NCBI GenBank assembly: GCA_017545185.1
Contig: JAFWQJ010000049.1
Coordinates: 1 to 52,227 of the forward strand
Origin: Oscillospiraceae bacterium
GTDB lineage: Bacteria > Bacillota > Clostridia > Oscillospirales > Ruminococcaceae
Length of the DNA: 52,227 nucleotides
Direction of reading: 5' to 3'
Shown here piece after piece: positions 1-52,227 of this stretch. The position numbers were made by a program, and so were the translations under genes. The notes beneath the pieces were generated by a model that was not told the origin of the DNA, did no database searches, and was given only the letters and a program-made list of their open reading frames with translations. Position 1 is the first letter of the stretch. Each line of letters begins with the position of its first letter.

Positions 1-714
1 ACCACGACCACCACCACCACCAAGGGCTCGACGCAGCGTGTTCCGGGCAAGTTCACGAATGTTGCTGATATCTCCTGGATCAAGCAGCAGAAGGTCGTTG
101 CACTGAGCTTCGATGACGGTCCGTTCAACAACGGCAACCCGCAGCGTATTCATTCTGCGCTGAATAAGGCCGGCTTCCATGCAACCTTCTTCTATTGGGG
201 TCAGCATATCCAGGGCAATGAGAACGAGATCAAGCAGGCTGAGCAGTCCGGCTTCGAGGTTGCGAACCACACCTGGTCGCATCCGGACAACTGGGGCAAC
301 ATGGACAGAAACTCCGTCCGCAGCCAGTACAACCAGTGCAAGCAGGCACTTGATAAGATCGTCGGTGAGGATCGCGTCTATCTGCTCCGCAACCCGTATC
401 TCCAGGTCAGCGGCAACATCACCGGTGAGCTGAGCGAAGTCCCGATGCCGAACTCCGGTATCGACTCCGAGGACTGGAACGGCAACTCCACCTCCGGCAT
501 CGTCCAGAGAATCCAGCAGGCTGCACAGCAGGGCAGACTGGACGGTCAGGTCGTTCTGATGCATGAGAACTACGATTCCACCGCTTCCGCGGTCGAGCAG
601 CTCTGCCAGTGGCTCCCGCAGAACGGTTATGCAGTTGTTACCGTCTCCGAGATGTTCAAGTTCCACAACAAGGAACTGAAGGGCGGCAAGGTCTACAACA
701 GCTGCTGGGACTAA
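1..714 (+). CDS. Polysaccharide deacetylase (NodB/CE4 domain), 5'-truncated
   Basis: The reading frame is open from base 1, so the start lies outside the window; the last 237 residues are present. They begin with a run of seven Thr, a linker typical of modular secreted carbohydrate enzymes, and continue into a NodB domain. Visible motifs are SFDDGP (motif 1, catalytic Asp and a metal-binding Asp), HTWSH (motif 2, two metal-ligand His), RNPY in place of the usual RPPY (motif 3), a DSEDW segment (motif 4) and LMHE in place of the usual LxH (motif 5). The family removes N- or O-acetyl groups from chitin oligomers, peptidoglycan or xylan; the substrate cannot be told here. The Thr linker suggests a separate upstream module, such as a glycosidase, dockerin or signal region, which is an inference. 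A hairpin terminator follows at 799. Confidence 0.9.
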   Translation, partial: TTTTTTTKGSTQRVPGKFTNVADISWIKQQKVVALSFDDGPFNNGNPQRIHSALNKAGFHATFFYWGQHIQGNENEIKQAEQSGFEVANHTWSHPDNWGNMDRNSVRSQYNQCKQALDKIVGEDRVYLLRNPYLQVSGNITGELSEVPMPNSGIDSEDWNGNSTSGIVQRIQQAAQQGRLDGQVVLMHENYDSTASAVEQLCQWLPQNGYAVVTVSEMFKFHNKELKGGKVYNSCWD

Positions 715-798
715 GTCCTGAGATCCCATTCAGATAATCCCGTTTTTACTCTTTCATTCATTTCTTTCTGAACCCTTGTGAGGCGAAAGTCTCCAAGC

Positions 799-838
799 AA
801 AAAAGCACCTGTTCGCCGCAGGTGCTTTTTTGTTTTCC
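799..838 (+). terminator. Rho-independent terminator after the deacetylase
   Basis: An 11-bp perfect stem (801-811 with 819-829; arms AAAAGCACCTG and CAGGTGCTTTT) is followed by a T-rich tail. It lies 85 bases after the deacetylase stop codon and before the next promoter, so it separates the two units. Confidence 0.85.
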
Positions 839-917
839 CTATGCGGCAGGACAGCAAGAAACGCCCGATTATACAAAATCCTGCGGCGAACAGGGCGGAT
901 ATTCTGCGAACGCGCCG

Positions 918-947
918 TTGACTTTCGTGCCGCTTTTGTGCTATAAT
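918..947 (+). promoter_or_regulatory. Sigma-A type promoter for the 1029 operon
   Basis: TTGACT (918-923) and TATAAT (942-947) are separated by 18 bp. A GGAAGGA ribosome-binding site follows at 1013-1019, 9 bases before the ATG at 1029. This would drive the zinc-ribbon protein, the carboxypeptidase and ispH-S1, which have no strong terminator between them. Confidence 0.75.
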
Positions 948-1028
948 ATAGAGTATCGAAATATACATTTATCCGGTTTGCCGGAAGCTGATTTGTTTGT
1001 TTTATAAAAACGGGAAGGATGTTCCGAC

Positions 1029-2222
1029 ATGGCAAAAGCAACTGCAGCGGTCTGTACCTGCGGTGCGGCTTATGACAGCAGCGGCGTCTGTACGCGGTGC
1101 GGGAAAAAACGTCCGCGCTCCGGCGGCTGGCGCGTGCTGCATACGATCCTGTGTGCGCTCGGCGCACTGATCCTTTTATTCTGCATGGGCAATACACATG
1201 CGCTGCGGACGTATCTGGCCTCTGATGCGCTGACAAACAGCCTCAGAGACGCCCGGATCTCCGATGCTTCGGTGCCGTTCACCGGCAAAAACGTGACAGA
1301 GCTCATCATGGAGCAGTATGTGACAGACAGCAACGTCACGGCGGAAAATGTCGCGGCGGCTGCCGACGATATGCAGATCCCTGCGTTCCTTGCGGGAAAG
1401 CTTGAGGGGCATTTCGCGCTCCTGCGCGGCACATCCGATACGCCCGTGACGATCGGGGCGGATGAGATCACCGCGGAGCTTGACCGCATCAGCGATTCGC
1501 TGGCGGAAACCGGCGGCATCATCGTGGACGATTCCGACCGCACACAGATCAATGATGCGCTCGGCGGCGTCCTGAATAAGATCAACGGTCTTACCGCGGC
1601 CTTAGGCAGCAACAAGGCCGGCAGAGCGGCCCAGCGCTTCGGCGTGAGCGTCTGGGCGTATGCAGCCGCACTCATTCTGCTCGGACTGCTGTTCGTGCGC
1701 TGGTGCGTCGTCCGCAAAAACAGCGGCAGGGACATTGCCGGCGCGATCAAGGGGCTCGGCCTGACGGCACTGATCCCTTCGGCGCTCGCACTGATCCCGG
1801 TGCTTGCAGGCGGCATCCGCACATGGTTCATCAAGGACGGCACGGTCGGTCTGAACGGTGTCTCCAAGGTGCTGCGCGGCCCGTTCTGGTTCATTACGAT
1901 CACCGGCGTGACCTTCGGCATTTTCCTGCTGGAGCTCGCCGCGCTTCTGCGCGCACGCGCAAAATCCAAGACGGAGCAGGCAGGCAAGCCTGTTGAACCG
2001 GTGCCGCTCGATCCGAGACCGGCGCTCCCGGAGGATGCATTCACGATGCCCGCTTCCGCGGAGGCACAGTCCGTCCTGAATAAGAGCTGCGTCAGCTGCG
2101 GCAAAACGCTTGACGCAAAGGCAAAATTCTGCATTTACTGCGGAGCGGATCAGACCGCTGCCGCATCCGATCCGGACGGCGCTCCGGCACAGCCGGACGA
2201 TCCCGCCGCGCCGGAGACATAA
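1029..2222 (+). CDS. Membrane protein with zinc ribbons at both ends
   Basis: This 397-residue protein has no family I recognise. It starts with a zinc-ribbon-like pair (CTCG about residue 9, CTRCGKK about residue 21). A hydrophobic helix follows at about 36-55, then a largely polar segment of about 145 residues that probably lies outside the membrane. Three more hydrophobic helices follow in the second half (about 211-230, 243-262 and 279-300). The protein ends with a second ribbon, CVSCGK...CIYCGAD, and an acidic Pro/Ala tail. Zinc ribbons on both cytoplasmic ends of a membrane protein are common in Firmicute proteins of unknown role. It is first in an operon with a D,D-carboxypeptidase (28 bases downstream) and ispH-S1. 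A cell-envelope role is only a guess from these neighbours. Confidence 0.8.
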   Translation: MAKATAAVCTCGAAYDSSGVCTRCGKKRPRSGGWRVLHTILCALGALILLFCMGNTHALRTYLASDALTNSLRDARISDASVPFTGKNVTELIMEQYVTDSNVTAENVAAAADDMQIPAFLAGKLEGHFALLRGTSDTPVTIGADEITAELDRISDSLAETGGIIVDDSDRTQINDALGGVLNKINGLTAALGSNKAGRAAQRFGVSVWAYAAALILLGLLFVRWCVVRKNSGRDIAGAIKGLGLTALIPSALALIPVLAGGIRTWFIKDGTVGLNGVSKVLRGPFWFITITGVTFGIFLLELAALLRARAKSKTEQAGKPVEPVPLDPRPALPEDAFTMPASAEAQSVLNKSCVSCGKTLDAKAKFCIYCGADQTAAASDPDGAPAQPDDPAAPET

Positions 2223-2250
2223 GGCACGGCACAGAAAAGAGAGAATCTGC

Positions 2251-3384
2251 ATGGCGAAACAAAAGAAGAAACGCGGCAAAGCGGCGCTGAACCTCGTCTT
2301 TGCGCTGCTGCTGACCGGCGTGATCGGCACGGGGCTTTTCTATGCGGGAAGATCCCTGCTGAACGGCCGCGATGCGCTGACCGGCGCGGAGGAGCATGAA
2401 CCGGTGCAGCAGGTGACGGCAGCCGTCACCGCCGCGGAAACAACAACAACGACCGAGACGGAAACAGAGCCGCCCTTTCCGCCTGCGCCCTCGCGCAGCA
2501 CGGAAACAGTCGCGCTCGGCGATACGGACAAGATCCTCGCAAGGAACGCCGTACTGCTGAAGGTGACGCCGGACGGCAATGAGATCCTTGCGGAGCGGGA
2601 TGCCGATGAACAGATCTATCCCGCGTCCATGACCAAGATCATGACTCTGGTGACATATCTGAAGCTCTGCGGCGAGACCGCGGAGGACGATGTGCTCATC
2701 ATGGATGCGGACGTCATCGCGGCACAGCGCGCGCAGATGGCGTATACCGCAGGCTTTGAGCCCGGCGAGGCGTGCAGCGTCACAGACCTGCTCTACGCGA
2801 TGATGCTGCCCTCCGGTGCCGATGCGGCCGTGATGCTCGCGACGCATGCGGCCGGCAGCGAGGCAGCCTTTGCAGAGCAGATGAACGCGCTCGCGGCGGA
2901 AATGGGTCTCAGGCAGACGCATTTCGTCAACTGCACGGGTCTGCATGAGGACGACCATCTGAGCAGCGTAAATGACATTGCGCGGATTTTGCTCTACGCG
3001 CTCCGCGACCCGCTGGCCGAGAAGGTCATGTCCACCTACCGGCACACGACGACCGTGACGCCGCAGCATGAGGAAGGCATCGAGCTCGTTTCCACGACGC
3101 TTTCGCGGCTGGTCGGCAATGAGCTTGAATCGCTCAGCAAGCCGCTGCATCTGATCGGCGGCAAAACAGGCTATACAAATCCCGCAGGGCAGTGCCTTGC
3201 GACATGGGCGGAAAACGCCGACGGCGAGATGTTTGTCAGCGTCATCGCCGGAAGCACCGCGCTGAAACCGCTGGATGCGATGGGGGATACCCTGACGCTG
3301 TATCAGCTGACCTGCGAGCCGCTTGACAGCATCGAACGCATTACGCTCGATGAGGCGGATCTGCCGGATTATGTGCATAACTGA
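2251..3384 (+). CDS. Serine-type D-Ala-D-Ala carboxypeptidase (peptidase S11)
   Basis: Low-molecular-weight penicillin-binding protein that trims the terminal D-Ala from peptidoglycan stem peptides outside the membrane. The 377-residue product has a basic N-terminus and one signal-anchor helix (about 10-30), a Thr/Pro-rich linker (about 58-90), then the transpeptidase-like domain. The catalytic motif SMTK gives Ser126 and Lys129; KTG is at 305-307. The second motif reads SGA at Ser188 where SxN is the textbook form; SGAD-type variants do occur in clostridial S11 enzymes, to my knowledge. The frame is open further upstream, but the ATG at 2251 follows a purine-rich AGAGAG and gives a normal signal anchor. 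It lies 15 bases before ispH-S1 and is probably co-transcribed with it. Confidence 0.9.
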   Translation: MAKQKKKRGKAALNLVFALLLTGVIGTGLFYAGRSLLNGRDALTGAEEHEPVQQVTAAVTAAETTTTTETETEPPFPPAPSRSTETVALGDTDKILARNAVLLKVTPDGNEILAERDADEQIYPASMTKIMTLVTYLKLCGETAEDDVLIMDADVIAAQRAQMAYTAGFEPGEACSVTDLLYAMMLPSGADAAVMLATHAAGSEAAFAEQMNALAAEMGLRQTHFVNCTGLHEDDHLSSVNDIARILLYALRDPLAEKVMSTYRHTTTVTPQHEEGIELVSTTLSRLVGNELESLSKPLHLIGGKTGYTNPAGQCLATWAENADGEMFVSVIAGSTALKPLDAMGDTLTLYQLTCEPLDSIERITLDEADLPDYVHN

Positions 3385-3399
3385 ACAGGAGGACACATC

Positions 3400-5466
3400 A
3401 TGCGGGCAGAGATCAAAACGGCCAAATCCGCCGGGTTCTGCTTCGGCGTGGACAGAGCCGTCAAGCTTGTGTATCAGGCGCTGGACGAGGGGAAACGGGT
3501 CGCAACGCTCGGGCCGATCGTACACAACGAATCCGTCGTCGGTGACCTGAATGCGAAGGGCGCACGCATCGTCAGCGATCCCGCAGAGCTCGCACCCGGG
3601 GAGACGCTGATCATTCGCGCACACGGCGTTCCGCAGGCTGTGTATCAGCAGCTTTCGGAACAGGGGAATCCCGTGATCGACGCGACATGTCCGTTCGTGG
3701 CAAGGATCCACAAGATCGTCATGGAGCAGACGGCAGCCGGACGGCATGTGTTTATTGCCGGGGATCCGAAGCACCCCGAGGTGCAGGGGATTGTCGGACA
3801 TTGCAGGGGAAATTGTACAGTTTTTCGGGATGCCGACGAGCTGAAATGCTTAATTGATAGAAGTTTACCCGAAAGGCTTGCAATTGTCGCGCAAACAACG
3901 TATAATAAATTACTATGGGGGGAGTGTATAAAGCTCTTGCCTTCTGATCACCCCGATCTACAGGTTTTTGACACCGTTTGCAGTGCGACCGCTGCAAGAC
4001 AGTCAGACGCGGATCTGCTCTCACGCGCTTCCGATCTGATGATCATTGCAGGCGGCAGACACAGCTCCAACACCGTGAAGCTCTATGACGTATGCAGCAG
4101 AAACTGCCCGTCATGGCTGATCGAAACGGCGGAAGAGCTGCAGCAGCACGCGGATGAGATCCGGCAGAAAGCTGCGGAGATCGCAGCAAAGGCCGGAAGC
4201 GGTCATATCCTGAAAATCGGCATCACAGCAGGCGCCAGTACACCCGCTCACATTATTAAGGAGGTTCAAACCAATATGTCTGGAATTTTTGACACCGATA
4301 CCACTATCCCGGAAAACGAGGACTTCGCAGCAGCATTCGAGGAGGAGCTTGATAAGACTTTCCCGAAAAAAATCAGAAAGGGTGACCGGGTCAAGGGCAT
4401 TGTCGCTTCCATCGGCGGCAACAACGAAGTCATGGTTGATGTAGGTGCCAAGCAGACCGGCTATATTACCCTCTCCGAACTGACCAGTGATGCCTCTAAG
4501 AAGCCCTCTGACCTCGTCAAGGTCGGCGATGAACTCGAGCTTGTTGTCATTCAGGTGAATGATGCGGAAGGTACTGTTCAGCTCTCGAAGCGCAGAGTCG
4601 ATGAAATGATCGGCTTCGACAACATCCTCAAGGCGTATGAGGCCGGCGAGGTGCTCGAGGGTACTGTCATCAGCGTTGTCAAGGGCGGTCTGGTTGCTGA
4701 CAGCAACGGCGTACATGTCTTTATTCCGGCTTCGCAGTCCGGTCTCGGCAGAGGCGCAGATCTCAATGTGCTCCTCAAGCAGCCGATCCGTTTCGTCATC
4801 ATCGACACCAACGAGCAGCGCCGCAGAGCGGTCGGCTCGATCCGTCAGGTACAGAAGGCGGAGCGCGATGCAGCCAAGGCGAAGTTCTGGGAAACTGCGA
4901 AGGTCGGCGATGTTTACACCGGCGAGGTCAAGTCTCTGACCAGCTACGGCGCATTTGTTGATCTGGGCGGCATCGACGGCATGGTTCATGTTTCCGAGCT
5001 CTCCTGGGCACGGATCCATCAGCCGAGCGACGTTGTCGAGGTCGGCGATACGCTGGAGGTCTATATCAAGGCACTCAATCCGGAAACCGGCAGAATTTCC
5101 CTCGGTCACAGAAGACCGGAGGATAATCCGTGGGTCAAGTTCACCAACGAGTATCAGGTCGGCGACGTTGTTGACGCAACAGTCGTTTCCGTGACGTCCT
5201 TCGGTGCATTCGCACGCATCACGGACGGCATCGACGGTCTGATCCACATCTCCCAGCTCTCCAATGAGCGCGTCTCCAATGTCAAGGATGTCGTCAATGT
5301 CGGCGATGTCGTGACCGTGAAGATCACTGCGATCGACTCCGAGAAGAAGCGCATCAGCCTGTCCATGCGTGCTGCCACCGATGACGGTGCTGCCGAGGAT
5401 GAGGAAGCGGAAGCTGACGAGGTCGTCTACTCTGACGAGGCTCCGGCTGAGGATGCAGCAGAGTAA
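3400..5466 (+). CDS. ispH: IspH (HMBPP reductase) fused to a four-S1-domain protein
   Basis: Residues 1-292 are IspH, the iron-sulfur enzyme that makes IPP and DMAPP from HMBPP in the last step of the MEP isoprenoid pathway. The three cluster Cys are at 14 (GFCFGV), 97 (DATCPFV) and 194 (DTVCSA). Glu127 (HPEVQG) fits the catalytic Glu, and the SSNT substrate loop is present. Residues about 293-688 hold four S1 RNA-binding domains with an acidic tail, as in ribosomal protein S1 relatives. This fusion is known from Clostridia. A strong ribosome-binding site (AAGGAGGT, 4258-4265) and in-frame ATG (4276) lie exactly at the junction, so the S1 part (396 residues) may also be made alone. Codon choice visibly changes at the same point. 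An AGGAGG site precedes the first ATG. Confidence 0.95.
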   Translation: MRAEIKTAKSAGFCFGVDRAVKLVYQALDEGKRVATLGPIVHNESVVGDLNAKGARIVSDPAELAPGETLIIRAHGVPQAVYQQLSEQGNPVIDATCPFVARIHKIVMEQTAAGRHVFIAGDPKHPEVQGIVGHCRGNCTVFRDADELKCLIDRSLPERLAIVAQTTYNKLLWGECIKLLPSDHPDLQVFDTVCSATAARQSDADLLSRASDLMIIAGGRHSSNTVKLYDVCSRNCPSWLIETAEELQQHADEIRQKAAEIAAKAGSGHILKIGITAGASTPAHIIKEVQTNMSGIFDTDTTIPENEDFAAAFEEELDKTFPKKIRKGDRVKGIVASIGGNNEVMVDVGAKQTGYITLSELTSDASKKPSDLVKVGDELELVVIQVNDAEGTVQLSKRRVDEMIGFDNILKAYEAGEVLEGTVISVVKGGLVADSNGVHVFIPASQSGLGRGADLNVLLKQPIRFVIIDTNEQRRRAVGSIRQVQKAERDAAKAKFWETAKVGDVYTGEVKSLTSYGAFVDLGGIDGMVHVSELSWARIHQPSDVVEVGDTLEVYIKALNPETGRISLGHRRPEDNPWVKFTNEYQVGDVVDATVVSVTSFGAFARITDGIDGLIHISQLSNERVSNVKDVVNVGDVVTVKITAIDSEKKRISLSMRAATDDGAAEDEEAEADEVVYSDEAPAEDAAE
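3878..3906 (+). promoter_or_regulatory. Possible internal promoter within ispH
   Basis: TTGCAA (3878-3883) and a perfect TATAAT (3901-3906) are 17 bp apart, inside an AT-rich patch (about 3785-3960) of an otherwise GC-rich gene. It lies about 370 bases before the internal S1 start codon. The -35 box matches consensus at only four of six positions. Confidence 0.4.
4258..4278 (+). promoter_or_regulatory. Internal ribosome-binding site and ATG for the S1 moiety
   Basis: AAGGAGGT at 4258-4265 lies 10 bases before an in-frame ATG at 4276-4278. The site falls exactly between the end of the IspH fold and the N-terminal extension of the S1 repeats. It is as strong as any ribosome-binding site in the window. 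Confidence 0.7.
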
Positions 5467-5503
5467 TTGAAGAAAGAATGCTCTGAGCGAGGCTCAGATT
5501 GGC

Positions 5504-5542
5504 AAAGGAGGACGGAGGAGATTCGTCCTCCTTTCCGTTTTT
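5504..5542 (+). terminator. Rho-independent terminator after ispH-S1
   Basis: Perfect 11-bp stem (AAAGGAGGACG at 5504-5514 with CGTCCTCCTTT at 5524-5534), then CCGTTTTT. It ends the operon that begins at 1029. Confidence 0.85.
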
Positions 5543-5577
5543 GGCTGAAATCCGGTTCTCCCGACTGTTTTTCAGCC

Positions 5578-5607
5578 TTGACAGAATCCGCTGTCATATG
5601 CTATGAT
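5578..5607 (+). promoter_or_regulatory. Promoter for the three-gene surface operon
   Basis: TTGACA (5578-5583) and TATGAT (5602-5607) with an 18-bp spacer. It lies between the ispH-S1 terminator and the GTG start at 5646. Confidence 0.75.
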
Positions 5608-5645
5608 AATAACACGCGAAAACATGAAGAAAGGGGAATACAGCC

Positions 5646-6335
5646 GTGAAAAACAGCACCAAGATCCTGCTGGCAGTTATGGGAATCGTTGAAGCCCTGC
5701 TGGCGGTCATCCTGTTCAATGCACTGAACACAGGTATGCTGCTCAAACTGCTGGTCGTGGGTGCGGTTGTCGTGATCTCGCTGATCGCGGACGGCGCGAT
5801 CCTGCACGCAGGCAGCGCATCGGTCGTCAGTGATGCGAAAAAGCTGAAGGATGCCGACGATTATATCAAGGCGTTCAATGCGTGGCTCAATGAAGATACC
5901 CCGTTTGAAAACTATATCAAGATTGCGATCAAACAGCTTGAATCGCTCAAGCGCAAGCAGCAGGCGCTCCGGGCTGTGCTCGACGACTCCAAGGACAGTC
6001 CCTTCCTGACGACTGCCGCGGAGGTCGATCAGTATATTCTGGCCAACAGCAAGCGCATCCTCAACCGCGTCATGATCTATGACCAGGGGGATGTCGCAAA
6101 GTATAATGAACACGCGGCTTATCTGGAAACGATCCTCGGCGAGGATGCGCACGTTCTTTCCGATTTTGAGAACCTCATCCTTGAGGTCTCGCAGATCGGT
6201 GACAATGCGACCGCTGCGGCAACGCCCTGCCTGACCGAGCTGACCAATGCGCTCCGAAGCGTGCGCAGCGGCGAGGATGCCTGGGATCAGCAGAATCAGC
6301 ATTTCGATCCGCCGCAGCAAATGATGATGCAATAA
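5646..6335 (+). CDS. Two-helix membrane protein, paralogue of the next gene product
   Basis: This 229-residue protein starts at a GTG preceded by AAAGGGG (5630-5636). Two hydrophobic helices (about 5-25 and 33-53) are followed by about 150 residues of mostly helical soluble sequence and a Gln/Met tail (PPQQMMMQ). The soluble part is clearly related to the C-terminal part of the next product: both contain a segment with a conserved Tyr and a QYxLxNxKxIL core, both have LxDFExLIxEVxQ, and both end with a CLxxLxxxLRxVRxxE helix. The layout resembles the XpaC-like proteins found with tellurite/toxic-anion loci, but I cannot confirm that. Its operon partners are a zinc-ribbon paralogue and a solute-binding/VWA protein, which suggests one membrane complex. 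Confidence 0.75.
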   Translation: MKNSTKILLAVMGIVEALLAVILFNALNTGMLLKLLVVGAVVVISLIADGAILHAGSASVVSDAKKLKDADDYIKAFNAWLNEDTPFENYIKIAIKQLESLKRKQQALRAVLDDSKDSPFLTTAAEVDQYILANSKRILNRVMIYDQGDVAKYNEHAAYLETILGEDAHVLSDFENLILEVSQIGDNATAAATPCLTELTNALRSVRSGEDAWDQQNQHFDPPQQMMMQ

Positions 6336-6373
6336 GCGTGCATGGCGCTGCCCGTTGAAAGGAGGGTTTTGTC

Positions 6374-7180
6374 ATGCTTTATACAAAGTGTCCTGCCTGC
6401 GGTGTCGCGCTGCGCGGGGGAAACGGCAATGTGTCCGTCTGCCCCAGATGCCTGCGCGGATTCCGCAGCAATGAAAACCCTCTCCCCGCACCCGCTGTGA
6501 TCCAGCCGGTGACGGCGGGCAATTCCAATGTGCAGCCGAAATCTAACCCCAACAGCAGAAAGATCGCTGCTTTGCTGGTCGCGATCATTTTCTTCGGATT
6601 CGCAGGCGGCGCGGCGGCACTCCCGATCATTCTGGTGATGACCGTTCTGATCGTGCGGTTCGCGGTCGCGTCCGTGAAGGATGATTTCACGGAGGACGAA
6701 AAACCGCTTCCCGTCCGGCACACGCCGGCGTCCTGCGCGGATTACCGCAAGGAGCTGAATGCGATGCCGCTGCAGACCATGCCGCTCGGCAAATACGGCT
6801 TCGATGCAGACGCACAGCTCGGCCTGCTGGAGAATCAGAAGAAGGCACTGACCGAGATGCTCGGCGCATCGCACCCGTTCCAGAAGAACGCAGCGGATGC
6901 AGAGCAGTATGTGCTGAACAACTGCAAGCAGATCCTTTACCGGCTCCGCTACTGCGATCAGAGCGACCCGACATTCTGCCGCATCCATGCGGAATATATG
7001 CAGCAGCGCCTGCAGGAGAATGCACGCGTGCTGCGCGATTTTGAAAAGCTCATCATTGAGGTGACGCAGATGAATCAGGATATCCCGGTTCAGGAGCCCT
7101 GCCTTGATGTGCTGGCGGATACGCTCCGCAAGGTCCGGACGCAGGAAACTGTTATGCCGCAGCAGCGGATGATGCAGTGA
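6374..7180 (+). CDS. Zinc-ribbon membrane protein, paralogue of the preceding gene product
   Basis: This 268-residue protein has a strong AAAGGAGGG site at 6357-6365 before its ATG. It opens with a zinc ribbon (CPACG at about residue 5, CPRCLRGF at about 25), probably in the cytoplasm. A Pro/Asn linker and one long hydrophobic stretch (about 57-98, room for two helices) follow, then a helical soluble domain of about 150 residues and the tail PQQRMMQ. The soluble domain and tail match those of the product at 5646, so the pair looks like a duplication in which one copy carries a ribbon. It lies between the paralogue and the solute-binding/VWA gene, with 38- and 36-base gaps, and is surely co-transcribed. 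Function unknown. Confidence 0.75.
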   Translation: MLYTKCPACGVALRGGNGNVSVCPRCLRGFRSNENPLPAPAVIQPVTAGNSNVQPKSNPNSRKIAALLVAIIFFGFAGGAAALPIILVMTVLIVRFAVASVKDDFTEDEKPLPVRHTPASCADYRKELNAMPLQTMPLGKYGFDADAQLGLLENQKKALTEMLGASHPFQKNAADAEQYVLNNCKQILYRLRYCDQSDPTFCRIHAEYMQQRLQENARVLRDFEKLIIEVTQMNQDIPVQEPCLDVLADTLRKVRTQETVMPQQRMMQ

Positions 7181-7216
7181 CCCATATAACAACAAGAGAT
7201 GCAACAGGAGGTAGAT

Positions 7217-8926
7217 ATGAGCAAGTCAACTTCAAAGAACATCGGATTTCTGGCCGGTATCGGTGTGCTGATGGTCGCACTGATCGGCGGCGGCATCGTC
7301 CTCACGAAAAACATCGGAAAGTCGAACCGCGAGGTCACGCGTGAGAATGCGATCGCGCAGCTGGACAAAAAACTGAAAAAGATCCAGGTTTTTGAGACGC
7401 AGCCGCGCAAGGCTGCCGTGGAGATCGCCGAGAGCAATCTGGCCGCGGAACTGCCGGATATCAACAAGTATCCGCTCTCCGTCACGGGCAGAGGTTCGGT
7501 CAATATCGAGATCTTCTCCTCCACGGAGAAATCCTCATCCGGTACTGACGGCTGGCTCAATGAGGTCGCTGAGAAGTTCAACAATTCGCATCAGGAGATC
7601 GACGGTCAGTGGGCAACGGTTTCCGTCCGCCCGATTGCGTCCGGTGCGGCGATCGACTACATCATCTCCGGTAAATATATCCCGGAGGCCTATTCTCCCT
7701 CCAATGAGCTCTGGGGCGAAATGATCGCTTCGGAGAATGTGAAGATCGAGATGATCGAGAAGCGGCTGGCGGGCAATACCGCAGGCATTCTGGTCAACAA
7801 AAAGACCTACGATCAGCTGAAGCAGGATTACGGCAAGGTCGATATCACCTCTGTGGTCGATGCGACCGTGCAGAGCAAGATCACCATGGGCTATACGAAC
7901 CCCTACGCTTCTTCGACCGGCATGAACTTCCTTGTCGCGGCGCTGGAGGAGTTCGATTCCACGGATATCCTCAGCCAGACCGCAACTGAGAAGTTCCGCA
8001 AGTTCCAGCAGAATGTCCCGTTCGTGGCGTATACCACGCTGCAGATGCGCGACGCGGCCTCCAAGGGCGTGCTGGACGCGTTCCTGATGGAGTATCAGGG
8101 CTACTTCAATGTCCGCGGCGAGCTGCACGATTATGAGTACATTCCGTTCGGCGTGCGGCATGACAGCCCGCTCTATGTGCTGGGCGATGAAGTCTCCGGC
8201 GCACAGAAGCAGCTTGCAAAGGCCTTCGCAGATTACTGCCTGACCTCTGAATGCCAGAGCATGGCCAAAAAGTACGGCTTCAACTATGAGGAGGACTACA
8301 AGTCCGCACAGTGGGGTCTGAACGGCAAGACGCTGGAAAGCGCACAGAAGCTCTGGAAGACCGAGAAGGACGCGGGCAGCCCCGTTATGGCGGTCTTTGT
8401 GGCGGATGTCTCCGGCAGCATGGCTGGTGTGCCGCTGCAGAACCTGCAGTCCTCGCTCGTCAACGCTTCGCAGTACATCAATGAGACGAACTATGTCGGC
8501 CTCATCAGCTACAGCGACGATGTTACGATCAATCTCCCGATCGACAAGTTCGACCTCAATCACCGCAGCTACTTCACCGGTGCTGTTGAGGATCTTTCCC
8601 CGACCGGCAGCACCGCGACCTATGACGCTGTTCTGGTCGCGCTGAACATGCTGAAGGAAGCACAGGAAAAGGTACAGGCGGAGACCGGCCAGACGATCAA
8701 GCCGCTGCTGTTCGTGCTCAGCGACGGTGAGACGAACACCGGCAACACGCTGAAGGATATCAGACCGGTTGTCGAAGGCCTGAAGGTTCCGTGCTATACG
8801 ATCGGCTACAACGCAAACCTCGACGCGCTCAAGGAGCTCTCGGGCATCAACGAGGCGGCTAGCATCAATGCGGACAGCGAGGATGTTATTTACAGCCTCA
8901 AGAGCCTGTTCAACGCACAGATGTAA
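7217..8926 (+). CDS. Membrane-anchored solute-binding domain plus von Willebrand A domain protein
   Basis: This 569-residue protein starts at the ATG at 7217, close behind AGGAGG (7206-7211); an earlier in-frame ATG at 7199 lies before that site and is unlikely. An N-terminal signal anchor (about 8-30) precedes a domain resembling family-11 extracellular solute-binding proteins (about 90-370; GYTNPYASSTG is typical of that fold). A VWA domain with a complete MIDAS motif follows (D397-V-S-G-S, then a Thr loop at TGSTATYD and LSDGETN). VWA domains bind protein partners through a divalent metal. The protein is probably displayed outside the membrane. Its operon partners are two related membrane proteins. 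The ligand is unknown, and there is no transporter gene beside it, which argues for sensing or adhesion rather than uptake. Confidence 0.85.
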   Translation: MSKSTSKNIGFLAGIGVLMVALIGGGIVLTKNIGKSNREVTRENAIAQLDKKLKKIQVFETQPRKAAVEIAESNLAAELPDINKYPLSVTGRGSVNIEIFSSTEKSSSGTDGWLNEVAEKFNNSHQEIDGQWATVSVRPIASGAAIDYIISGKYIPEAYSPSNELWGEMIASENVKIEMIEKRLAGNTAGILVNKKTYDQLKQDYGKVDITSVVDATVQSKITMGYTNPYASSTGMNFLVAALEEFDSTDILSQTATEKFRKFQQNVPFVAYTTLQMRDAASKGVLDAFLMEYQGYFNVRGELHDYEYIPFGVRHDSPLYVLGDEVSGAQKQLAKAFADYCLTSECQSMAKKYGFNYEEDYKSAQWGLNGKTLESAQKLWKTEKDAGSPVMAVFVADVSGSMAGVPLQNLQSSLVNASQYINETNYVGLISYSDDVTINLPIDKFDLNHRSYFTGAVEDLSPTGSTATYDAVLVALNMLKEAQEKVQAETGQTIKPLLFVLSDGETNTGNTLKDIRPVVEGLKVPCYTIGYNANLDALKELSGINEAASINADSEDVIYSLKSLFNAQM

Positions 8927-8937
8927 TCCCATAAGAC

Positions 8938-8976
8938 AAAAAAACACAGCGGGCGAAAGCCTGCTGTGTTTTTTGT
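8938..8976 (+). terminator. Rho-independent terminator after the solute-binding/VWA gene
   Basis: A stem of AACACAGCGGG with CCTGCTGTGTT (one G-T pair) around a short GAAA-containing loop, with an A-run before and a T-run after. It starts about 12 bases after the stop codon and could also stop transcripts from the opposite strand. Confidence 0.8.
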
Positions 8977-9086
8977 TTACGATCCGGAGCGGCGGGCAGC
9001 GGGGCGCATCAACGTCTTCAGGGGAACCGGCCCCGGCTTCGGAGGACGCCGCGGCAGGTGCGTATTTTCAGTGCTCCCGCATTCCG

Positions 9087-10085
9087 TCAGTCCAGTTCGG
9101 CGGTGACAATGAACCCGTGCTTGTTGTTGCCGGACACATTGAATGTATACCCGACCGGCACCGGAATCTCTGCTTCCGATGACGGGTCGCTCGGGTCAAA
9201 CGGAACATAGTACACTTCATATTCCTGACCGTCAGCGTCAGTGAGGCGGAAGTGTTCGCCGTCGTATGGGTGTTCCTCCAGCATGGCGGTGTATTCCTCC
9301 AGCGAGAGGCTGTTTTCATGCATATAATAAGCGTGCGGCTTGCCGACATACCGGAATACCTCCGGGCGGTTGCTGACGCCTGTGGCCTGTTCGCTGCCCT
9401 CCGGATACCGCTGGATGATGCCGTAATCGGCACAGTGCTCCGCGATCCACTTATGCTCGTCATCAGTCGTGAAATCGAGGTAGTTGCCGTGGCTGTAGAG
9501 GGAGAACTCAAACGAATAGCCGGATTCAAACTCGCTGCAGCCCGGCAGCGCATAGAGCTCGGATTCGGTCTTTCCGGTGCGCTGCAGATCGGCTTCATAG
9601 CGTTTCTTCTGGTCTTCCTTGGTGATGTAACCGTTCAGCACCAGCAGATCGGTCAGGCCGGTTTCCTTCTGAAAGCCCTCTGCCAGTTCATTGATCGCAG
9701 CAGAGGCATCCTCGTGCAGCATGACCGTCAGGTCGCGCACAGTGAGGATGTTGAGCTTTTTTTCAAATACGGTATAGATGCCTTCTGTCAGATCCTCTGT
9801 GGGATAATCGTTGCTGATGAGCACCAGCGGGCCGTGATGCAGCTCGGAGGCGGCAAGCGTTTCCGTGCCGTATTCCTTGCCGTCGGTGCTTTCTGCATTG
9901 CTTTCCGCAAGATCGGGTACGCTGATCTCCGTGCTTTCAGCGGGCGATGTGACCGGCTCGATGCCGTCCAGCACATACTTGATGCCGTAAGCGGTGCCCG
10001 CCGCGAGGAGGAAGGAGAGGAGCCCTGCGATCAGACCCTTGGGCGATTTGCGCAGCTCCTTTCCGGTTGATCGGTACGCAGCCAT
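9087..10085 (-). CDS. VanY-like D,D-carboxypeptidase homologue lacking the zinc site
   Basis: This 332-residue protein has an N-terminal membrane anchor (about 16-38) and then aligns, from my memory of enterococcal VanY, over the whole peptidase M15B domain. That includes the RYP...TG...FRYVG...LEEY block and the small C-terminal domain ending in a SGNN-type motif. The M15B motif SxHxxGxxxD reads S184-E-F-E-S-G189-Y-S-F-E193, so the first His is Phe and the Asp is Glu. The final ExxH motif reads R240-P-E-V243, so both the catalytic Glu and the third zinc His are gone. The frame is intact with ordinary codons, so this looks like a maintained non-catalytic relative that may bind D-Ala-D-Ala ends. 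The start is uncertain: ATG 10085 is chosen, ATG 10103 is possible, and neither has a strong ribosome-binding site. Confidence 0.85.
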   Translation of the reverse strand: MAAYRSTGKELRKSPKGLIAGLLSFLLAAGTAYGIKYVLDGIEPVTSPAESTEISVPDLAESNAESTDGKEYGTETLAASELHHGPLVLISNDYPTEDLTEGIYTVFEKKLNILTVRDLTVMLHEDASAAINELAEGFQKETGLTDLLVLNGYITKEDQKKRYEADLQRTGKTESELYALPGCSEFESGYSFEFSLYSHGNYLDFTTDDEHKWIAEHCADYGIIQRYPEGSEQATGVSNRPEVFRYVGKPHAYYMHENSLSLEEYTAMLEEHPYDGEHFRLTDADGQEYEVYYVPFDPSDPSSEAEIPVPVGYTFNVSGNNKHGFIVTAELD

Positions 10086-10171
10086 AATTTCTGTTCCATG
10101 CATCTGCTGTGACGGCAGACGCGCTCCTTTCCGGTACAAAGGCGGCAGCAAAAAAAGCTTCTACAGCTTCT

Positions 10172-10180
10172 ATTATAGCA
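10172..10180 (-). promoter_or_regulatory. Extended -10 promoter for the VanY-like gene
   Basis: Read on the minus strand, the element is TGCTATAAT, a perfect extended -10. No good -35 box lies 16-18 bp upstream. The 344-base gap 10152-10495 contains this element and the mscL promoter and no gene. Confidence 0.6.
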
Positions 10181-10436
10181 TAGCGGAACGAAAAAAGGAA
10201 ATGATTTTGCACATCTTTGTGAATAATGACAAGAACCGGTGAACGCATAATTGTCAAACTGTACAATAAATCAACAATCTGGCGGTATTTTTTCTGTTTC
10301 CGCGGGGCGCGGGATGCCGGAGCGCTCGGCAGTCTGACCGGAAGCTTTTGCGGGGCAGGGCGTGTTTTTGTGAAAAGTGGGTGAAAAAAGACGATAAACT
10401 TTGTCAGTTTTTACAGGTGCAATTTTGTTGCCATTG

Positions 10437-10445
10437 TGGTATAAT
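10437..10445 (+). promoter_or_regulatory. Extended -10 promoter for mscL
   Basis: TGGTATAAT (10437-10445) is an extended -10 without a convincing -35. It lies about 50 bases before the mscL ATG; an AAAGGA ribosome-binding site begins at about 10480. Confidence 0.6.
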
Positions 10446-10495
10446 GGAAGCATATTAATGCGGCAGCAGTCGCAGCATGAAAGGATGTATTACTT

Positions 10496-10906
10496 ATGGC
10501 AGATGTGAAGGAGAAGGGCAAGGGCTTCCTTGCAGAGTTCAAGGAGTTTGCGCTCAAAGGCAACGTAATGGACATGGCAGTCGGTGTCATCATCGGCGGC
10601 GCGTTCGGCAACATTGTGACTGCTTTGACAGAAGATTTCATCAATCCGCTGATTGCATGTATCGGCGGTGCAGAGGTACAGGGTCAGCTGAAGCTTGGCA
10701 ACACCGGACAGGCACTGAACTGGGGTCATTTCATTACCGCGGTCATCAACTTCCTGATCATGGCATTCTGCATTTTCCTGATGGTCAAGGCTGTGAACAA
10801 GGTGACCTCGCTCGGCAAGAAGAAGGAAGAGGAGAAGCCTGCAGAGCCGCCGAAGGAAGAAGTCCTGCTGACCGAGATCCGCGATCTGCTCAAGGAGAAG
10901 AAATAA
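10496..10906 (+). CDS. mscL: Large-conductance mechanosensitive channel MscL
   Basis: MscL is a homopentameric inner-membrane channel that opens on membrane tension and releases solutes during osmotic downshock. The 136-residue length is normal. The N-terminal amphipathic helix (FLAEFKEFALKGNVMDMAVG) leads into TM1 with the conserved GVIIGGAFGNIV gate region, then a short outer loop, TM2 (about 79-101), and a charged Lys/Glu cytoplasmic bundle ending in LLKEKK. It is transcribed alone: divergent from the VanY-like gene and closed by a long hairpin terminator at 11029. Confidence 0.97.
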   Translation: MADVKEKGKGFLAEFKEFALKGNVMDMAVGVIIGGAFGNIVTALTEDFINPLIACIGGAEVQGQLKLGNTGQALNWGHFITAVINFLIMAFCIFLMVKAVNKVTSLGKKKEEEKPAEPPKEEVLLTEIRDLLKEKK

Positions 10907-10917
10907 GCGCGGAGCCC

Positions 10918-11017
10918 GCGCCGGTGTTTCCCTCCGGGGACGGGGAGCGAAGCACTCTCAACCATCGCAGTATACGCCGCGGAGCGGCTTCTGGAAGGCT
11001 GCTTCTTCCAATGCTGA
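10918..11017 (+). repeat. Degenerate copy of the TTTCCCTCCGGG repeat family
   Basis: The stretch after mscL contains TTTCCCTCCGGGG, CTCTCAACCAT and then GCCGCGGAGCGGCTTCTGGAAGG. The same blocks, in the same order, occur on the minus strand of 17600-17795 (TTTCCCTCCGGG, CTCTCCCAATG, GCCGCGAAGCGGCTTCTGAAAGG). It is therefore a related but diverged copy of that intergenic repeat. No gene is seen here. Confidence 0.55.
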
Positions 11018-11028
11018 AAATCGCATAA

Positions 11029-11072
11029 CAACAAAAGGACGCTGACAGGTCATGTCGGCGTCCTTTTTGTTA
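11029..11072 (+). terminator. Long terminator hairpin after mscL
   Basis: Arms AACAAAAGGACGC (11030-11042) and GCGTCCTTTTTGTT (11058-11071) are extended inward by TGACA/TGTCG, giving about 18 bp. A-runs and T-runs on both sides mean it could also stop minus-strand transcripts leaving pgsA. Confidence 0.85.
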
Positions 11073-11076
11073 TCTA

Positions 11077-11178
11077 TAATGGGGTCTGGGGACTAGTCCC
11101 CGGCAGAGGCCAACATGAAGAAACAAGTTTCTTCATGTTTAGGGGCAGCGCCCCCATTTTTAATCCGTCGGAGACACC
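11077..11178 (-). repeat. Stop-codon-linked hairpin element, copy C
   Basis: Read on the minus strand, this begins immediately after the pgsA stop with GGTGTC, a small TCC/GGA hairpin and GGATT. It continues through a GGGGC/GCCCC hairpin, a 13-bp stem (AACATGAAGAAAC with GTTTCTTCATGTT), a GGGGAC/GTCCCC hairpin and GACCCCATTAT. The same order occurs after the exporter permease at 30540 and, in part, after mutL, after mutS and at 25029. Confidence 0.7.
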
Positions 11179-11763
11179 TCACTCGTTCGGGTTGATGTCT
11201 TTCCAGTAGTGCAGGAGATATTCTGCGCCTGACCAGACGGTCAGAACAGCCGCGATCCAGAACAGCAGCGCGAGGAAGATCTCCGCGCCGGAATAAACCG
11301 CCGCAGGGATATTCAGCCCGAACGCGTTGAAGTCCAGCCGGAACGACCAGTACACCATTGCCGTGATCAGCGCGATCATTGTGAATGCCGTTTTCAGCTT
11401 GCCCGCAAATCCCGCCGGCACGACCGTGCCCTTGCCCGCGACGACCAGCCGCAGTGCCGAGACCATAAACTCCCGCGTGACGATCAGCAAAAACGCGACA
11501 ATATTGAGCTTCTGCTGCTGCAGGAAGCAGGCGAGCGCCGTCACGACCAGCACCTTGTCCGCGAGCGGGTCAAGGAATTTTCCGAAGTCGGTGATCTCGT
11601 GGTTTTTGCGTGCGAGATGTCCGTCCACGGCATCCGTGATCGCAGCACCGACAAAGACCAGCGTCGCAAGCAGATAATGCGCCGGGATCTTCAGATAAAA
11701 GAACAGCACGAACGCCGGCACCAGAATCACGCGCAGCAGCGTCAGCTTATTGGGGGTATTCAA
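11179..11763 (-). CDS. pgsA: CDP-diacylglycerol-glycerol-3-phosphate phosphatidyltransferase
   Basis: PgsA makes phosphatidylglycerophosphate from CDP-diacylglycerol and glycerol 3-phosphate, the committed step to phosphatidylglycerol, in the membrane. The 194-residue protein carries the CDP-alcohol phosphotransferase signature DGx2ARx8Gx3Dx3D, seen as DGHLARKNHEITDFGKFLDPLAD (about residues 47-69), and several transmembrane helices. The start is TTG at 11763; it overlaps the rimO stop (TTGA), and the resulting N-terminus NTPNKLTLLR matches the family start well. Translation is probably coupled to rimO. It is the last gene of the long minus-strand run that starts at gltA. Confidence 0.95.
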   Translation of the reverse strand: MNTPNKLTLLRVILVPAFVLFFYLKIPAHYLLATLVFVGAAITDAVDGHLARKNHEITDFGKFLDPLADKVLVVTALACFLQQQKLNIVAFLLIVTREFMVSALRLVVAGKGTVVPAGFAGKLKTAFTMIALITAMVYWSFRLDFNAFGLNIPAAVYSGAEIFLALLFWIAAVLTVWSGAEYLLHYWKDINPNE

Positions 11764-13094
11764 AATGAGGTCACCTCTCCGGTCAAATCATAATCATCCA
11801 CGGTATCCGTGATATGCACCTGCACGAACTGTCCGATCTCCAGACCGTCCGCAGGCTTTCCCGGCAGATACAATCTGCCGTCAATATCGGGGGCATCTGC
11901 GGCCGTGCGCGCGAGCCATGCTTTCGCCTGCCGGTCATAGCCCTCAATGACCGCTTCCGCATCCGTGCCGACGCGGGCGGCATTCAGCTCCGCCGCGATC
12001 TGCATCTGCTGCTCCATCAGCAGCTCCGCACGGCGGATGCGGACTTCCTCGTCCACCTGATTTGCCATGCGCGCCGCGACCGTGCCCTCCTCCTCGGAAT
12101 AGGCAAAGCAGCCCATGCGGTCAAAGCGCATTTCCTGTACAAATTCCGCGAGCTCCTCAAACTGCGTGTCCGTTTCGCCGGGGAATCCGACCAGCAGCGT
12201 CGTGCGCAGCGTGATGCCGGGGATCCGGCTCCGGAGCTTTGCAAAGAGCGTCCGCAGCATTTCCGCGTCGCATTTGCGGCGCATATTTTTCAGCACCTCC
12301 GCATTGCAGTGCTGGATCGGGATATCGAGATATTTGACGATCTTCGGCTCTTTTGCAATGACGTCGATCAGCTCGTCGGTGATGCGCTCGGGGTAGCAGT
12401 ACAGCACGCGCACCCAGCGGAACCCGTCGATCTGACAGAGCGCGGTCAGCAGCTCCGGCAGGCGGGATTCGCCGTAGAGATCCTCGCCGTAGCGCGTCGT
12501 ATCCTGCGCAATGACGATCAGCTCCTGCACGCCGGATGCCGCAAGCTCTCTTGCCTCGGCGAGCGCGTCCTCCATGGGGACGGAGCGGAATTTTCCGCGG
12601 ATCTGCGGGATCGCACAGTAGGTGCAGCCGTTCGAGCAGCCCTCTGCGACTTTCAGGTATGCCGTGAACGGCAGCGTCGCGATCACGCGCTCTCCGGTCA
12701 GCGGCATACAGCTTTTCGGTGCGAACTGCATGATCTGGTCATCGTCGGAAAGTGCCGCCAGGATCTCCGCGATCTTCACCTGATCGCCGATGCCGATGAC
12801 GGCATCCGCTTCGGGAAACTGGTCTGCGACCTCTTTTTTATACCGCTCCGCAAGGCAGCCGGTCACGACGATCCGCTTTAAGATGCCCTCTGCTTTCAGT
12901 GCGCCGAGCTCTAAGATCGTGTCGATCGCTTCCTCCTTGGCGGACTGGATAAAGCCGCAGGTATTCACAATGGCGATGTCCGCTTCTGCGGGGTTCGTTG
13001 TGAGCGTATACCCTGCCTGTTTGATCTGCGCGAGCATCCGCTCGGAATCCACTAAATTCTTGGCACAGCCAAGCGATACCATGCTGACGACCAT
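11760..13094 (-). CDS. rimO: Ribosomal protein S12 methylthiotransferase RimO
   Basis: RimO is a radical-SAM enzyme that adds a methylthio group to the conserved Asp of ribosomal protein S12. Its 444 residues show three parts. The N-terminal UPF0004 domain has auxiliary-cluster Cys at 10, 46 and 80. The radical-SAM core has C153-SNG-C157-TY-C160, and a TRAM domain forms the C-terminus. The opening SLGCAKNLVDSE is diagnostic of RimO rather than MiaB; the true MiaB of this window is at 50584. An AGGAGAGG site precedes the ATG. It is followed without a gap by pgsA. Confidence 0.97.
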   Translation of the reverse strand: MVVSMVSLGCAKNLVDSERMLAQIKQAGYTLTTNPAEADIAIVNTCGFIQSAKEEAIDTILELGALKAEGILKRIVVTGCLAERYKKEVADQFPEADAVIGIGDQVKIAEILAALSDDDQIMQFAPKSCMPLTGERVIATLPFTAYLKVAEGCSNGCTYCAIPQIRGKFRSVPMEDALAEARELAASGVQELIVIAQDTTRYGEDLYGESRLPELLTALCQIDGFRWVRVLYCYPERITDELIDVIAKEPKIVKYLDIPIQHCNAEVLKNMRRKCDAEMLRTLFAKLRSRIPGITLRTTLLVGFPGETDTQFEELAEFVQEMRFDRMGCFAYSEEEGTVAARMANQVDEEVRIRRAELLMEQQMQIAAELNAARVGTDAEAVIEGYDRQAKAWLARTAADAPDIDGRLYLPGKPADGLEIGQFVQVHITDTVDDYDLTGEVTSF

Positions 13095-13112
13095 AAAACC
13101 TCTCCTGTTTGC

Positions 13113-13589
13113 TTACGTTTTCCCTGTATGCTTTGCATAGCCGTTCTCGAACTGTTTGTCCGCATCGAACGCGGCGAGCTCCGCGGCTGAGAGCGTACCC
13201 TTTCCGTCATAGCGGTAAAATCTTGCGCTTTCTGCAACAAATTCCGTGACGCAGTAGTCCGGGTCGTCAATGCCCTGCGGATAATACTTCTCATCGCCCG
13301 GATTCCAGAGCAGCTCCTTGAACGGGCGGTCCGTATGGATGACCGCCTTTCCGTACAGGCAGAGCCCCTCAAATGCTGCATCATCTGCAAAATACAGGCA
13401 GGTACTGCCGTTTTGCAGCAGGCTCTGCACATGCGCGGAGCCGGTATTCGTTGAGATCAGATGCCGGCCGAGCCCCCTGTGCCAGACGCAGAACACCCTG
13501 CGGATATTCGGTCTGCCCTGCTCATCGGTATAGCCCAGATCGGCAAACAGCGAACGGTTGATGAGTGCCGAGAGCTCGTCAAGTGTCAT
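13113..13589 (-). CDS. Pyridoxamine 5'-phosphate oxidase-fold (FMN-binding) protein
   Basis: This 158-residue protein has the split-barrel fold pattern of PNPOx-like proteins. The strand pattern runs FADLGYTDEQGRPNIRRVFCV, then LISTNTGSAHVQSLLQNGSTCLYF, then LCLYGKAVIHTD. Such proteins bind FMN, F420 or heme, and many small ones are annotated as general-stress protein 26-like. The arrangement is that of the small, general-stress type rather than PdxH, because it lacks the PdxH C-terminal active-site motif. It overlaps the end of recX by 11 bases and lies 18 bases before rimO, so it belongs to the recA-recX transcript. Substrate unknown. Confidence 0.75.
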   Translation of the reverse strand: MTLDELSALINRSLFADLGYTDEQGRPNIRRVFCVWHRGLGRHLISTNTGSAHVQSLLQNGSTCLYFADDAAFEGLCLYGKAVIHTDRPFKELLWNPGDEKYYPQGIDDPDYCVTEFVAESARFYRYDGKGTLSAAELAAFDADKQFENGYAKHTGKT

Positions 13590-14229
13590 CGGCCTGTTCC
13601 TCCAGCCATGCGTAATAGTCCTCGATCGCGTAGCGTATTTGCTGGTATGTGTACCCGCGCCGCACCAGTGCCGCCGTGACCTTTTCGGTCGATTTGCGGT
13701 CGTCCGGGTCGGTCAGGTACCGCGCATATTTCTTTTGCAGCAGCTCCAGAAGCTGCGCGGAGATCGTTTCCGCATTGTCATAAGCGGCAAGCGCATCGTC
13801 GATGTCCGCCTGCGACAGTCCGCGGTGCCGCATCTCGTATTCCGCGCGCCGGAGCCCGAATTTCTTGTTCTCGACAAAATGCCGCGCAAGCTGCTCGGCA
13901 TAGAGCGCATCATTCAGGAAGCCGTAACGCGTCAGCTTTTCGAGCGCGGCCAGCACAGCATCCTCCTGCGCATTCGGCGCAGTCATCAGCTTATCGTAGA
14001 GCTCCCGGTAGGAATACCCGCGCTTTTCGAGCAGATACAGCCCGTATTCATAGGCGCGGTGCTCTGCCGCCTGCCGCCGCAGTTCCGTGATGCGTTCTTC
14101 GTCCAGATCGTCGCCGGGGCGCAGAAATTCTGACTGCACCAGATCGGCGTGCAGCCAGAGCTTCTGTTCATCTTCCAGCGTGATCTCGTATAATTTGCCC
14201 TTGCCGGGCGTGATACTCAGAATTTTCAT
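13579..14229 (-). CDS. recX: Regulatory protein RecX
   Basis: RecX binds RecA filaments and limits their extension and strand exchange. The 216-residue protein is built of the three-helix repeats of the family, with typical segments: ALEYGLYLLEKRGYSYREL-like and LTRYGFLNDALYAEQLARHFVENKKFGLRRAEYEMRHRGLSQADID-like blocks. It sits directly downstream of recA (24 bases), its usual regulatory partner. ATG 14229 is chosen over an in-frame GTG 12 bases earlier because the protein then begins MKILSITPGKGK, a normal RecX start; neither has a clear ribosome-binding site. Its last codons overlap the flavin-fold gene. Confidence 0.93.
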   Translation of the reverse strand: MKILSITPGKGKLYEITLEDEQKLWLHADLVQSEFLRPGDDLDEERITELRRQAAEHRAYEYGLYLLEKRGYSYRELYDKLMTAPNAQEDAVLAALEKLTRYGFLNDALYAEQLARHFVENKKFGLRRAEYEMRHRGLSQADIDDALAAYDNAETISAQLLELLQKKYARYLTDPDDRKSTEKVTAALVRRGYTYQQIRYAIEDYYAWLEEQADDT

Positions 14230-14253
14230 GATGATACGCACAAAACGGGAAGA

Positions 14254-15441
14254 TTATTCTTCCGGTGCAAATTCCTCAAAATCCTCATCCAGATCGGCAC
14301 CGGCTGCGTCAAGCGCGGCACCGGTCGCCGCGACGGCCTGATCTGCCTTGGACTTCGCATCCGAAACGGTAGCGGCCTTCTTGTTCTTCTTCGAGGCAAG
14401 CACGAGCGCTTCCTTCTGCGCCATGATCTTTTCCTCGATCTCCTTCGCGAAGGCGGGCTCTGTTTCGAGGATCTCCTTGACGGCGTCTCTGCCCTGACCG
14501 AGCTTTCTTTCGCCGTAGCTGAACCACGAGCCGCTCTTGTGGATGATATCGAGGTCGGTCGCAAGGTCAAGGATTTCACCGGTACGGGAAATGCCCTTGC
14601 CGTACATCATATCAAATTCGCACTCCTTGAACGGCGGTGCGACCTTGTTCTTGACGATCTTCACTCTCGTGCGGTTGCCGATGACCTCGGCGCCGTTCTT
14701 GATCGCCTCGCCCTTGCGCACCTCCATGCGGACGGATGCGTAGAATTTCAGCGCACGGCCGCCGGTAGTCGTCTCGGGGTTGCCGTACATGACGCCGATC
14801 TTTTCGCGCACCTGATTGATAAACACGGCGACGCAGTTCGATTTCGCGATGACAGGCGTCAGCTTGCGCATGGCCTGCGACATCAGTCTTGCCAGCATAC
14901 CGACATGGGAATCGCCCATTTCGCCTTCGATCTCGGCGCGGGTGGTCATGGCTGCAACGGAGTCAATGACGATGACGTCGATCGCGCCGGAGCGCACCAG
15001 TGCCTCCGCGATCTCGAGCGCCTGCTCGCCGCTGTCCGGCTGCGAGACCAGCAGGTCGTCAATGTTAACGCCCAGTGCCTGCGCATAAACAGGGTCAAGT
15101 GCGTGCTCAACGTCCACAAAGGCAGCCTCGCCGCCGCGCTTCTGCGCCTCTGCGATGATCTGCAGGGCGACGGTCGTCTTGCCGGAGCTTTCCGGTCCGT
15201 AGATCTCGACGATTCTGCCGCGCGGCACACCGCCGATGCCCAGCGCCATATCCAGCGAGAGCGAGCCCGTGGAGATCGCCTGCACATTCTGGACCGTGTT
15301 CTGACCGAGCCGCATGACGGCACCTGCGCCGTACTGCTTTTCGATCTGCGCGATCGCGTTTTTCAGTGCCTTCTCGCGCTCCTCCTTCGTTGCCGGAATG
15401 GTGAGCCCGACACTCTTCTTTTTCAGCTCTGCCTTTGCCAT
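14254..15441 (-). CDS. recA: Recombinase RecA
   Basis: RecA forms ATP-dependent filaments on single-stranded DNA, catalyses homologous strand exchange and triggers LexA self-cleavage. The 395-residue protein has the Walker A motif GPESSGKT (about residues 81-88), the MAW motif region, and the conserved MRLGQ start of the core. The L1/L2 DNA-binding loops lie around [12 protein letters not shown] and [15 protein letters not shown], and the C-terminal tail is very acidic (DEDFEEF). The C-terminal region is somewhat longer than usual, with an Ala/Lys-rich linker. The frame is open upstream, but the ATG at 15441 has AAAGGA 9 bases before it. I saw no GAAC-N4-GTTC LexA box nearby; recA may be read through from the upstream gene. 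Confidence 0.98.
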
Positions 15442-15504
15442 AACATTGATTCCTTTCTGTATCAGGGATTGCGGATACGACGGTATCCGGTTGTGCATTT
15501 TGAT

Positions 15505-16059
15505 TTATGCGGTTCCGGTGCTGCGCTGCCATGCATCACAGATCATGCGGTGCAGCATGTCGATCTCTTTATGACCGGACGGGATGATGCATTGTGCGCC
15601 GTCCCGGAAGATCACAGCGACCTTGTAATCCGTCTGACTGCCGGTGCCTTCTGCCGGCATCCTTCTGACCTCTGCGATATCCTTCAGTCTGTACGCACGG
15701 AAGCTGACCATATCAAACAGATATCCGCCGCCGAGCAGCCGTTCCTCTTTGCAGGGGAGCTTTTCACATCCGGCGATCAGTTCTGCAAAGGCTTCGTCAC
15801 CCGTGCAGCCGATGCTGTCCTGCATCCGCCGGATATCCCGCGGTACATGGAGGAACACGCCTGCCGTAATGCCGACAAATGTCAGCATCAGAGCCGCCGC
15901 GATGAGAAAGACGGTGACATCACCGGAATACGGCCGTTCTGACGGCGCGAGGAAGCAGGCATACACACCGAGCGCGAACAGCGGCAGTGCGAGCAGGATC
16001 ACGAGCAGCAGCAGCCCGAGCTTTTTTCGCCGGTATTTCCGGATCAGTTCGCGGTACAT
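15505..16059 (-). CDS. Small two-helix membrane protein of unknown function
   Basis: This 184-residue protein starts at the ATG at 16059, preceded by GAGGAGGTG. A basic N-terminus (YRELIRKYRRKK) leads to two hydrophobic helices (about 13-35 and 48-70). A soluble cytoplasmic domain of about 110 residues follows, with a PH-like or YcxB-like strand pattern (GYLFDMVSFRAYRLKDIAEVRR, VAVIFRDGAQCIIPSGHKEI). I do not recognise a family with certainty. It lies between a DUF4272 gene (its ATG overlaps the region after that gene's stop) and recA, with 63 bases before recA. Confidence 0.65.
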   Translation of the reverse strand: MYRELIRKYRRKKLGLLLLVILLALPLFALGVYACFLAPSERPYSGDVTVFLIAAALMLTFVGITAGVFLHVPRDIRRMQDSIGCTGDEAFAELIAGCEKLPCKEERLLGGGYLFDMVSFRAYRLKDIAEVRRMPAEGTGSQTDYKVAVIFRDGAQCIIPSGHKEIDMLHRMICDAWQRSTGTA

Positions 16060-16072
16060 GCTGCACCTCCTC

Positions 16073-16741
16073 TCAGGTGTTCGCCATGACGCTGTCCCAG
16101 TTTTCCGCCCCATAAGCGGAGATCATCCAGTTGAAGCCCTTGTGCCGCTCCGCGACGACATCGTGGGAAAGCCCGCCGCCGACCGGCTCATTTTTGATGA
16201 GCGCGTCCACGCAAGCCCAGTCCATGCGGTAGGTCAGGTCTGCCTGATCGAGGATCTCGTCCTCCGAGCGCACGGAAACAAGCTGCATCAGCGCGTCAAA
16301 GTCTGCGCAGCCGTTGATCTTGCCGATCAGCTCCGAGCAGTCTGCGACGGTGTCCGGATACTGCAGTTCTCCGTCGATCAGTCCGCAAGCCCAGAACAGC
16401 GGCATACACATTTCAATGCGCCATGTGATCTGCACGGCGTCCTGCTGTGAGACCCGCTCCGCAGTCGGGTCAGCCAGCGCAAAGAGCTTCGTCTCGTCCG
16501 GCGTCAGATCCTGCTCCAGACCGAACCGCTGCAGGATACCGCGGAAAAACAGTGCCGAGGCCGCCGGAAAACGATCGTTTGCAGCGTCGATCGCGACCTG
16601 CGCGGCCAGCAGAGCCGTCAGTGCGCGGCGGAGCAGAACCTCCGGCGGTTTGACGGCAGTCCCGCCCATTTCCGGCAGGTTCGGGTTGATCTTGATATTG
16701 TGCGCCTGCAAAAACGCTTCGGATCGTTCTTTTCTGGTCAT
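16073..16741 (-). CDS. DUF4272 family protein
   Basis: This 222-residue protein matches the DUF4272 pattern as I recall it. It opens with RSEAFLQAHNIKINPNLPEMG; the lysine/arginine-start helix and the 'N..LP' block are typical. A helical block follows (VLLRRALTALLAAQVA), then the conserved QITWRIEMCMPLFWACGLI segment and a C-terminal WVCVDA-like stretch (RMDWACVDALIKN) with the GFNWM segment. It is predicted soluble, without signal or metal motif. Members occur widely in Firmicutes with no known function. It lies 12 bases after prmC and belongs to the same run. The annotation is family-level only. Confidence 0.75.
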   Translation of the reverse strand: MTRKERSEAFLQAHNIKINPNLPEMGGTAVKPPEVLLRRALTALLAAQVAIDAANDRFPAASALFFRGILQRFGLEQDLTPDETKLFALADPTAERVSQQDAVQITWRIEMCMPLFWACGLIDGELQYPDTVADCSELIGKINGCADFDALMQLVSVRSEDEILDQADLTYRMDWACVDALIKNEPVGGGLSHDVVAERHKGFNWMISAYGAENWDSVMANT

Positions 16742-16753
16742 ATCGGATTCCTT

Positions 16754-17554
16754 TCAGCCGTGCGTCCCGAGCAAGACGCGCTCCATGCCGTTCAGGTCGC
16801 GGAGCACTTCAATGCCGGTGAAGCCGTTTTCCGCAAGGATCGCCGCGACGGCCTTTCCCTGCGTGCAGCCGATCTCGTATGCAAGCAGACCGCCCGCGCA
16901 GAGACTGCCTTTCCAGAGCCGCGTGATCTCGCGGTAAAAATGCAGGCCGTCCGTGTCGCCGTACAGCGCCGTTTCCGGTTCATAGCGAACCTCCGTCTGC
17001 AGCTGCTGCATATCCGCCGCCGTCAGATAGGGCGGGTTGCAGACGATCGCTGCAAGGCGCTGATGCTGCGCGGCAGTTTCCGCCGAGAGCACATCCGCCC
17101 GGAGAAACGCGGCGTTCTGCATATCGTGATACGCTTGGTTTTTCAGCGCGTAGGCGAGCGCCTGTTCGCTGATGTCGATGCCGGTAAAAGCGGTCTGCGG
17201 CATGTGCTGTGCCAGTGCCAGCGCGATGCAGCCGCTGCCGGTGCAGAGGTCTGCGATCTGCTGCCCCTTCCGGTCTTTGATGCGGGAAAGCACCGCATCC
17301 ACAAGCGTTTCGGTATCCGCCCGCGGAATGAGCACACCCGCGCCGACAAACATCGTCAGCCCGTAAAATTCCCATTTGCCGAGCAGATACTGCAGCGGCT
17401 CATGCTTTGCACGGTGCGCTGCAATGTCTCTTGCGTGCGCTTCGGAGGCGGCGTCCTCAAGAATCCATTTGGCTTCGAGCTCTGCGTCCTCGATGCCGCC
17501 GCTTTGCAGCACCGCGATCAGCTCCCGCAGCAGCGCGGGATCCATTTGCTTCAT
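16754..17554 (-). CDS. prmC: Peptide chain release factor N5-glutamine methyltransferase PrmC
   Basis: PrmC (HemK) methylates the Gln of the GGQ motif in release factors 1 and 2, using SAM, and so raises termination efficiency. The 266-residue length is usual. It has the N-terminal helical substrate-binding domain (with QYLLGKWEFYGL), the IPRADTETL junction, the SAM-binding motif DLCTGSGCIALALA, and the catalytic NPPY motif at about residue 173. prmC typically sits next to prfA; here prfA is not nearby, but the yqhQ (DUF1385) neighbour upstream is a common Firmicute arrangement. A 251-base gap with tandem repeats lies between the two. Confidence 0.96.
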   Translation of the reverse strand: MKQMDPALLRELIAVLQSGGIEDAELEAKWILEDAASEAHARDIAAHRAKHEPLQYLLGKWEFYGLTMFVGAGVLIPRADTETLVDAVLSRIKDRKGQQIADLCTGSGCIALALAQHMPQTAFTGIDISEQALAYALKNQAYHDMQNAAFLRADVLSAETAAQHQRLAAIVCNPPYLTAADMQQLQTEVRYEPETALYGDTDGLHFYREITRLWKGSLCAGGLLAYEIGCTQGKAVAAILAENGFTGIEVLRDLNGMERVLLGTHG

Positions 17555-17599
17555 AGATACTCCATATTGATTGCGTTCAGTCTGATTTCAGAAGGCAGC

Positions 17600-17800
17600 G
17601 ATTCTGCCCACATACTGGGAGCAGTTACCTTTCAGAAGCCGCTTCGCGGCGTGTATTGCGAACATTGGGAGAGCTCCGACTGTCCCGCCCGGAGGGAAAT
17701 GGAGGCGGGCATTGCCCGCAGCCGCGAACAGCGGCGTGCAGGAAAGAACATTGGGAGAGCTCCGACTGCCGCACCCGGAGGGAAACGGCGGCACGCCCTG
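17600..17800 (-). repeat. Tandem TTTCCCTCCGGG repeats with possible pseudoknot fold
   Basis: Two clear units lie at 17660-17709 and 17747-17796, sharing (plus strand) AACATTGGGAGAGCTCCGAC, then CCCGGAGGGAAA. A third, degenerate part lies at 17605-17660. In each clear unit CTCC can pair with GGAG, and a second stem interleaves with it: CCCGCC with GGCGGG in unit 1, TGCCGC with GCGGCA in unit 2. The interleaved order is that of an H-type pseudoknot, and the second stem changes on both sides together. The repeats occupy most of the gap between yqhQ and prmC. Confidence 0.6.
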
Positions 17801-17805
17801 CGTGC

Positions 17806-19053
17806 TCACCAAATATCATCCTCCAGATTTTCGGGGATGCAGGGGGTCATCGCTGCGATCGCACATTCGATCTGCGATGCATCCGGCTCCTTCGTCGTGA
17901 TGCGCTGGATCCACAGACCCGGCGCGGACAGGATCCGCGTGAACACATTGTCATAGCGTCCCGCCAGACGGATCAGCTCGTAGCTGACGCCCATGATCAG
18001 CGGGAGCAGCGCCAGTCCGAACAGCACGCGCTGCCAGACGACCGTATACGGATTGAAGCAGCCGAAGAAAATGCTGATCAGCAGCACGAGGAAAATAAAG
18101 CTTGTGCCGCAGCGCGGATGAAAGCGCACCTGCTTCTTTACGTTCTCGACGGTCAGCGGGAGCGCCGCCTCAAAGCAGGCAATGGTCTTGTGCTCCGCGC
18201 CGTGATATTCATACGTGCGGCGGATGCTCTTTGTCAGTCCCGTTACCCACATATATGCAACAAACAGGATGATCTTGACCAGACCCTCCGCGCAGGATTT
18301 GACGATGCGGCTGTCGGTCAGCGGCTTGATGAACGACACGATCAGGCGGGGCAGATACAGAAACAGCGCAAATGCAGCTGCGACGCCGAGCACCATTGCG
18401 ATCACCATGATGATGCCGAAGATCTTATCGCCGAGCTTGTCGTCCAGCCACTGTTCCAGCTTCGACGGCTCCTCGTATTCGTAGTTCTCCGAGGCCTTTT
18501 TCAGATAATCCCAGCGCTTTTGGATCGTTTCTGCATCCGGTGCGCCGAGCGGCTGGTACTTTTTGTCCTCTTTGGCCTTTTCCTTGTCGATCTTTTCGCG
18601 CTCGGCAGTCAGCCATGCGCCGAATTTTTCGTATGCCTCATCCTCCGGCAGCTTGTCGATCTTCTCATGCTTTTTCCATGCGCAGAAATCGTCCACTTCC
18701 TCGTCATACTGCTTTTCCGCCGCCTTCATCATGCAGCGGTAGCCGTCGATCATCGACATGACAAAATTGACGCAGCCGCGCACGAGCGGGATGCGGTTGT
18801 ACCACTTGCGCACGACGCGCTGCTTTCCGGTTTTCGGGTCGGTCTCAAAGGAAGCGGGGAGATCCCATGTTTCGAGGTCGATCTCGCCGTTCGGGAGCCG
18901 GCAGGCCATGGCACCGCGGAACGCGCCCTTCATCATGACACCTTCGATCAGTGCCTGTCCGCCGATCTTGGATTTGTGTGCAAATTCTGCTTTTGCGGCT
19001 GCCTTCTGCGCTTCCGCGGAAAGCGGTGCTGTCTGTTCCGGCAATGGTATCAT
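17806..19053 (-). CDS. yqhQ: DUF1385 membrane protein (YqhQ-like) with an extra charged insertion
   Basis: This 415-residue membrane protein matches DUF1385/YqhQ. It shows the start KIGGQALIEGVMMKG, the core EYHGAEHKTIACFE with conserved His residues, and then RFHPRCGTSFIFLVLLISI. Multiple helices fill the rest. It is about 90 residues longer than the usual 300-330. The excess lies at about residues 115-225, a Lys/Glu-rich, helix-forming, soluble block starting near KAAEKQYDEEVDDF and ending near LEQWLDDK. A GAAAGGATG site precedes the ATG. Function in the family is unknown. It is 54 bases downstream of the sensor kinase, so it may be read from the gltA transcript. Confidence 0.9.
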   Translation of the reverse strand: MIPLPEQTAPLSAEAQKAAAKAEFAHKSKIGGQALIEGVMMKGAFRGAMACRLPNGEIDLETWDLPASFETDPKTGKQRVVRKWYNRIPLVRGCVNFVMSMIDGYRCMMKAAEKQYDEEVDDFCAWKKHEKIDKLPEDEAYEKFGAWLTAEREKIDKEKAKEDKKYQPLGAPDAETIQKRWDYLKKASENYEYEEPSKLEQWLDDKLGDKIFGIIMVIAMVLGVAAAFALFLYLPRLIVSFIKPLTDSRIVKSCAEGLVKIILFVAYMWVTGLTKSIRRTYEYHGAEHKTIACFEAALPLTVENVKKQVRFHPRCGTSFIFLVLLISIFFGCFNPYTVVWQRVLFGLALLPLIMGVSYELIRLAGRYDNVFTRILSAPGLWIQRITTKEPDASQIECAIAAMTPCIPENLEDDIW

Positions 19054-19107
19054 CCTTTCATGTTTCCGATTCTTTTATTGTATGTTGTATATTCCGCAGA
19101 ACCGCGC

Positions 19108-20553
19108 TTACTGTCCTGCTTTCTTGGTCGGCAGCGTGATCGTTACCGTTGTGCCGACGCCTTCTTCGCTGTCAATATCGAGCGTGCCGTGATGCAGCCC
19201 GATGAGCTCATCCGCGACGGCCAGGCCGATGCCGGAGCCGCGGCGGGTGTGATTCGGTTTATAGAACTTGATCTTGACCTTGTCAAGGTCGGATTTTTTG
19301 ATGCCGCAGCCGTGGTCGCGCACGGTGACGCGCACGGCCTTGTCGTCATCGACAGCCTCAACGGTAATTTCCACAAGCCCGCCCGGGTCGGAATATTTGA
19401 TCGCGTTGTCGATGATGTTGATAAAGACCTGCCGGATACGGTTCTTGTCGCCGTAGACGAACGGCAGCATTTCCGGCTCGTCGTAGGTGATGCGGATATC
19501 GTCCTTTTTGGCGCGCTCCATATAAATGAGCACCGCGTCTCCGAGTTCCGCAAGGATATCCATGGTATCCATCTGCAAAGAGAAATGGCCGCTCTGCATT
19601 CTTGAGAAATCAAGCAGTTCCTCGACCATGTCCGAAAGGCGCTCGGTTTCGCCGACGATGATGTGCAGACCCTTCTGCATCATGACCGGGTCCGGCGGAG
19701 ACTGATCCGCAACAACGTCCGCGCTCATATCGCTCAGCGTTTCCGCCCAGCCCTTGATCGCGGTCAGCGGGGTGCGGAGCTCATGCGAGACCGAGCTGAT
19801 GAACTCGTTTTTCATTGCTTCTGCGGCGGAAAGCTCGTCGGCCATGTGGTTGATGCCCGCGCAGAGCTCGCCGATCTCGTCCTCGCTCTCCTGATTGATG
19901 CGCGCGGAGAAATCGCCCTGCGCAAATTTTTCCGTATTCGTGTTGATCTCACGGATCGGGCGCAGGATCGAGCGGACGAAGTACAGGTCGGACAGCCCGA
20001 GCAGCAGCAGCACGGCGATCGCCGCGATCGTGACCGCCAGCACAAAGCCGGAGACCGTATCATCAATGGTCTCCAGTGAGGCGACCACGCGGATCGCGCT
20101 GTATTCCTCGCTGATGCCGGTAATGGGCATACTGACGGCCATGATGCGCTCGCCGTTTTCGGTGCGCATGGTCTTGGCGCCGTAGGACTTTCCGTTGTCG
20201 CGCATGGCTTCGTCATAATCCGGCATACTGATCGCGTAATTCGGCGAGAAGCCGGACGAGGTCAGCACGATCATGCCGTCGTAGTCGATCGCCATGAGCT
20301 CCATTTTGTCCTTGCCGGAGAAGCTTTCGAGCGTGCTGCGGATCTCCGCGTTCAGGTTTGTGCCGGCGTCCGAGGCATAGCGCGTCAGAACGGTGTTGAC
20401 GCCGTTGATCTTGGTCAGAAGATATTGCTGCGCAGAGTTGTAGAAATAGCTCTGCACCGCGTAGATGACTGCCAGCTCAATGACCAGCAGGATCAGAACG
20501 ATCACGCCGAGGTTGTTTGTGATCCAGCGGCGTGTGATGCTTTTTTTCGCCAT
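19108..20553 (-). CDS. Sensor histidine kinase (HAMP, two-helix)
   Basis: A 481-residue inner-membrane sensor kinase. TM1 is at about 14-36, and an extracytoplasmic sensing domain of about 130 residues follows. TM2 at about 169-191 leads into a HAMP linker (RPIREINTNTEKFAQGDFSARI). The H-box SVSHELRTPLTAIKGW puts the phospho-acceptor at His257, and the ATPase domain shows NAIKYSDPGG, DHGCGIKK and GSGIGLAVADEL. It pairs with the response regulator 20 bases upstream. The sensing domain resembles the double-Cache/PhoR-like class. The order regulator-kinase-yqhQ, downstream of a lipoprotein gene, could mean the lipoprotein modulates the sensor; that is inference. Confidence 0.95.
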   Translation of the reverse strand: MAKKSITRRWITNNLGVIVLILLVIELAVIYAVQSYFYNSAQQYLLTKINGVNTVLTRYASDAGTNLNAEIRSTLESFSGKDKMELMAIDYDGMIVLTSSGFSPNYAISMPDYDEAMRDNGKSYGAKTMRTENGERIMAVSMPITGISEEYSAIRVVASLETIDDTVSGFVLAVTIAAIAVLLLLGLSDLYFVRSILRPIREINTNTEKFAQGDFSARINQESEDEIGELCAGINHMADELSAAEAMKNEFISSVSHELRTPLTAIKGWAETLSDMSADVVADQSPPDPVMMQKGLHIIVGETERLSDMVEELLDFSRMQSGHFSLQMDTMDILAELGDAVLIYMERAKKDDIRITYDEPEMLPFVYGDKNRIRQVFINIIDNAIKYSDPGGLVEITVEAVDDDKAVRVTVRDHGCGIKKSDLDKVKIKFYKPNHTRRGSGIGLAVADELIGLHHGTLDIDSEEGVGTTVTITLPTKKAGQ

Positions 20554-20573
20554 TCAAAGTATCCCCCGCCGCA

Positions 20574-21287
20574 TCAGCGGTGATTATCCGCCTTTTCCTC
20601 CCACTTGTAGCCGTAGCCCCAGATCGTGATGATATAGCGCGGATCGGACGGGTCGTCCTCGATCTTCATGCGCAGGCGGCGGATGTTGACATCGACGATC
20701 TTGTTGTCGCCGTAATAGCTGTCGCTCCACACATTCGAGAGGATGCTCGCACGGTCAAGTGCGGTATTCTTGTTCTTGAGAAAATAGGTGAGGATCTTGT
20801 ATTCCACATCGGTCAGCTCGATCGGCACGCCGTTCTTGGTGACCGTTCTGCCGTCCAGATTGATGACGAACGGGCCGGATTCGAGCATCTTGACGCCCTC
20901 GGTGTTCATCGAGTTCATCATGACGCGGCGGTAGAGCGCATCGACGCGGACGGTCAGCTCCGAGGGGGCAAAGGGCTTGGTGATGTAGTCATCTGCCTCA
21001 TTCATGAGCGCGTTGACCTTGTCCATTTCCTGCGCCTTGGCCGAGAGCATAATGATGCCGAGCGTCTTGGATTTTTCGCGCAGACGCTTCAGCACGGTAA
21101 TGCCGTCGATACCGGGCATCATGATATCGAGCAGAGCGATATCAAAATTGCCGTTCTCCTGATCGAATACGCGCAGTGCGGCCTCGCCGCAGTCTACGTC
21201 CACGACCTCGTAGCCTGCACGTTTCAGATTGATGACAACAAATTCGCGGATCGTTTCCTCATCCTCACAAACGAGCACACGCTTCAT
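20574..21287 (-). CDS. OmpR/PhoB-family response regulator
   Basis: The 237-residue protein has a receiver domain with acidic pocket E8/D9, phospho-acceptor Asp54 (LLDIMMPGIDG), the conserved Ser/Thr at LSAKAQ and Lys in TKPFAPSEL. A winged-helix DNA-binding domain of OmpR type follows (about 130-230; LTDVEYKILTYFLKNKN, then VDVNIRRLRMKIEDD). An AGGAGGGAG ribosome-binding site precedes the ATG. It is phosphorylated by the adjacent kinase and probably controls envelope genes, since a lipoprotein is encoded just before it; the regulon is unknown. Confidence 0.96.
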   Translation of the reverse strand: MKRVLVCEDEETIREFVVINLKRAGYEVVDVDCGEAALRVFDQENGNFDIALLDIMMPGIDGITVLKRLREKSKTLGIIMLSAKAQEMDKVNALMNEADDYITKPFAPSELTVRVDALYRRVMMNSMNTEGVKMLESGPFVINLDGRTVTKNGVPIELTDVEYKILTYFLKNKNTALDRASILSNVWSDSYYGDNKIVDVNIRRLRMKIEDDPSDPRYIITIWGYGYKWEEKADNHR

Positions 21288-21335
21288 GGTTTGTTCTCCC
21301 TCCTGATTTCGTATTGTTTTTGTATCCGTGAAAAA

Positions 21336-22682
21336 TTATAAGAACTGCATCGAAAAGAGCAGCTCACTGTCCGACATGGAGAGCTTCCGGCTGCCCTGTT
21401 CGGTTTTGCCGAGGTAGTATCTGCCGTTCTGCCGGCGCAGCAGCAGATAGCCGTCATTCTGCAGCGCATCTGCGGCGACCGGGTCGGTCTCGACCGCAAG
21501 GCGCAGCAGCGGCTCATGGATCACCGGGGTCCCGTCGGGATTCCCGCGGGACGGGTCGATCGTATAAAAGACGGTCTCGCCGTTTTCCTGTATGGCTGTG
21601 ACCTGCCATTCCCAGCGCTTCGGCAGCAGAAACACGAATCCGTCCTGAACGGCATAATAGGAAGCGTGCTCCCGCATCAGCCTTCCGCTGCGGCAGACAT
21701 ACCAGTTTGTCAGCGGGATCGGGGAGTTGTCCGTATAGCCGTAAAAGACCTTGTTCACCGGGATCTCCGGTTCGCCGTCCCCGTCGATGTCCATCGTCTG
21801 ATAGGAGCCGGCGCGTTCGGACTGCTGCAGGTCGCCGCTTTCGCTGTCGGTATACTGCATTTTCAGCTGTCCGCCCTGATAGCTCAGCACGACGGTCTGT
21901 ACGGTGGTCGCGCCGGTCACGCAGTCCATAAAGATTGCGGGGATGCGCTTCTGCCCGCTGTAATCCGGGATCTCGCCGTAGACCAGACGGGCGATATCGG
22001 TAAAGGGATCCGGATCGACCTCGGAAGGCTGATAATTGCCCTTTTCGTCCAGTGAATAGACCAGCGCAGCGGCAGGAGAGTCGTTCTTGGCCGCGTTGGC
22101 AAGGAACAGCTCCGTGGTGCCGTCCTGATCGAGATCGCGCAGATCCATTTTGGAATACGGAACGGAAAACTGCGGCTTATTGACCAGCTCGCCGTTCCGG
22201 TAATACAGCACCTCGGCCTTATGATCCGCGCCGTCCACCATGCTGTAGCTGAGAATGAGGTTCGTCCGCGGATTCGTGCCGAGCTTTGCGATGTCGATGC
22301 GTTCGATCTCCGCGCCCTCCGTCGAATACTCCTTGATGCAGGTCCACTGGCCGTCTCTCTGCCCGAGCAGGCTGAACCGCAGCGGATTTTCCTCCGCGGA
22401 GGTCCTGCTGCTTTCATAGAACACGATCGCCTCATCCGTGCCGTCGCCGTCTAAGTCCGCAACGGTGAATGCGGAAAGATGCTCACCGGATTTCGGATAT
22501 TTCAGGCTGATCTGCTGCTGCGAACCGACGGAGTTCTGCAGCGCCTGATAGATCTGCTCCTGCTCCGCGGTCAGGCGGGGCGGGCTCAGCATGGATTCGA
22601 CGTTCATGTTGAAGCTGCATGCAGGAAGCTGCAGGGTCAGCAGAGAGAGCAGCAGGCTGCACGCAAATTTCCCGGCAGTCAT
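21336..22682 (-). CDS. Lipoprotein with VCBS/FG-GAP-like calcium-loop repeats
   Basis: A 448-residue lipoprotein: the signal peptide ends in a lipobox LPAC with Cys22. The mature part is a repeat domain of beta-propeller type. Several Asp-rich loops of the DxDxDG kind are visible (DLDGDGTDEA, DLDQDGTTEL, DIDGDGEPEI), each at the end of a strand pair, as in VCBS/FG-GAP and EF-hand-like calcium sites. Such proteins sit on the outer face of the cytoplasmic membrane in Firmicutes. The ATG overlaps the gltA stop (ATGA), so translation is coupled to citrate synthase, and the two-component genes follow 48 bases later. It may be the extracytoplasmic partner of the kinase. Confidence 0.85.
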   Translation of the reverse strand: MTAGKFACSLLLSLLTLQLPACSFNMNVESMLSPPRLTAEQEQIYQALQNSVGSQQQISLKYPKSGEHLSAFTVADLDGDGTDEAIVFYESSRTSAEENPLRFSLLGQRDGQWTCIKEYSTEGAEIERIDIAKLGTNPRTNLILSYSMVDGADHKAEVLYYRNGELVNKPQFSVPYSKMDLRDLDQDGTTELFLANAAKNDSPAAALVYSLDEKGNYQPSEVDPDPFTDIARLVYGEIPDYSGQKRIPAIFMDCVTGATTVQTVVLSYQGGQLKMQYTDSESGDLQQSERAGSYQTMDIDGDGEPEIPVNKVFYGYTDNSPIPLTNWYVCRSGRLMREHASYYAVQDGFVFLLPKRWEWQVTAIQENGETVFYTIDPSRGNPDGTPVIHEPLLRLAVETDPVAADALQNDGYLLLRRQNGRYYLGKTEQGSRKLSMSDSELLFSMQFL

Positions 22683-24034
22683 TTCCGTTCTGCCAGCGGC
22701 ACGTAGGGAACCGTTCTTGCAATGGATTTATAGGCCGGACGGATGATCCTTCCGCCGGTCAGGACCTCCTCGATCCGGTGTGCGGACCAGCCCGCGATCC
22801 GGGAGACCGCGAACATCGGGGTCAGCAGCTCCGGCGGGATCCGCAGCATCCGGTAGACAAGACCGGAGTAAAGGTCAACATTGGCGCAGATCGACTTGGA
22901 AGCGGCAGCCGGGGATTTTTCCGCGAGCAGCTCCGGCGTCAGACGCTCGATCGTATCGAGCAGGCGGAAGTCCGCTTCGATCTCCTTGCCCTTTGCAAGC
23001 GCGAAGCCCTTTGCCTTGAGCAGCACCGCGCGCGGGTCGGAGAGCGTATACACCGCATGACCCATGCCGTAGATCAGACCGGCACCGTCACCGGCTTCCT
23101 TCCGGAGGATCTTCCGGATCAGGTCTGCGACCTCGCCCTCGTTATCGGGATTCTTGATCTCCCGCTTGAACAGGTCTAGCTGCTCCATGACCTTGATATT
23201 GGCACCGCCGTGGCGGAAGCCCTTGAGCGCGCCGATCGCTGCGGAATATGCCGCATAGGGGTCGGTGCCGCTGGAGGTCAGCACGCGGCAGGCGAATGCG
23301 GAGTTGTTTCCGCCGCCGTGCTCCGCGTGGAGCATCATGCAGGTATCGAGCAGCAGCGCCTCATCCTCGGAATACTGCCGGTCAAGGCGCAGCAGCGAGA
23401 GAATGGTCTGTGCATTGGTCTCCTCGGGACGCAGCGGGTGCATGACAAGGCTTTCGCCGTCGAAATGCTGCCGCTTGACCTGATAGGCCGCCGACATGAT
23501 GACAGGCAGTCTTGCGATCATGGAGATCGCGACGCGCACCTCGTTTTCGATCGACTTGTCCTCGCAGTCGTCGTCGTAGGAATACAGCGCAAGCACGGAG
23601 CGTGCCATTTTGTTCATGATATTGTTGGAGGGTGCCTTCGCGATCATGTCAATGACAAAGCCGTCCGGCAGCTCTCTGTATTCGGAGATCAGCTCGCGGA
23701 ACTCGGCGAGCTCCTCAACGGTCGGGAGCTTTCCGAACAGCAGCAGATACGCGGTTTCCTCGTATCCGAAGCGGCGCTCCTTCTCGACGGCGTGCACCAG
23801 ATCGGTGATCTGGTAGCCGCGGTAGATCAGCTCGCCGGGGATCGGCTCCAGCTCGCCCTCGTTGAGCATATAGCCGTGGACATTGCACACCTTCGTAATG
23901 CCCGCCACGACGCCGGTTCCGTCCGCCTTGCGGAGGCCGCGGTTGACCTGATATTTCTGATACAGCGCGGGGTCCAGTGCGGAATATTCCCGCAGTCCCT
24001 CGCATAATTTGCCGATGTAGTTTTTACTGTCCAT
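22679..24034 (-). CDS. gltA: Citrate synthase
   Basis: Condenses acetyl-CoA and oxaloacetate to citrate. The 451-residue protein has the catalytic His in HAEHGGGNNSAF, the second His and Asp region in GAGLIYGMGHAVYTLSDPRA, and the usual large/small domain layout. It is of the longer, hexameric-type Firmicute form, with an N-terminal extension that begins MDSKNYIGKL. The frame is open upstream, but the ATG at 24034 has an AAGGAAC site. It is driven by a perfect consensus promoter at 24091-24119 and heads the long minus-strand run, with the lipoprotein gene overlapping its stop codon. In an anaerobe it probably feeds glutamate synthesis through 2-oxoglutarate. Confidence 0.97.
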   Translation of the reverse strand: MDSKNYIGKLCEGLREYSALDPALYQKYQVNRGLRKADGTGVVAGITKVCNVHGYMLNEGELEPIPGELIYRGYQITDLVHAVEKERRFGYEETAYLLLFGKLPTVEELAEFRELISEYRELPDGFVIDMIAKAPSNNIMNKMARSVLALYSYDDDCEDKSIENEVRVAISMIARLPVIMSAAYQVKRQHFDGESLVMHPLRPEETNAQTILSLLRLDRQYSEDEALLLDTCMMLHAEHGGGNNSAFACRVLTSSGTDPYAAYSAAIGALKGFRHGGANIKVMEQLDLFKREIKNPDNEGEVADLIRKILRKEAGDGAGLIYGMGHAVYTLSDPRAVLLKAKGFALAKGKEIEADFRLLDTIERLTPELLAEKSPAAASKSICANVDLYSGLVYRMLRIPPELLTPMFAVSRIAGWSAHRIEEVLTGGRIIRPAYKSIARTVPYVPLAERK

Positions 24035-24090
24035 GAGTAGGTTCCTTTCCTTCGGAAAATATGCTTTCCTGAAAATCTGCATTCTCTATT

Positions 24091-24119
24091 ATTATACCGC
24101 TTTTTCAGTGTTCTGTCAA
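24091..24119 (-). promoter_or_regulatory. Consensus promoter for gltA
   Basis: On the minus strand the sequence is TTGACA (24119-24114), a 17-bp spacer and TATAAT (24096-24091): a perfect match in both hexamers and spacing. It lies about 57 bases before the gltA start codon. It is the strongest promoter I see in the window. Confidence 0.9.
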
Positions 24120-24194
24120 GCATCGGAGGCCAAAGAAAACGGACTTCTGCCGGAATCCGGATGCCGGATGCGGTTCGTGCTGCCGGAGGGGGCT

Positions 24195-24866
24195 ATGAGA
24201 GATCGGCTTGGTATCATCCTGCTTGCTGCAGCGGGGCTTCTGCTGCTTTGCCGCGTACTGTTTTCCGGGGCGGAACCGGAGCAGGCAGACGCGTTTTACC
24301 GGGTATACAGAACGGAAACCGGAACGGCTGAAACGGTCTCTGTGCGGGATTATCTGATCGGGACGGTCGGCGCGGAAATGCCCGCGTCCTTTCACCCGGA
24401 GGCGCTGAAGGCGCAGACCGTTGCGGCACATACCTATGCGGAATATGTGACCGGCGTGCAGGGTGCGGCGCTCTCCGATGACTGCAGCCGCTGTCAGGCG
24501 TATCTGCCGCCGGAGCAGCTGAAGGAACGGCTCGGCGAAGCGGCGTATGAGAAGATCGCCGCGGCCGTCGATGCGGCGGGGGATTTGCTGCTTTTGTATG
24601 ACGGTGCACCGGCGCTTACGGTCTATCATGCCTGCTCCCGCGGGCAGACAAAATCGGCGGAGGCGGTCTGGGGGACGGCGGTACCGTATCTGGTGCCGGT
24701 CGGTTCGCCGGCGGACGGGGATGCCCCGCAGAACACGGGGCACGGCGTCGGGATGAGCCAGTACGGCGCAGAGGCAATGGCGGAGCAGGGAGCAGGCTTT
24801 GCGGAGATCCTGCAGCATTATTATCCCGGGACGGAGCTGGTGCCGCACGGAAGGGGCAGCGGATGA
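24195..24866 (+). CDS. Short SpoIID/LytB-domain protein
   Basis: A 223-residue protein with an N-terminal signal anchor (about 5-25) and the SpoIID/LytB peptidoglycan-lytic domain. Visible are VRDYLIGTVGAEMPASFHPEALKAQTVAAHTYAE, HACSRGQTKSAEAVWG and the terminal GHGVGMSQYGAEAMAEQG with the following ILQHYYPG. SpoIID is a lytic transglycosylase of engulfment; LytB-type relatives act on the vegetative wall. Between YLVPVGSP and GHGVGMSQ the protein has only about 10 residues where SpoIID has roughly 90-100, so the domain is compact. The catalytic Glu of SpoIID corresponds to the GAEMP segment. ATG 24195 is chosen because GGAGGG precedes it; earlier ATGs lie in frame without a site. No terminator is obvious. 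Confidence 0.85.
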   Translation: MRDRLGIILLAAAGLLLLCRVLFSGAEPEQADAFYRVYRTETGTAETVSVRDYLIGTVGAEMPASFHPEALKAQTVAAHTYAEYVTGVQGAALSDDCSRCQAYLPPEQLKERLGEAAYEKIAAAVDAAGDLLLLYDGAPALTVYHACSRGQTKSAEAVWGTAVPYLVPVGSPADGDAPQNTGHGVGMSQYGAEAMAEQGAGFAEILQHYYPGTELVPHGRGSG

Positions 24867-25028
24867 CAAAATCAGAGCGTATGATTCAGCCGGCTGAGAA
24901 GATATCATTGCGCAATGCCCGAACAGGTAGAGACTTGTTCTTTCGTGCTGAACCGGCAAAGGAATCTGATCCGTTTGAAATCCTGCTGTATGCATAAATA
25001 AAGCGAATACGTTTTATGCTTGCTTTAC

Positions 25029-25076
25029 AATGGGGTCCGGGGACAATGTCCCCATTCCGGATGCATCGCAGATACC
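25029..25076 (-). repeat. Reduced stop-codon-linked element, copy E
   Basis: On the minus strand the order is GGTATC, a TGC/GCA hairpin, GGA, ATGGGGAC, GTCCCCGGACCCCATT. This is the start and end of the element seen at 11077 and 30540, without the middle hairpins. It lies in the 347-base gap between the SpoIID-like gene and the exporter operon, which otherwise holds only the promoter at 25131; here no gene ends beside it. Confidence 0.55.
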
Positions 25077-25130
25077 TTTTGTTGTTTCTTTTCGCCGGAA
25101 TTAAGACTTTCTTAAAAATAGATGAATCAG

Positions 25131-25159
25131 ATTGACTTTCATTCTGTAACGTATTATAA
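25131..25159 (+). promoter_or_regulatory. Promoter for the two-adaptor exporter operon
   Basis: TTGACT (25131-25136) and TATAAT (25154-25159), spacer 17 bp. A GGAGGGA ribosome-binding site precedes the ATG at 25214. Confidence 0.85.
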
Positions 25160-25213
25160 TAGGATTGCACTCATAGGACGGGTGCGCAGTTATAAAACAA
25201 CGGAGGGAACACT

Positions 25214-26716
25214 ATGGCGGCGAAAGGCATCGTCAAAGGAATCATCACAGCAGCAGTGATCTGCGGCCTCGGAGCCGGCGGCTGGGGGCTTTACAAGCGC
25301 TTCGGTACGCAGGCACCGGGCTCATCGGAGAAAGTCTATGTACAAAAAGTCGCAACACTTAACACGGTAGACGGTGCAAACCTGTTTGCACATAATTTTG
25401 CGGGCGTGATCGTTGCACAGAAAACGGTTGACGTCAAGATCGACACGCAGAAAACCGTCAGCGAGATCCTCGTCAAGGAGGGCGATACCGTCAAAAAGGG
25501 TGACCGCCTTCTGAATTACGATGTGGAGCAGATCCAGATCCAGATCGACACGATGAAGCTGGAGATCGAGCGGTATCAGACCGATATCGAGACGGCACGG
25601 AATGAGATCGAGCAGTACGAGCGCGAAAAGCAGACCGCGACCGGCGATGCTGCGCTTTCATGTACGCAGAACATCCTGCAGAGAAAGAGCCAGATCGCAA
25701 GGACTGAATACGACATCAAGACGAAGAACGTCGAGCTTGCGAAGCTGGAAAAGTCGCTGGAAAACGCATTTGTCACCGCACCGATCGATGGTACGGTCAA
25801 GGATCTCAAGGAGCCGGGCTCCTCGGATTCCGCATCCCCGCAGATATACTATGACGGCTACGGCATGGACGGCGGCAGCGCAGCCGACGTCATCATGAAG
25901 ATCGCGGCGGCGGGCGATTACCGCGTCAAGGGCACGTTCAATGAGCAGAACAGTGCGCAGATCTATCCGGGCGCAAAGGTGTTCCTGCGCAGCCGCACCG
26001 ACGATTCCGTCATGTTGCGCGGCGAGGTCTCGGAGATCGACACGAATCCGCAGACTGACAACCAGAATATGTATTACGGCGGCATGAGCGACGAGATGAC
26101 CAGCTCCTCGAAGTATGCATTCTATGTGGAGCCGGAATCGCTCGAGGGCTTCATGCTCGGCCAGCATATCCTGATCGAGACGGACAACGGTCAGGAGGAC
26201 GCAGACAAGAAGGAGGGCCTGTGGCTCTACAGCAGCTTTGTGCTGTGGGACGGCGACCGCAACTATGTCTGGGCAAAGAACGGCAGAGATCAGATCGAAA
26301 AGCGTTATGTCGAGATCGGCGAGATCAATGACGAGGGCGGCGACTGTCAGATCCTTTCCGGCCTGACCATTGAGGATTACATCGCATTCCCGTCCGATTA
26401 CATCGAGGAGGGTCTGAAAACGACCACGAACCAGTCCGACAAGGATATCCCGGACAATGTGCTGAACGATATCAATGAGATGAACGGAAACGGCGCAGAC
26501 GGCATGATGGGCATGGAAGGCATGGAAGGTATGCCCGGCATGGAGGACATGGAAGCTGTGCCGGATATGGCAGGCGGCAATGTGTCCGTGGACGAGGACG
26601 GCAATATGCCGGCGGCCGACGCTGCGGTACAGCCCGCAGAGGACGGCGCGCAGCCGGAGATGCCTGAAGAAATGCCCGCAGAGGATGCACCGGCAGCCGA
26701 ACAGCCTGCAGAATGA
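25214..26716 (+). CDS. MacA-like membrane fusion (adaptor) protein with a Met-rich tail
   Basis: A 500-residue adaptor of the HlyD/MacA type, first of two in this operon. It has one N-terminal helix (about 8-27), then the lipoyl-like domain (IDTQKTVSEILVKEGDTVKKGDRLLNYD). A coiled-coil hairpin follows (about 97-185), then the second half of the lipoyl fold (FVTAPIDGTVKDLKEPG) and beta-barrel domains. From about residue 405 it is disordered: an Asn/Asp-rich link, then GMMGMEGMEGMPGMEDME, a Met cluster, then an acidic Pro/Ala tail. In Gram-positive bacteria such adaptors work with MacB-type ABC transporters to export peptides or lipids. The ATPase follows 20 bases later. Confidence 0.9.
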   Translation: MAAKGIVKGIITAAVICGLGAGGWGLYKRFGTQAPGSSEKVYVQKVATLNTVDGANLFAHNFAGVIVAQKTVDVKIDTQKTVSEILVKEGDTVKKGDRLLNYDVEQIQIQIDTMKLEIERYQTDIETARNEIEQYEREKQTATGDAALSCTQNILQRKSQIARTEYDIKTKNVELAKLEKSLENAFVTAPIDGTVKDLKEPGSSDSASPQIYYDGYGMDGGSAADVIMKIAAAGDYRVKGTFNEQNSAQIYPGAKVFLRSRTDDSVMLRGEVSEIDTNPQTDNQNMYYGGMSDEMTSSSKYAFYVEPESLEGFMLGQHILIETDNGQEDADKKEGLWLYSSFVLWDGDRNYVWAKNGRDQIEKRYVEIGEINDEGGDCQILSGLTIEDYIAFPSDYIEEGLKTTTNQSDKDIPDNVLNDINEMNGNGADGMMGMEGMEGMPGMEDMEAVPDMAGGNVSVDEDGNMPAADAAVQPAEDGAQPEMPEEMPAEDAPAAEQPAE

Positions 26717-26736
26717 GAACGGACAGGAGAACAAAC

Positions 26737-27483
26737 ATGGTTTTTGATCTGAAAGGTATTTACAAGGATTACATGCAGGGCAAGGAGGCTGTTCCTGTCC
26801 TGAAGGATATCACCCTGTCCGTGGATGAGGGCGAATATGTCGCGGTCATGGGGCCGTCCGGCTCCGGCAAATCGACGCTGATGAATATCATCGGCTGTCT
26901 GGATAAGCAGACCAGCGGCGAGTTTATCTTTGACGGCACGGATGTCATGCAGTGCTCCGACCGTCAGCTTTCGGAGATCCGCAATGCAAAGATCGGCTTT
27001 GTGTTCCAGAACTTCAATCTGCTGCCGCGTCAGTCCGCGCTGGAAAATGTCGAGCTGCCGCTGCTCTATGCAGGCGTTTCCAGAAAGGAGCGCAGAGAGC
27101 GCGCGATCGAGGCGCTGAAGCGCGTCGGGCTGGAGGACAGAATGGAATTTAAGCCGACGCAGCTCTCCGGCGGTCAGAAGCAGCGCGTCGCGATCGCAAG
27201 AGCGATCGTCAACAAGCCGCGCCTGCTGCTGGCAGACGAGCCGACCGGTGCGCTGGATACCAAATCCGGCGATCAGGTCATGGAGCTGTTCAAGGAGCTG
27301 AATGACGAGGGCGTCACGATCGTGATGATCACCCACGAACCGGATATCGCAAAATGTGCCAAGCGGATCATGTATATCCGCGACGGCCAGATCCATACAG
27401 GTGCGTTCAATACCCGTGAGGGCAGCGCGATCCCGGTCACGCCGGAGGAGGATCAGGCGCAGGAGGTCGCAGAGCAGGCATGA
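26737..27483 (+). CDS. ABC transporter ATP-binding protein (MacB/LolD type)
   Basis: The 248-residue ATPase has Walker A GPSGSGKST (about residues 37-45), Q-loop FQNFNLLP, signature LSGGQKQR, Walker B LLLADEPTGALD and switch His ITHEP. The sequence pattern is that of the LolD/MacB/SalX group, which powers mechanotransmission of substrates outside the membrane rather than transport through a channel. The ATG at 26737 follows GGAGAACAAAC; upstream in-frame codons have no site. The 3' end overlaps the second adaptor by ATGA. Confidence 0.96.
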   Translation: MVFDLKGIYKDYMQGKEAVPVLKDITLSVDEGEYVAVMGPSGSGKSTLMNIIGCLDKQTSGEFIFDGTDVMQCSDRQLSEIRNAKIGFVFQNFNLLPRQSALENVELPLLYAGVSRKERRERAIEALKRVGLEDRMEFKPTQLSGGQKQRVAIARAIVNKPRLLLADEPTGALDTKSGDQVMELFKELNDEGVTIVMITHEPDIAKCAKRIMYIRDGQIHTGAFNTREGSAIPVTPEEDQAQEVAEQA

Positions 27484-29201
27484 AGAAGGCAATCATTCTG
27501 CTGCTCTGTCTTGCAGTGGTCGGCGGCGGCGGATTCTTCGGATACAAGCAGTATCAGAAGAGCCGCGACGCAAAACGCGTGGTCGATGTTGTGCCGGTCG
27601 GCGCAATGGCGAGCCCGTATTTCGGCGGCTACTGGGGCGATGAGAACAGCATGTACGGATCGACCAGCGCAGCCAATGCACAGCGCGTGCAGCTGGATAC
27701 CGAGAAGCTGGTGAAGAATGTCTGCGTCACAAAGGGGCAGCAGGTCAAAAAGGGCGACGTCATTCTGGAATACGATATGACCGTCGTTGATCTGGAGCTC
27801 GCGCAGAAGGAAAATGATATCCAGGTCATTCAGCAGGATATCAAAATGGCAAACAACAAGCTGGCGGAGATCCGCAATTATCAGCCGTCCGAGAATGCAC
27901 CGCAGGAGCCGGATGTCCCGGATGAGCCGGATATTCCGGATGAGCCGGATTTTCCGGATGATCCCGTCACGCCGATCGAGCTGACGGAGGAGGTGCCGGC
28001 GGCATTCCATGCGGAATCGGGTACCGGTGCGCCGGATGACCCGATCATCATCAACTGCACGCCGCGTGCAAAGGTCTATCTGCCGTTCATGCAGATGGCA
28101 GCTTCGACAAAACGCTGCTTTGAGCTGCGCGTCTATAACGATGATTACACCTTCCTTTACAAGTGGCTGCTCAGCGGCGCCGATCTGAAGGAGGAGGATC
28201 TCACGGAATGGGTTGTGACCGAGGGCGTCACCATTGACCCGCAGACCGGTGCGGTCTCCATTGACACGAACGGCAAGATGCACGGTCAGCTTTCGTTCGG
28301 CGCACCGCCGCAGCGTCCCGTCGGCGATGAGATGCCGGAGGAGATGCCGCAGGATTATTATCCGATGCAGGATGACAGCATGATGAACAACAGCATGGAT
28401 TACCGGTATTCCCGTGCGGAGATCAATACCATGATCAAGGAGCAGGAAGCCCGGATCAAGGAGCTGAACATCAACCTCAAGGAGGCACAGCTCAAGCTGG
28501 ATACAGCGAAAAAGCAGAAGAATGACGGCAGAGTGCTCGCGGAGATCGACGGCATCGTCAAGAAGATCGGTTCTGTCACGGACGGCGCAGCGAATCCCGA
28601 TGATCCTTCGGAAAAGGATCCGTTTGCGGAGCCGAGCGAGGACGATCAGTATTTTGCCGTGATCGAGGGCGACGGCGGCATGGAGGTCATCTGCACGGTC
28701 ATGGAGATGAATCTGCCGAGAGTGCAGCCCGGTACGGTGCTGGAGGTCATGTCCTACAGCGACGGTGCGTCCTCCGAGGCGGTCGTGACGTCCATTGATC
28801 CGGAGCCGGTCTCCTACAACTATCAGGGATGGGGCTCCAATCCGAACAATTCGAGCTACATATTACATGCGAAGCTGCAGAACTCCGATAACTTCATGCT
28901 CGGTGTCGGCGTCAGTGTGACGATCGTTGACGAGGAAACAAATACGAACAGTACCTCGCTTTATCTCCCGCCGCATTATCTCCGCAGGGAGGGCGGTGAC
29001 TACTATGTCCTGAAGGCAGATGAAAACGACCGTCTCGTGAAGCAGTATGTCAGTGTCGGTGCGACCGATTACTATGTCGAGGTCAAGGGCGGCCTGAGCA
29101 TGAAGGACCGCATCTGTTTCCCCTACGGCCCGAATGCCAAGGAGGGCGTGCGGACGAACGATACGGACCAGCCGAAGATGCCTGAGGGCATGTACTACTG
29201 A
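27480..29201 (+). CDS. Second HlyD-like adaptor with a domain inserted in its coiled-coil hairpin
   Basis: A 573-residue adaptor with an N-terminal helix (about 3-22) and the lipoyl-like domain (LVKNVCVTKGQQVKKGDVILEYDM). The first coiled-coil helix is at about 105-135. About 175 residues are then inserted (about 137-312): a DVPDEPDIPDEPDFPDD repeat, a globular stretch with YLPFMQMAASTKRCFELRVYNDD, and an acidic Met/Pro link. The returning coiled coil (about 313-350), the second lipoyl half and barrels follow, with a short Met/Pro C-terminus. The insert falls at the hairpin tip, which in Gram-negative pumps meets the outer-membrane channel. It overlaps the ATPase stop by ATGA. Confidence 0.85.
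   Translation: MKKAIILLLCLAVVGGGGFFGYKQYQKSRDAKRVVDVVPVGAMASPYFGGYWGDENSMYGSTSAANAQRVQLDTEKLVKNVCVTKGQQVKKGDVILEYDMTVVDLELAQKENDIQVIQQDIKMANNKLAEIRNYQPSENAPQEPDVPDEPDIPDEPDFPDDPVTPIELTEEVPAAFHAESGTGAPDDPIIINCTPRAKVYLPFMQMAASTKRCFELRVYNDDYTFLYKWLLSGADLKEEDLTEWVVTEGVTIDPQTGAVSIDTNGKMHGQLSFGAPPQRPVGDEMPEEMPQDYYPMQDDSMMNNSMDYRYSRAEINTMIKEQEARIKELNINLKEAQLKLDTAKKQKNDGRVLAEIDGIVKKIGSVTDGAANPDDPSEKDPFAEPSEDDQYFAVIEGDGGMEVICTVMEMNLPRVQPGTVLEVMSYSDGASSEAVVTSIDPEPVSYNYQGWGSNPNNSSYILHAKLQNSDNFMLGVGVSVTIVDEETNTNSTSLYLPPHYLRREGGDYYVLKADENDRLVKQYVSVGATDYYVEVKGGLSMKDRICFPYGPNAKEGVRTNDTDQPKMPEGMYY
27909..27962 (+). repeat. Three tandem 18-bp units in the second adaptor
   Basis: Three units of the form CCGGAT-N3-CCGGATGA-G/T encode PDVPDE, PDIPDE and PDFPDD, in the acidic Pro-rich strand that leads into the inserted domain. 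Copy number may vary between strains by slippage. Confidence 0.8.
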
Positions 29202-29234
29202 TAATACGCGGAATAAGAATTGGAGTAGCAGAAT

Positions 29235-30539
29235 ATGTTTGAGAATATCAGGCTCTCATTGCAGGGCATTCTGTCGCACAAGATCCGTTCCTTTCTGACC
29301 ATGCTCGGTATCATCATCGGTATTGCGGCGATCATCGCGATTGTCTCGATCATTGAGGGTACCAAGGAAATGATCAAGAAGAATCTGATCGGTGCCGGCA
29401 ACAATACGGTGCAGATCCGGCTGATGCAGGGTGATTATCCTTATGAGCCCGGTTACATGCAGACTGCGGACAGTGTCCGCGTGATCGCGCCTTCCTATAA
29501 GCAGCGCATTTCGGAGCTGAAGGAGGTCGAGCGGTGCACGCTGTACCGCAAGCGCGATTATGTGGAAAGCTTCTACTATATGAACAAGAGCCTTCAGGGC
29601 ACGGGTCTGGTCGGCATTGACGAGGATTATCTCGATACGGCGGGTCTGGACATTGCACAGGGCGTCGGCTTTTCGGAGAAGCAGCACAAGGAATTTGCAA
29701 AGGTCGCACTGATCGACGAATCGGTCGCGCGCTCGACCTTTGACGGCGAGGATCCGGTCGGCAAGATCATTGACATCAGCGGCGAACCGTTTACGGTCAT
29801 CGGCGTGGTGACAAAGCGTTCCGGCTTTGAGCCGACGATCAATTCCGTTGAGGATTACTACACCTACAACCAGGCGAAAAGCGGTCAGGTCTACATCCCG
29901 ACCGAGGACTGGAGCATCTGCTTCCAGTATGACGAGCCGCAGCACTGCATCATTCAGGCGGTGAATACGGACAGCATGACCGCTGCCGGAAAAAAGGCTG
30001 CGGACATCCTGAATGAGAATATCCGCATCACGGCTGCAAGCCGCGGTGAGGAGGAGAACTCAGAGGCCGCCATGGAAATGGCAGCGAACAAGCTCGAATA
30101 CAAGAGCGAAAGCCTGCTGGAGCAGGCAAAGGCCATGCAGGATCTCTCGCAGTCCACGAACAAAATGCTGATCTGGATCGCGAGCATCTCGCTGCTGGTC
30201 GGCGGTATCGGCGTCATGAACATCATGCTGGTGTCGGTCACGGAGCGCACCAGAGAGATCGGTCTGAAAAAGGCACTGGGCGCACGCAAGCGGCGCATCC
30301 TCTGGCAGTTCCTGACGGAAGCTGCCGTGCTGACGAGCATCGGCGGTCTGATCGGCGTGCTGACGGGCATCGGACTGGCGACGGTGATCGCACACCTGAC
30401 GGAAATGCAGGTCGCGATCTCGGGCAAGGCGATCGCGATCTCGGTGGTGTTCTCGATCGTGGTCGGTGTCGTGTTCGGTCTGCTGCCTTCTGTCAAGGCT
30501 GCCAAGCTCAACCCGATCGACGCGCTGCGGTATGAATAA
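29235..30539 (+). CDS. MacB/FtsX-type ABC transporter permease
   Basis: A 434-residue permease of the MacB family: TM1 (about 19-42, in LTMLGIIIGIAAIIAIVSI), a large extracytoplasmic MacB periplasmic-like domain (about 50-285), and three more helices (about 308-332, 356-382 and 393-418), with the EIGLKKALGARKR coupling segment between them. This topology fits a homodimer that, with the ATPase at 26737, pulls substrate from the outer membrane face. A GGAG site precedes the ATG. No regulator or peptide precursor is encoded beside it, so the substrate is unknown. The stop codon runs straight into repeat copy D. Confidence 0.95.
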   Translation: MFENIRLSLQGILSHKIRSFLTMLGIIIGIAAIIAIVSIIEGTKEMIKKNLIGAGNNTVQIRLMQGDYPYEPGYMQTADSVRVIAPSYKQRISELKEVERCTLYRKRDYVESFYYMNKSLQGTGLVGIDEDYLDTAGLDIAQGVGFSEKQHKEFAKVALIDESVARSTFDGEDPVGKIIDISGEPFTVIGVVTKRSGFEPTINSVEDYYTYNQAKSGQVYIPTEDWSICFQYDEPQHCIIQAVNTDSMTAAGKKAADILNENIRITAASRGEEENSEAAMEMAANKLEYKSESLLEQAKAMQDLSQSTNKMLIWIASISLLVGGIGVMNIMLVSVTERTREIGLKKALGARKRRILWQFLTEAAVLTSIGGLIGVLTGIGLATVIAHLTEMQVAISGKAIAISVVFSIVVGVVFGLLPSVKAAKLNPIDALRYE

Positions 30540-30648
30540 GGTATCGCTTCGCGAGGATTGAGAATGAGGGCTCCGCCCTTAAACATGAAGCAACTTGTTT
30601 TTTCATGTTGACTCCCGCTGGGGACATTGTCCCCGGACCCCATTATAT
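30540..30648 (+). repeat. Stop-codon-linked hairpin element, copy D
   Basis: Beginning on the base after the permease stop: GGTATC, a TCGC/GCGA hairpin, GGATT, a GAGGGC/GCCCTT hairpin, AACATGAA with TTCATGTT, GGGGAC with GTCCCC, and GACCCCATTAT. The order and anchors are those of copy C at 11077, with different stem sequences. A terminator follows at once. Confidence 0.75.
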
Positions 30649-30654
30649 GCAGCA

Positions 30655-30690
30655 AAAAGGACGCCGGCTTCTCTGTCGGCGTCCTTTTGT
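30655..30690 (+). terminator. Terminator after the exporter operon
   Basis: Perfect 12-bp stem (AAAAGGACGCCG with CGGCGTCCTTTT). Nearly the same hairpin sequence is the terminator after mscL at 11029, also beside a repeat element. The A- and T-runs would let it work on both strands. Confidence 0.85.
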
Positions 30691-30755
30691 ATTTATCATA
30701 ATGCTTCCGGCGGGCTTCAGCGGCGTGCAGAAACGGCAGCGAGCCCTGCCCGCGC

Positions 30756-31772
30756 TTAGTAATACTTGATCTCCTCGGTGAGCAGCTCCTCGTATTCATC
30801 GAGGTTTTCAAGGATCTTTCCGGTGCCCTCCGCCACGCAGTCCAGCGGATATTCCGCGACATACACCGGCATACCGGTCTCGCGGTTGATGAGCTTATCC
30901 ATGCCGTGCAGCAGCGCACCGCCGCCTGTCAGCGTGATGCCCTGCTCAATGACGTCCGCGGAAAGCTCCGGCGGGGTATGTGCAAGCGTCTCGCGGATCG
31001 CGTCCATGACCGTGCACAGCGGCTCATAGAGCGCGTCGCGCACCTCGTCGGAGGTGATCGTGATATTCTCCGGCAGGCCGTTCAGCAGATTTCTGCCGCG
31101 CACCTCCATTTCGGTGACGGTCGCTTCCGGGAATGCCGAGCCGATGCCGATCTTGACCGCCTCTGCGGTTCGCTCGCCGATCAGCAGGCTGTATTTTTTG
31201 CGGATATAGTTGACGATCGCGAGGTCAAACGCGTCGCCGGCGGTGCGCACCGAACGGTACGACACAATGCCGCCCAGAGAGATCACGGCGATCTCACTGG
31301 TGCCGCCGCCGATATCGACGACCATGGTTCCGGTCGGCTCCATGATCGGCAGTCCCGCGCCGAGTGCAGCCGCGATCGGCTCCGCAACGAGCTGAACGGG
31401 TCTTGCACCGGCTTTTTCGGCAGCCTCCTTGACGGCACGCCGCTCCACAGCGGTCACGCCGGACGGAATACAGATAATGACGCGCGCCTTGGTGAACATC
31501 GTGCCTTTGAGCGATTTTTTGATGAGCTCCTGCAGCATGGTCGCGGCAATGTCAAAATCCGCGATGACGCCGTCCTTCAGCGGGTGCACGGCGATGATCG
31601 AGCCGGGGGTTCTGCCGATGATATCCTTGGCATCCTTGCCGACCGAGCAGGCCTGATCGGTTTTTGTATTGACCGCGACAACGGAAGGCTCCCGCATGAT
31701 GATGCCCTTGCCGCGCGCATAGATCAGGGTATTGGCTGTGCCGAGATCAATCCCGATATATCTGGTAAACAT
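30756..31772 (-). CDS. mreB: Rod-shape determining protein MreB
   Basis: MreB is a bacterial actin that forms membrane-bound filaments and guides lateral wall synthesis. The 338-residue protein has the actin-fold motifs IGIDLGTANTLIY (phosphate 1), DIGGGTSEIAVISLGG (phosphate 2) and GITLTGGGALLHGMD (adenosine). It ends KYY with the LLTEEIKYY tail. A well-placed AAAGGAGC site precedes the ATG. mreC and mreD are not next to it; it stands after psd on the same strand, separated by a terminator-like hairpin and a promoter candidate. MreB and Mbl cannot be told apart from this window; a coccoid Ruminococcus would make it notable. Confidence 0.95.
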   Translation of the reverse strand: MFTRYIGIDLGTANTLIYARGKGIIMREPSVVAVNTKTDQACSVGKDAKDIIGRTPGSIIAVHPLKDGVIADFDIAATMLQELIKKSLKGTMFTKARVIICIPSGVTAVERRAVKEAAEKAGARPVQLVAEPIAAALGAGLPIMEPTGTMVVDIGGGTSEIAVISLGGIVSYRSVRTAGDAFDLAIVNYIRKKYSLLIGERTAEAVKIGIGSAFPEATVTEMEVRGRNLLNGLPENITITSDEVRDALYEPLCTVMDAIRETLAHTPPELSADVIEQGITLTGGGALLHGMDKLINRETGMPVYVAEYPLDCVAEGTGKILENLDEYEELLTEEIKYY

Positions 31773-31832
31773 GGTGTGCTCCTTTGTTTCTTTTGTTCCT
31801 TTCTGTTTTGTACACAGTAGTCTCCGCTCTTT

Positions 31833-31861
31833 ATTTTACCACAAAAATGCGCATCCGACAA
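31833..31861 (-). promoter_or_regulatory. Candidate mreB promoter
   Basis: On the minus strand TTGTCG (31861-31856), 17 bp and TAAAAT (31838-31833), preceded by TGG. The -35 box lies inside the psd terminator stem. Matches are only 4/6 and 5/6. Confidence 0.4.
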
Positions 31862-31879
31862 TGATTTTTGTCGGATGCG
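31841..31879 (-). terminator. Terminator after psd
   Basis: On the minus strand, a perfect 11-bp stem (CGCATCCGACA with TGTCGGATGCG, 31879-31850) is followed by CATTTTTGT. It ends about 50 bases after the psd stop codon. Confidence 0.75.
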
Positions 31880-31926
31880 GTCATTTTCAGCATTTTGCAC
31901 AAAATCCTTGCGGATATCTGCCGCCG

Positions 31927-32844
31927 TTATACGGAGCGCGGCAGCGCCGTTCCGATGCGGGAGCCGTATTTCACGATCGTCTCCGCGCCGTTTTCAGAGT
32001 TTTTGCAGATCTGCGCGTCGATTTTGGCGGCACCGGGTTCCAGCACCAGCACGATCGTCGAGCCGCCGAACTCGAAATAGCCCTTCTCGATGCCGCGCGC
32101 CACACGTTCTCCGTGCGGGTGATTGACGATTTTGCCGACAAGCATTGCGCCGACCTCGATCTGCAGAACATGCCCGAAATGTTCGGTCGTCAGCATGGTG
32201 ATCGTCCGCGTGTTGCGGTGATAGACCAGAACGTCATGCTCCGCGGCGACCGGATTGACCGTATGCAGCTCGCCCTCGATGCGGCGCGTTTTGCCGATCC
32301 TGCAGTCGTCCGGATAGCAGTACCGGTGATAATCGTCGGGCGTCAGGCGGAAAATGAGAAGCTGTCCGCCCTGATAATGTTTTGCAAGATGTTTGCAGCC
32401 GAGGAATGAAGCAAGCGAATAGGCAGCATTCTTGACCGTGAAATGCAGGTCGTCCGTGATCGGCACGACGGTCAGCTTGGCGTCGCACGGGCTGATGAGT
32501 GCCTCCGGGGTGCGGTCAACGGGTCTTGCCGCGGGCTTGACCGGCCGCGTAAAGAACGCATTGAAGCTGCGGTATTTGTCATCCGCAAAATCGTCCATTT
32601 TGATATGCTTTTTCAGAACGAACGGCGGGATCGCGACAGTCGAGAGCGGATGCTCCAGCGCAAAGCCTGCCGCCTTGGAAACGACCGGCTTGGTCAGCAG
32701 CTTCAGCGCCGCTCTGCCGGGGGCGGTGCCGTAAAGCAGCCCGAGCAGCTTGCCCTGAGAAGCACAGGAATCCGCCGCCGGATTGCCTGCGCGGTCGCAA
32801 ATCTGTGCACCGGCGTGCGGTGCTGCTTCCCTCGGTTCCGACAT
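31927..32844 (-). CDS. psd: Phosphatidylserine decarboxylase
   Basis: Decarboxylates phosphatidylserine to phosphatidylethanolamine at the membrane. The 305-residue proenzyme is expected to self-cleave at the Gly-Ser bond of the GGST motif (FEFGGSTIVLVLEPG), which forms the pyruvoyl group on the alpha chain. Other family blocks are SFNAFFTRPVKPAARPVD, LISPCDAKLTVVPI and FRLTPDDYHRYCYPDDC with the conserved His. The Asp of the Asp-His-Ser triad lies in SPCDAKL. It follows pssA by 37 bases, so the two steps of PE synthesis are made together. The N-terminus carries about 25 extra residues of low complexity. Confidence 0.96.
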   Translation of the reverse strand: MSEPREAAPHAGAQICDRAGNPAADSCASQGKLLGLLYGTAPGRAALKLLTKPVVSKAAGFALEHPLSTVAIPPFVLKKHIKMDDFADDKYRSFNAFFTRPVKPAARPVDRTPEALISPCDAKLTVVPITDDLHFTVKNAAYSLASFLGCKHLAKHYQGGQLLIFRLTPDDYHRYCYPDDCRIGKTRRIEGELHTVNPVAAEHDVLVYHRNTRTITMLTTEHFGHVLQIEVGAMLVGKIVNHPHGERVARGIEKGYFEFGGSTIVLVLEPGAAKIDAQICKNSENGAETIVKYGSRIGTALPRSV

Positions 32845-32881
32845 GACGGATTCCTCCCTGATATTCAGTATAAGCGGCGGT

Positions 32882-33508
32882 TCAGCGCGTGTGATGCTTG
32901 TAGATCAGCAACAGCAGCTCCAGAACGCCGATGACGATAAACAGCAGCATAGCGCGCATACCCGGCTTTTTCAGCGTAAAGCGCGTGATAAACGCACATG
33001 CGATGACTGCGTAAACGACCGTTGCGACGGTCGGGAACATATCTCCGAGATCGCGGCGGAATGCGAACAGCACCGGGATCAGCAGCGCGACCGATGTGAC
33101 CGGCAGTCCCTCATAGACCTTCCGGCGTTCTGTCGTGACCTTCTGGCGGTCCTCCTCCGTGACGTTGAAGTATGCGAGCCGGATCAGGCCGGCAAGACTG
33201 AAGCAGCTGAACACCGCAATATGCAGCGGTTTCTGCAGTCCGGCACTGAACGCGATCATCGGCGGCAGCAGACCGAAGCAGACCATATCGGAGAGCGAGT
33301 CGATCTGGATGCCGAAGCGGCATTCCTCCGGGGTGCGGTTTTTCTTGGTCTTTGCGACCTTTCCGTCAAACATATCGCAGAAGCCTGCGAGCATCAGCAT
33401 AATGATTGCTGCATTCGTGCTGCCGTGTGCTGCAAAATACAGCCCGACCGAGCCGCAGACAAAACCGGCGAATGTCAATATGACTGTATAGCTGTAGAAG
33501 CCGATCAT
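32882..33508 (-). CDS. pssA: CDP-diacylglycerol-serine O-phosphatidyltransferase
   Basis: Makes phosphatidylserine from CDP-diacylglycerol and serine. The 208-residue membrane protein has the CDP-alcohol phosphotransferase motif at about residues 44-73: DMFDGKVAKTKKNRTPEECRFG, then IQIDSLSDM. The usual Arg after DGxxA is Lys here, as in several Firmicute Pss proteins. Several transmembrane helices are predicted. It has its own promoter at 33570-33598 and is followed by psd, its pathway partner. This is the type-II (membrane) form of the enzyme. Confidence 0.94.
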   Translation of the reverse strand: MIGFYSYTVILTFAGFVCGSVGLYFAAHGSTNAAIIMLMLAGFCDMFDGKVAKTKKNRTPEECRFGIQIDSLSDMVCFGLLPPMIAFSAGLQKPLHIAVFSCFSLAGLIRLAYFNVTEEDRQKVTTERRKVYEGLPVTSVALLIPVLFAFRRDLGDMFPTVATVVYAVIACAFITRFTLKKPGMRAMLLFIVIGVLELLLLIYKHHTR

Positions 33509-33569
33509 TTCTGTTTCATCCCTTTTGTTTCCGAATTGCTTTCTGGGGTATACACGATTCTATTATCTT

Positions 33570-33598
33570 ATTATACCAAAAAGTGCGGGTTTTTGCAA
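33570..33598 (-). promoter_or_regulatory. Promoter for pssA-psd
   Basis: On the minus strand TTGCAA (33598-33593), 17 bp and TGGTATAAT, i.e. a perfect -10 (33575-33570) with an extended TGn. It lies in the gap between the NUDIX gene and pssA. Confidence 0.8.
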
Positions 33599-33625
33599 GC
33601 CCTTTTCCCGATTTTCATATCTTCT

Positions 33626-34111
33626 TCATGAAATGGACGCATGAACGACCCGTTCGATGATGCTGCCGCTGCGGACGGCTCTGCAGGCATCCGCCGGCGG
33701 GAACCAGCGTGCCTCGGAGACCTCGTCCGAAAGTGAAAAAACGGTGCTGTCCGTTTCCGCGCAGAAGCAGAGCATCAGCTGGCCGCGCTTTTCGTGCCAT
33801 GCGCTGAACAGGAACCGCAGGTTTTTCGCGGCAATGCCGATCTCCTCGGTGATCTCGCGCAGGGCGGCTTCCTCGGCGGTCTCACCGGGCTTCATATAGC
33901 CTGCGACACCGACAAAGGTCTCCTGCTGCCCGTAGCTCTGACGGATCAGCGCGAGCTGCCCCGCCGGATTTTTCACAACGGAAAGCACGCAGGTGCTGAA
34001 CATATCAAACAGCGGCTTTTTGCAGCCCTCGCAGTACGGCACCGCGCCGTCGTCGCCCATTTGCCGCGGAACGGTCTTTTGTCCGCAGTCCGGGCAGTAT
34101 GTAAAATGCAT
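33626..34111 (-). CDS. NUDIX hydrolase with an N-terminal zinc ribbon
   Basis: A 161-residue protein. Cys6, Cys9, Cys27 and Cys30 (CPDC...CEGC) make a zinc ribbon, as in NudC-like and related NAD-type pyrophosphohydrolases. The Nudix box G71-YMKPGETAEEAALREITEE-IG-I93 matches GX5EX7REUXEEXGU fully. It is shorter than NudC and lacks its extra N-terminal domain and the SQPWPFPxS motif, so the substrate is not certain. It lies one base after the following gene's stop codon and is probably read with the redox/GNAT fusion and the pseudouridine synthase. Confidence 0.88.
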   Translation of the reverse strand: MHFTYCPDCGQKTVPRQMGDDGAVPYCEGCKKPLFDMFSTCVLSVVKNPAGQLALIRQSYGQQETFVGVAGYMKPGETAEEAALREITEEIGIAAKNLRFLFSAWHEKRGQLMLCFCAETDSTVFSLSDEVSEARWFPPADACRAVRSGSIIERVVHASIS

Positions 34112-34112
34112 G

Positions 34113-34988
34113 TTATGCGTCCTCCCGCTGCATCAAAATCAGATACCTGTCGGTATCCTCCTCCCGCTTTTTCGTATCGGTCAGCCGGTAGCCCTGCCGC
34201 TCATAGAAGCGGATCGCGTCCGGATTGCATTCCAGCACCCAGAGGTGATCTGTATGCTGCACGGTATCCGCAAAGGTCAGCAGCTTTGCGCCGATGCCTC
34301 TGTTCTGGAAGGACGGCTCGACGAACAGCCGCACGATCTCCGTCCCGCTGATGCGGATGCAGCCGCGCACAATGCCGTCGTCATAGACGAAATACTGCTT
34401 CAGCATTTCTTTGTCAGCCCGGAGCTGCGCGGTCTTTTCCGCGGTATTCAGCGTCTGAAAATAATATTCATCGCTCCGGAAAACAGGATAAAACTGCTTC
34501 CGGTAATTGGCAATGATGATCTCCGCGATGCGTGCGGCGTCATCCGGCTCCGCGGCGCGGATATGCGGATAACCGTATTCCGCGATCAGTGCCTCCGTGA
34601 TCTGCACAGCGGACGCGACCAGCCCGGGACATGGTCCATTCAGGCGTGCCGCCGCGGGATCGGCCTCGGTTTTCGGTGCCTTGTCAAGCAGCACCTTGCA
34701 GAGCGTCGCGCCGTTTTCCTGCTTAAACCGCGAGAGAAATTCGGTCGCGAGCCTGTTGGTCAAGTCATGCGACTTGGGGTCGGCTGCATACTGCATCCCC
34801 AGCACCATGAGCGCGCCGGTGCAGGCACCGCAGACCGAGCCGCAGCGCATTCCTCTGCCGAAGCACGCACTGACCTGCAGCGCCTGCTGCATGTCCATTC
34901 CGAGTGCCGGTGCAAATGCGCCCAGCACCGCCTGCGAGCAGGAATAGCCTTCCGTGAACAGTTCGGTTGCTTGTTTCATTCGGTTCAT
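34113..34988 (-). CDS. C_GCAxxG_C_C redox domain fused to a GNAT acetyltransferase
   Basis: A 291-residue fusion. Residues 1-135 match the C_GCAxxG_C_C family: Cys17 (YSCSQAV), Cys42, Cys49, Cys53 and Cys56 (CGSVCGACTGALMVLG), Cys97 and Cys118. Proteins of that family are thought to be redox- or metal-active. Residues about 140-285 are a GNAT acetyltransferase: IRAAEPDDAARIAEI at the start, motif A LFVEPSFQNRGIGAKLLTFAD, and the C-terminal LECNPDAIRFYERQGYRLTD. The GNAT half is complete, with the RGIG acetyl-CoA loop. Both halves are in one frame with no internal ribosome-binding site seen. The start overlaps the pseudouridine synthase stop by 4 bases. Confidence 0.85.
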   Translation of the reverse strand: MNRMKQATELFTEGYSCSQAVLGAFAPALGMDMQQALQVSACFGRGMRCGSVCGACTGALMVLGMQYAADPKSHDLTNRLATEFLSRFKQENGATLCKVLLDKAPKTEADPAAARLNGPCPGLVASAVQITEALIAEYGYPHIRAAEPDDAARIAEIIIANYRKQFYPVFRSDEYYFQTLNTAEKTAQLRADKEMLKQYFVYDDGIVRGCIRISGTEIVRLFVEPSFQNRGIGAKLLTFADTVQHTDHLWVLECNPDAIRFYERQGYRLTDTKKREEDTDRYLILMQREDA

Positions 34989-35899
34989 GATAATTTCCTC
35001 AGTATTTCGGTGAAATAGTCCGGCAGGGGACTGTCAAATTCGAGATACGCGCCCGTCACCGGATGGATAAATCCGATCTTCTTTGCGTGCAGACACTGAC
35101 CCTCGACGCCCTTTTCCGCTTTACCGTAGACCGCATCGCCGTAGACCGGATGCCCGATATGCTTCATGTGCACGCGGATCTGATGCGTCCGGCCGGTTTC
35201 CAGCTTACAGCGGATATGCGCATGTTTTTCGTACTGCGTCAGCACGGTGTAATGCGTGACGGCGTCCTTGGAATTCGCCGCGATCACGCACATTTTCTGC
35301 CGGTCGCGCGGGTCGCGGCCGATCGGCGCATGGACGGTGCCGCTTTCCTCTTTGAAGCGTCCGCAGACGACCGCCTCATATTCCCGCGTAAACGAATGCA
35401 CGGCGATCTGCTCCGCGAGCCCTAAGTGTGCGCGGTCGGTCTTGGCGACGATCAGCAGGCCGCTGGTGTCGCGGTCGATGCGGTGCACGATGCCCGGGCG
35501 GATCACGCCGTTGATGCCGGAGAGCCGTCCTGCGCAGTGATACAGCAGCGCATTGACGAGCGTGCCGTCCGGATGCCCCGGCGCGGGATGCACGATCATG
35601 CCCTTCGGCTTGTTGACGACGAGCAGCTCGTCATCCTCAAAGACGATCTCCAGCGGGATATCCTGCGGCAGCACATCGAGCGGCTGCGGCTCCGGGACGG
35701 TCACAGCGACCGTATCCCCTGCCTGCAGCTTATCGTTTTTCTTCGCAGCCTTGCCGTTTTTCGTGATCTGCCCCTGTTCCAGAAGCTGCTGTACGGCAGA
35801 GCGCGTCAGCGCGAGCTCCGGCTGTGCGGCAAGCCATGCGTCCAGCCGCTTGCCGGTATCCTCCGGTGAAGCGGCGAACAGCAGTTCACGCGCCGGCAT
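34985..35899 (-). CDS. RluA-family 23S rRNA pseudouridine synthase
   Basis: A 304-residue enzyme that converts specific uridines to pseudouridine. An N-terminal S4 RNA-binding domain (about 15-75; RLDAWLAAQ...LTRSAVQQLLEQG) precedes the catalytic domain, with the RluA signature HRIDRDTSGLLIVAK containing the catalytic Asp, and the later GRTHQIRVHMKHIGHPVYGD block. Length and layout fit RluD, which acts on helix 69 of 23S rRNA, but other RluA members look the same. It overlaps the end of lspA by 14 bases, as in many Firmicutes where lspA and this synthase form a pair. Confidence 0.93.
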   Translation of the reverse strand: MPARELLFAASPEDTGKRLDAWLAAQPELALTRSAVQQLLEQGQITKNGKAAKKNDKLQAGDTVAVTVPEPQPLDVLPQDIPLEIVFEDDELLVVNKPKGMIVHPAPGHPDGTLVNALLYHCAGRLSGINGVIRPGIVHRIDRDTSGLLIVAKTDRAHLGLAEQIAVHSFTREYEAVVCGRFKEESGTVHAPIGRDPRDRQKMCVIAANSKDAVTHYTVLTQYEKHAHIRCKLETGRTHQIRVHMKHIGHPVYGDAVYGKAEKGVEGQCLHAKKIGFIHPVTGAYLEFDSPLPDYFTEILRKLS

Positions 35900-36521
35900 G
35901 GTCGGAATCCTCGGTCAGCACCGGGAGCGTCTCCAGCGTGCCGGCCTCCGCGAGCGGTTCGGCATCGGGCAGCGTTTCCGCCTCCGGCAGCGCCGCGGCG
36001 GTATGCGTAAACGGGATGCGTTTGGCAAGCTTCGCTTTTTTGGCGGGCTTTTCCTCCTTTTCGAGAAAGAGCATCGAAAAGATCAGGACGATGACGCCGA
36101 GCGTTACGCAGATATCCGCGAAATTGAACACTGCAAAATTGCAGAGCTGAAAATCCAGATAATCGACGACCTTACCGCCGCGGATCACGCGGTCAATGAG
36201 ATTGCCGATGCCGCCCGCCGCAATCAGCGGCAGTGCGATCCAGACCCAGCGGCGCGTTCTGCCGAGGCGGTTCAGCGCGTAAAAGCAGACCGCGATCATA
36301 ATGACCGTGAAAATGATGAGAAACCCGCGGTTCCCGCTCAGCATACTGAACGCGGCGCCGCTGTTTTCCATATAGCGAAGGTGCATCCAGTCGAAACTGC
36401 CGAGCTGCAAAAACGGACGCGCGGGCTGTCCCTGCAGATTGGCGATCGCCCAGAGCTTGATCGCCTGGTCGATGCCGATGAGCGCAAGTATCCCGATGAT
36501 GACGAGTATAACAGAGATCAA
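35886..36521 (-). CDS. lspA: Prolipoprotein signal peptidase (LspA) with a long acidic tail
   Basis: LspA removes signal peptides from diacylglyceryl-modified lipoproteins, such as the one at 21336. The 211-residue protein has four transmembrane helices and the family blocks NSGAAFS (53-59), GGIGNLIDR with catalytic Asp110, and FNFAD with catalytic Asp136. The usual length is about 160; here about 50 extra residues follow the last helix, beginning with a Lys-rich stretch and then an acidic Pro/Glu-rich tail (ALPEAETLPDAEPLAEAG). The tail is cytoplasmic or disordered. It is co-transcribed with the pseudouridine synthase. Confidence 0.94.
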   Translation of the reverse strand: MISVILVIIGILALIGIDQAIKLWAIANLQGQPARPFLQLGSFDWMHLRYMENSGAAFSMLSGNRGFLIIFTVIMIAVCFYALNRLGRTRRWVWIALPLIAAGGIGNLIDRVIRGGKVVDYLDFQLCNFAVFNFADICVTLGVIVLIFSMLFLEKEEKPAKKAKLAKRIPFTHTAAALPEAETLPDAEPLAEAGTLETLPVLTEDSDHAGA

Positions 36522-36543
36522 TGAAAAATCTCCTTTCTGCTGA

Positions 36544-36578
36544 AATAAAAAGGAGCCGCGCAGAGCACGGTTCCTTTC
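36544..36578 (-). terminator. Terminator after divIVA
   Basis: On the minus strand AAAGGAACCG pairs with CGGCTCCTTT (one G-T pair), and TTATTT follows. It lies just after the divIVA stop codon and before lspA. Confidence 0.75.
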
Positions 36579-36611
36579 TTGTATCGCTTGAAATACGGCG
36601 GGAGCCGTGGA

Positions 36612-37322
36612 TCACTGATCGCTGAATCTGCGCCGTGCAGCGCTGCCTGCGTCATCGCGGCGGCTTCCGAAAGCGGGCGGTGCAGCCTCCTCGGCAGCAG
36701 CGGCGGCTTCCTTGACGGCGGCCTCTGCGGTCTCCTTCACGGCCTCTGCGGTTTCGGCGACGGCTTCTGCAGCTGCTTCGGCCGTTTCCGCGGCTTCTTC
36801 AGCTTCCTCGGTCTCCTCGACCTCAACATATTCAACCTTATCCGCGGATTCCGGCAGTCTGGAGATCAGCTCCAGATGCTCCTTGTACAGATCGAACAGG
36901 GCGCGCTTGAAATCAGCGACCTGATGCTGCGTCTCGACGAGATGCGCATTTTCCGCTTCGAGCTGTGCGGTGATATTCTGCAGCTGGGTCTCGGAATCGA
37001 CCAGTGCCTGCGATTTGACGGTATCGACGGAAGCCTTTGCGTCCGCGACGATCGCGTCGGCCTTCTGCTGTGCTTCCTCCACGACCTGCCGCGCCTGCTT
37101 CTGTGCAAGCAGCAGCGCGTTCTTCAGATCGTCTTCCGTATCTTTATACTCACGCACCTTGTCCGCGAGGAGCTGGATCTTCTCATTGGAATCATCCAGA
37201 TCCTGCTGCATCAGGCGCAGGTCGTTCTCAACTTGTGCGAGGAAGGAATCGACCTCTTCCGGGCTGTAACCGAACTTGACCTTCTCAAACTTTTTCTTCT
37301 GAACATCCTTGGCAGTGATCAT
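36612..37322 (-). CDS. divIVA: Cell-division protein DivIVA
   Basis: DivIVA recognises curved membrane at poles and septa and recruits division and chromosome-anchoring proteins. The 236-residue protein has the N-terminal lipid-binding domain (ITAKDVQKKKFEKVKFGYSPEEVDSFLAQVENDL), then a long parallel coiled coil (about 40-150) and an Ala/Glu-rich helical tail with the repeated unit AETAEAVKE (about 170-215). A short basic Arg-rich end follows. The tail repeats suggest length variation between strains. It follows sepF with 82 bases between, as in other Firmicutes, although ylmG and ylmH, usual members of this cluster, are missing. Confidence 0.93.
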   Translation of the reverse strand: MITAKDVQKKKFEKVKFGYSPEEVDSFLAQVENDLRLMQQDLDDSNEKIQLLADKVREYKDTEDDLKNALLLAQKQARQVVEEAQQKADAIVADAKASVDTVKSQALVDSETQLQNITAQLEAENAHLVETQHQVADFKRALFDLYKEHLELISRLPESADKVEYVEVEETEEAEEAAETAEAAAEAVAETAEAVKETAEAAVKEAAAAAEEAAPPAFGSRRDDAGSAARRRFSDQ

Positions 37323-37404
37323 CGTGCTGCACTCCTTTCTGATCTCTGTGATCCGGCTGCGGCGATGCAGGAACCGGCGCTGATTCAGGAACCCGGTACG
37401 GGTC

Positions 37405-37947
37405 TCAGATCACGACGCCGTTCGTCTCCAGCTCATTGACGAGATCCTCGCCGATAAAGCCGACATTATACGGGGTGATGATATAGGTCAGGTTTGCGAC
37501 CGGCTTCAGGCTGCCGCCGTTTGCGTATGCGACACCGACCAGAAAGTCGATGATGCGGCGCTTATTTTCGGCAGAGGCGGTCTCCAGATTGAGGACAACG
37601 GTCTTTTTGGAGATCAGATGGTCAGCGATCTGCTTTGCGTCGGTAAAGACCTCCGGCTTGACCAGAACGACCTGAAGCTGTGCAGTCGCCTGAATGTTGA
37701 CGACCTTGTTGTCGCGCTTGGCCGGCTGGAACTCCGGTTCCGGCTTATAGCTTTCACGCAGCGGGGACGGCTCGCGCAGCTCCCGTGCAGAGGTATCCTG
37801 CGGCTCGCGCATCGACTCACGCTCGCGGAGGGATTCGCGGTATTCTCTGCGTTCACGGGATTCTCTGGTCTCACGCACCGGTTCCGTATCATAGGAATCG
37901 TCGTCCTGCGGCGCGAAGAAATCGCGGAGTGTGTCAAAAACTTTCAT
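37405..37947 (-). CDS. sepF: Cell-division protein SepF
   Basis: SepF forms rings that bundle FtsZ filaments and anchors them to the membrane. The 180-residue protein has the membrane-binding amphipathic start (MKVFDTLRDFFAPQ). A long, highly charged Arg/Glu linker follows (RETRESRERREYRESLRERE, about 23-60). The SepF core covers about 95-175: VVLVKPEVFTDAKQIADHLISKKTVVLNLE, then RRIIDFLVGVAYANGGSLKPV and YIITPYNVGF. It lies between yggS and divIVA, the standard order. The linker's mixed-charge repeat is richer than usual. Confidence 0.94.
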   Translation of the reverse strand: MKVFDTLRDFFAPQDDDSYDTEPVRETRESRERREYRESLRERESMREPQDTSARELREPSPLRESYKPEPEFQPAKRDNKVVNIQATAQLQVVLVKPEVFTDAKQIADHLISKKTVVLNLETASAENKRRIIDFLVGVAYANGGSLKPVANLTYIITPYNVGFIGEDLVNELETNGVVI

Positions 37948-38031
37948 CTGGATTCTCCTTTTCTTTCTGATTATCGTATTTTCTGCGCTGCTGCTGCCTG
38001 TACGCAGCGAAGCAGTACATGAAGATCCGTT

Positions 38032-38766
38032 TCAGCCTTCGGGTTTCGGGGGATAGTATCTTGCACCGAACAGTGCACTTCCGATGCGCACGAGCGTCGA
38101 GCCGCAGCGGATCGCAGCGGCATAATCGCCGGACATGCCCATGGAGAGCGTCTGCATCGGCACGGACTGGCGCAGTCTGTCAAACAGCTCCCGCATTTCC
38201 GTAAAGACGCGGATCTGTTCATCCTCGTCAGTCATGGGCGGGGGAATGGTCATCAGGCCGTCCGTTCGAAGATTCGGCAGCTGCTGCACGGCTTTGAGCA
38301 GATCCGGGAGCTCCGCCGGCGAGACACCGGATTTGGAGGCTTCCCCGCCGATATTGACCTCCAGCAGCACCGGCATCGTAATGCCTTTGGATGCTGCGGC
38401 TTTGCTGACCGCCTCTGCGAGATGCAGGCTGTCCACCGAATGGATCAGCGTGACCCTGTCGATGATCTGCTTTACCTTGTTGGTCTGCAGATGACCGATG
38501 AACTGCACCTCCGCTTCTTTGCGGTAGGCATCGCACTTGGAGAGAAATTCCTGCACACGGTTCTCGCCGAGTGTTGTGACACCGGCATCGACCGCCAGAT
38601 TGATCAGCTCCGGCGAGACGGTTTTCGTCACCGCCATGAGCGTGACCTCCTGCTCCGTTCTGCCGGCTTCTCTGCACGCATCGGCAATGTTCTGCCGGAT
38701 CACCTGCAGCCGGTCGAGAACGGCCTGTTTCTGTGCTTCCGAGCAGGGGGCGAACTCACTCGCCAT
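38032..38766 (-). CDS. yggS: YggS/YlmE-family pyridoxal-phosphate-binding protein
   Basis: PLP-homeostasis protein of the YggS (PROSC) family with the alanine-racemase-like TIM barrel. The 244-residue protein shows the PLP-Lys motif LMAVTKTVSPE, then LGENRVQEFLSK, FIGHLQTNKVK and the phosphate-binding GMSGDYAAAIRCGSTLVRIGSALFG. The start ATG at 38766 overlaps the adaptor-like gene by 11 bases. In Firmicutes (ylmE) it lies before sepF, as here. The protein binds PLP but has no known racemase activity. Confidence 0.94.
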   Translation of the reverse strand: MASEFAPCSEAQKQAVLDRLQVIRQNIADACREAGRTEQEVTLMAVTKTVSPELINLAVDAGVTTLGENRVQEFLSKCDAYRKEAEVQFIGHLQTNKVKQIIDRVTLIHSVDSLHLAEAVSKAAASKGITMPVLLEVNIGGEASKSGVSPAELPDLLKAVQQLPNLRTDGLMTIPPPMTDEDEQIRVFTEMRELFDRLRQSVPMQTLSMGMSGDYAAAIRCGSTLVRIGSALFGARYYPPKPEG

Positions 38767-40015
38767 CTGCCACCACACCTTTCACGATAATATCGTCATA
38801 CAGCTCGACGAATCCGTCACCGGCATTGAGGTCGGAGAGATAGAACTGATCGTCCTCATACACCTTCTGGATCCGGCGGAACACGGCGCGCTCACCGACC
38901 AGCACATAGACGCCCATGCAGTTTTCGGTATGCACGGTCTCATGGCCTTCCGCATCCTTTTCCGTGATCTCCATATCCTTGAACCGGATCGCGGAGCGCG
39001 GCACGCGGATGCCCTCGACGGTTTCCCGGAGAATATCCACGCGTTCGGTGCGGTGCTGCACGACCTCGCCTGTCAGCTGGTCGCAGCGGAACACGCCCTG
39101 TGTTTTTGTGATATCGCCTGCGGAGACGAGCGAAACGACCTGCACATGCAGATCCGACGGGTGCGATTCCAGCCGCACGGTCGCCATGTCGTCCTCGGAG
39201 AGACGCAGCTTGGTATTGTCGAACACGCCGACAATGTACCATGCATAATCGTCGATCAGCTTGCCGATGATCATTCCGCTGCCGGTATCCGCGGCTGCGC
39301 TGCCGTCATCGGTGACGGCACTGAGCTGCTCCGGCGTGAGCTGTCTGACGCGGTCAACGGTCAGCGAGGACTCATATCCGTCGGCATGGCTGACGAAATA
39401 CGCCGAGCTCTCGGCACGGATGACATCGTCCGGCGCGGTCTTGCGGCGGCTGAGTCTTGCGATCTCATCTTCCAGCGCAACGATCCGGTCCTGATAATCG
39501 ACGGATGCATTCGTAATTTTTTCATAGGTGCTCATCAGCACGGTCAGATCCTGACGGGCGCTGCAGACGGCGGAGATATCGCCGCGCTCGCGCTGCCGCA
39601 CCATGGACTTGAACTGGTCGTCAATGAGTGAAGCGATCTTGGCCGGCTGGGCATTCTCACTGGTGCCGGGATTCTCCAGCTTGCTGAGCATTGCAAGCTC
39701 GGCTTCCTTTTCGGCAATGGTTCTTCTCAGGTCGATCTGTTCTTCATTGGCATAGATCTCGGCGATGACGCTGCCGACGCCGAGCTTTGCGCCGTCATCG
39801 GCACAGTAGCGCACGGCACCGCTGCCCTCATACCGCCGCACCGTCTCATTCCGGACATAGACGCCCTGAAAGGTCGAAACGGCACTGCCCTCGTAATAGA
39901 TCGCATTTTCTGTTTCATAATTCGTAAAGAACAGATGATAGAAGATCGTCACAGCCAGTACAACAGCGAACACCAGCAGAAGCATTTTGAGGATTCGCGT
40001 TGTAATTTCATTCAT
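38756..40015 (-). CDS. HlyD-family adaptor-like membrane protein
   Basis: A 419-residue protein with one N-terminal helix (about 10-30) and HlyD-like organisation. A barrel/lipoyl half (TFQGVYVRNETVRRYEGSGAVRYCADDGAKLGVGSVIAEIYAN) is followed by a coiled-coil hairpin (about 95-185) and the second lipoyl half (SGMIIGKLIDDYAWYIVG). The C-terminal beta domain contains VPRSAIRFKDMEI and VYVLVGERAVFRRI. No ABC ATPase or permease is beside it. Proteins of this kind recur upstream of ylmE-sepF in Clostridia, so it is more likely part of the division or envelope machinery than an efflux adaptor; that is inference. Confidence 0.8.
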   Translation of the reverse strand: MNEITTRILKMLLLVFAVVLAVTIFYHLFFTNYETENAIYYEGSAVSTFQGVYVRNETVRRYEGSGAVRYCADDGAKLGVGSVIAEIYANEEQIDLRRTIAEKEAELAMLSKLENPGTSENAQPAKIASLIDDQFKSMVRQRERGDISAVCSARQDLTVLMSTYEKITNASVDYQDRIVALEDEIARLSRRKTAPDDVIRAESSAYFVSHADGYESSLTVDRVRQLTPEQLSAVTDDGSAAADTGSGMIIGKLIDDYAWYIVGVFDNTKLRLSEDDMATVRLESHPSDLHVQVVSLVSAGDITKTQGVFRCDQLTGEVVQHRTERVDILRETVEGIRVPRSAIRFKDMEITEKDAEGHETVHTENCMGVYVLVGERAVFRRIQKVYEDDQFYLSDLNAGDGFVELYDDIIVKGVVADGE

Positions 40016-40020
40016 GGAAC

Positions 40021-40272
40021 TTACTCAGCGTCCTCGCGCTGCTCCATTGCGTCGAGAATCGAGATCGGTCTTGCAGGCACGATCGTGGAGATCGCATGCT
40101 TGTACACAAGCTGCTGTCTGCCGTCGGTCTCAAGGATGACGATAAACGAATCAAAGCCGCGGATGATGCCCTTGAACTGATAGCCGTTGGTCAGGAAAAT
40201 GGTCAGCGGCAGGCGATCCTTGCGTGCCTGATTCAGAAAAACGTCCTGAAGATTAAGTCCCTTATTGGTCAT
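40021..40272 (-). CDS. hfq: RNA chaperone Hfq
   Basis: Hfq forms a hexameric ring that pairs small RNAs with mRNAs. The 83-residue protein has the Sm1 motif ([40 protein letters not shown]) and the Sm2 motif with KHAISTI, where B. subtilis has the same RNA-binding HAIST loop. The ATG at 40272 follows GAGG; an upstream in-frame ATG at 40308 gives no family sequence. It lies after miaA, a classic order. An extended -10 promoter and a palindrome precede it. Confidence 0.96.
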
Positions 40273-40294
40273 GTTACTTGCCTCATTTCTTTTT

Positions 40295-40349
40295 ATTATA
40301 GCATACATATATGTGTATCAGCGCAGCAGCGGCATGAGGGTATACCTCA
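40295..40349 (-). promoter_or_regulatory. hfq promoter region with a palindrome
   Basis: On the minus strand TGCTATAAT (40303-40295) is a perfect extended -10, 23 bases before the hfq ATG. TGAGG-N5-CCTCA lies at 40335-40349, about 32 bases upstream, which is where a regulator could act. A second TATAAT at 40379-40374 is at the miaA end. Confidence 0.5.
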
Positions 40350-40379
40350 CCCGTCAACAACTACACATCTTATATTATA

Positions 40380-41327
40380 TCACAATGCATCCCATTTCGC
40401 TATCATTTTTTGACACATTTCAAAAAATCGTGCTTCGTCACAAACAGTATCTCTCATGATCCACTCGATTTGTGAATTCCGACGAAACCACGTTCCCTGC
40501 CGTTTCGCATAGCGGCAGGTCTCCTGCTTGACGCGGGCAAGCCCATCCTCTGCGGGCTCCGCACCGGAAAGCCACGGCAGCAGCTCCTTGTAGCCGATCG
40601 CCATGGCAGCGGTCGCGCGGCGTCTGCCGGAGGCGTATTCCTCCCGCACCTCATCGAGCAGGCCGTCCTGCACCATTCTGTCCACGCGCAGCCGGATGCG
40701 GCCGTACTGCTGTTCTCTGTCCGCAAAGCCGATGCCGATGCGCAGGATGCTCCACGGCGCGGGGATCTCCCGGCTGCGTCTTGCGTGCTCGGAGAGCGGG
40801 ATGCCGGTCAGCTCGTAGACCTCCAGTGCGCGGATGATGCGCCGGAGATTGTTCTCGTGCAGGCGCGCCGCGGATTCGGGGTCACACTGCATGAGCCGCT
40901 CGCGCATCGCCGTCCGGCCGAGCGTTTCGGCTTCCGCATTGAGCCGCTGCCGGAGCGCTTCGTCCGCGGGGATATCCGGGAACTGAATGTTGTCAAGCAG
41001 CGAGTCGATATAAAGCCCCGTCCCGCCGACGATGACCGGCAGCTTTCCTCTTCCGTGGATCTCCGCGATCTTCTCCCGCGCCATTTCCACGTATTCCGCG
41101 ACCGAACAGGCCTGCTCCGGCGGCAGCACCGAGATCAGATGATGCGGGATGCCCTGCATCTCTGCGGCGGTCGGCTTGGCGGTCGCAATGTCAAGCCCCT
41201 GATAGAGCTGCATGGAATCCGCGGAGACGACCTCTCCGCCGTAAGCCTGCGCGATCTGCACGCCGAGCGCGGTTTTTCCGGATGCCGTTGCACCGACCAC
41301 TGCGATGACCGGCGGCTGTTTGCTCAT
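40380..41327 (-). CDS. miaA: tRNA dimethylallyltransferase MiaA
   Basis: MiaA adds the dimethylallyl group to N6 of A37 in tRNAs that read codons starting with U. The 315-residue protein has the P-loop GATASGKT (residues 12-19), VVSADSMQLYQGLDIATAKPT and DIPADEAL-type substrate binding. The later IGYKELLPWLSG and RRNSQIEW segments are family blocks. Its DMAPP substrate comes from the MEP pathway completed by IspH, and MiaB (50584) completes the modification. It sits in the conserved mutS-mutL-miaA-hfq order. An AAAGGGG site precedes the ATG. Confidence 0.97.
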   Translation of the reverse strand: MSKQPPVIAVVGATASGKTALGVQIAQAYGGEVVSADSMQLYQGLDIATAKPTAAEMQGIPHHLISVLPPEQACSVAEYVEMAREKIAEIHGRGKLPVIVGGTGLYIDSLLDNIQFPDIPADEALRQRLNAEAETLGRTAMRERLMQCDPESAARLHENNLRRIIRALEVYELTGIPLSEHARRSREIPAPWSILRIGIGFADREQQYGRIRLRVDRMVQDGLLDEVREEYASGRRRATAAMAIGYKELLPWLSGAEPAEDGLARVKQETCRYAKRQGTWFRRNSQIEWIMRDTVCDEARFFEMCQKMIAKWDAL

Positions 41328-41346
41328 GGGCTGACCCCTTTCTGTG

Positions 41347-41910
41347 TCACAGTACCTTGTAATACGGGCAGATGTTCACATAGCTGCCGTCCGGCATCCG
41401 GAACCCGCCCTCGATCGTGCCGAGCTGAATGAACCCGAGCTTTTCGTAAAGATGCCGTGCGGACTGATTGTTTTCGACCACGGCATTGAACTGTAAAATG
41501 CGGAAGCCGTGCGCCCTGCCCTGCTCCAGGCAGTCGCGCACAAGCTGCTCGCCGATGTGCTCGCCGCGGCATGTGCTGCTGACGGCATAGCTGGCATTGC
41601 AGATATGCCCGCAGCGGCCGACATTGTTCGGGTGCAGGATATACAGCCCGACGATCTCGCCGTTCCGCTCCGCGACAGCGGTATAGGTCTGCTGCGCAAA
41701 AAACGCCGCACCGGTGATGCTGTCGAGCGGCTCCTCCTGCGGGAAGGCATCGCCCGCATCGACGACCTCGTTCCAGACCGTCAGCATTTCCGGCAGGTCT
41801 GCTTCGGTATACGCACGGACGGTGATGCCGGTGCTCCGGGCACGCAGCATGGACGGCGGCCCGTAGATCAGCGCGATCGGTTCCGGCGCGTGTTGTTCCT
41901 GTCTTTTCAT
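41347..41910 (-). CDS. GNAT-family N-acetyltransferase
   Basis: A 187-residue acetyltransferase of the GNAT superfamily. It starts with about 28 extra residues, then ITVRAYTEADLPEMLTVWNEVVDAG. Motif A is VSSTCRGEHIGEQLVRDCLEQG with the acetyl-CoA-binding R/G-x-x-G/A loop, then LQFNAVVENNQSARHLYEKLGF at the end. The later FIQLGTIEGGFRMPDG strand is typical of the phosphinothricin/L-amino acid acetyltransferase-like group. Substrate unknown. ATG 41910 is chosen (a GTG starts 3 bases earlier), with AGGAGG before it; the start overlaps the preceding stop codon. Confidence 0.9.
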   Translation of the reverse strand: MKRQEQHAPEPIALIYGPPSMLRARSTGITVRAYTEADLPEMLTVWNEVVDAGDAFPQEEPLDSITGAAFFAQQTYTAVAERNGEIVGLYILHPNNVGRCGHICNASYAVSSTCRGEHIGEQLVRDCLEQGRAHGFRILQFNAVVENNQSARHLYEKLGFIQLGTIEGGFRMPDGSYVNICPYYKVL

Positions 41911-42434
41911 CACGGTTCCTCCTGATAGATCACGCCCGCAGCTTTCAGCTCTGCGCGGGCCGCGCCTTTTTTGCGGGTATCAAATCGGGTCGCGGTGCTC
42001 TTTGAGAGAATGACCGCGCGCATCCCCGCTGCGGCTGCTGCCTTTGCGGTCGCGGCGATGCATCCGCATTCGTCGATGCCGCAGAACAGCAATTCGTCAT
42101 AGCCCTGTGCTTCGACAAATGCGCGGAACTTCGCATCCGCGAACAGGTCGGAGACATTTTTCTCAAAGCAGTGCGCCGAGACGACATGCAGACCGGAATA
42201 CAGCTTTGCACCCTCGGTTTCCGTGATGCAGTAGCCGAAAATGATGTGATTGGACGGCGTATCCGGGAAGATCTGCGAGATATAAAGCACATCGCCGCCC
42301 GCTGACTGCACCTTGCCGATCGCCGCATTCACGGCATCGAGCAGCGCCGCGGTGTCATACGGGAACTTGTCCTTCCGTTTCTCCCAGAGATAATCATTCT
42401 GCATTTCGTTTACGATCAATGCTGTTTTTGCCAT
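41910..42434 (-). CDS. Isochorismatase-family cysteine hydrolase with a variant Asp
   Basis: A 174-residue protein of the isochorismatase/nicotinamidase fold. The catalytic Cys is in CGIDECGCIAATA. The usual DMQNDF catalytic motif reads NEMQNDY, so the general base Asp is Glu. The Lys of the triad may be in the segment EGAKLYSGLHV. The ATG at 42434 follows GAGGG; upstream in-frame codons give no family sequence. It is followed immediately by the GNAT gene. A substrate cannot be named; if Glu can replace Asp, it may still hydrolyse an amide. Confidence 0.85.
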   Translation of the reverse strand: MAKTALIVNEMQNDYLWEKRKDKFPYDTAALLDAVNAAIGKVQSAGGDVLYISQIFPDTPSNHIIFGYCITETEGAKLYSGLHVVSAHCFEKNVSDLFADAKFRAFVEAQGYDELLFCGIDECGCIAATAKAAAAAGMRAVILSKSTATRFDTRKKGAARAELKAAGVIYQEEP

Positions 42435-42474
42435 ATTATCACCCTCGATCCTTGTGATTGCCGCGCAGAGCCGG

Positions 42475-43089
42475 TCACCGGAAGTAGATCCCGCTGATGA
42501 GTTCAGAAAGAGAAGCGGCGATCGGTTTGTCATCCGCGACCTTATCCGGCCGCCAGCTTTCAAGATAGATCTCGCCGGTTGCCCGCTGATACAAAATGGA
42601 ATGCGCGGCATAGCCCGTCCAGCCGATGCAGATAAACTGCTTTGCCTCCTGCAGGAGATGCGCTTCCGACGGGTTTTCCTCTGCGTGTTCCTCCCAGTCC
42701 TGATAGAATTCCTCGGTCAGTGCACAGACGCCGTATTTCTGAAACAGCACATCGTTGTCCGTTTCGCCGGTATGCTTCAGCACCGAAAACAAAATCGGCC
42801 CCTCATCGAACGGATAGCAGCTGCCGTTCGCGGACTGCTTCATGCAGTCATACGCGCCGCAGATATAGGAATGCCAGTAGAGATTGATATAATCCGCGAT
42901 GTCATCGGGCAGGTCAAAGCCGAATTTCTCCCGGAACGGCGCAAGATCTGTTTTCGTCGTGCGCGGGATCAGGAAATGCTGCCGGAACAGCGCGGTCATT
43001 TCGTCCGGTACGCCCTCGTATTCGCACGGGTTGAAGAAACCGGGCCTTGCCATTGCTTTTTGGCTGTAGGTCAGAAGTGCATTTTTCAT
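42475..43089 (-). CDS. SUKH/Syd-like protein
   Basis: A 204-residue soluble protein with a pattern like the SUKH or Syd fold: a helical N-terminal part (REKFGFDLPDDIADYINLYWHSYICGAY) and a strand block FICIGWTGYAAHSILYQRATGEIYLESWRPDK. The C-terminal helix is ISLSELISGIYF-like. SUKH proteins include immunity proteins that bind toxin nucleases. No toxin is encoded beside it, so this function is not shown. The ATG at 43089 follows GAGGTG; upstream, the frame runs into hairpin repeats that are not coding. It lies next to the cysteine hydrolase on the same strand. Confidence 0.65.
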   Translation of the reverse strand: MKNALLTYSQKAMARPGFFNPCEYEGVPDEMTALFRQHFLIPRTTKTDLAPFREKFGFDLPDDIADYINLYWHSYICGAYDCMKQSANGSCYPFDEGPILFSVLKHTGETDNDVLFQKYGVCALTEEFYQDWEEHAEENPSEAHLLQEAKQFICIGWTGYAAHSILYQRATGEIYLESWRPDKVADDKPIAASLSELISGIYFR

Positions 43090-43130
43090 GGATGTCACCT
43101 CGATTGTAACTGCTGTGTCGCGGGCACTTT

Positions 43131-43519
43131 CCGAATCGCTGCTGCGATTCGGCTTTCTCAGGGCTTGCAGCCCTGAGCACCCGCGTTCGCGCTGGAAGCT
43201 CGCGCTGACTTCGCCATCGCTATGCTTCACGCGCGCTGCGAATCCCTTTGGGATTCGCTTGGGGACGCCCTCTCTTACAGGGCGTCCCCCTTCCAAAAAC
43301 GCTCCCCCGGAGCGTTTTTGAAATTCCCCCTTGCGGTGCGCCTGACGATAGGGGAGTTTCGTACTCTGCGGAGTGCGACGGGGGCTCTGCCCCTCGACCC
43401 CGCAAACTTTTGAAAAAGTTTGATCAAAACTTTTATTTTTTGCCCGACCGGTTGCGTTCCTTTGTCCACATAACGGGGTCTGGGGCGGAGCCCCATTTTG
43501 AATCCGCCGGCGGCACCGC
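43131..43519 (-). repeat. Hairpin-rich element, copy A, at the mutL stop codon
   Basis: About 390 bases with at least nine stems. From the mutL stop on the minus strand: GCGGTG, CCGC/GCGG, GGATT, GGGGC/GCCCC and GACCCCGTTATGTGGA. Further on (plus strand) lie CAAACTTTT (43403-43411) with AAAAGTTTG, a GGGGGC stem at 43380, CGTACTC with GAGTGCG (43360-43377), a 12-bp CAAAAACGCTCC stem at 43294, GGGGACGCCCT with AGGGCGTCCCC (43261-43289) and GCGAATCCC with GGGATTCGC (43238-43258). Two more stems lie at 43131-43177. Several are shared in order with copy B. Confidence 0.8.
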
Positions 43520-45553
43520 TTAATTCTGAATACGCTTGAACTGCTTTTCGATCTGGTATTTCGATAACAAAAACAGCACCGGGCGGCCGTGCGGACAATG
43601 CCGGATCTGGTCATTCTCCCAGACCTGCACCGCCAGCGACTGCAGTTCTTCCTTCGTGTTATGCGTTCCCGCGCGGATCGCCGCCTTGCACGCCAGATCA
43701 TGGAACATGTCATCCAGCAGATGCATGTCCGGCTGCACCTGATTTTTCAGGCAGTTCGCCGCAAGGTCGGCCGCGATCTGATCGAGGTCAAGCTCCGCGC
43801 AGGAAAGCGGTACGCCCGTCAGCTGCACGACCGGCGCCTCGCTGAAATCAAACGTAAACCCGCAGCCGAGCAGCGTCTCCTGCTGCTCCTGCAGGGCAGA
43901 GAGCTCGTCCGCCGTCAGCAGAACGCGCACCGGCGTCAGCAGCTGCTGACGGTCGCGGCATTCGCGGGTGCGGAACCGCTCAAACAGAATGCGCTCATGG
44001 GCGGCGTGCTTGTCGATCATCACAAACTGCTCGCCGGCCTCGGCCAGAATATAATTCTCAAACAGCTCCCCGATCACCGTGATTTTCTCGCGGCGGATCG
44101 CGGAGATCGCTTCATTGCGCGCCTCCGGTTCGTCGGGCAGCTCCTGTGGAGACGGCTCCGGTCTCTCTGCCGGTACTGTCTCCGGCATCGGCCGGACAGG
44201 GACTGCGGGCTGTGCGGTCAGATTGGAAAACGCCTTCAGTGCCTCCGTCACAGCAGGCTTCTGCGGTGATTTCGGCACGACAGGCTGCGGCGCTGTATGC
44301 TGCACCGGAACAGCCGGTCTGCTTACCGGCTCCGGCATCGGTGCGGGAGCCGACGGAGCGGCCGACTGTGTATGCGGCACCTCGGTCCGCTTCTCAAAGA
44401 GCGGCGCGGGCGTATTGCTGTCCGTGCCGGCGACCGGCGCGAACCAGTCCTGCTTCGGACGCTGCGGCGTATAGATCTGCGGCGTGATCTTCGGCATGAC
44501 GGGCGGCTGTTCGGCAGGCTTTTCCTGCTCCGGGATCTGAAATTCGTAGATCAGATTATGCTGTTCGAGCGCGCCCAGCACCGCAAAATACACCGCATTA
44601 TAAATGCGCTTTTCGTCGGAGAAGCGCACCTCGGCTTTCGTCGGGTGCATGTTGACATCGACGATGCGCGGCGAGACCGTGACCGTCAGCACGCAGGCCG
44701 GATATTTTCCGGTCATGATGAGCGTTTTATAGGCTTCCTCGATCGCGGAGATCAGCGTAAACGAACGCACGGAGCGTCCGTTGATAAAGAAAAGCTGGTG
44801 CGAGCGGTTCGGGCGCGCATACAGCGGCTTCATCACATAGCCGCCGACCGTGATGCCGCCGTTTTCCTGTCCCTGATACTGAACGGGGAGCAGGTCGCGG
44901 GCGAAGTCCTTGCCGAAGATCGCATAGATCGCGGAATAAAGCTCGCCGTCGCCGGGCGTGACAAATTCGGTTTTGTTCTCGCGGATCAGCCGGAAGGAGA
45001 TCTCCGGATGCGACAGCGCGATCTTCTGAAAGATATTCGCGGCGGCATTGCCCTCGGCGGTATCCTTTTTGAGAAAGCCTGCACGCACCGGCACATTATA
45101 AAACAGGTCGCGCACGACGACCGTCGTACCCTCGGGGCAGCCGCTCTGCTCAAAGGCGGTCTCCTCGCCGCCTTCGATGCGGTAATGCGTGCCGTATTCC
45201 GCACCCGGCTGACGGGTCAGGACTTCCGTCCGGGAGACGGCGCAGATCGAAGCGAGTGCCTCGCCGCGGAATCCGAGCGTGAAGATCGTTTCGAGATCCT
45301 CTGCGGTGCTGATCTTGCTGGTCGCATGGCGGAGAAATGCCGTCCGTACCTGCTCCGGCGCGATGCCGCAGCCGTCATCGGTGACGCGCAGATAGAGCAC
45401 ACCGCCGCGCTTCAGTTCCGCGGTGATGCGCTTGGCGCCGGAATCAATGGCATTTTCCGTCAGCTCCTTGAGGACGGATGCGGGGCGTTCAATGACCTCG
45501 CCCGCTGCGATCAGCTCGGCGATTTCCTTCGGTAAAACGTGAATCTCAGGCAC
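43520..45553 (-). CDS. mutL: DNA mismatch repair protein MutL
   Basis: MutL links MutS bound to a mismatch with strand removal. The 677-residue protein has the GHKL ATPase domain with NAIDSGAKRI, DDGCGIAPEQV, TLGFRGEALASI and GTTVVVRDLFYNVPVR. A Pro/Ala-rich linker (about 340-490) follows, then a C-terminal dimerization and nuclease domain. There the CPHGRP motif (near the C-terminus) and a DxHAAHERILFE block (ADKHAAHERILFER-like, residues about 515-530) fit the metal-binding endonuclease of bacteria lacking MutH. It starts at GTG 45553, with GAAAGGATA 10 bases before it. The stop abuts repeat copy A. Confidence 0.97.
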   Translation of the reverse strand: MPEIHVLPKEIAELIAAGEVIERPASVLKELTENAIDSGAKRITAELKRGGVLYLRVTDDGCGIAPEQVRTAFLRHATSKISTAEDLETIFTLGFRGEALASICAVSRTEVLTRQPGAEYGTHYRIEGGEETAFEQSGCPEGTTVVVRDLFYNVPVRAGFLKKDTAEGNAAANIFQKIALSHPEISFRLIRENKTEFVTPGDGELYSAIYAIFGKDFARDLLPVQYQGQENGGITVGGYVMKPLYARPNRSHQLFFINGRSVRSFTLISAIEEAYKTLIMTGKYPACVLTVTVSPRIVDVNMHPTKAEVRFSDEKRIYNAVYFAVLGALEQHNLIYEFQIPEQEKPAEQPPVMPKITPQIYTPQRPKQDWFAPVAGTDSNTPAPLFEKRTEVPHTQSAAPSAPAPMPEPVSRPAVPVQHTAPQPVVPKSPQKPAVTEALKAFSNLTAQPAVPVRPMPETVPAERPEPSPQELPDEPEARNEAISAIRREKITVIGELFENYILAEAGEQFVMIDKHAAHERILFERFRTRECRDRQQLLTPVRVLLTADELSALQEQQETLLGCGFTFDFSEAPVVQLTGVPLSCAELDLDQIAADLAANCLKNQVQPDMHLLDDMFHDLACKAAIRAGTHNTKEELQSLAVQVWENDQIRHCPHGRPVLFLLSKYQIEKQFKRIQN

Positions 45554-45586
45554 AGGTTTATCCTTTCTAGGCGGCTGTTTATCAGC

Positions 45587-45910
45587 TCACCAGTCATCCT
45601 GTATCGTGGTATGCAAAAGCTGTTCCAGACCGTCAAAAACAGCTTTTATCCTTGCATCCTTCCGGATGCCCCAATATAAGTCGTCCGTTGTGACGATCCC
45701 GATATAGTTGGTTTTTTCGGGGTCATAATCTTCGCTGTTCCAGCGGGCAAAGTCCCGGACGCACAGCAGCGAGATGCTGAGAAACGGGTTCTGCGCCGTG
45801 AACCGATCTGCCGGGAACAGACCCGTGCTGCGCAGATATTGTTCGATCTGTGCGGTGTCCCATGTCTCGGAGATATCGCGGGTTTTGAAGTGATAGTATA
45901 CGTAATCCAT
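45587..45910 (-). CDS. Small hypothetical protein between mutS and mutL
   Basis: A 107-residue soluble protein with no family I recognise: YVYYHFKTRDISETWDTAQIEQYLRSTG at the start and TNYIGIVTTDDLYWGIRKDARIKAVFDGLEQLLH at the end. It looks well folded with mixed alpha/beta content and no signal. Its ATG follows a GGAGAC site. It lies 34 bases before the mutL start and could be co-transcribed with it, and it is separated from mutS by repeat copy B. Confidence 0.65.
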   Translation of the reverse strand: MDYVYYHFKTRDISETWDTAQIEQYLRSTGLFPADRFTAQNPFLSISLLCVRDFARWNSEDYDPEKTNYIGIVTTDDLYWGIRKDARIKAVFDGLEQLLHTTIQDDW

Positions 45911-45961
45911 TGTCAGTGTCTCCGTCAGTATACGGCGGGCGGCTTGCTTCGCGCTTCACTC

Positions 45962-46320
45962 GTCGCGGCTGATGCCGCTTTTATGTTCAGCGCACGCGGC
46001 GAATCTCTTTGAGATTCGCCTGATAAGAAGTATCCGCTGCGCGGATGCTATTATAGAATGGGGACCTCTATCGCAGGTCCCCAAGCCCGCCGAGCTCTTG
46101 AACGCAGGGGAGTTTCGCCGTCTGCGGACGGCGACGAGGGCGCTGCCCTCGACCCGCGAGCTTTTGAAAAAGCTCGACCAAAACTTTTGATATGGCTGCA
46201 AACGGTTCGCTTATTACCCGACCGGTTACGCCCCCTCTATCCACATAACGGGGTCCGGGGACTAGTCCCCGGCGGGGGTTTGGGGGCAGAGCCCCCATTT
46301 CAAATCCATCGGAGATACCG
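45962..46320 (-). repeat. Hairpin-rich element, copy B, at the mutS stop codon
   Basis: Same layout as copy A with different stem bases. Plus strand: GGCGAATCTC with GAGATTCGCC (45998-46020), an ATCCGC stem at 46032, GGGGACCT with AGGTCCCC (46060-46082), CGCCGTC with GACGGCG (46116-46133), GAGGGC with GCCCTC (46136-46150) and CGAGCTTTT with AAAAGCTCG (46157-46176). Then CCGACCGGTTACG, ATCCACATAACGGGGTC, GGGGACTAGTCCCC, GGGGGC with GCCCCC, and AATCC...GGAGATACCG, ending one base before the mutS stop. Confidence 0.8.
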
Positions 46321-48948
46321 CTATCTCAGCATTGCCGTCAGGTCGAGCAGGAGCTCGCGGCATTCTTCGTCGGTCAGCTCATTGACATGGGTCTTGGAAA
46401 GCTGCGCAATGACCTGCGCGTCGGCATCCGCGGAAAAGCTCATCTGCCCTGCGGATTCCGCCGCAAGCTTCGCCTGATAGCTCTCCTTCTCCGCTTTGGA
46501 CTGCGCTTCCATTTCGGTCAGCAGTGCTCTTGCGCGGTTCGTCACCTGTGTGGGCAGACCCGCCAGTTTCGCGACCTCAATGCCGTAGCTGTCATCCGCT
46601 GCGCCGTCCACGATCTTGCGCAGGAACCGGATCGTATCGCCGTGTTTTTTCACGGCGACGCTCAGATTCCGCACGCCGTCGCACTGACCCGCCAGCATCG
46701 TCAGCTCGTGATAATGCGTCGCAAACAGCGTCTTGCAGCCGATCTTTTTGCCGGAGATGAACTCCGCGACCGCCCGCGCAATGCTGATGCCGTCAAATGT
46801 GGATGTACCGCGCCCGACCTCGTCCAGAATGACAAGGCTCTGCGCAGTCGCACGCTTCAGGATCGTCGAGACCTCGTGCATTTCGACCATGAACGTCGAT
46901 TCGCCCGCGGTCAGGTCGTCCGATGCGCCGACACGCGTGAAGATCTGGTCAACGACCGAAATTTTCGCGTAGGACGCCGGCACAAAGCTGCCCATCTGCG
47001 CCATGAGCACGATCAGCGCGGTCTGACGCATGTAGGTCGATTTGCCGCTCATGTTCGGCCCCGTGATGATCGCGAGGCGGTTGGCCTTCTGGTCAAGCAG
47101 GACGTCATTCGGCACAAAGACCGTATCCGTCAGCATCTGCTCGACGACCGGATGCCGCCCGTCGTGGATCTCGATCCTGCCGTCCACGGCGATCTCCGGC
47201 TTGCAGTATTCGTTTTCGAGTGCGGTCAGCGCGAGCGAGCAGAGCACATCCACCTGCGCGACCGCCGCTGCCGTATCCTGCACGGTCTTGAGCTGCTGTG
47301 CGAGAAATTCGCGCAGCTCCGAGAAAATCACGCTTTCCAGTGCAAGTGCCTTATCCTTTGCGCCGACGATCGTGTTTTCCGCATCGCGGAGCTCCTGCGT
47401 GATGTAACGCTCACAGTTTGCGAGCGTCTGCTTGCGGATCCACTCCGGCGGCACCTGCTCGTAATACGACCGCGACACCTCAAGATAATAGCCGAACACG
47501 CGGTTATAGCCCGTTTTCAGATTCTTGATGCCGGTGCGCTCGCGCTCGCGGTTCTCGATCTCCGTGATCAGCTCCGTGCCGTGGTTCATCGCGTGGCGCA
47601 GCTGATCGAGCTCCTGATGAAAGCCGTCGCGGATGACGCCGCCGTCCTTGATCTGCACAGGCGGCTCCTCAACGAGTGCGCGCTCGATCAGATCGGAGAT
47701 CTCATTCAGCGGCGAAATTTCGGATTCGAGCTTCGTCAGCAGCTTGGACTGCGTCAGCTTCTGCAGCTGTGCCTTGATCGCAGGCAGCTGCAGTGCAGTC
47801 TGCGAAAGTGCCTTCATATCGCGCGGCGTCGCCTTCTGGAACATGACGCGGGACATCAGGCGTTCGAGGTCGAACACCTTGTCCAGCAGATCGCGCAGCT
47901 CGGTCATGGCGACGCTGTTTTTCATCAGTACCTCGACGGCATTCAGCCTGTCCATGATGCGGACGGGCGTCGTCAGCGGCTGCTCCATCCATGTGCGGAG
48001 CATACGCCGTCCCATGGCGGTCTCAGTCTGGTCAAGCACGCCGAGCAGCGAGCCCTTTTTCTCATGCGAGCGCAGCGTTTCGGTCAGTTCGAGGTTGCGC
48101 CGCGCATTCGCGTCCAGCCCCATGATGCCGTCTTTGCCGTGGATCGTGATCTCGGTAAAGCGGCCGACCAGCGCGCGCTGTGTCTCCGCGATATACTGGA
48201 ACAGTCCGCAGCAGACGCACGCATCTGCGCCGTTTTCGGAGATACCGAGCGCGGTGAAGCTCTCGGCGGCGCATTGCTTTAAGACGGTCTCGCGCTGCTG
48301 CTCCGGAGAGAAGCAGGCGTCATCCCGCAGCGTGACCATGCAGTTCGTGCGCGTTTTCAGGAAGTCCGCCACGGGCTTATAATCCAGAAAATCCTTCGTG
48401 ATGAGCAGCTCGGACGGGTGATACCGGTCAAGCAGGCTGATCAGGTCATCCGTGCGGGTCTTGCCCTCCAGCCGGTGCAGATTGACCGCGCCGGTCGAGA
48501 TATCCGCTGCGCAGAACGCGATCTCCTCGTCACGGCTCCACACCGCGGCGAGGTAATTGCAGTTGGATTCATCGAGCATACTCGATTCGATCAGCGTACC
48601 CGGCGTGACGACACGGATGACGCCGCGCTCGACCAGACCCTTTGCGAGTGCCGGATCCTCCATCTGCTCGCAGATCGCGACGCGGTAGCCGAGATTGACG
48701 AGCCGCTTCAGATACTGCTCCACGGCATGATACGGCACGCCGCACATCGGGGCGCGCGTCGGCAGACCGCAGTCGCGGCCGGTCAGTGTCAGCTCCAGAA
48801 GCTTGGAAACAAGGATCGCGTCATCAAAGAACATCTCGTAAAAGTCACCGAGACGGAAAAACACGATCGCGTCGCCGGATGCATCCTTGACCGCAAGGTA
48901 CTGCTGCATCATCGGCGAAAGCTTGGAGCGGTCGATCTCCATACCCAT
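46321..48948 (-). CDS. mutS: DNA mismatch repair protein MutS
   Basis: MutS recognises mismatches and small loops and recruits MutL. The 875-residue protein has the mismatch-binding domain with the Phe-x-Glu motif FYEMFFDDA (about residues 36-44), a connector, the lever and clamp (RALVGRFTEI onward), and the ATPase domain with Walker A GPNMSGKST (about residue 630), signature STFMVEMHE, Walker B ILDEVGRGTSTFDG and ATHYHEL. The C-terminal helix-turn-helix follows. The first of two close ATGs is used (48948); no strong ribosome-binding site is seen, so translation may be coupled to ylbF, which ends 8 bases upstream. Confidence 0.98.
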   Translation of the reverse strand: MGMEIDRSKLSPMMQQYLAVKDASGDAIVFFRLGDFYEMFFDDAILVSKLLELTLTGRDCGLPTRAPMCGVPYHAVEQYLKRLVNLGYRVAICEQMEDPALAKGLVERGVIRVVTPGTLIESSMLDESNCNYLAAVWSRDEEIAFCAADISTGAVNLHRLEGKTRTDDLISLLDRYHPSELLITKDFLDYKPVADFLKTRTNCMVTLRDDACFSPEQQRETVLKQCAAESFTALGISENGADACVCCGLFQYIAETQRALVGRFTEITIHGKDGIMGLDANARRNLELTETLRSHEKKGSLLGVLDQTETAMGRRMLRTWMEQPLTTPVRIMDRLNAVEVLMKNSVAMTELRDLLDKVFDLERLMSRVMFQKATPRDMKALSQTALQLPAIKAQLQKLTQSKLLTKLESEISPLNEISDLIERALVEEPPVQIKDGGVIRDGFHQELDQLRHAMNHGTELITEIENRERERTGIKNLKTGYNRVFGYYLEVSRSYYEQVPPEWIRKQTLANCERYITQELRDAENTIVGAKDKALALESVIFSELREFLAQQLKTVQDTAAAVAQVDVLCSLALTALENEYCKPEIAVDGRIEIHDGRHPVVEQMLTDTVFVPNDVLLDQKANRLAIITGPNMSGKSTYMRQTALIVLMAQMGSFVPASYAKISVVDQIFTRVGASDDLTAGESTFMVEMHEVSTILKRATAQSLVILDEVGRGTSTFDGISIARAVAEFISGKKIGCKTLFATHYHELTMLAGQCDGVRNLSVAVKKHGDTIRFLRKIVDGAADDSYGIEVAKLAGLPTQVTNRARALLTEMEAQSKAEKESYQAKLAAESAGQMSFSADADAQVIAQLSKTHVNELTDEECRELLLDLTAMLR

Positions 48949-48956
48949 GGCGCGGA

Positions 48957-49370
48957 TCAGTGGCAGCCGCCGCAGGCCGAGCAGTCGCCGCTGCAGGAAG
49001 CCGCAGCCGTTGCGTCGAACGAATCCGGATCCTGTCCGGCGGCGCTGTATGCGATCACGCGGTTGATGCCGTCGAGCAGCTGCTCAAATTCGGCGCGCAC
49101 CGCCTGATACTGCCGCATCGCGTCGTTCGCCATGATCTGCGAATACAGGCCGCGCACCTCCTCGCCGAGTGCCTTGACGCGGGCTTCGTCCTGCTCCGGC
49201 ACGTCCTCCGCATTGCCGAGGTCAAGGCGCTTCTGATTGAACTGCGCGATCAGATTCTGCAGGTCGGTGTCCCTGTCATTTTCCTCGGACGCCTTGCGGA
49301 ATGCAAGATAGCGTTCGTCCTTCTGCAGCTCTCTGCCGAGCTGCTTTGCCATTTCGAGTAAATCTGCCAT
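48957..49370 (-). CDS. ylbF: YlbF/RicF-family regulator with a C-terminal Cys cluster
   Basis: A 137-residue protein of the YlbF/YmcA family. The helical domain is LLEMAKQLGRELQKDERYLAFRKASEENDRDTDLQNLIAQFNQKRLDLGN with a second helix pair. It ends with CSGDCSACGGCH, i.e. Cys at C-x3-C-x2-C-x2-C. In B. subtilis, YlbF (RicF) forms the RicAFT complex with YmcA and YaaT, which binds [4Fe-4S] clusters and promotes RNase Y-dependent RNA maturation. The tail here fits cluster binding. An AAAGGAG site precedes ATG 49370; upstream in-frame codons are not coding. It lies directly upstream of mutS in the conserved clostridial order. Confidence 0.9.
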   Translation of the reverse strand: MADLLEMAKQLGRELQKDERYLAFRKASEENDRDTDLQNLIAQFNQKRLDLGNAEDVPEQDEARVKALGEEVRGLYSQIMANDAMRQYQAVRAEFEQLLDGINRVIAYSAAGQDPDSFDATAAASCSGDCSACGGCH

Positions 49371-49419
49371 GGTAAAAAACTCCTTTATATCAATGATTTC
49401 AAACAGGTAAAAAAGCGGA

Positions 49420-49833
49420 TCAGGCATAGCCGGAGCCTGCGAGCTTCCAGCCCTCTGCTTCTGTATGCGTAATGATCCACTTCCAGCCGCGCTGTGTGCG
49501 GCCGTCAAAGGTCGGTTCAGAGAACACCTTGCTGGTCGTAAAGTCGGAATCCAGCACGATGATATCATCGACATCCTTGCCGTGATAGTTATGCATTTCA
49601 TCCTGCGAGAGCGCTTCGCTGTAACTGAGCTTTGTCATGAAACAGCCCTCAAAATCTCGGAAACCGCTCCTCGCAAGCGAAACTGCTTCGCGGATATCCG
49701 CCTCGGAATGCGTGCCGGTGCCGTCACTTGTCCTGACCTTTGCGAACAGCGAAATGCCGCAGGCTGCATGGTCAAGGAGCGCGGCGCCTGCCAACAGGAC
49801 TGCTGCTGTGATGATTGCTGCTTTCTTTTGCAT
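49420..49833 (-). CDS. Small exported protein of unknown function
   Basis: A 137-residue protein with a signal peptide or signal anchor (about 5-25; AAIITAAVLLAGAALL) and no lipobox I can be sure of (a Cys25 follows DHAA). The mature part is alpha/beta: SLARSGFRDFEGCFMTKLSYSE, then DVDDIIVLDSDFTTS and WKWIITHTEAEGWKLAGSGYA. The last block resembles proteins annotated as DUF4829 or small envelope proteins, but I cannot place it. AAAGGAG precedes the ATG. It lies between the endonuclease V gene and ylbF. Confidence 0.7.
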   Translation of the reverse strand: MQKKAAIITAAVLLAGAALLDHAACGISLFAKVRTSDGTGTHSEADIREAVSLARSGFRDFEGCFMTKLSYSEALSQDEMHNYHGKDVDDIIVLDSDFTTSKVFSEPTFDGRTQRGWKWIITHTEAEGWKLAGSGYA

Positions 49834-49880
49834 AATATTTCTCCTTTTTCGTTGTGCGGCGGGTTCGTTGAATACAAGCT

Positions 49881-50594
49881 TTACGCCGGATGCATTCCGC
49901 CGGAAAGCTCCGCTCTTGCGGTATGTGTTTCCAGATCGGCCAGACGGGTCGGCAGCGGGATGCGGCTTTCCTTTTCGGTGAACTGCATTGCCAGTGCTGC
50001 GGCCGTATCCAGCGAAATGTCATTGCCGACCGAGATAAACACCGGCTTCACACCGGTATGCGTCCGCAGAACGCGGCCGTACACCTCGCCGCCGATGACG
50101 ATATCCGTATAGCTGCCCGCTTCCGGGGCGGGCTCGGTATAACCGGTATCGAGCACGCGGTAATAGGTCTTTGCAACGCCGAATGCCGGGATCCCCAGCA
50201 AAAGCGCGGCGTGCGACGCGATGCCCATGTGCCGCGGATGCAGATAGCCGTTGCCGTCAAAGACGCAGAGCTCCGGGCGGTGCTGCAGCTTTCCGAATGC
50301 CTCCTGCACAAGCGGCAGTTCCCGGAATGCGAGAAATCCCGGACAGTACGGCACGGCGATCACACCGTCCGCCCGCGCAGTCTCCAGCACCGCATGGGTC
50401 TGCGCGTCCAGCACGACAATGCAGCAGACTGCGTGCTCTTTGCCGTCCGGCGCGTTCCAGTAGGCAAGGTCAATGCCCGCGACTGTTTTCAGCGCGGAAA
50501 AATCGCGGCAGTCGGTCAGCCGGAGCTTTCCGCCGAGCTGCTCCTGTATCTGCGCAAATCCGCGCTGCTTTTCAGGGGAAAGTTCACTCTGCAT
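49881..50594 (-). CDS. nfi: Endonuclease V (deoxyinosine repair)
   Basis: Endonuclease V cuts the second phosphodiester 3' of deoxyinosine, a product of adenine deamination. The 237-residue protein has the metal-binding residues at Asp42 (GIDLAYW), Glu92 in VPYCPGFLAFRELP and Asp113 in FDGNGYLHPRHMGIASHAALLLG, as in the E. coli enzyme (Asp35, Glu89, Asp110 by memory). The GGGAGGACAGCC site supports ATG 50594; an earlier in-frame start at 50618 has none. The start overlaps the end of miaB by 11 bases, so translation is coupled. Confidence 0.95.
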   Translation of the reverse strand: MQSELSPEKQRGFAQIQEQLGGKLRLTDCRDFSALKTVAGIDLAYWNAPDGKEHAVCCIVVLDAQTHAVLETARADGVIAVPYCPGFLAFRELPLVQEAFGKLQHRPELCVFDGNGYLHPRHMGIASHAALLLGIPAFGVAKTYYRVLDTGYTEPAPEAGSYTDIVIGGEVYGRVLRTHTGVKPVFISVGNDISLDTAAALAMQFTEKESRIPLPTRLADLETHTARAELSGGMHPA

Positions 50595-51978
50595 GGCTGT
50601 CCTCCCGTATGATCTCACCGGAGAGCGCCCAGTTCTTGACGCCGGTGACCTTCACATCGAGCAGCTGCCCGATCTCCTCCGGCGTGCCCGGTGCTTCGAG
50701 CACAAGGCCGTGACGGGTCTTGCCGAGCAGCAGACCCGTTTCGGGGTCGCGCTTTTCCGCAAGGAACCGGACATTCTTGCCGAGGAACCGCTTGTTGAAT
50801 TCCTCGGAGATCTCCCGCTGCCGTGCGAGCAGTCTGCTCATGCGCGCCGCGATCTGCTCCTGCGTACAGACGAATTCCATATCCGCAGCCTTGGTTCCGG
50901 CGCGTCTGCTGTAGATAAACGTATAAAGATTGTCGTACTTCACGCGCTCGACGATCTCCATGGTGCCCTCGAAATCGGCATCGGTTTCCGTCGGGAAGCC
51001 GACGATCAGGTCGCTGGAAAAGCCGAAATCGGGGTCCTTCTCTCTGGCATAATCCACAATTTTCAGATAGGTTTCCAGTGTATAATGCCGGTTCATTTCT
51101 TTGAGGACGCGGTCGCTGCCGCACTGTACCGGCAGATGCAGATGATGCTCGATATGTTTGGAGCCGAGCATCGTGTCGATCAGCTCCGGTGTCGCGTCCT
51201 TCGGGTGCGAGCTCATGAAGCGGATGAAATAATCGCCCTCGATCGCGTCAAGCCGCCGGAGCAGCGCCGGAAAATTGATCTCCTCCGCAAGGCCGCGGCC
51301 GTAGCTGTTGACGTTCTGGCCGAGCAGCAGAATCTCCTTATAGCCCTGCGCGATCAGGCCGCGCACCTCCTGCTCGATCGCTTCGGGAGTGCGGCTGCGC
51401 TCTCTGCCGCGGACATACGGCACAATGCAGTATGTGCAGAAATTGTTGCAGCCGTACATGACCGGCACACTGGCCTGAAAGCCGGAATCCCGCACGGTCG
51501 GGAGGGACTCGTCCGGCAGACCCGCAAAATCAAGCGATTCCGCACGCTTTTCCCCGCGGTAGATCTCCGCGAGCGCGCCCGGCAGACGCTCCATTGCGCC
51601 GGCGCCGAGCACCAGCTTCACAAAGGGATAGGATTTGCGGAGCAGCGCACGGACCTCCTCCTCCTCGGCCATGCAGCCGCACAGTCCGACGACCAGCCGC
51701 GGATTTTTCTCGTAGATCGGCTTTAATGCGCCGAGCCTGCCGATGACGCGGGTCTCCGCGTGTGCGCGCACGGCGCAGGCATTGAACAGAATGACATCCG
51801 CCTCCTCCGGCGTGTCGGTCAGCTCGTAGCCGAGGTCCTGCAGAATGCCCTTGTATTTTTCACCGTCACAGAAATTGAGCTGACAGCCGAAGCTCTGGAC
51901 AAATGCGCGCGCGGGATGCGTAAAGGTTTCGAGTACGGCGCGGATCTGTTCCCGGATCTGCGTGCCGGTATCTGCCAT
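50584..51978 (-). CDS. miaB: tRNA-2-methylthio-N6-dimethylallyladenosine synthase MiaB
   Basis: MiaB is a radical-SAM enzyme that adds the methylthio group to i6A37 made by MiaA. The 464-residue protein has the N-terminal UPF0004 cluster Cys at 32 (SFGCQLN), 68 (NACAVR) and 102 (GCMA), the radical-SAM motif C177-NNF-C181-TY-C184, and a C-terminal TRAM domain. The FGCQLN/CAVR forms distinguish it from RimO (11760). It has its own promoter at 52032-52060 and heads the miaB-nfi-ylbF-mutS run. Confidence 0.97.
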   Translation of the reverse strand: MADTGTQIREQIRAVLETFTHPARAFVQSFGCQLNFCDGEKYKGILQDLGYELTDTPEEADVILFNACAVRAHAETRVIGRLGALKPIYEKNPRLVVGLCGCMAEEEEVRALLRKSYPFVKLVLGAGAMERLPGALAEIYRGEKRAESLDFAGLPDESLPTVRDSGFQASVPVMYGCNNFCTYCIVPYVRGRERSRTPEAIEQEVRGLIAQGYKEILLLGQNVNSYGRGLAEEINFPALLRRLDAIEGDYFIRFMSSHPKDATPELIDTMLGSKHIEHHLHLPVQCGSDRVLKEMNRHYTLETYLKIVDYAREKDPDFGFSSDLIVGFPTETDADFEGTMEIVERVKYDNLYTFIYSRRAGTKAADMEFVCTQEQIAARMSRLLARQREISEEFNKRFLGKNVRFLAEKRDPETGLLLGKTRHGLVLEAPGTPEEIGQLLDVKVTGVKNWALSGEIIREDSHAE

Positions 51979-52031
51979 TCTAATCTTCCTTTCTCAGTTC
52001 AGCTTCACCTGTAGATAACAAGCCACTCTAT

Positions 52032-52060
52032 ATTATAACATATTATTCCGTGAATTTCAA
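52032..52060 (-). promoter_or_regulatory. Promoter for the miaB-mutS run
   Basis: On the minus strand TTGAAA (52060-52055), 17 bp and TATAAT (52037-52032), with a long AT-rich region. It lies 54 bases before the miaB start codon. Confidence 0.8.
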
Positions 52061-52149
52061 TGGGAGAGAAATGAAAAAAGTATGAAGCCTGTAGGAATGT
52101 CAATGATAGGTGACAGATTCCTTCCAAAAAAATACGAAGCACCAGAATT

Positions 52150-52204
52150 GGAAAGCCCAGCCTATGGAGGGAGCCACAGGCGACCGGAACAGGCTGGGCT
52201 TTCC
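52150..52204. repeat. 14-bp inverted repeat near the window end
   Basis: GGAAAGCCCAGCCT (52150-52163) and its exact reverse complement (52191-52204) around a 27-base spacer. On the minus strand the outer T-rich bases are a weak tail, so it may be a terminator for a gene beyond the window. No gene is seen from 52061 to the end. Confidence 0.55.
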
Positions 52205-52227
52205 GGCACTCACATGACTGCCAGATA

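Follow-up and report, generated by a model that had tools for sequence, protein, structure and literature searches.

Within the window (the whole stretch of 52,227 nucleotides that was analysed), mutL (43520..45553; Pfam DNA_mis_repair and MutL_C) and mutS (46321..48948; Pfam MutS domains I-V) are encoded on the minus strand, and each is followed by a long, hairpin-rich element on that same strand. The element preceded by mutL (named copy A; 43131..43519) adjoins the mutL stop codon (43520-43522), while the element preceded by mutS (copy B; 45999..46320) adjoins the mutS stop. Their hairpins are designated by module labels of our own, which run in gene-sense order from M1 at the stop codon, through M2-M5, a core of M6-M7-M8 and M9-M12, to further hairpins.

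In copy A, the stop-codon hairpin M1 (GGTGCCGCCGGCGG; 43504..43517) is followed by M2 (43482..43494), the core hairpin M6 together with its upstream AAAAGTTTTGATC (43403..43434), M7 (43379..43395), M8 (43360..43377; containing one C-A mismatch), M10 (43291..43322), M11 (43261..43290) and M12 (43238..43258). Copy B carries M1 (GGTATCTCCGATGG; 46306..46319), M2 (46282..46296), M3 (46255..46272), M5 (46203..46225), the core M6 (46157..46188), M7 (46135..46151) and M8 (46116..46133), a hairpin in the place of M11 (46060..46082), a hairpin GCATCCGC/GCGGATAC (46030..46048) and M12 (45999..46019). The modules of the M8-M12 interval are therefore partly different between the two copies (43291-43322 in A, 46030-46048 in B). 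The original prediction, which placed the elements at 43238-43519 and 45998-46320, has to be amended, the real extents being larger (approximately 45999-46320 for B): copy A reaches down to 43131 by means of two extra hairpins (43157-43177 and 43131-43152; 43131..43177, minus strand), which are present also in its orthologue L066. A partial copy without the core, corresponding to the M2-M3 region, is located behind another gene of the window (11076..11178, minus strand).

Copies A and B were aligned in register by a repeat search, in which a 60-nt block was 75% identical and two 36-nt blocks were 86% and 81% identical; both folded better than dinucleotide shuffles, with z values of -6.96 (A) and -5.36 (B). 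The two elements had been predicted to possess the same hairpins in the same order with changes on both arms, and this is indeed the case, five hairpins being in correspondence. All four arm pairs quoted in support of that prediction are present, but CGTACTC/GAGTGCG of copy A is not fully complementary, its T-G on the plus strand being a C-A mismatch in gene sense. At the termini of A and B, the repeat search of the window listed neither inverted repeats nor a target duplication.

Copy A produced 52 BLAST matches in its own genome, and a covariance model of the three-hairpin core (R1), built from alignment A1 (32 of 38 copies, following omission of four nested-hairpin and two short ones), identified 56 places in this genome at E <= 0.001. 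A looser core pattern, which returned 114 stretches, many of them false, was not used. The core model matched in 32 of 61 relatives and in 27 of the 30 genomes of the genus (own genome included), at 0-69 matches each. In the order sample, for which 11 candidates were scored per genome so that per-genome copy counts are lower bounds, the core was retrieved from 67 of 394 genomes, which belong to ten families and to 40 of the 169 genera sampled. The 56 core copies in the genome and the 67 of 394 positive genomes rule out that A and B are a private pair. In the copies that were read, the modules follow a single arrangement in both order and polarity. The own genome is GC-rich and consists of 94 contigs, with some copies at contig ends (L004, L022 and L027), and the named relatives are MAG records, all of these being draft assemblies.

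A known RNA family was rejected on the basis of an Rfam search, which gave no match at gathering score in the window and three weak, chance-level matches in eight loci, in agreement with the initial statement that the elements do not belong to a recognised class. A phage or plasmid origin was likewise rejected, copy B having no match among the phage and plasmid sequences searched. No description or name of this repeat family was found in the literature searched, mostly non-subscription papers, including by means of sequence strings.

The predicted location at gene 3' ends was confirmed by the gene calls around the copies of the own genome. An upstream gene call was available for 54 of the 56 copies, of which 28 have convergent neighbours, 22 have co-directional ones (19 copies in sense and three in antisense orientation) and four have divergent ones; single distances are approximate, the hexamer-scored ORF caller having missed a gene at 42475-43089. 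Co-directional sites are the only ones informative of orientation, and our own calculation of their 19 sense to three antisense distribution gives a two-sided binomial probability of approximately 0.001. In all 25 copies with an M1 pattern, the start of M1 lies at -25 to +4 nt relative to where the called stop codon ends; in six of these 25, that stop is itself contained in M1 or placed just behind it. A terminator-like module (M4), in which a T run comes after a hairpin, precedes the core in 22 of the 56 own copies, so that the mRNA may often end ahead of the core. The counts of M1, M4, M12 and M13 are pattern-based and miss variants such as those of L019 and L021. M4 is not present in A or B, and the region 43080-46340 contains 11 terminator-like matches (shuffle mean 3.3), two of which fall within A or B.

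A mutL match was obtained in 29 genomes of the genus, and four of these (the own genome, G021, G018 and G026) proved to carry the core in the mutL neighbourhood retrieved for them; some loci are cut off by contig ends and do not allow a judgement. As the core is absent from the mutL/mutS neighbourhoods of most relatives, a conserved mutL/mutS cis-element is not supported.

Conservation of pairing was assessed in an order-wide alignment (A4) of 53 copies from 47 loci of other genomes, omitting L036 (own genome) and L038 (G021). In this alignment, which is fitted to the core model and consists mostly of the best-scoring copy per genome, standard pairs make up 99.2% of the 992 pair cells, and both sides are changed in 159. 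Sliding of the partner column yielded at most 18 double-changed cells, and none of 500 shuffles reached the observed pairing or double-change values. A tree null, in which the columns of 47 rows (one per locus) were evolved independently in 300 simulations, gave a mean pairing of 80.2% and a maximum of 92.3% against an observed 99.4%, and a mean of 20.2 double-changed cells with a maximum of 40 against an observed 132. At one position of M8, all four Watson-Crick pairs occur. The pairing of the hairpins is conserved far beyond chance across the order while their sequence changes, as had been proposed from A and B, and the check recommended with that proposal (a covariance model, a search of related genomes and covariation statistics) returned strong covariation, the pairs not varying independently.

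The variation of individual hairpins was surveyed in 126 copies from three genomes. M8 is present in 123 of these, 105 of which are perfectly paired and correspond to nine alleles, whereas the 18 imperfect ones represent 17 different types. M6, counted as outer-anchored stems, is present in 116 copies, five common alleles accounting for 106. According to our own reading of the allele lists, the common alleles of M6 and of M8 form networks connected by single paired changes; since they differ by such single steps, their origin may have been stepwise and compensatory. M6 and M8 alleles occur in 30 of the 42 combinations of common classes, yet the two are linked (V 0.41, permutation p 0.0005), with the M6 classes being partly split by stem register.

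Changes that occur at one and the same site were evaluated by comparing 24 own copies to those of the closest species (G021), requiring both flanks to match (mean flank identity 94.5%). The 41 comparisons of M6 and M8 made at these 24 sites comprise 21 identical hairpins, 12 with at least two double-sided pair changes, three with one and five with one-sided changes. M6 could be compared at 18 sites (eight identical, six with at least two double-sided changes, two one-sided, and two in which one double-sided pair change is accompanied by the gain or loss of one pair), being absent from one or both orthologues at the other six of the 24. M8 was comparable at 23 sites (13 identical, six with at least two double-sided changes, one with one and three one-sided) and missing at one. 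When compared to its orthologue, copy A has M6, M7 and M8 all replaced next to identical modules, and copy B has an identical core together with differing M1-M2.

In 14 of the 19 pairs first examined, the longest exact run was shared with a paralogue from either genome and not with the orthologue (nine of these 14 having an orthologue run of 9-24 nt), a comparison biased towards paralogues, since many of them compete with a single orthologue. Within this set of 19, the L136/L185 pair failed a stricter flank test, and one M6 'swap' was false, as L138 is without M6. Because many of the changed copies are closer to other copies than to their orthologue, change at a site is largely a matter of block swaps of shared alleles, resembling gene conversion. 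The view that structure is kept while sequence drifts is accordingly valid with regard to the maintained pairing and to the single paired steps that link the alleles, but not as simple drift in place: slow compensatory drift is insufficient to explain the orthologues, where 12 of 41 hairpins carry at least two double-sided changes between flanks of 94.5% identity. Furthermore, the flanks of own copies L028 and L030 (contig 60, opposite strands, approximately 20.8 kb apart) are exchanged relative to L169, L266 and L268 of G021, and the two flanks of L258 of G021 match own copies L009 and L143. These exchanges suggest recombination between copies, with the qualification that draft assemblies can be misjoined at repeats.

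When paired bases covary, this is usually taken to prove that an RNA structure is functional. In the order-wide alignment A4, G-U accounts for six of 992 pair cells, and among the M6, M8 and M12 stems surveyed in three genomes for 18 of approximately 2250 stem cells, as compared to 10 A-C and 14 other cells. A TPP riboswitch used as control from the same order has 48 G-U in 390 cells (12%), or 20 in 360 upon removal of its one fixed G-U pair. As G-U remains under 1% and is without clear strand bias, the evidence leans against plain RNA selection and towards maintenance at the DNA level, noting that selection for very stable stems would also lower G-U and that the stem finder favours perfect stems. 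The more specific proposition that covariation is kept mainly at the DNA level, by means of a pool of Watson-Crick-perfect alleles, very short-tract conversion between sites and arm-to-arm correction, is put forward tentatively and is, in our judgement, rather doubtful, its probability being reduced because the common alleles differ by single paired steps.

Taken as a whole, A and B are probably copies of a dispersed, mosaic, palindrome-rich extragenic family that works like REP/BIME and changes largely by block replacement. What has been observed is that the family has many copies, is spread over the order, keeps its hairpins paired, undergoes replacement of blocks where sites are orthologous and is located at gene ends. 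According to the proposed scheme, a copy would be located behind a gene and contain as many as approximately ten hairpins, the order and polarity of which are fixed, and every hairpin position would draw on a limited set of common alleles with perfect pairing. Short blocks at a site would be replaced by alleles from other copies through ectopic recombination or gene conversion, the latter being the presumed mechanism of exchange, which would cause both arms to change together. The matching of the arms would be due to correction at the DNA level (template switching from one arm to the other, for example), to selection for hairpins or to both, and an effect on the host, if any, would be expected at transcript 3' ends, in termination or protection. 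Against this explanation stand the linkage of alleles by single paired steps and the restricted mixing of M6 and M8, while the 19:3 sense bias hints at transcription.

An alternative explanation is based on selection at the RNA level, in which the elements are transcribed 3'-UTRs whose hairpins are kept by stepwise compensatory mutation, the RNA terminating, protecting or regulating the mRNA. Such a role would account for the strong covariation, the position behind genes with 19:3 in sense at informative sites, the alleles joined through single paired steps and the terminator-like M4 in 22 of 56 copies. However, G-U is very scarce and does not clearly exceed A-C in frequency, the TPP control being higher; multi-pair replacements are observed at orthologous sites, the occupancy of sites is poorly conserved, and in these 22 copies the terminator-like hairpin is located ahead of the core. 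RNA-level selection is considered unlikely, though it is the foremost of the competing explanations.

Still less probable is that the elements are non-autonomous and mobile, being moved in trans by a putative enzyme that reads the hairpins as single-stranded DNA, as is the case for REPs and RAYTs. Copy numbers ranging from 0 to 69 within one genus, lineage-specific sites, the rarity of G-U expected of DNA hairpins and the REP precedent (in the parts of PMC3733652 and PMC8266576 used here) all agree with mobility. However, a search for RAYT (Y1, PF01797), the one type of transposase covered, gave no match in the own genome and was positive in three of 30 genus genomes, so that movement of a REP by its own RAYT is not supported, and an informal comparison revealed neither shared ends nor a target duplication. 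Finally, the block swaps could be artefacts of metagenome assembly at repeats, the true copies being inherited and drifting in place. This would fit a genome of 94 contigs, relatives represented by MAG records and copies at contig ends, but several replaced tracts are short and enclosed in otherwise orthologous elements, 21 of 41 hairpins are identical, and allele diversity is comparable across the order, making an artefact highly improbable.

The preferred explanation, that of a block-replaced REP/BIME-like family, can be compared to known systems. In the passages of PMC3733652 consulted, REP/BIME are described as extragenic palindromic units combined in mosaics, mostly downstream of genes, the neighbouring genes being convergent or unidirectional; a stop codon may be provided by the ends of GTAG REPs, frequent G-T pairs are cited, and, judging from a title in the reference list, the notion that REPs undergo gene conversion is not new. 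The present family is similar in its high copy number, its mosaic make-up from extragenic palindromic units and its location at gene ends (28 convergent, 22 co-directional and four divergent of 54 copies). It differs in having up to approximately ten different hairpins in fixed order, rare G-U as opposed to the frequent G-T of REPs in those passages, strong covariation of alleles across an order, and the absence of RAYT from the own genome. It is described as working like a BIME family, and is not placed among RAYT-linked REPs.

For multibase compensatory changes without G-U intermediates, template switching has been proposed in the part of PMC8794818 consulted. The hairpins analysed here are comparable in their multibase changes and rare G-U, whereas the cases treated there concern mostly rRNA genes. 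Because arm-to-arm template switching corrects one arm and cannot alone replace both, the present case requires exchange between copies as well. Intrinsic terminators are resembled by M4 with its hairpin and T run (22 of 56 own copies), but A and B are without M4, and two of the 11 terminator-like matches lie inside them. Bacillus bcr repeats and integron attC sites are further candidates for comparison.

The family is a widespread gene-end component in gut bacteria and may mark points of chromosome rearrangement. Its combination of abundant order-wide covariation, largely block replacement at orthologous sites and few G-U could be used to separate RNA selection from maintenance of hairpins at the DNA level. 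If the DNA-level reading were true, covariation by itself would not suffice to establish that a multi-copy bacterial element represents an RNA; moreover, the family would offer a natural system in which to watch hairpin evolution and repeat-mediated rearrangement.

A last comparison concerns CGTC-tagged REPs, for which the passages of PMC3733652 used here report no dedicated transposase and mention no Firmicutes or Clostridia members. In the present family, most own copies have GTCG at M8; in contrast to those REPs, the base in front of it is variable and other tetranucleotides are found. Upon examination of M8, GTCG was located before or at the start of this module in 48 of 56 own copies, the preceding base varying with the M7 allele, and GCCG, GGCG and ATCG also occur.

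Across 30 genomes of one genus, the number of element copies per genome ranged from 0 to 69, with none being present in G006, G014 and G019. In genome G004, five copies of the core (M6-M7-M8; L189, L201, L203, L204 and L205) obtained an identical score of 86.7 bits with the covariance model, and this agreement in score may be the mark of a recent spread. When the own genome, GCA_017545185.1, was compared to that of the closest species (G021), two apparent rearrangements were observed whose breakpoints correspond to element copies (L028, L030, L009 and L143 against L169, L266, L268 and L258), and which may alternatively have arisen from misassembly.

The element was also encountered without its core, as partial copies located at positions 11076-11178 and 30611-30649 of the window. 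The 40 places in the own genome that were matched when the M1-M3 stretch of copy B (the copy behind mutS) was used as query indicate that the M1-M3 part also stands alone. Some copies, namely L010, L012 (11759-11872), L017, L024 and the partial copy at 11076-11178, carry within M7 or M2 an additional hairpin of the type ATGAAGAAAC...GTTTCTTCAT, the arrangement of which resembles a nested insertion.

Two small genes adjoin elements in the window, at 45587-45910 (-) and 42475-43089 (-), and comparison with Pfam retrieved no matching family for either. In some relatives, a reading frame resembling, as judged by eye, the 45587-45910 gene follows mutS.
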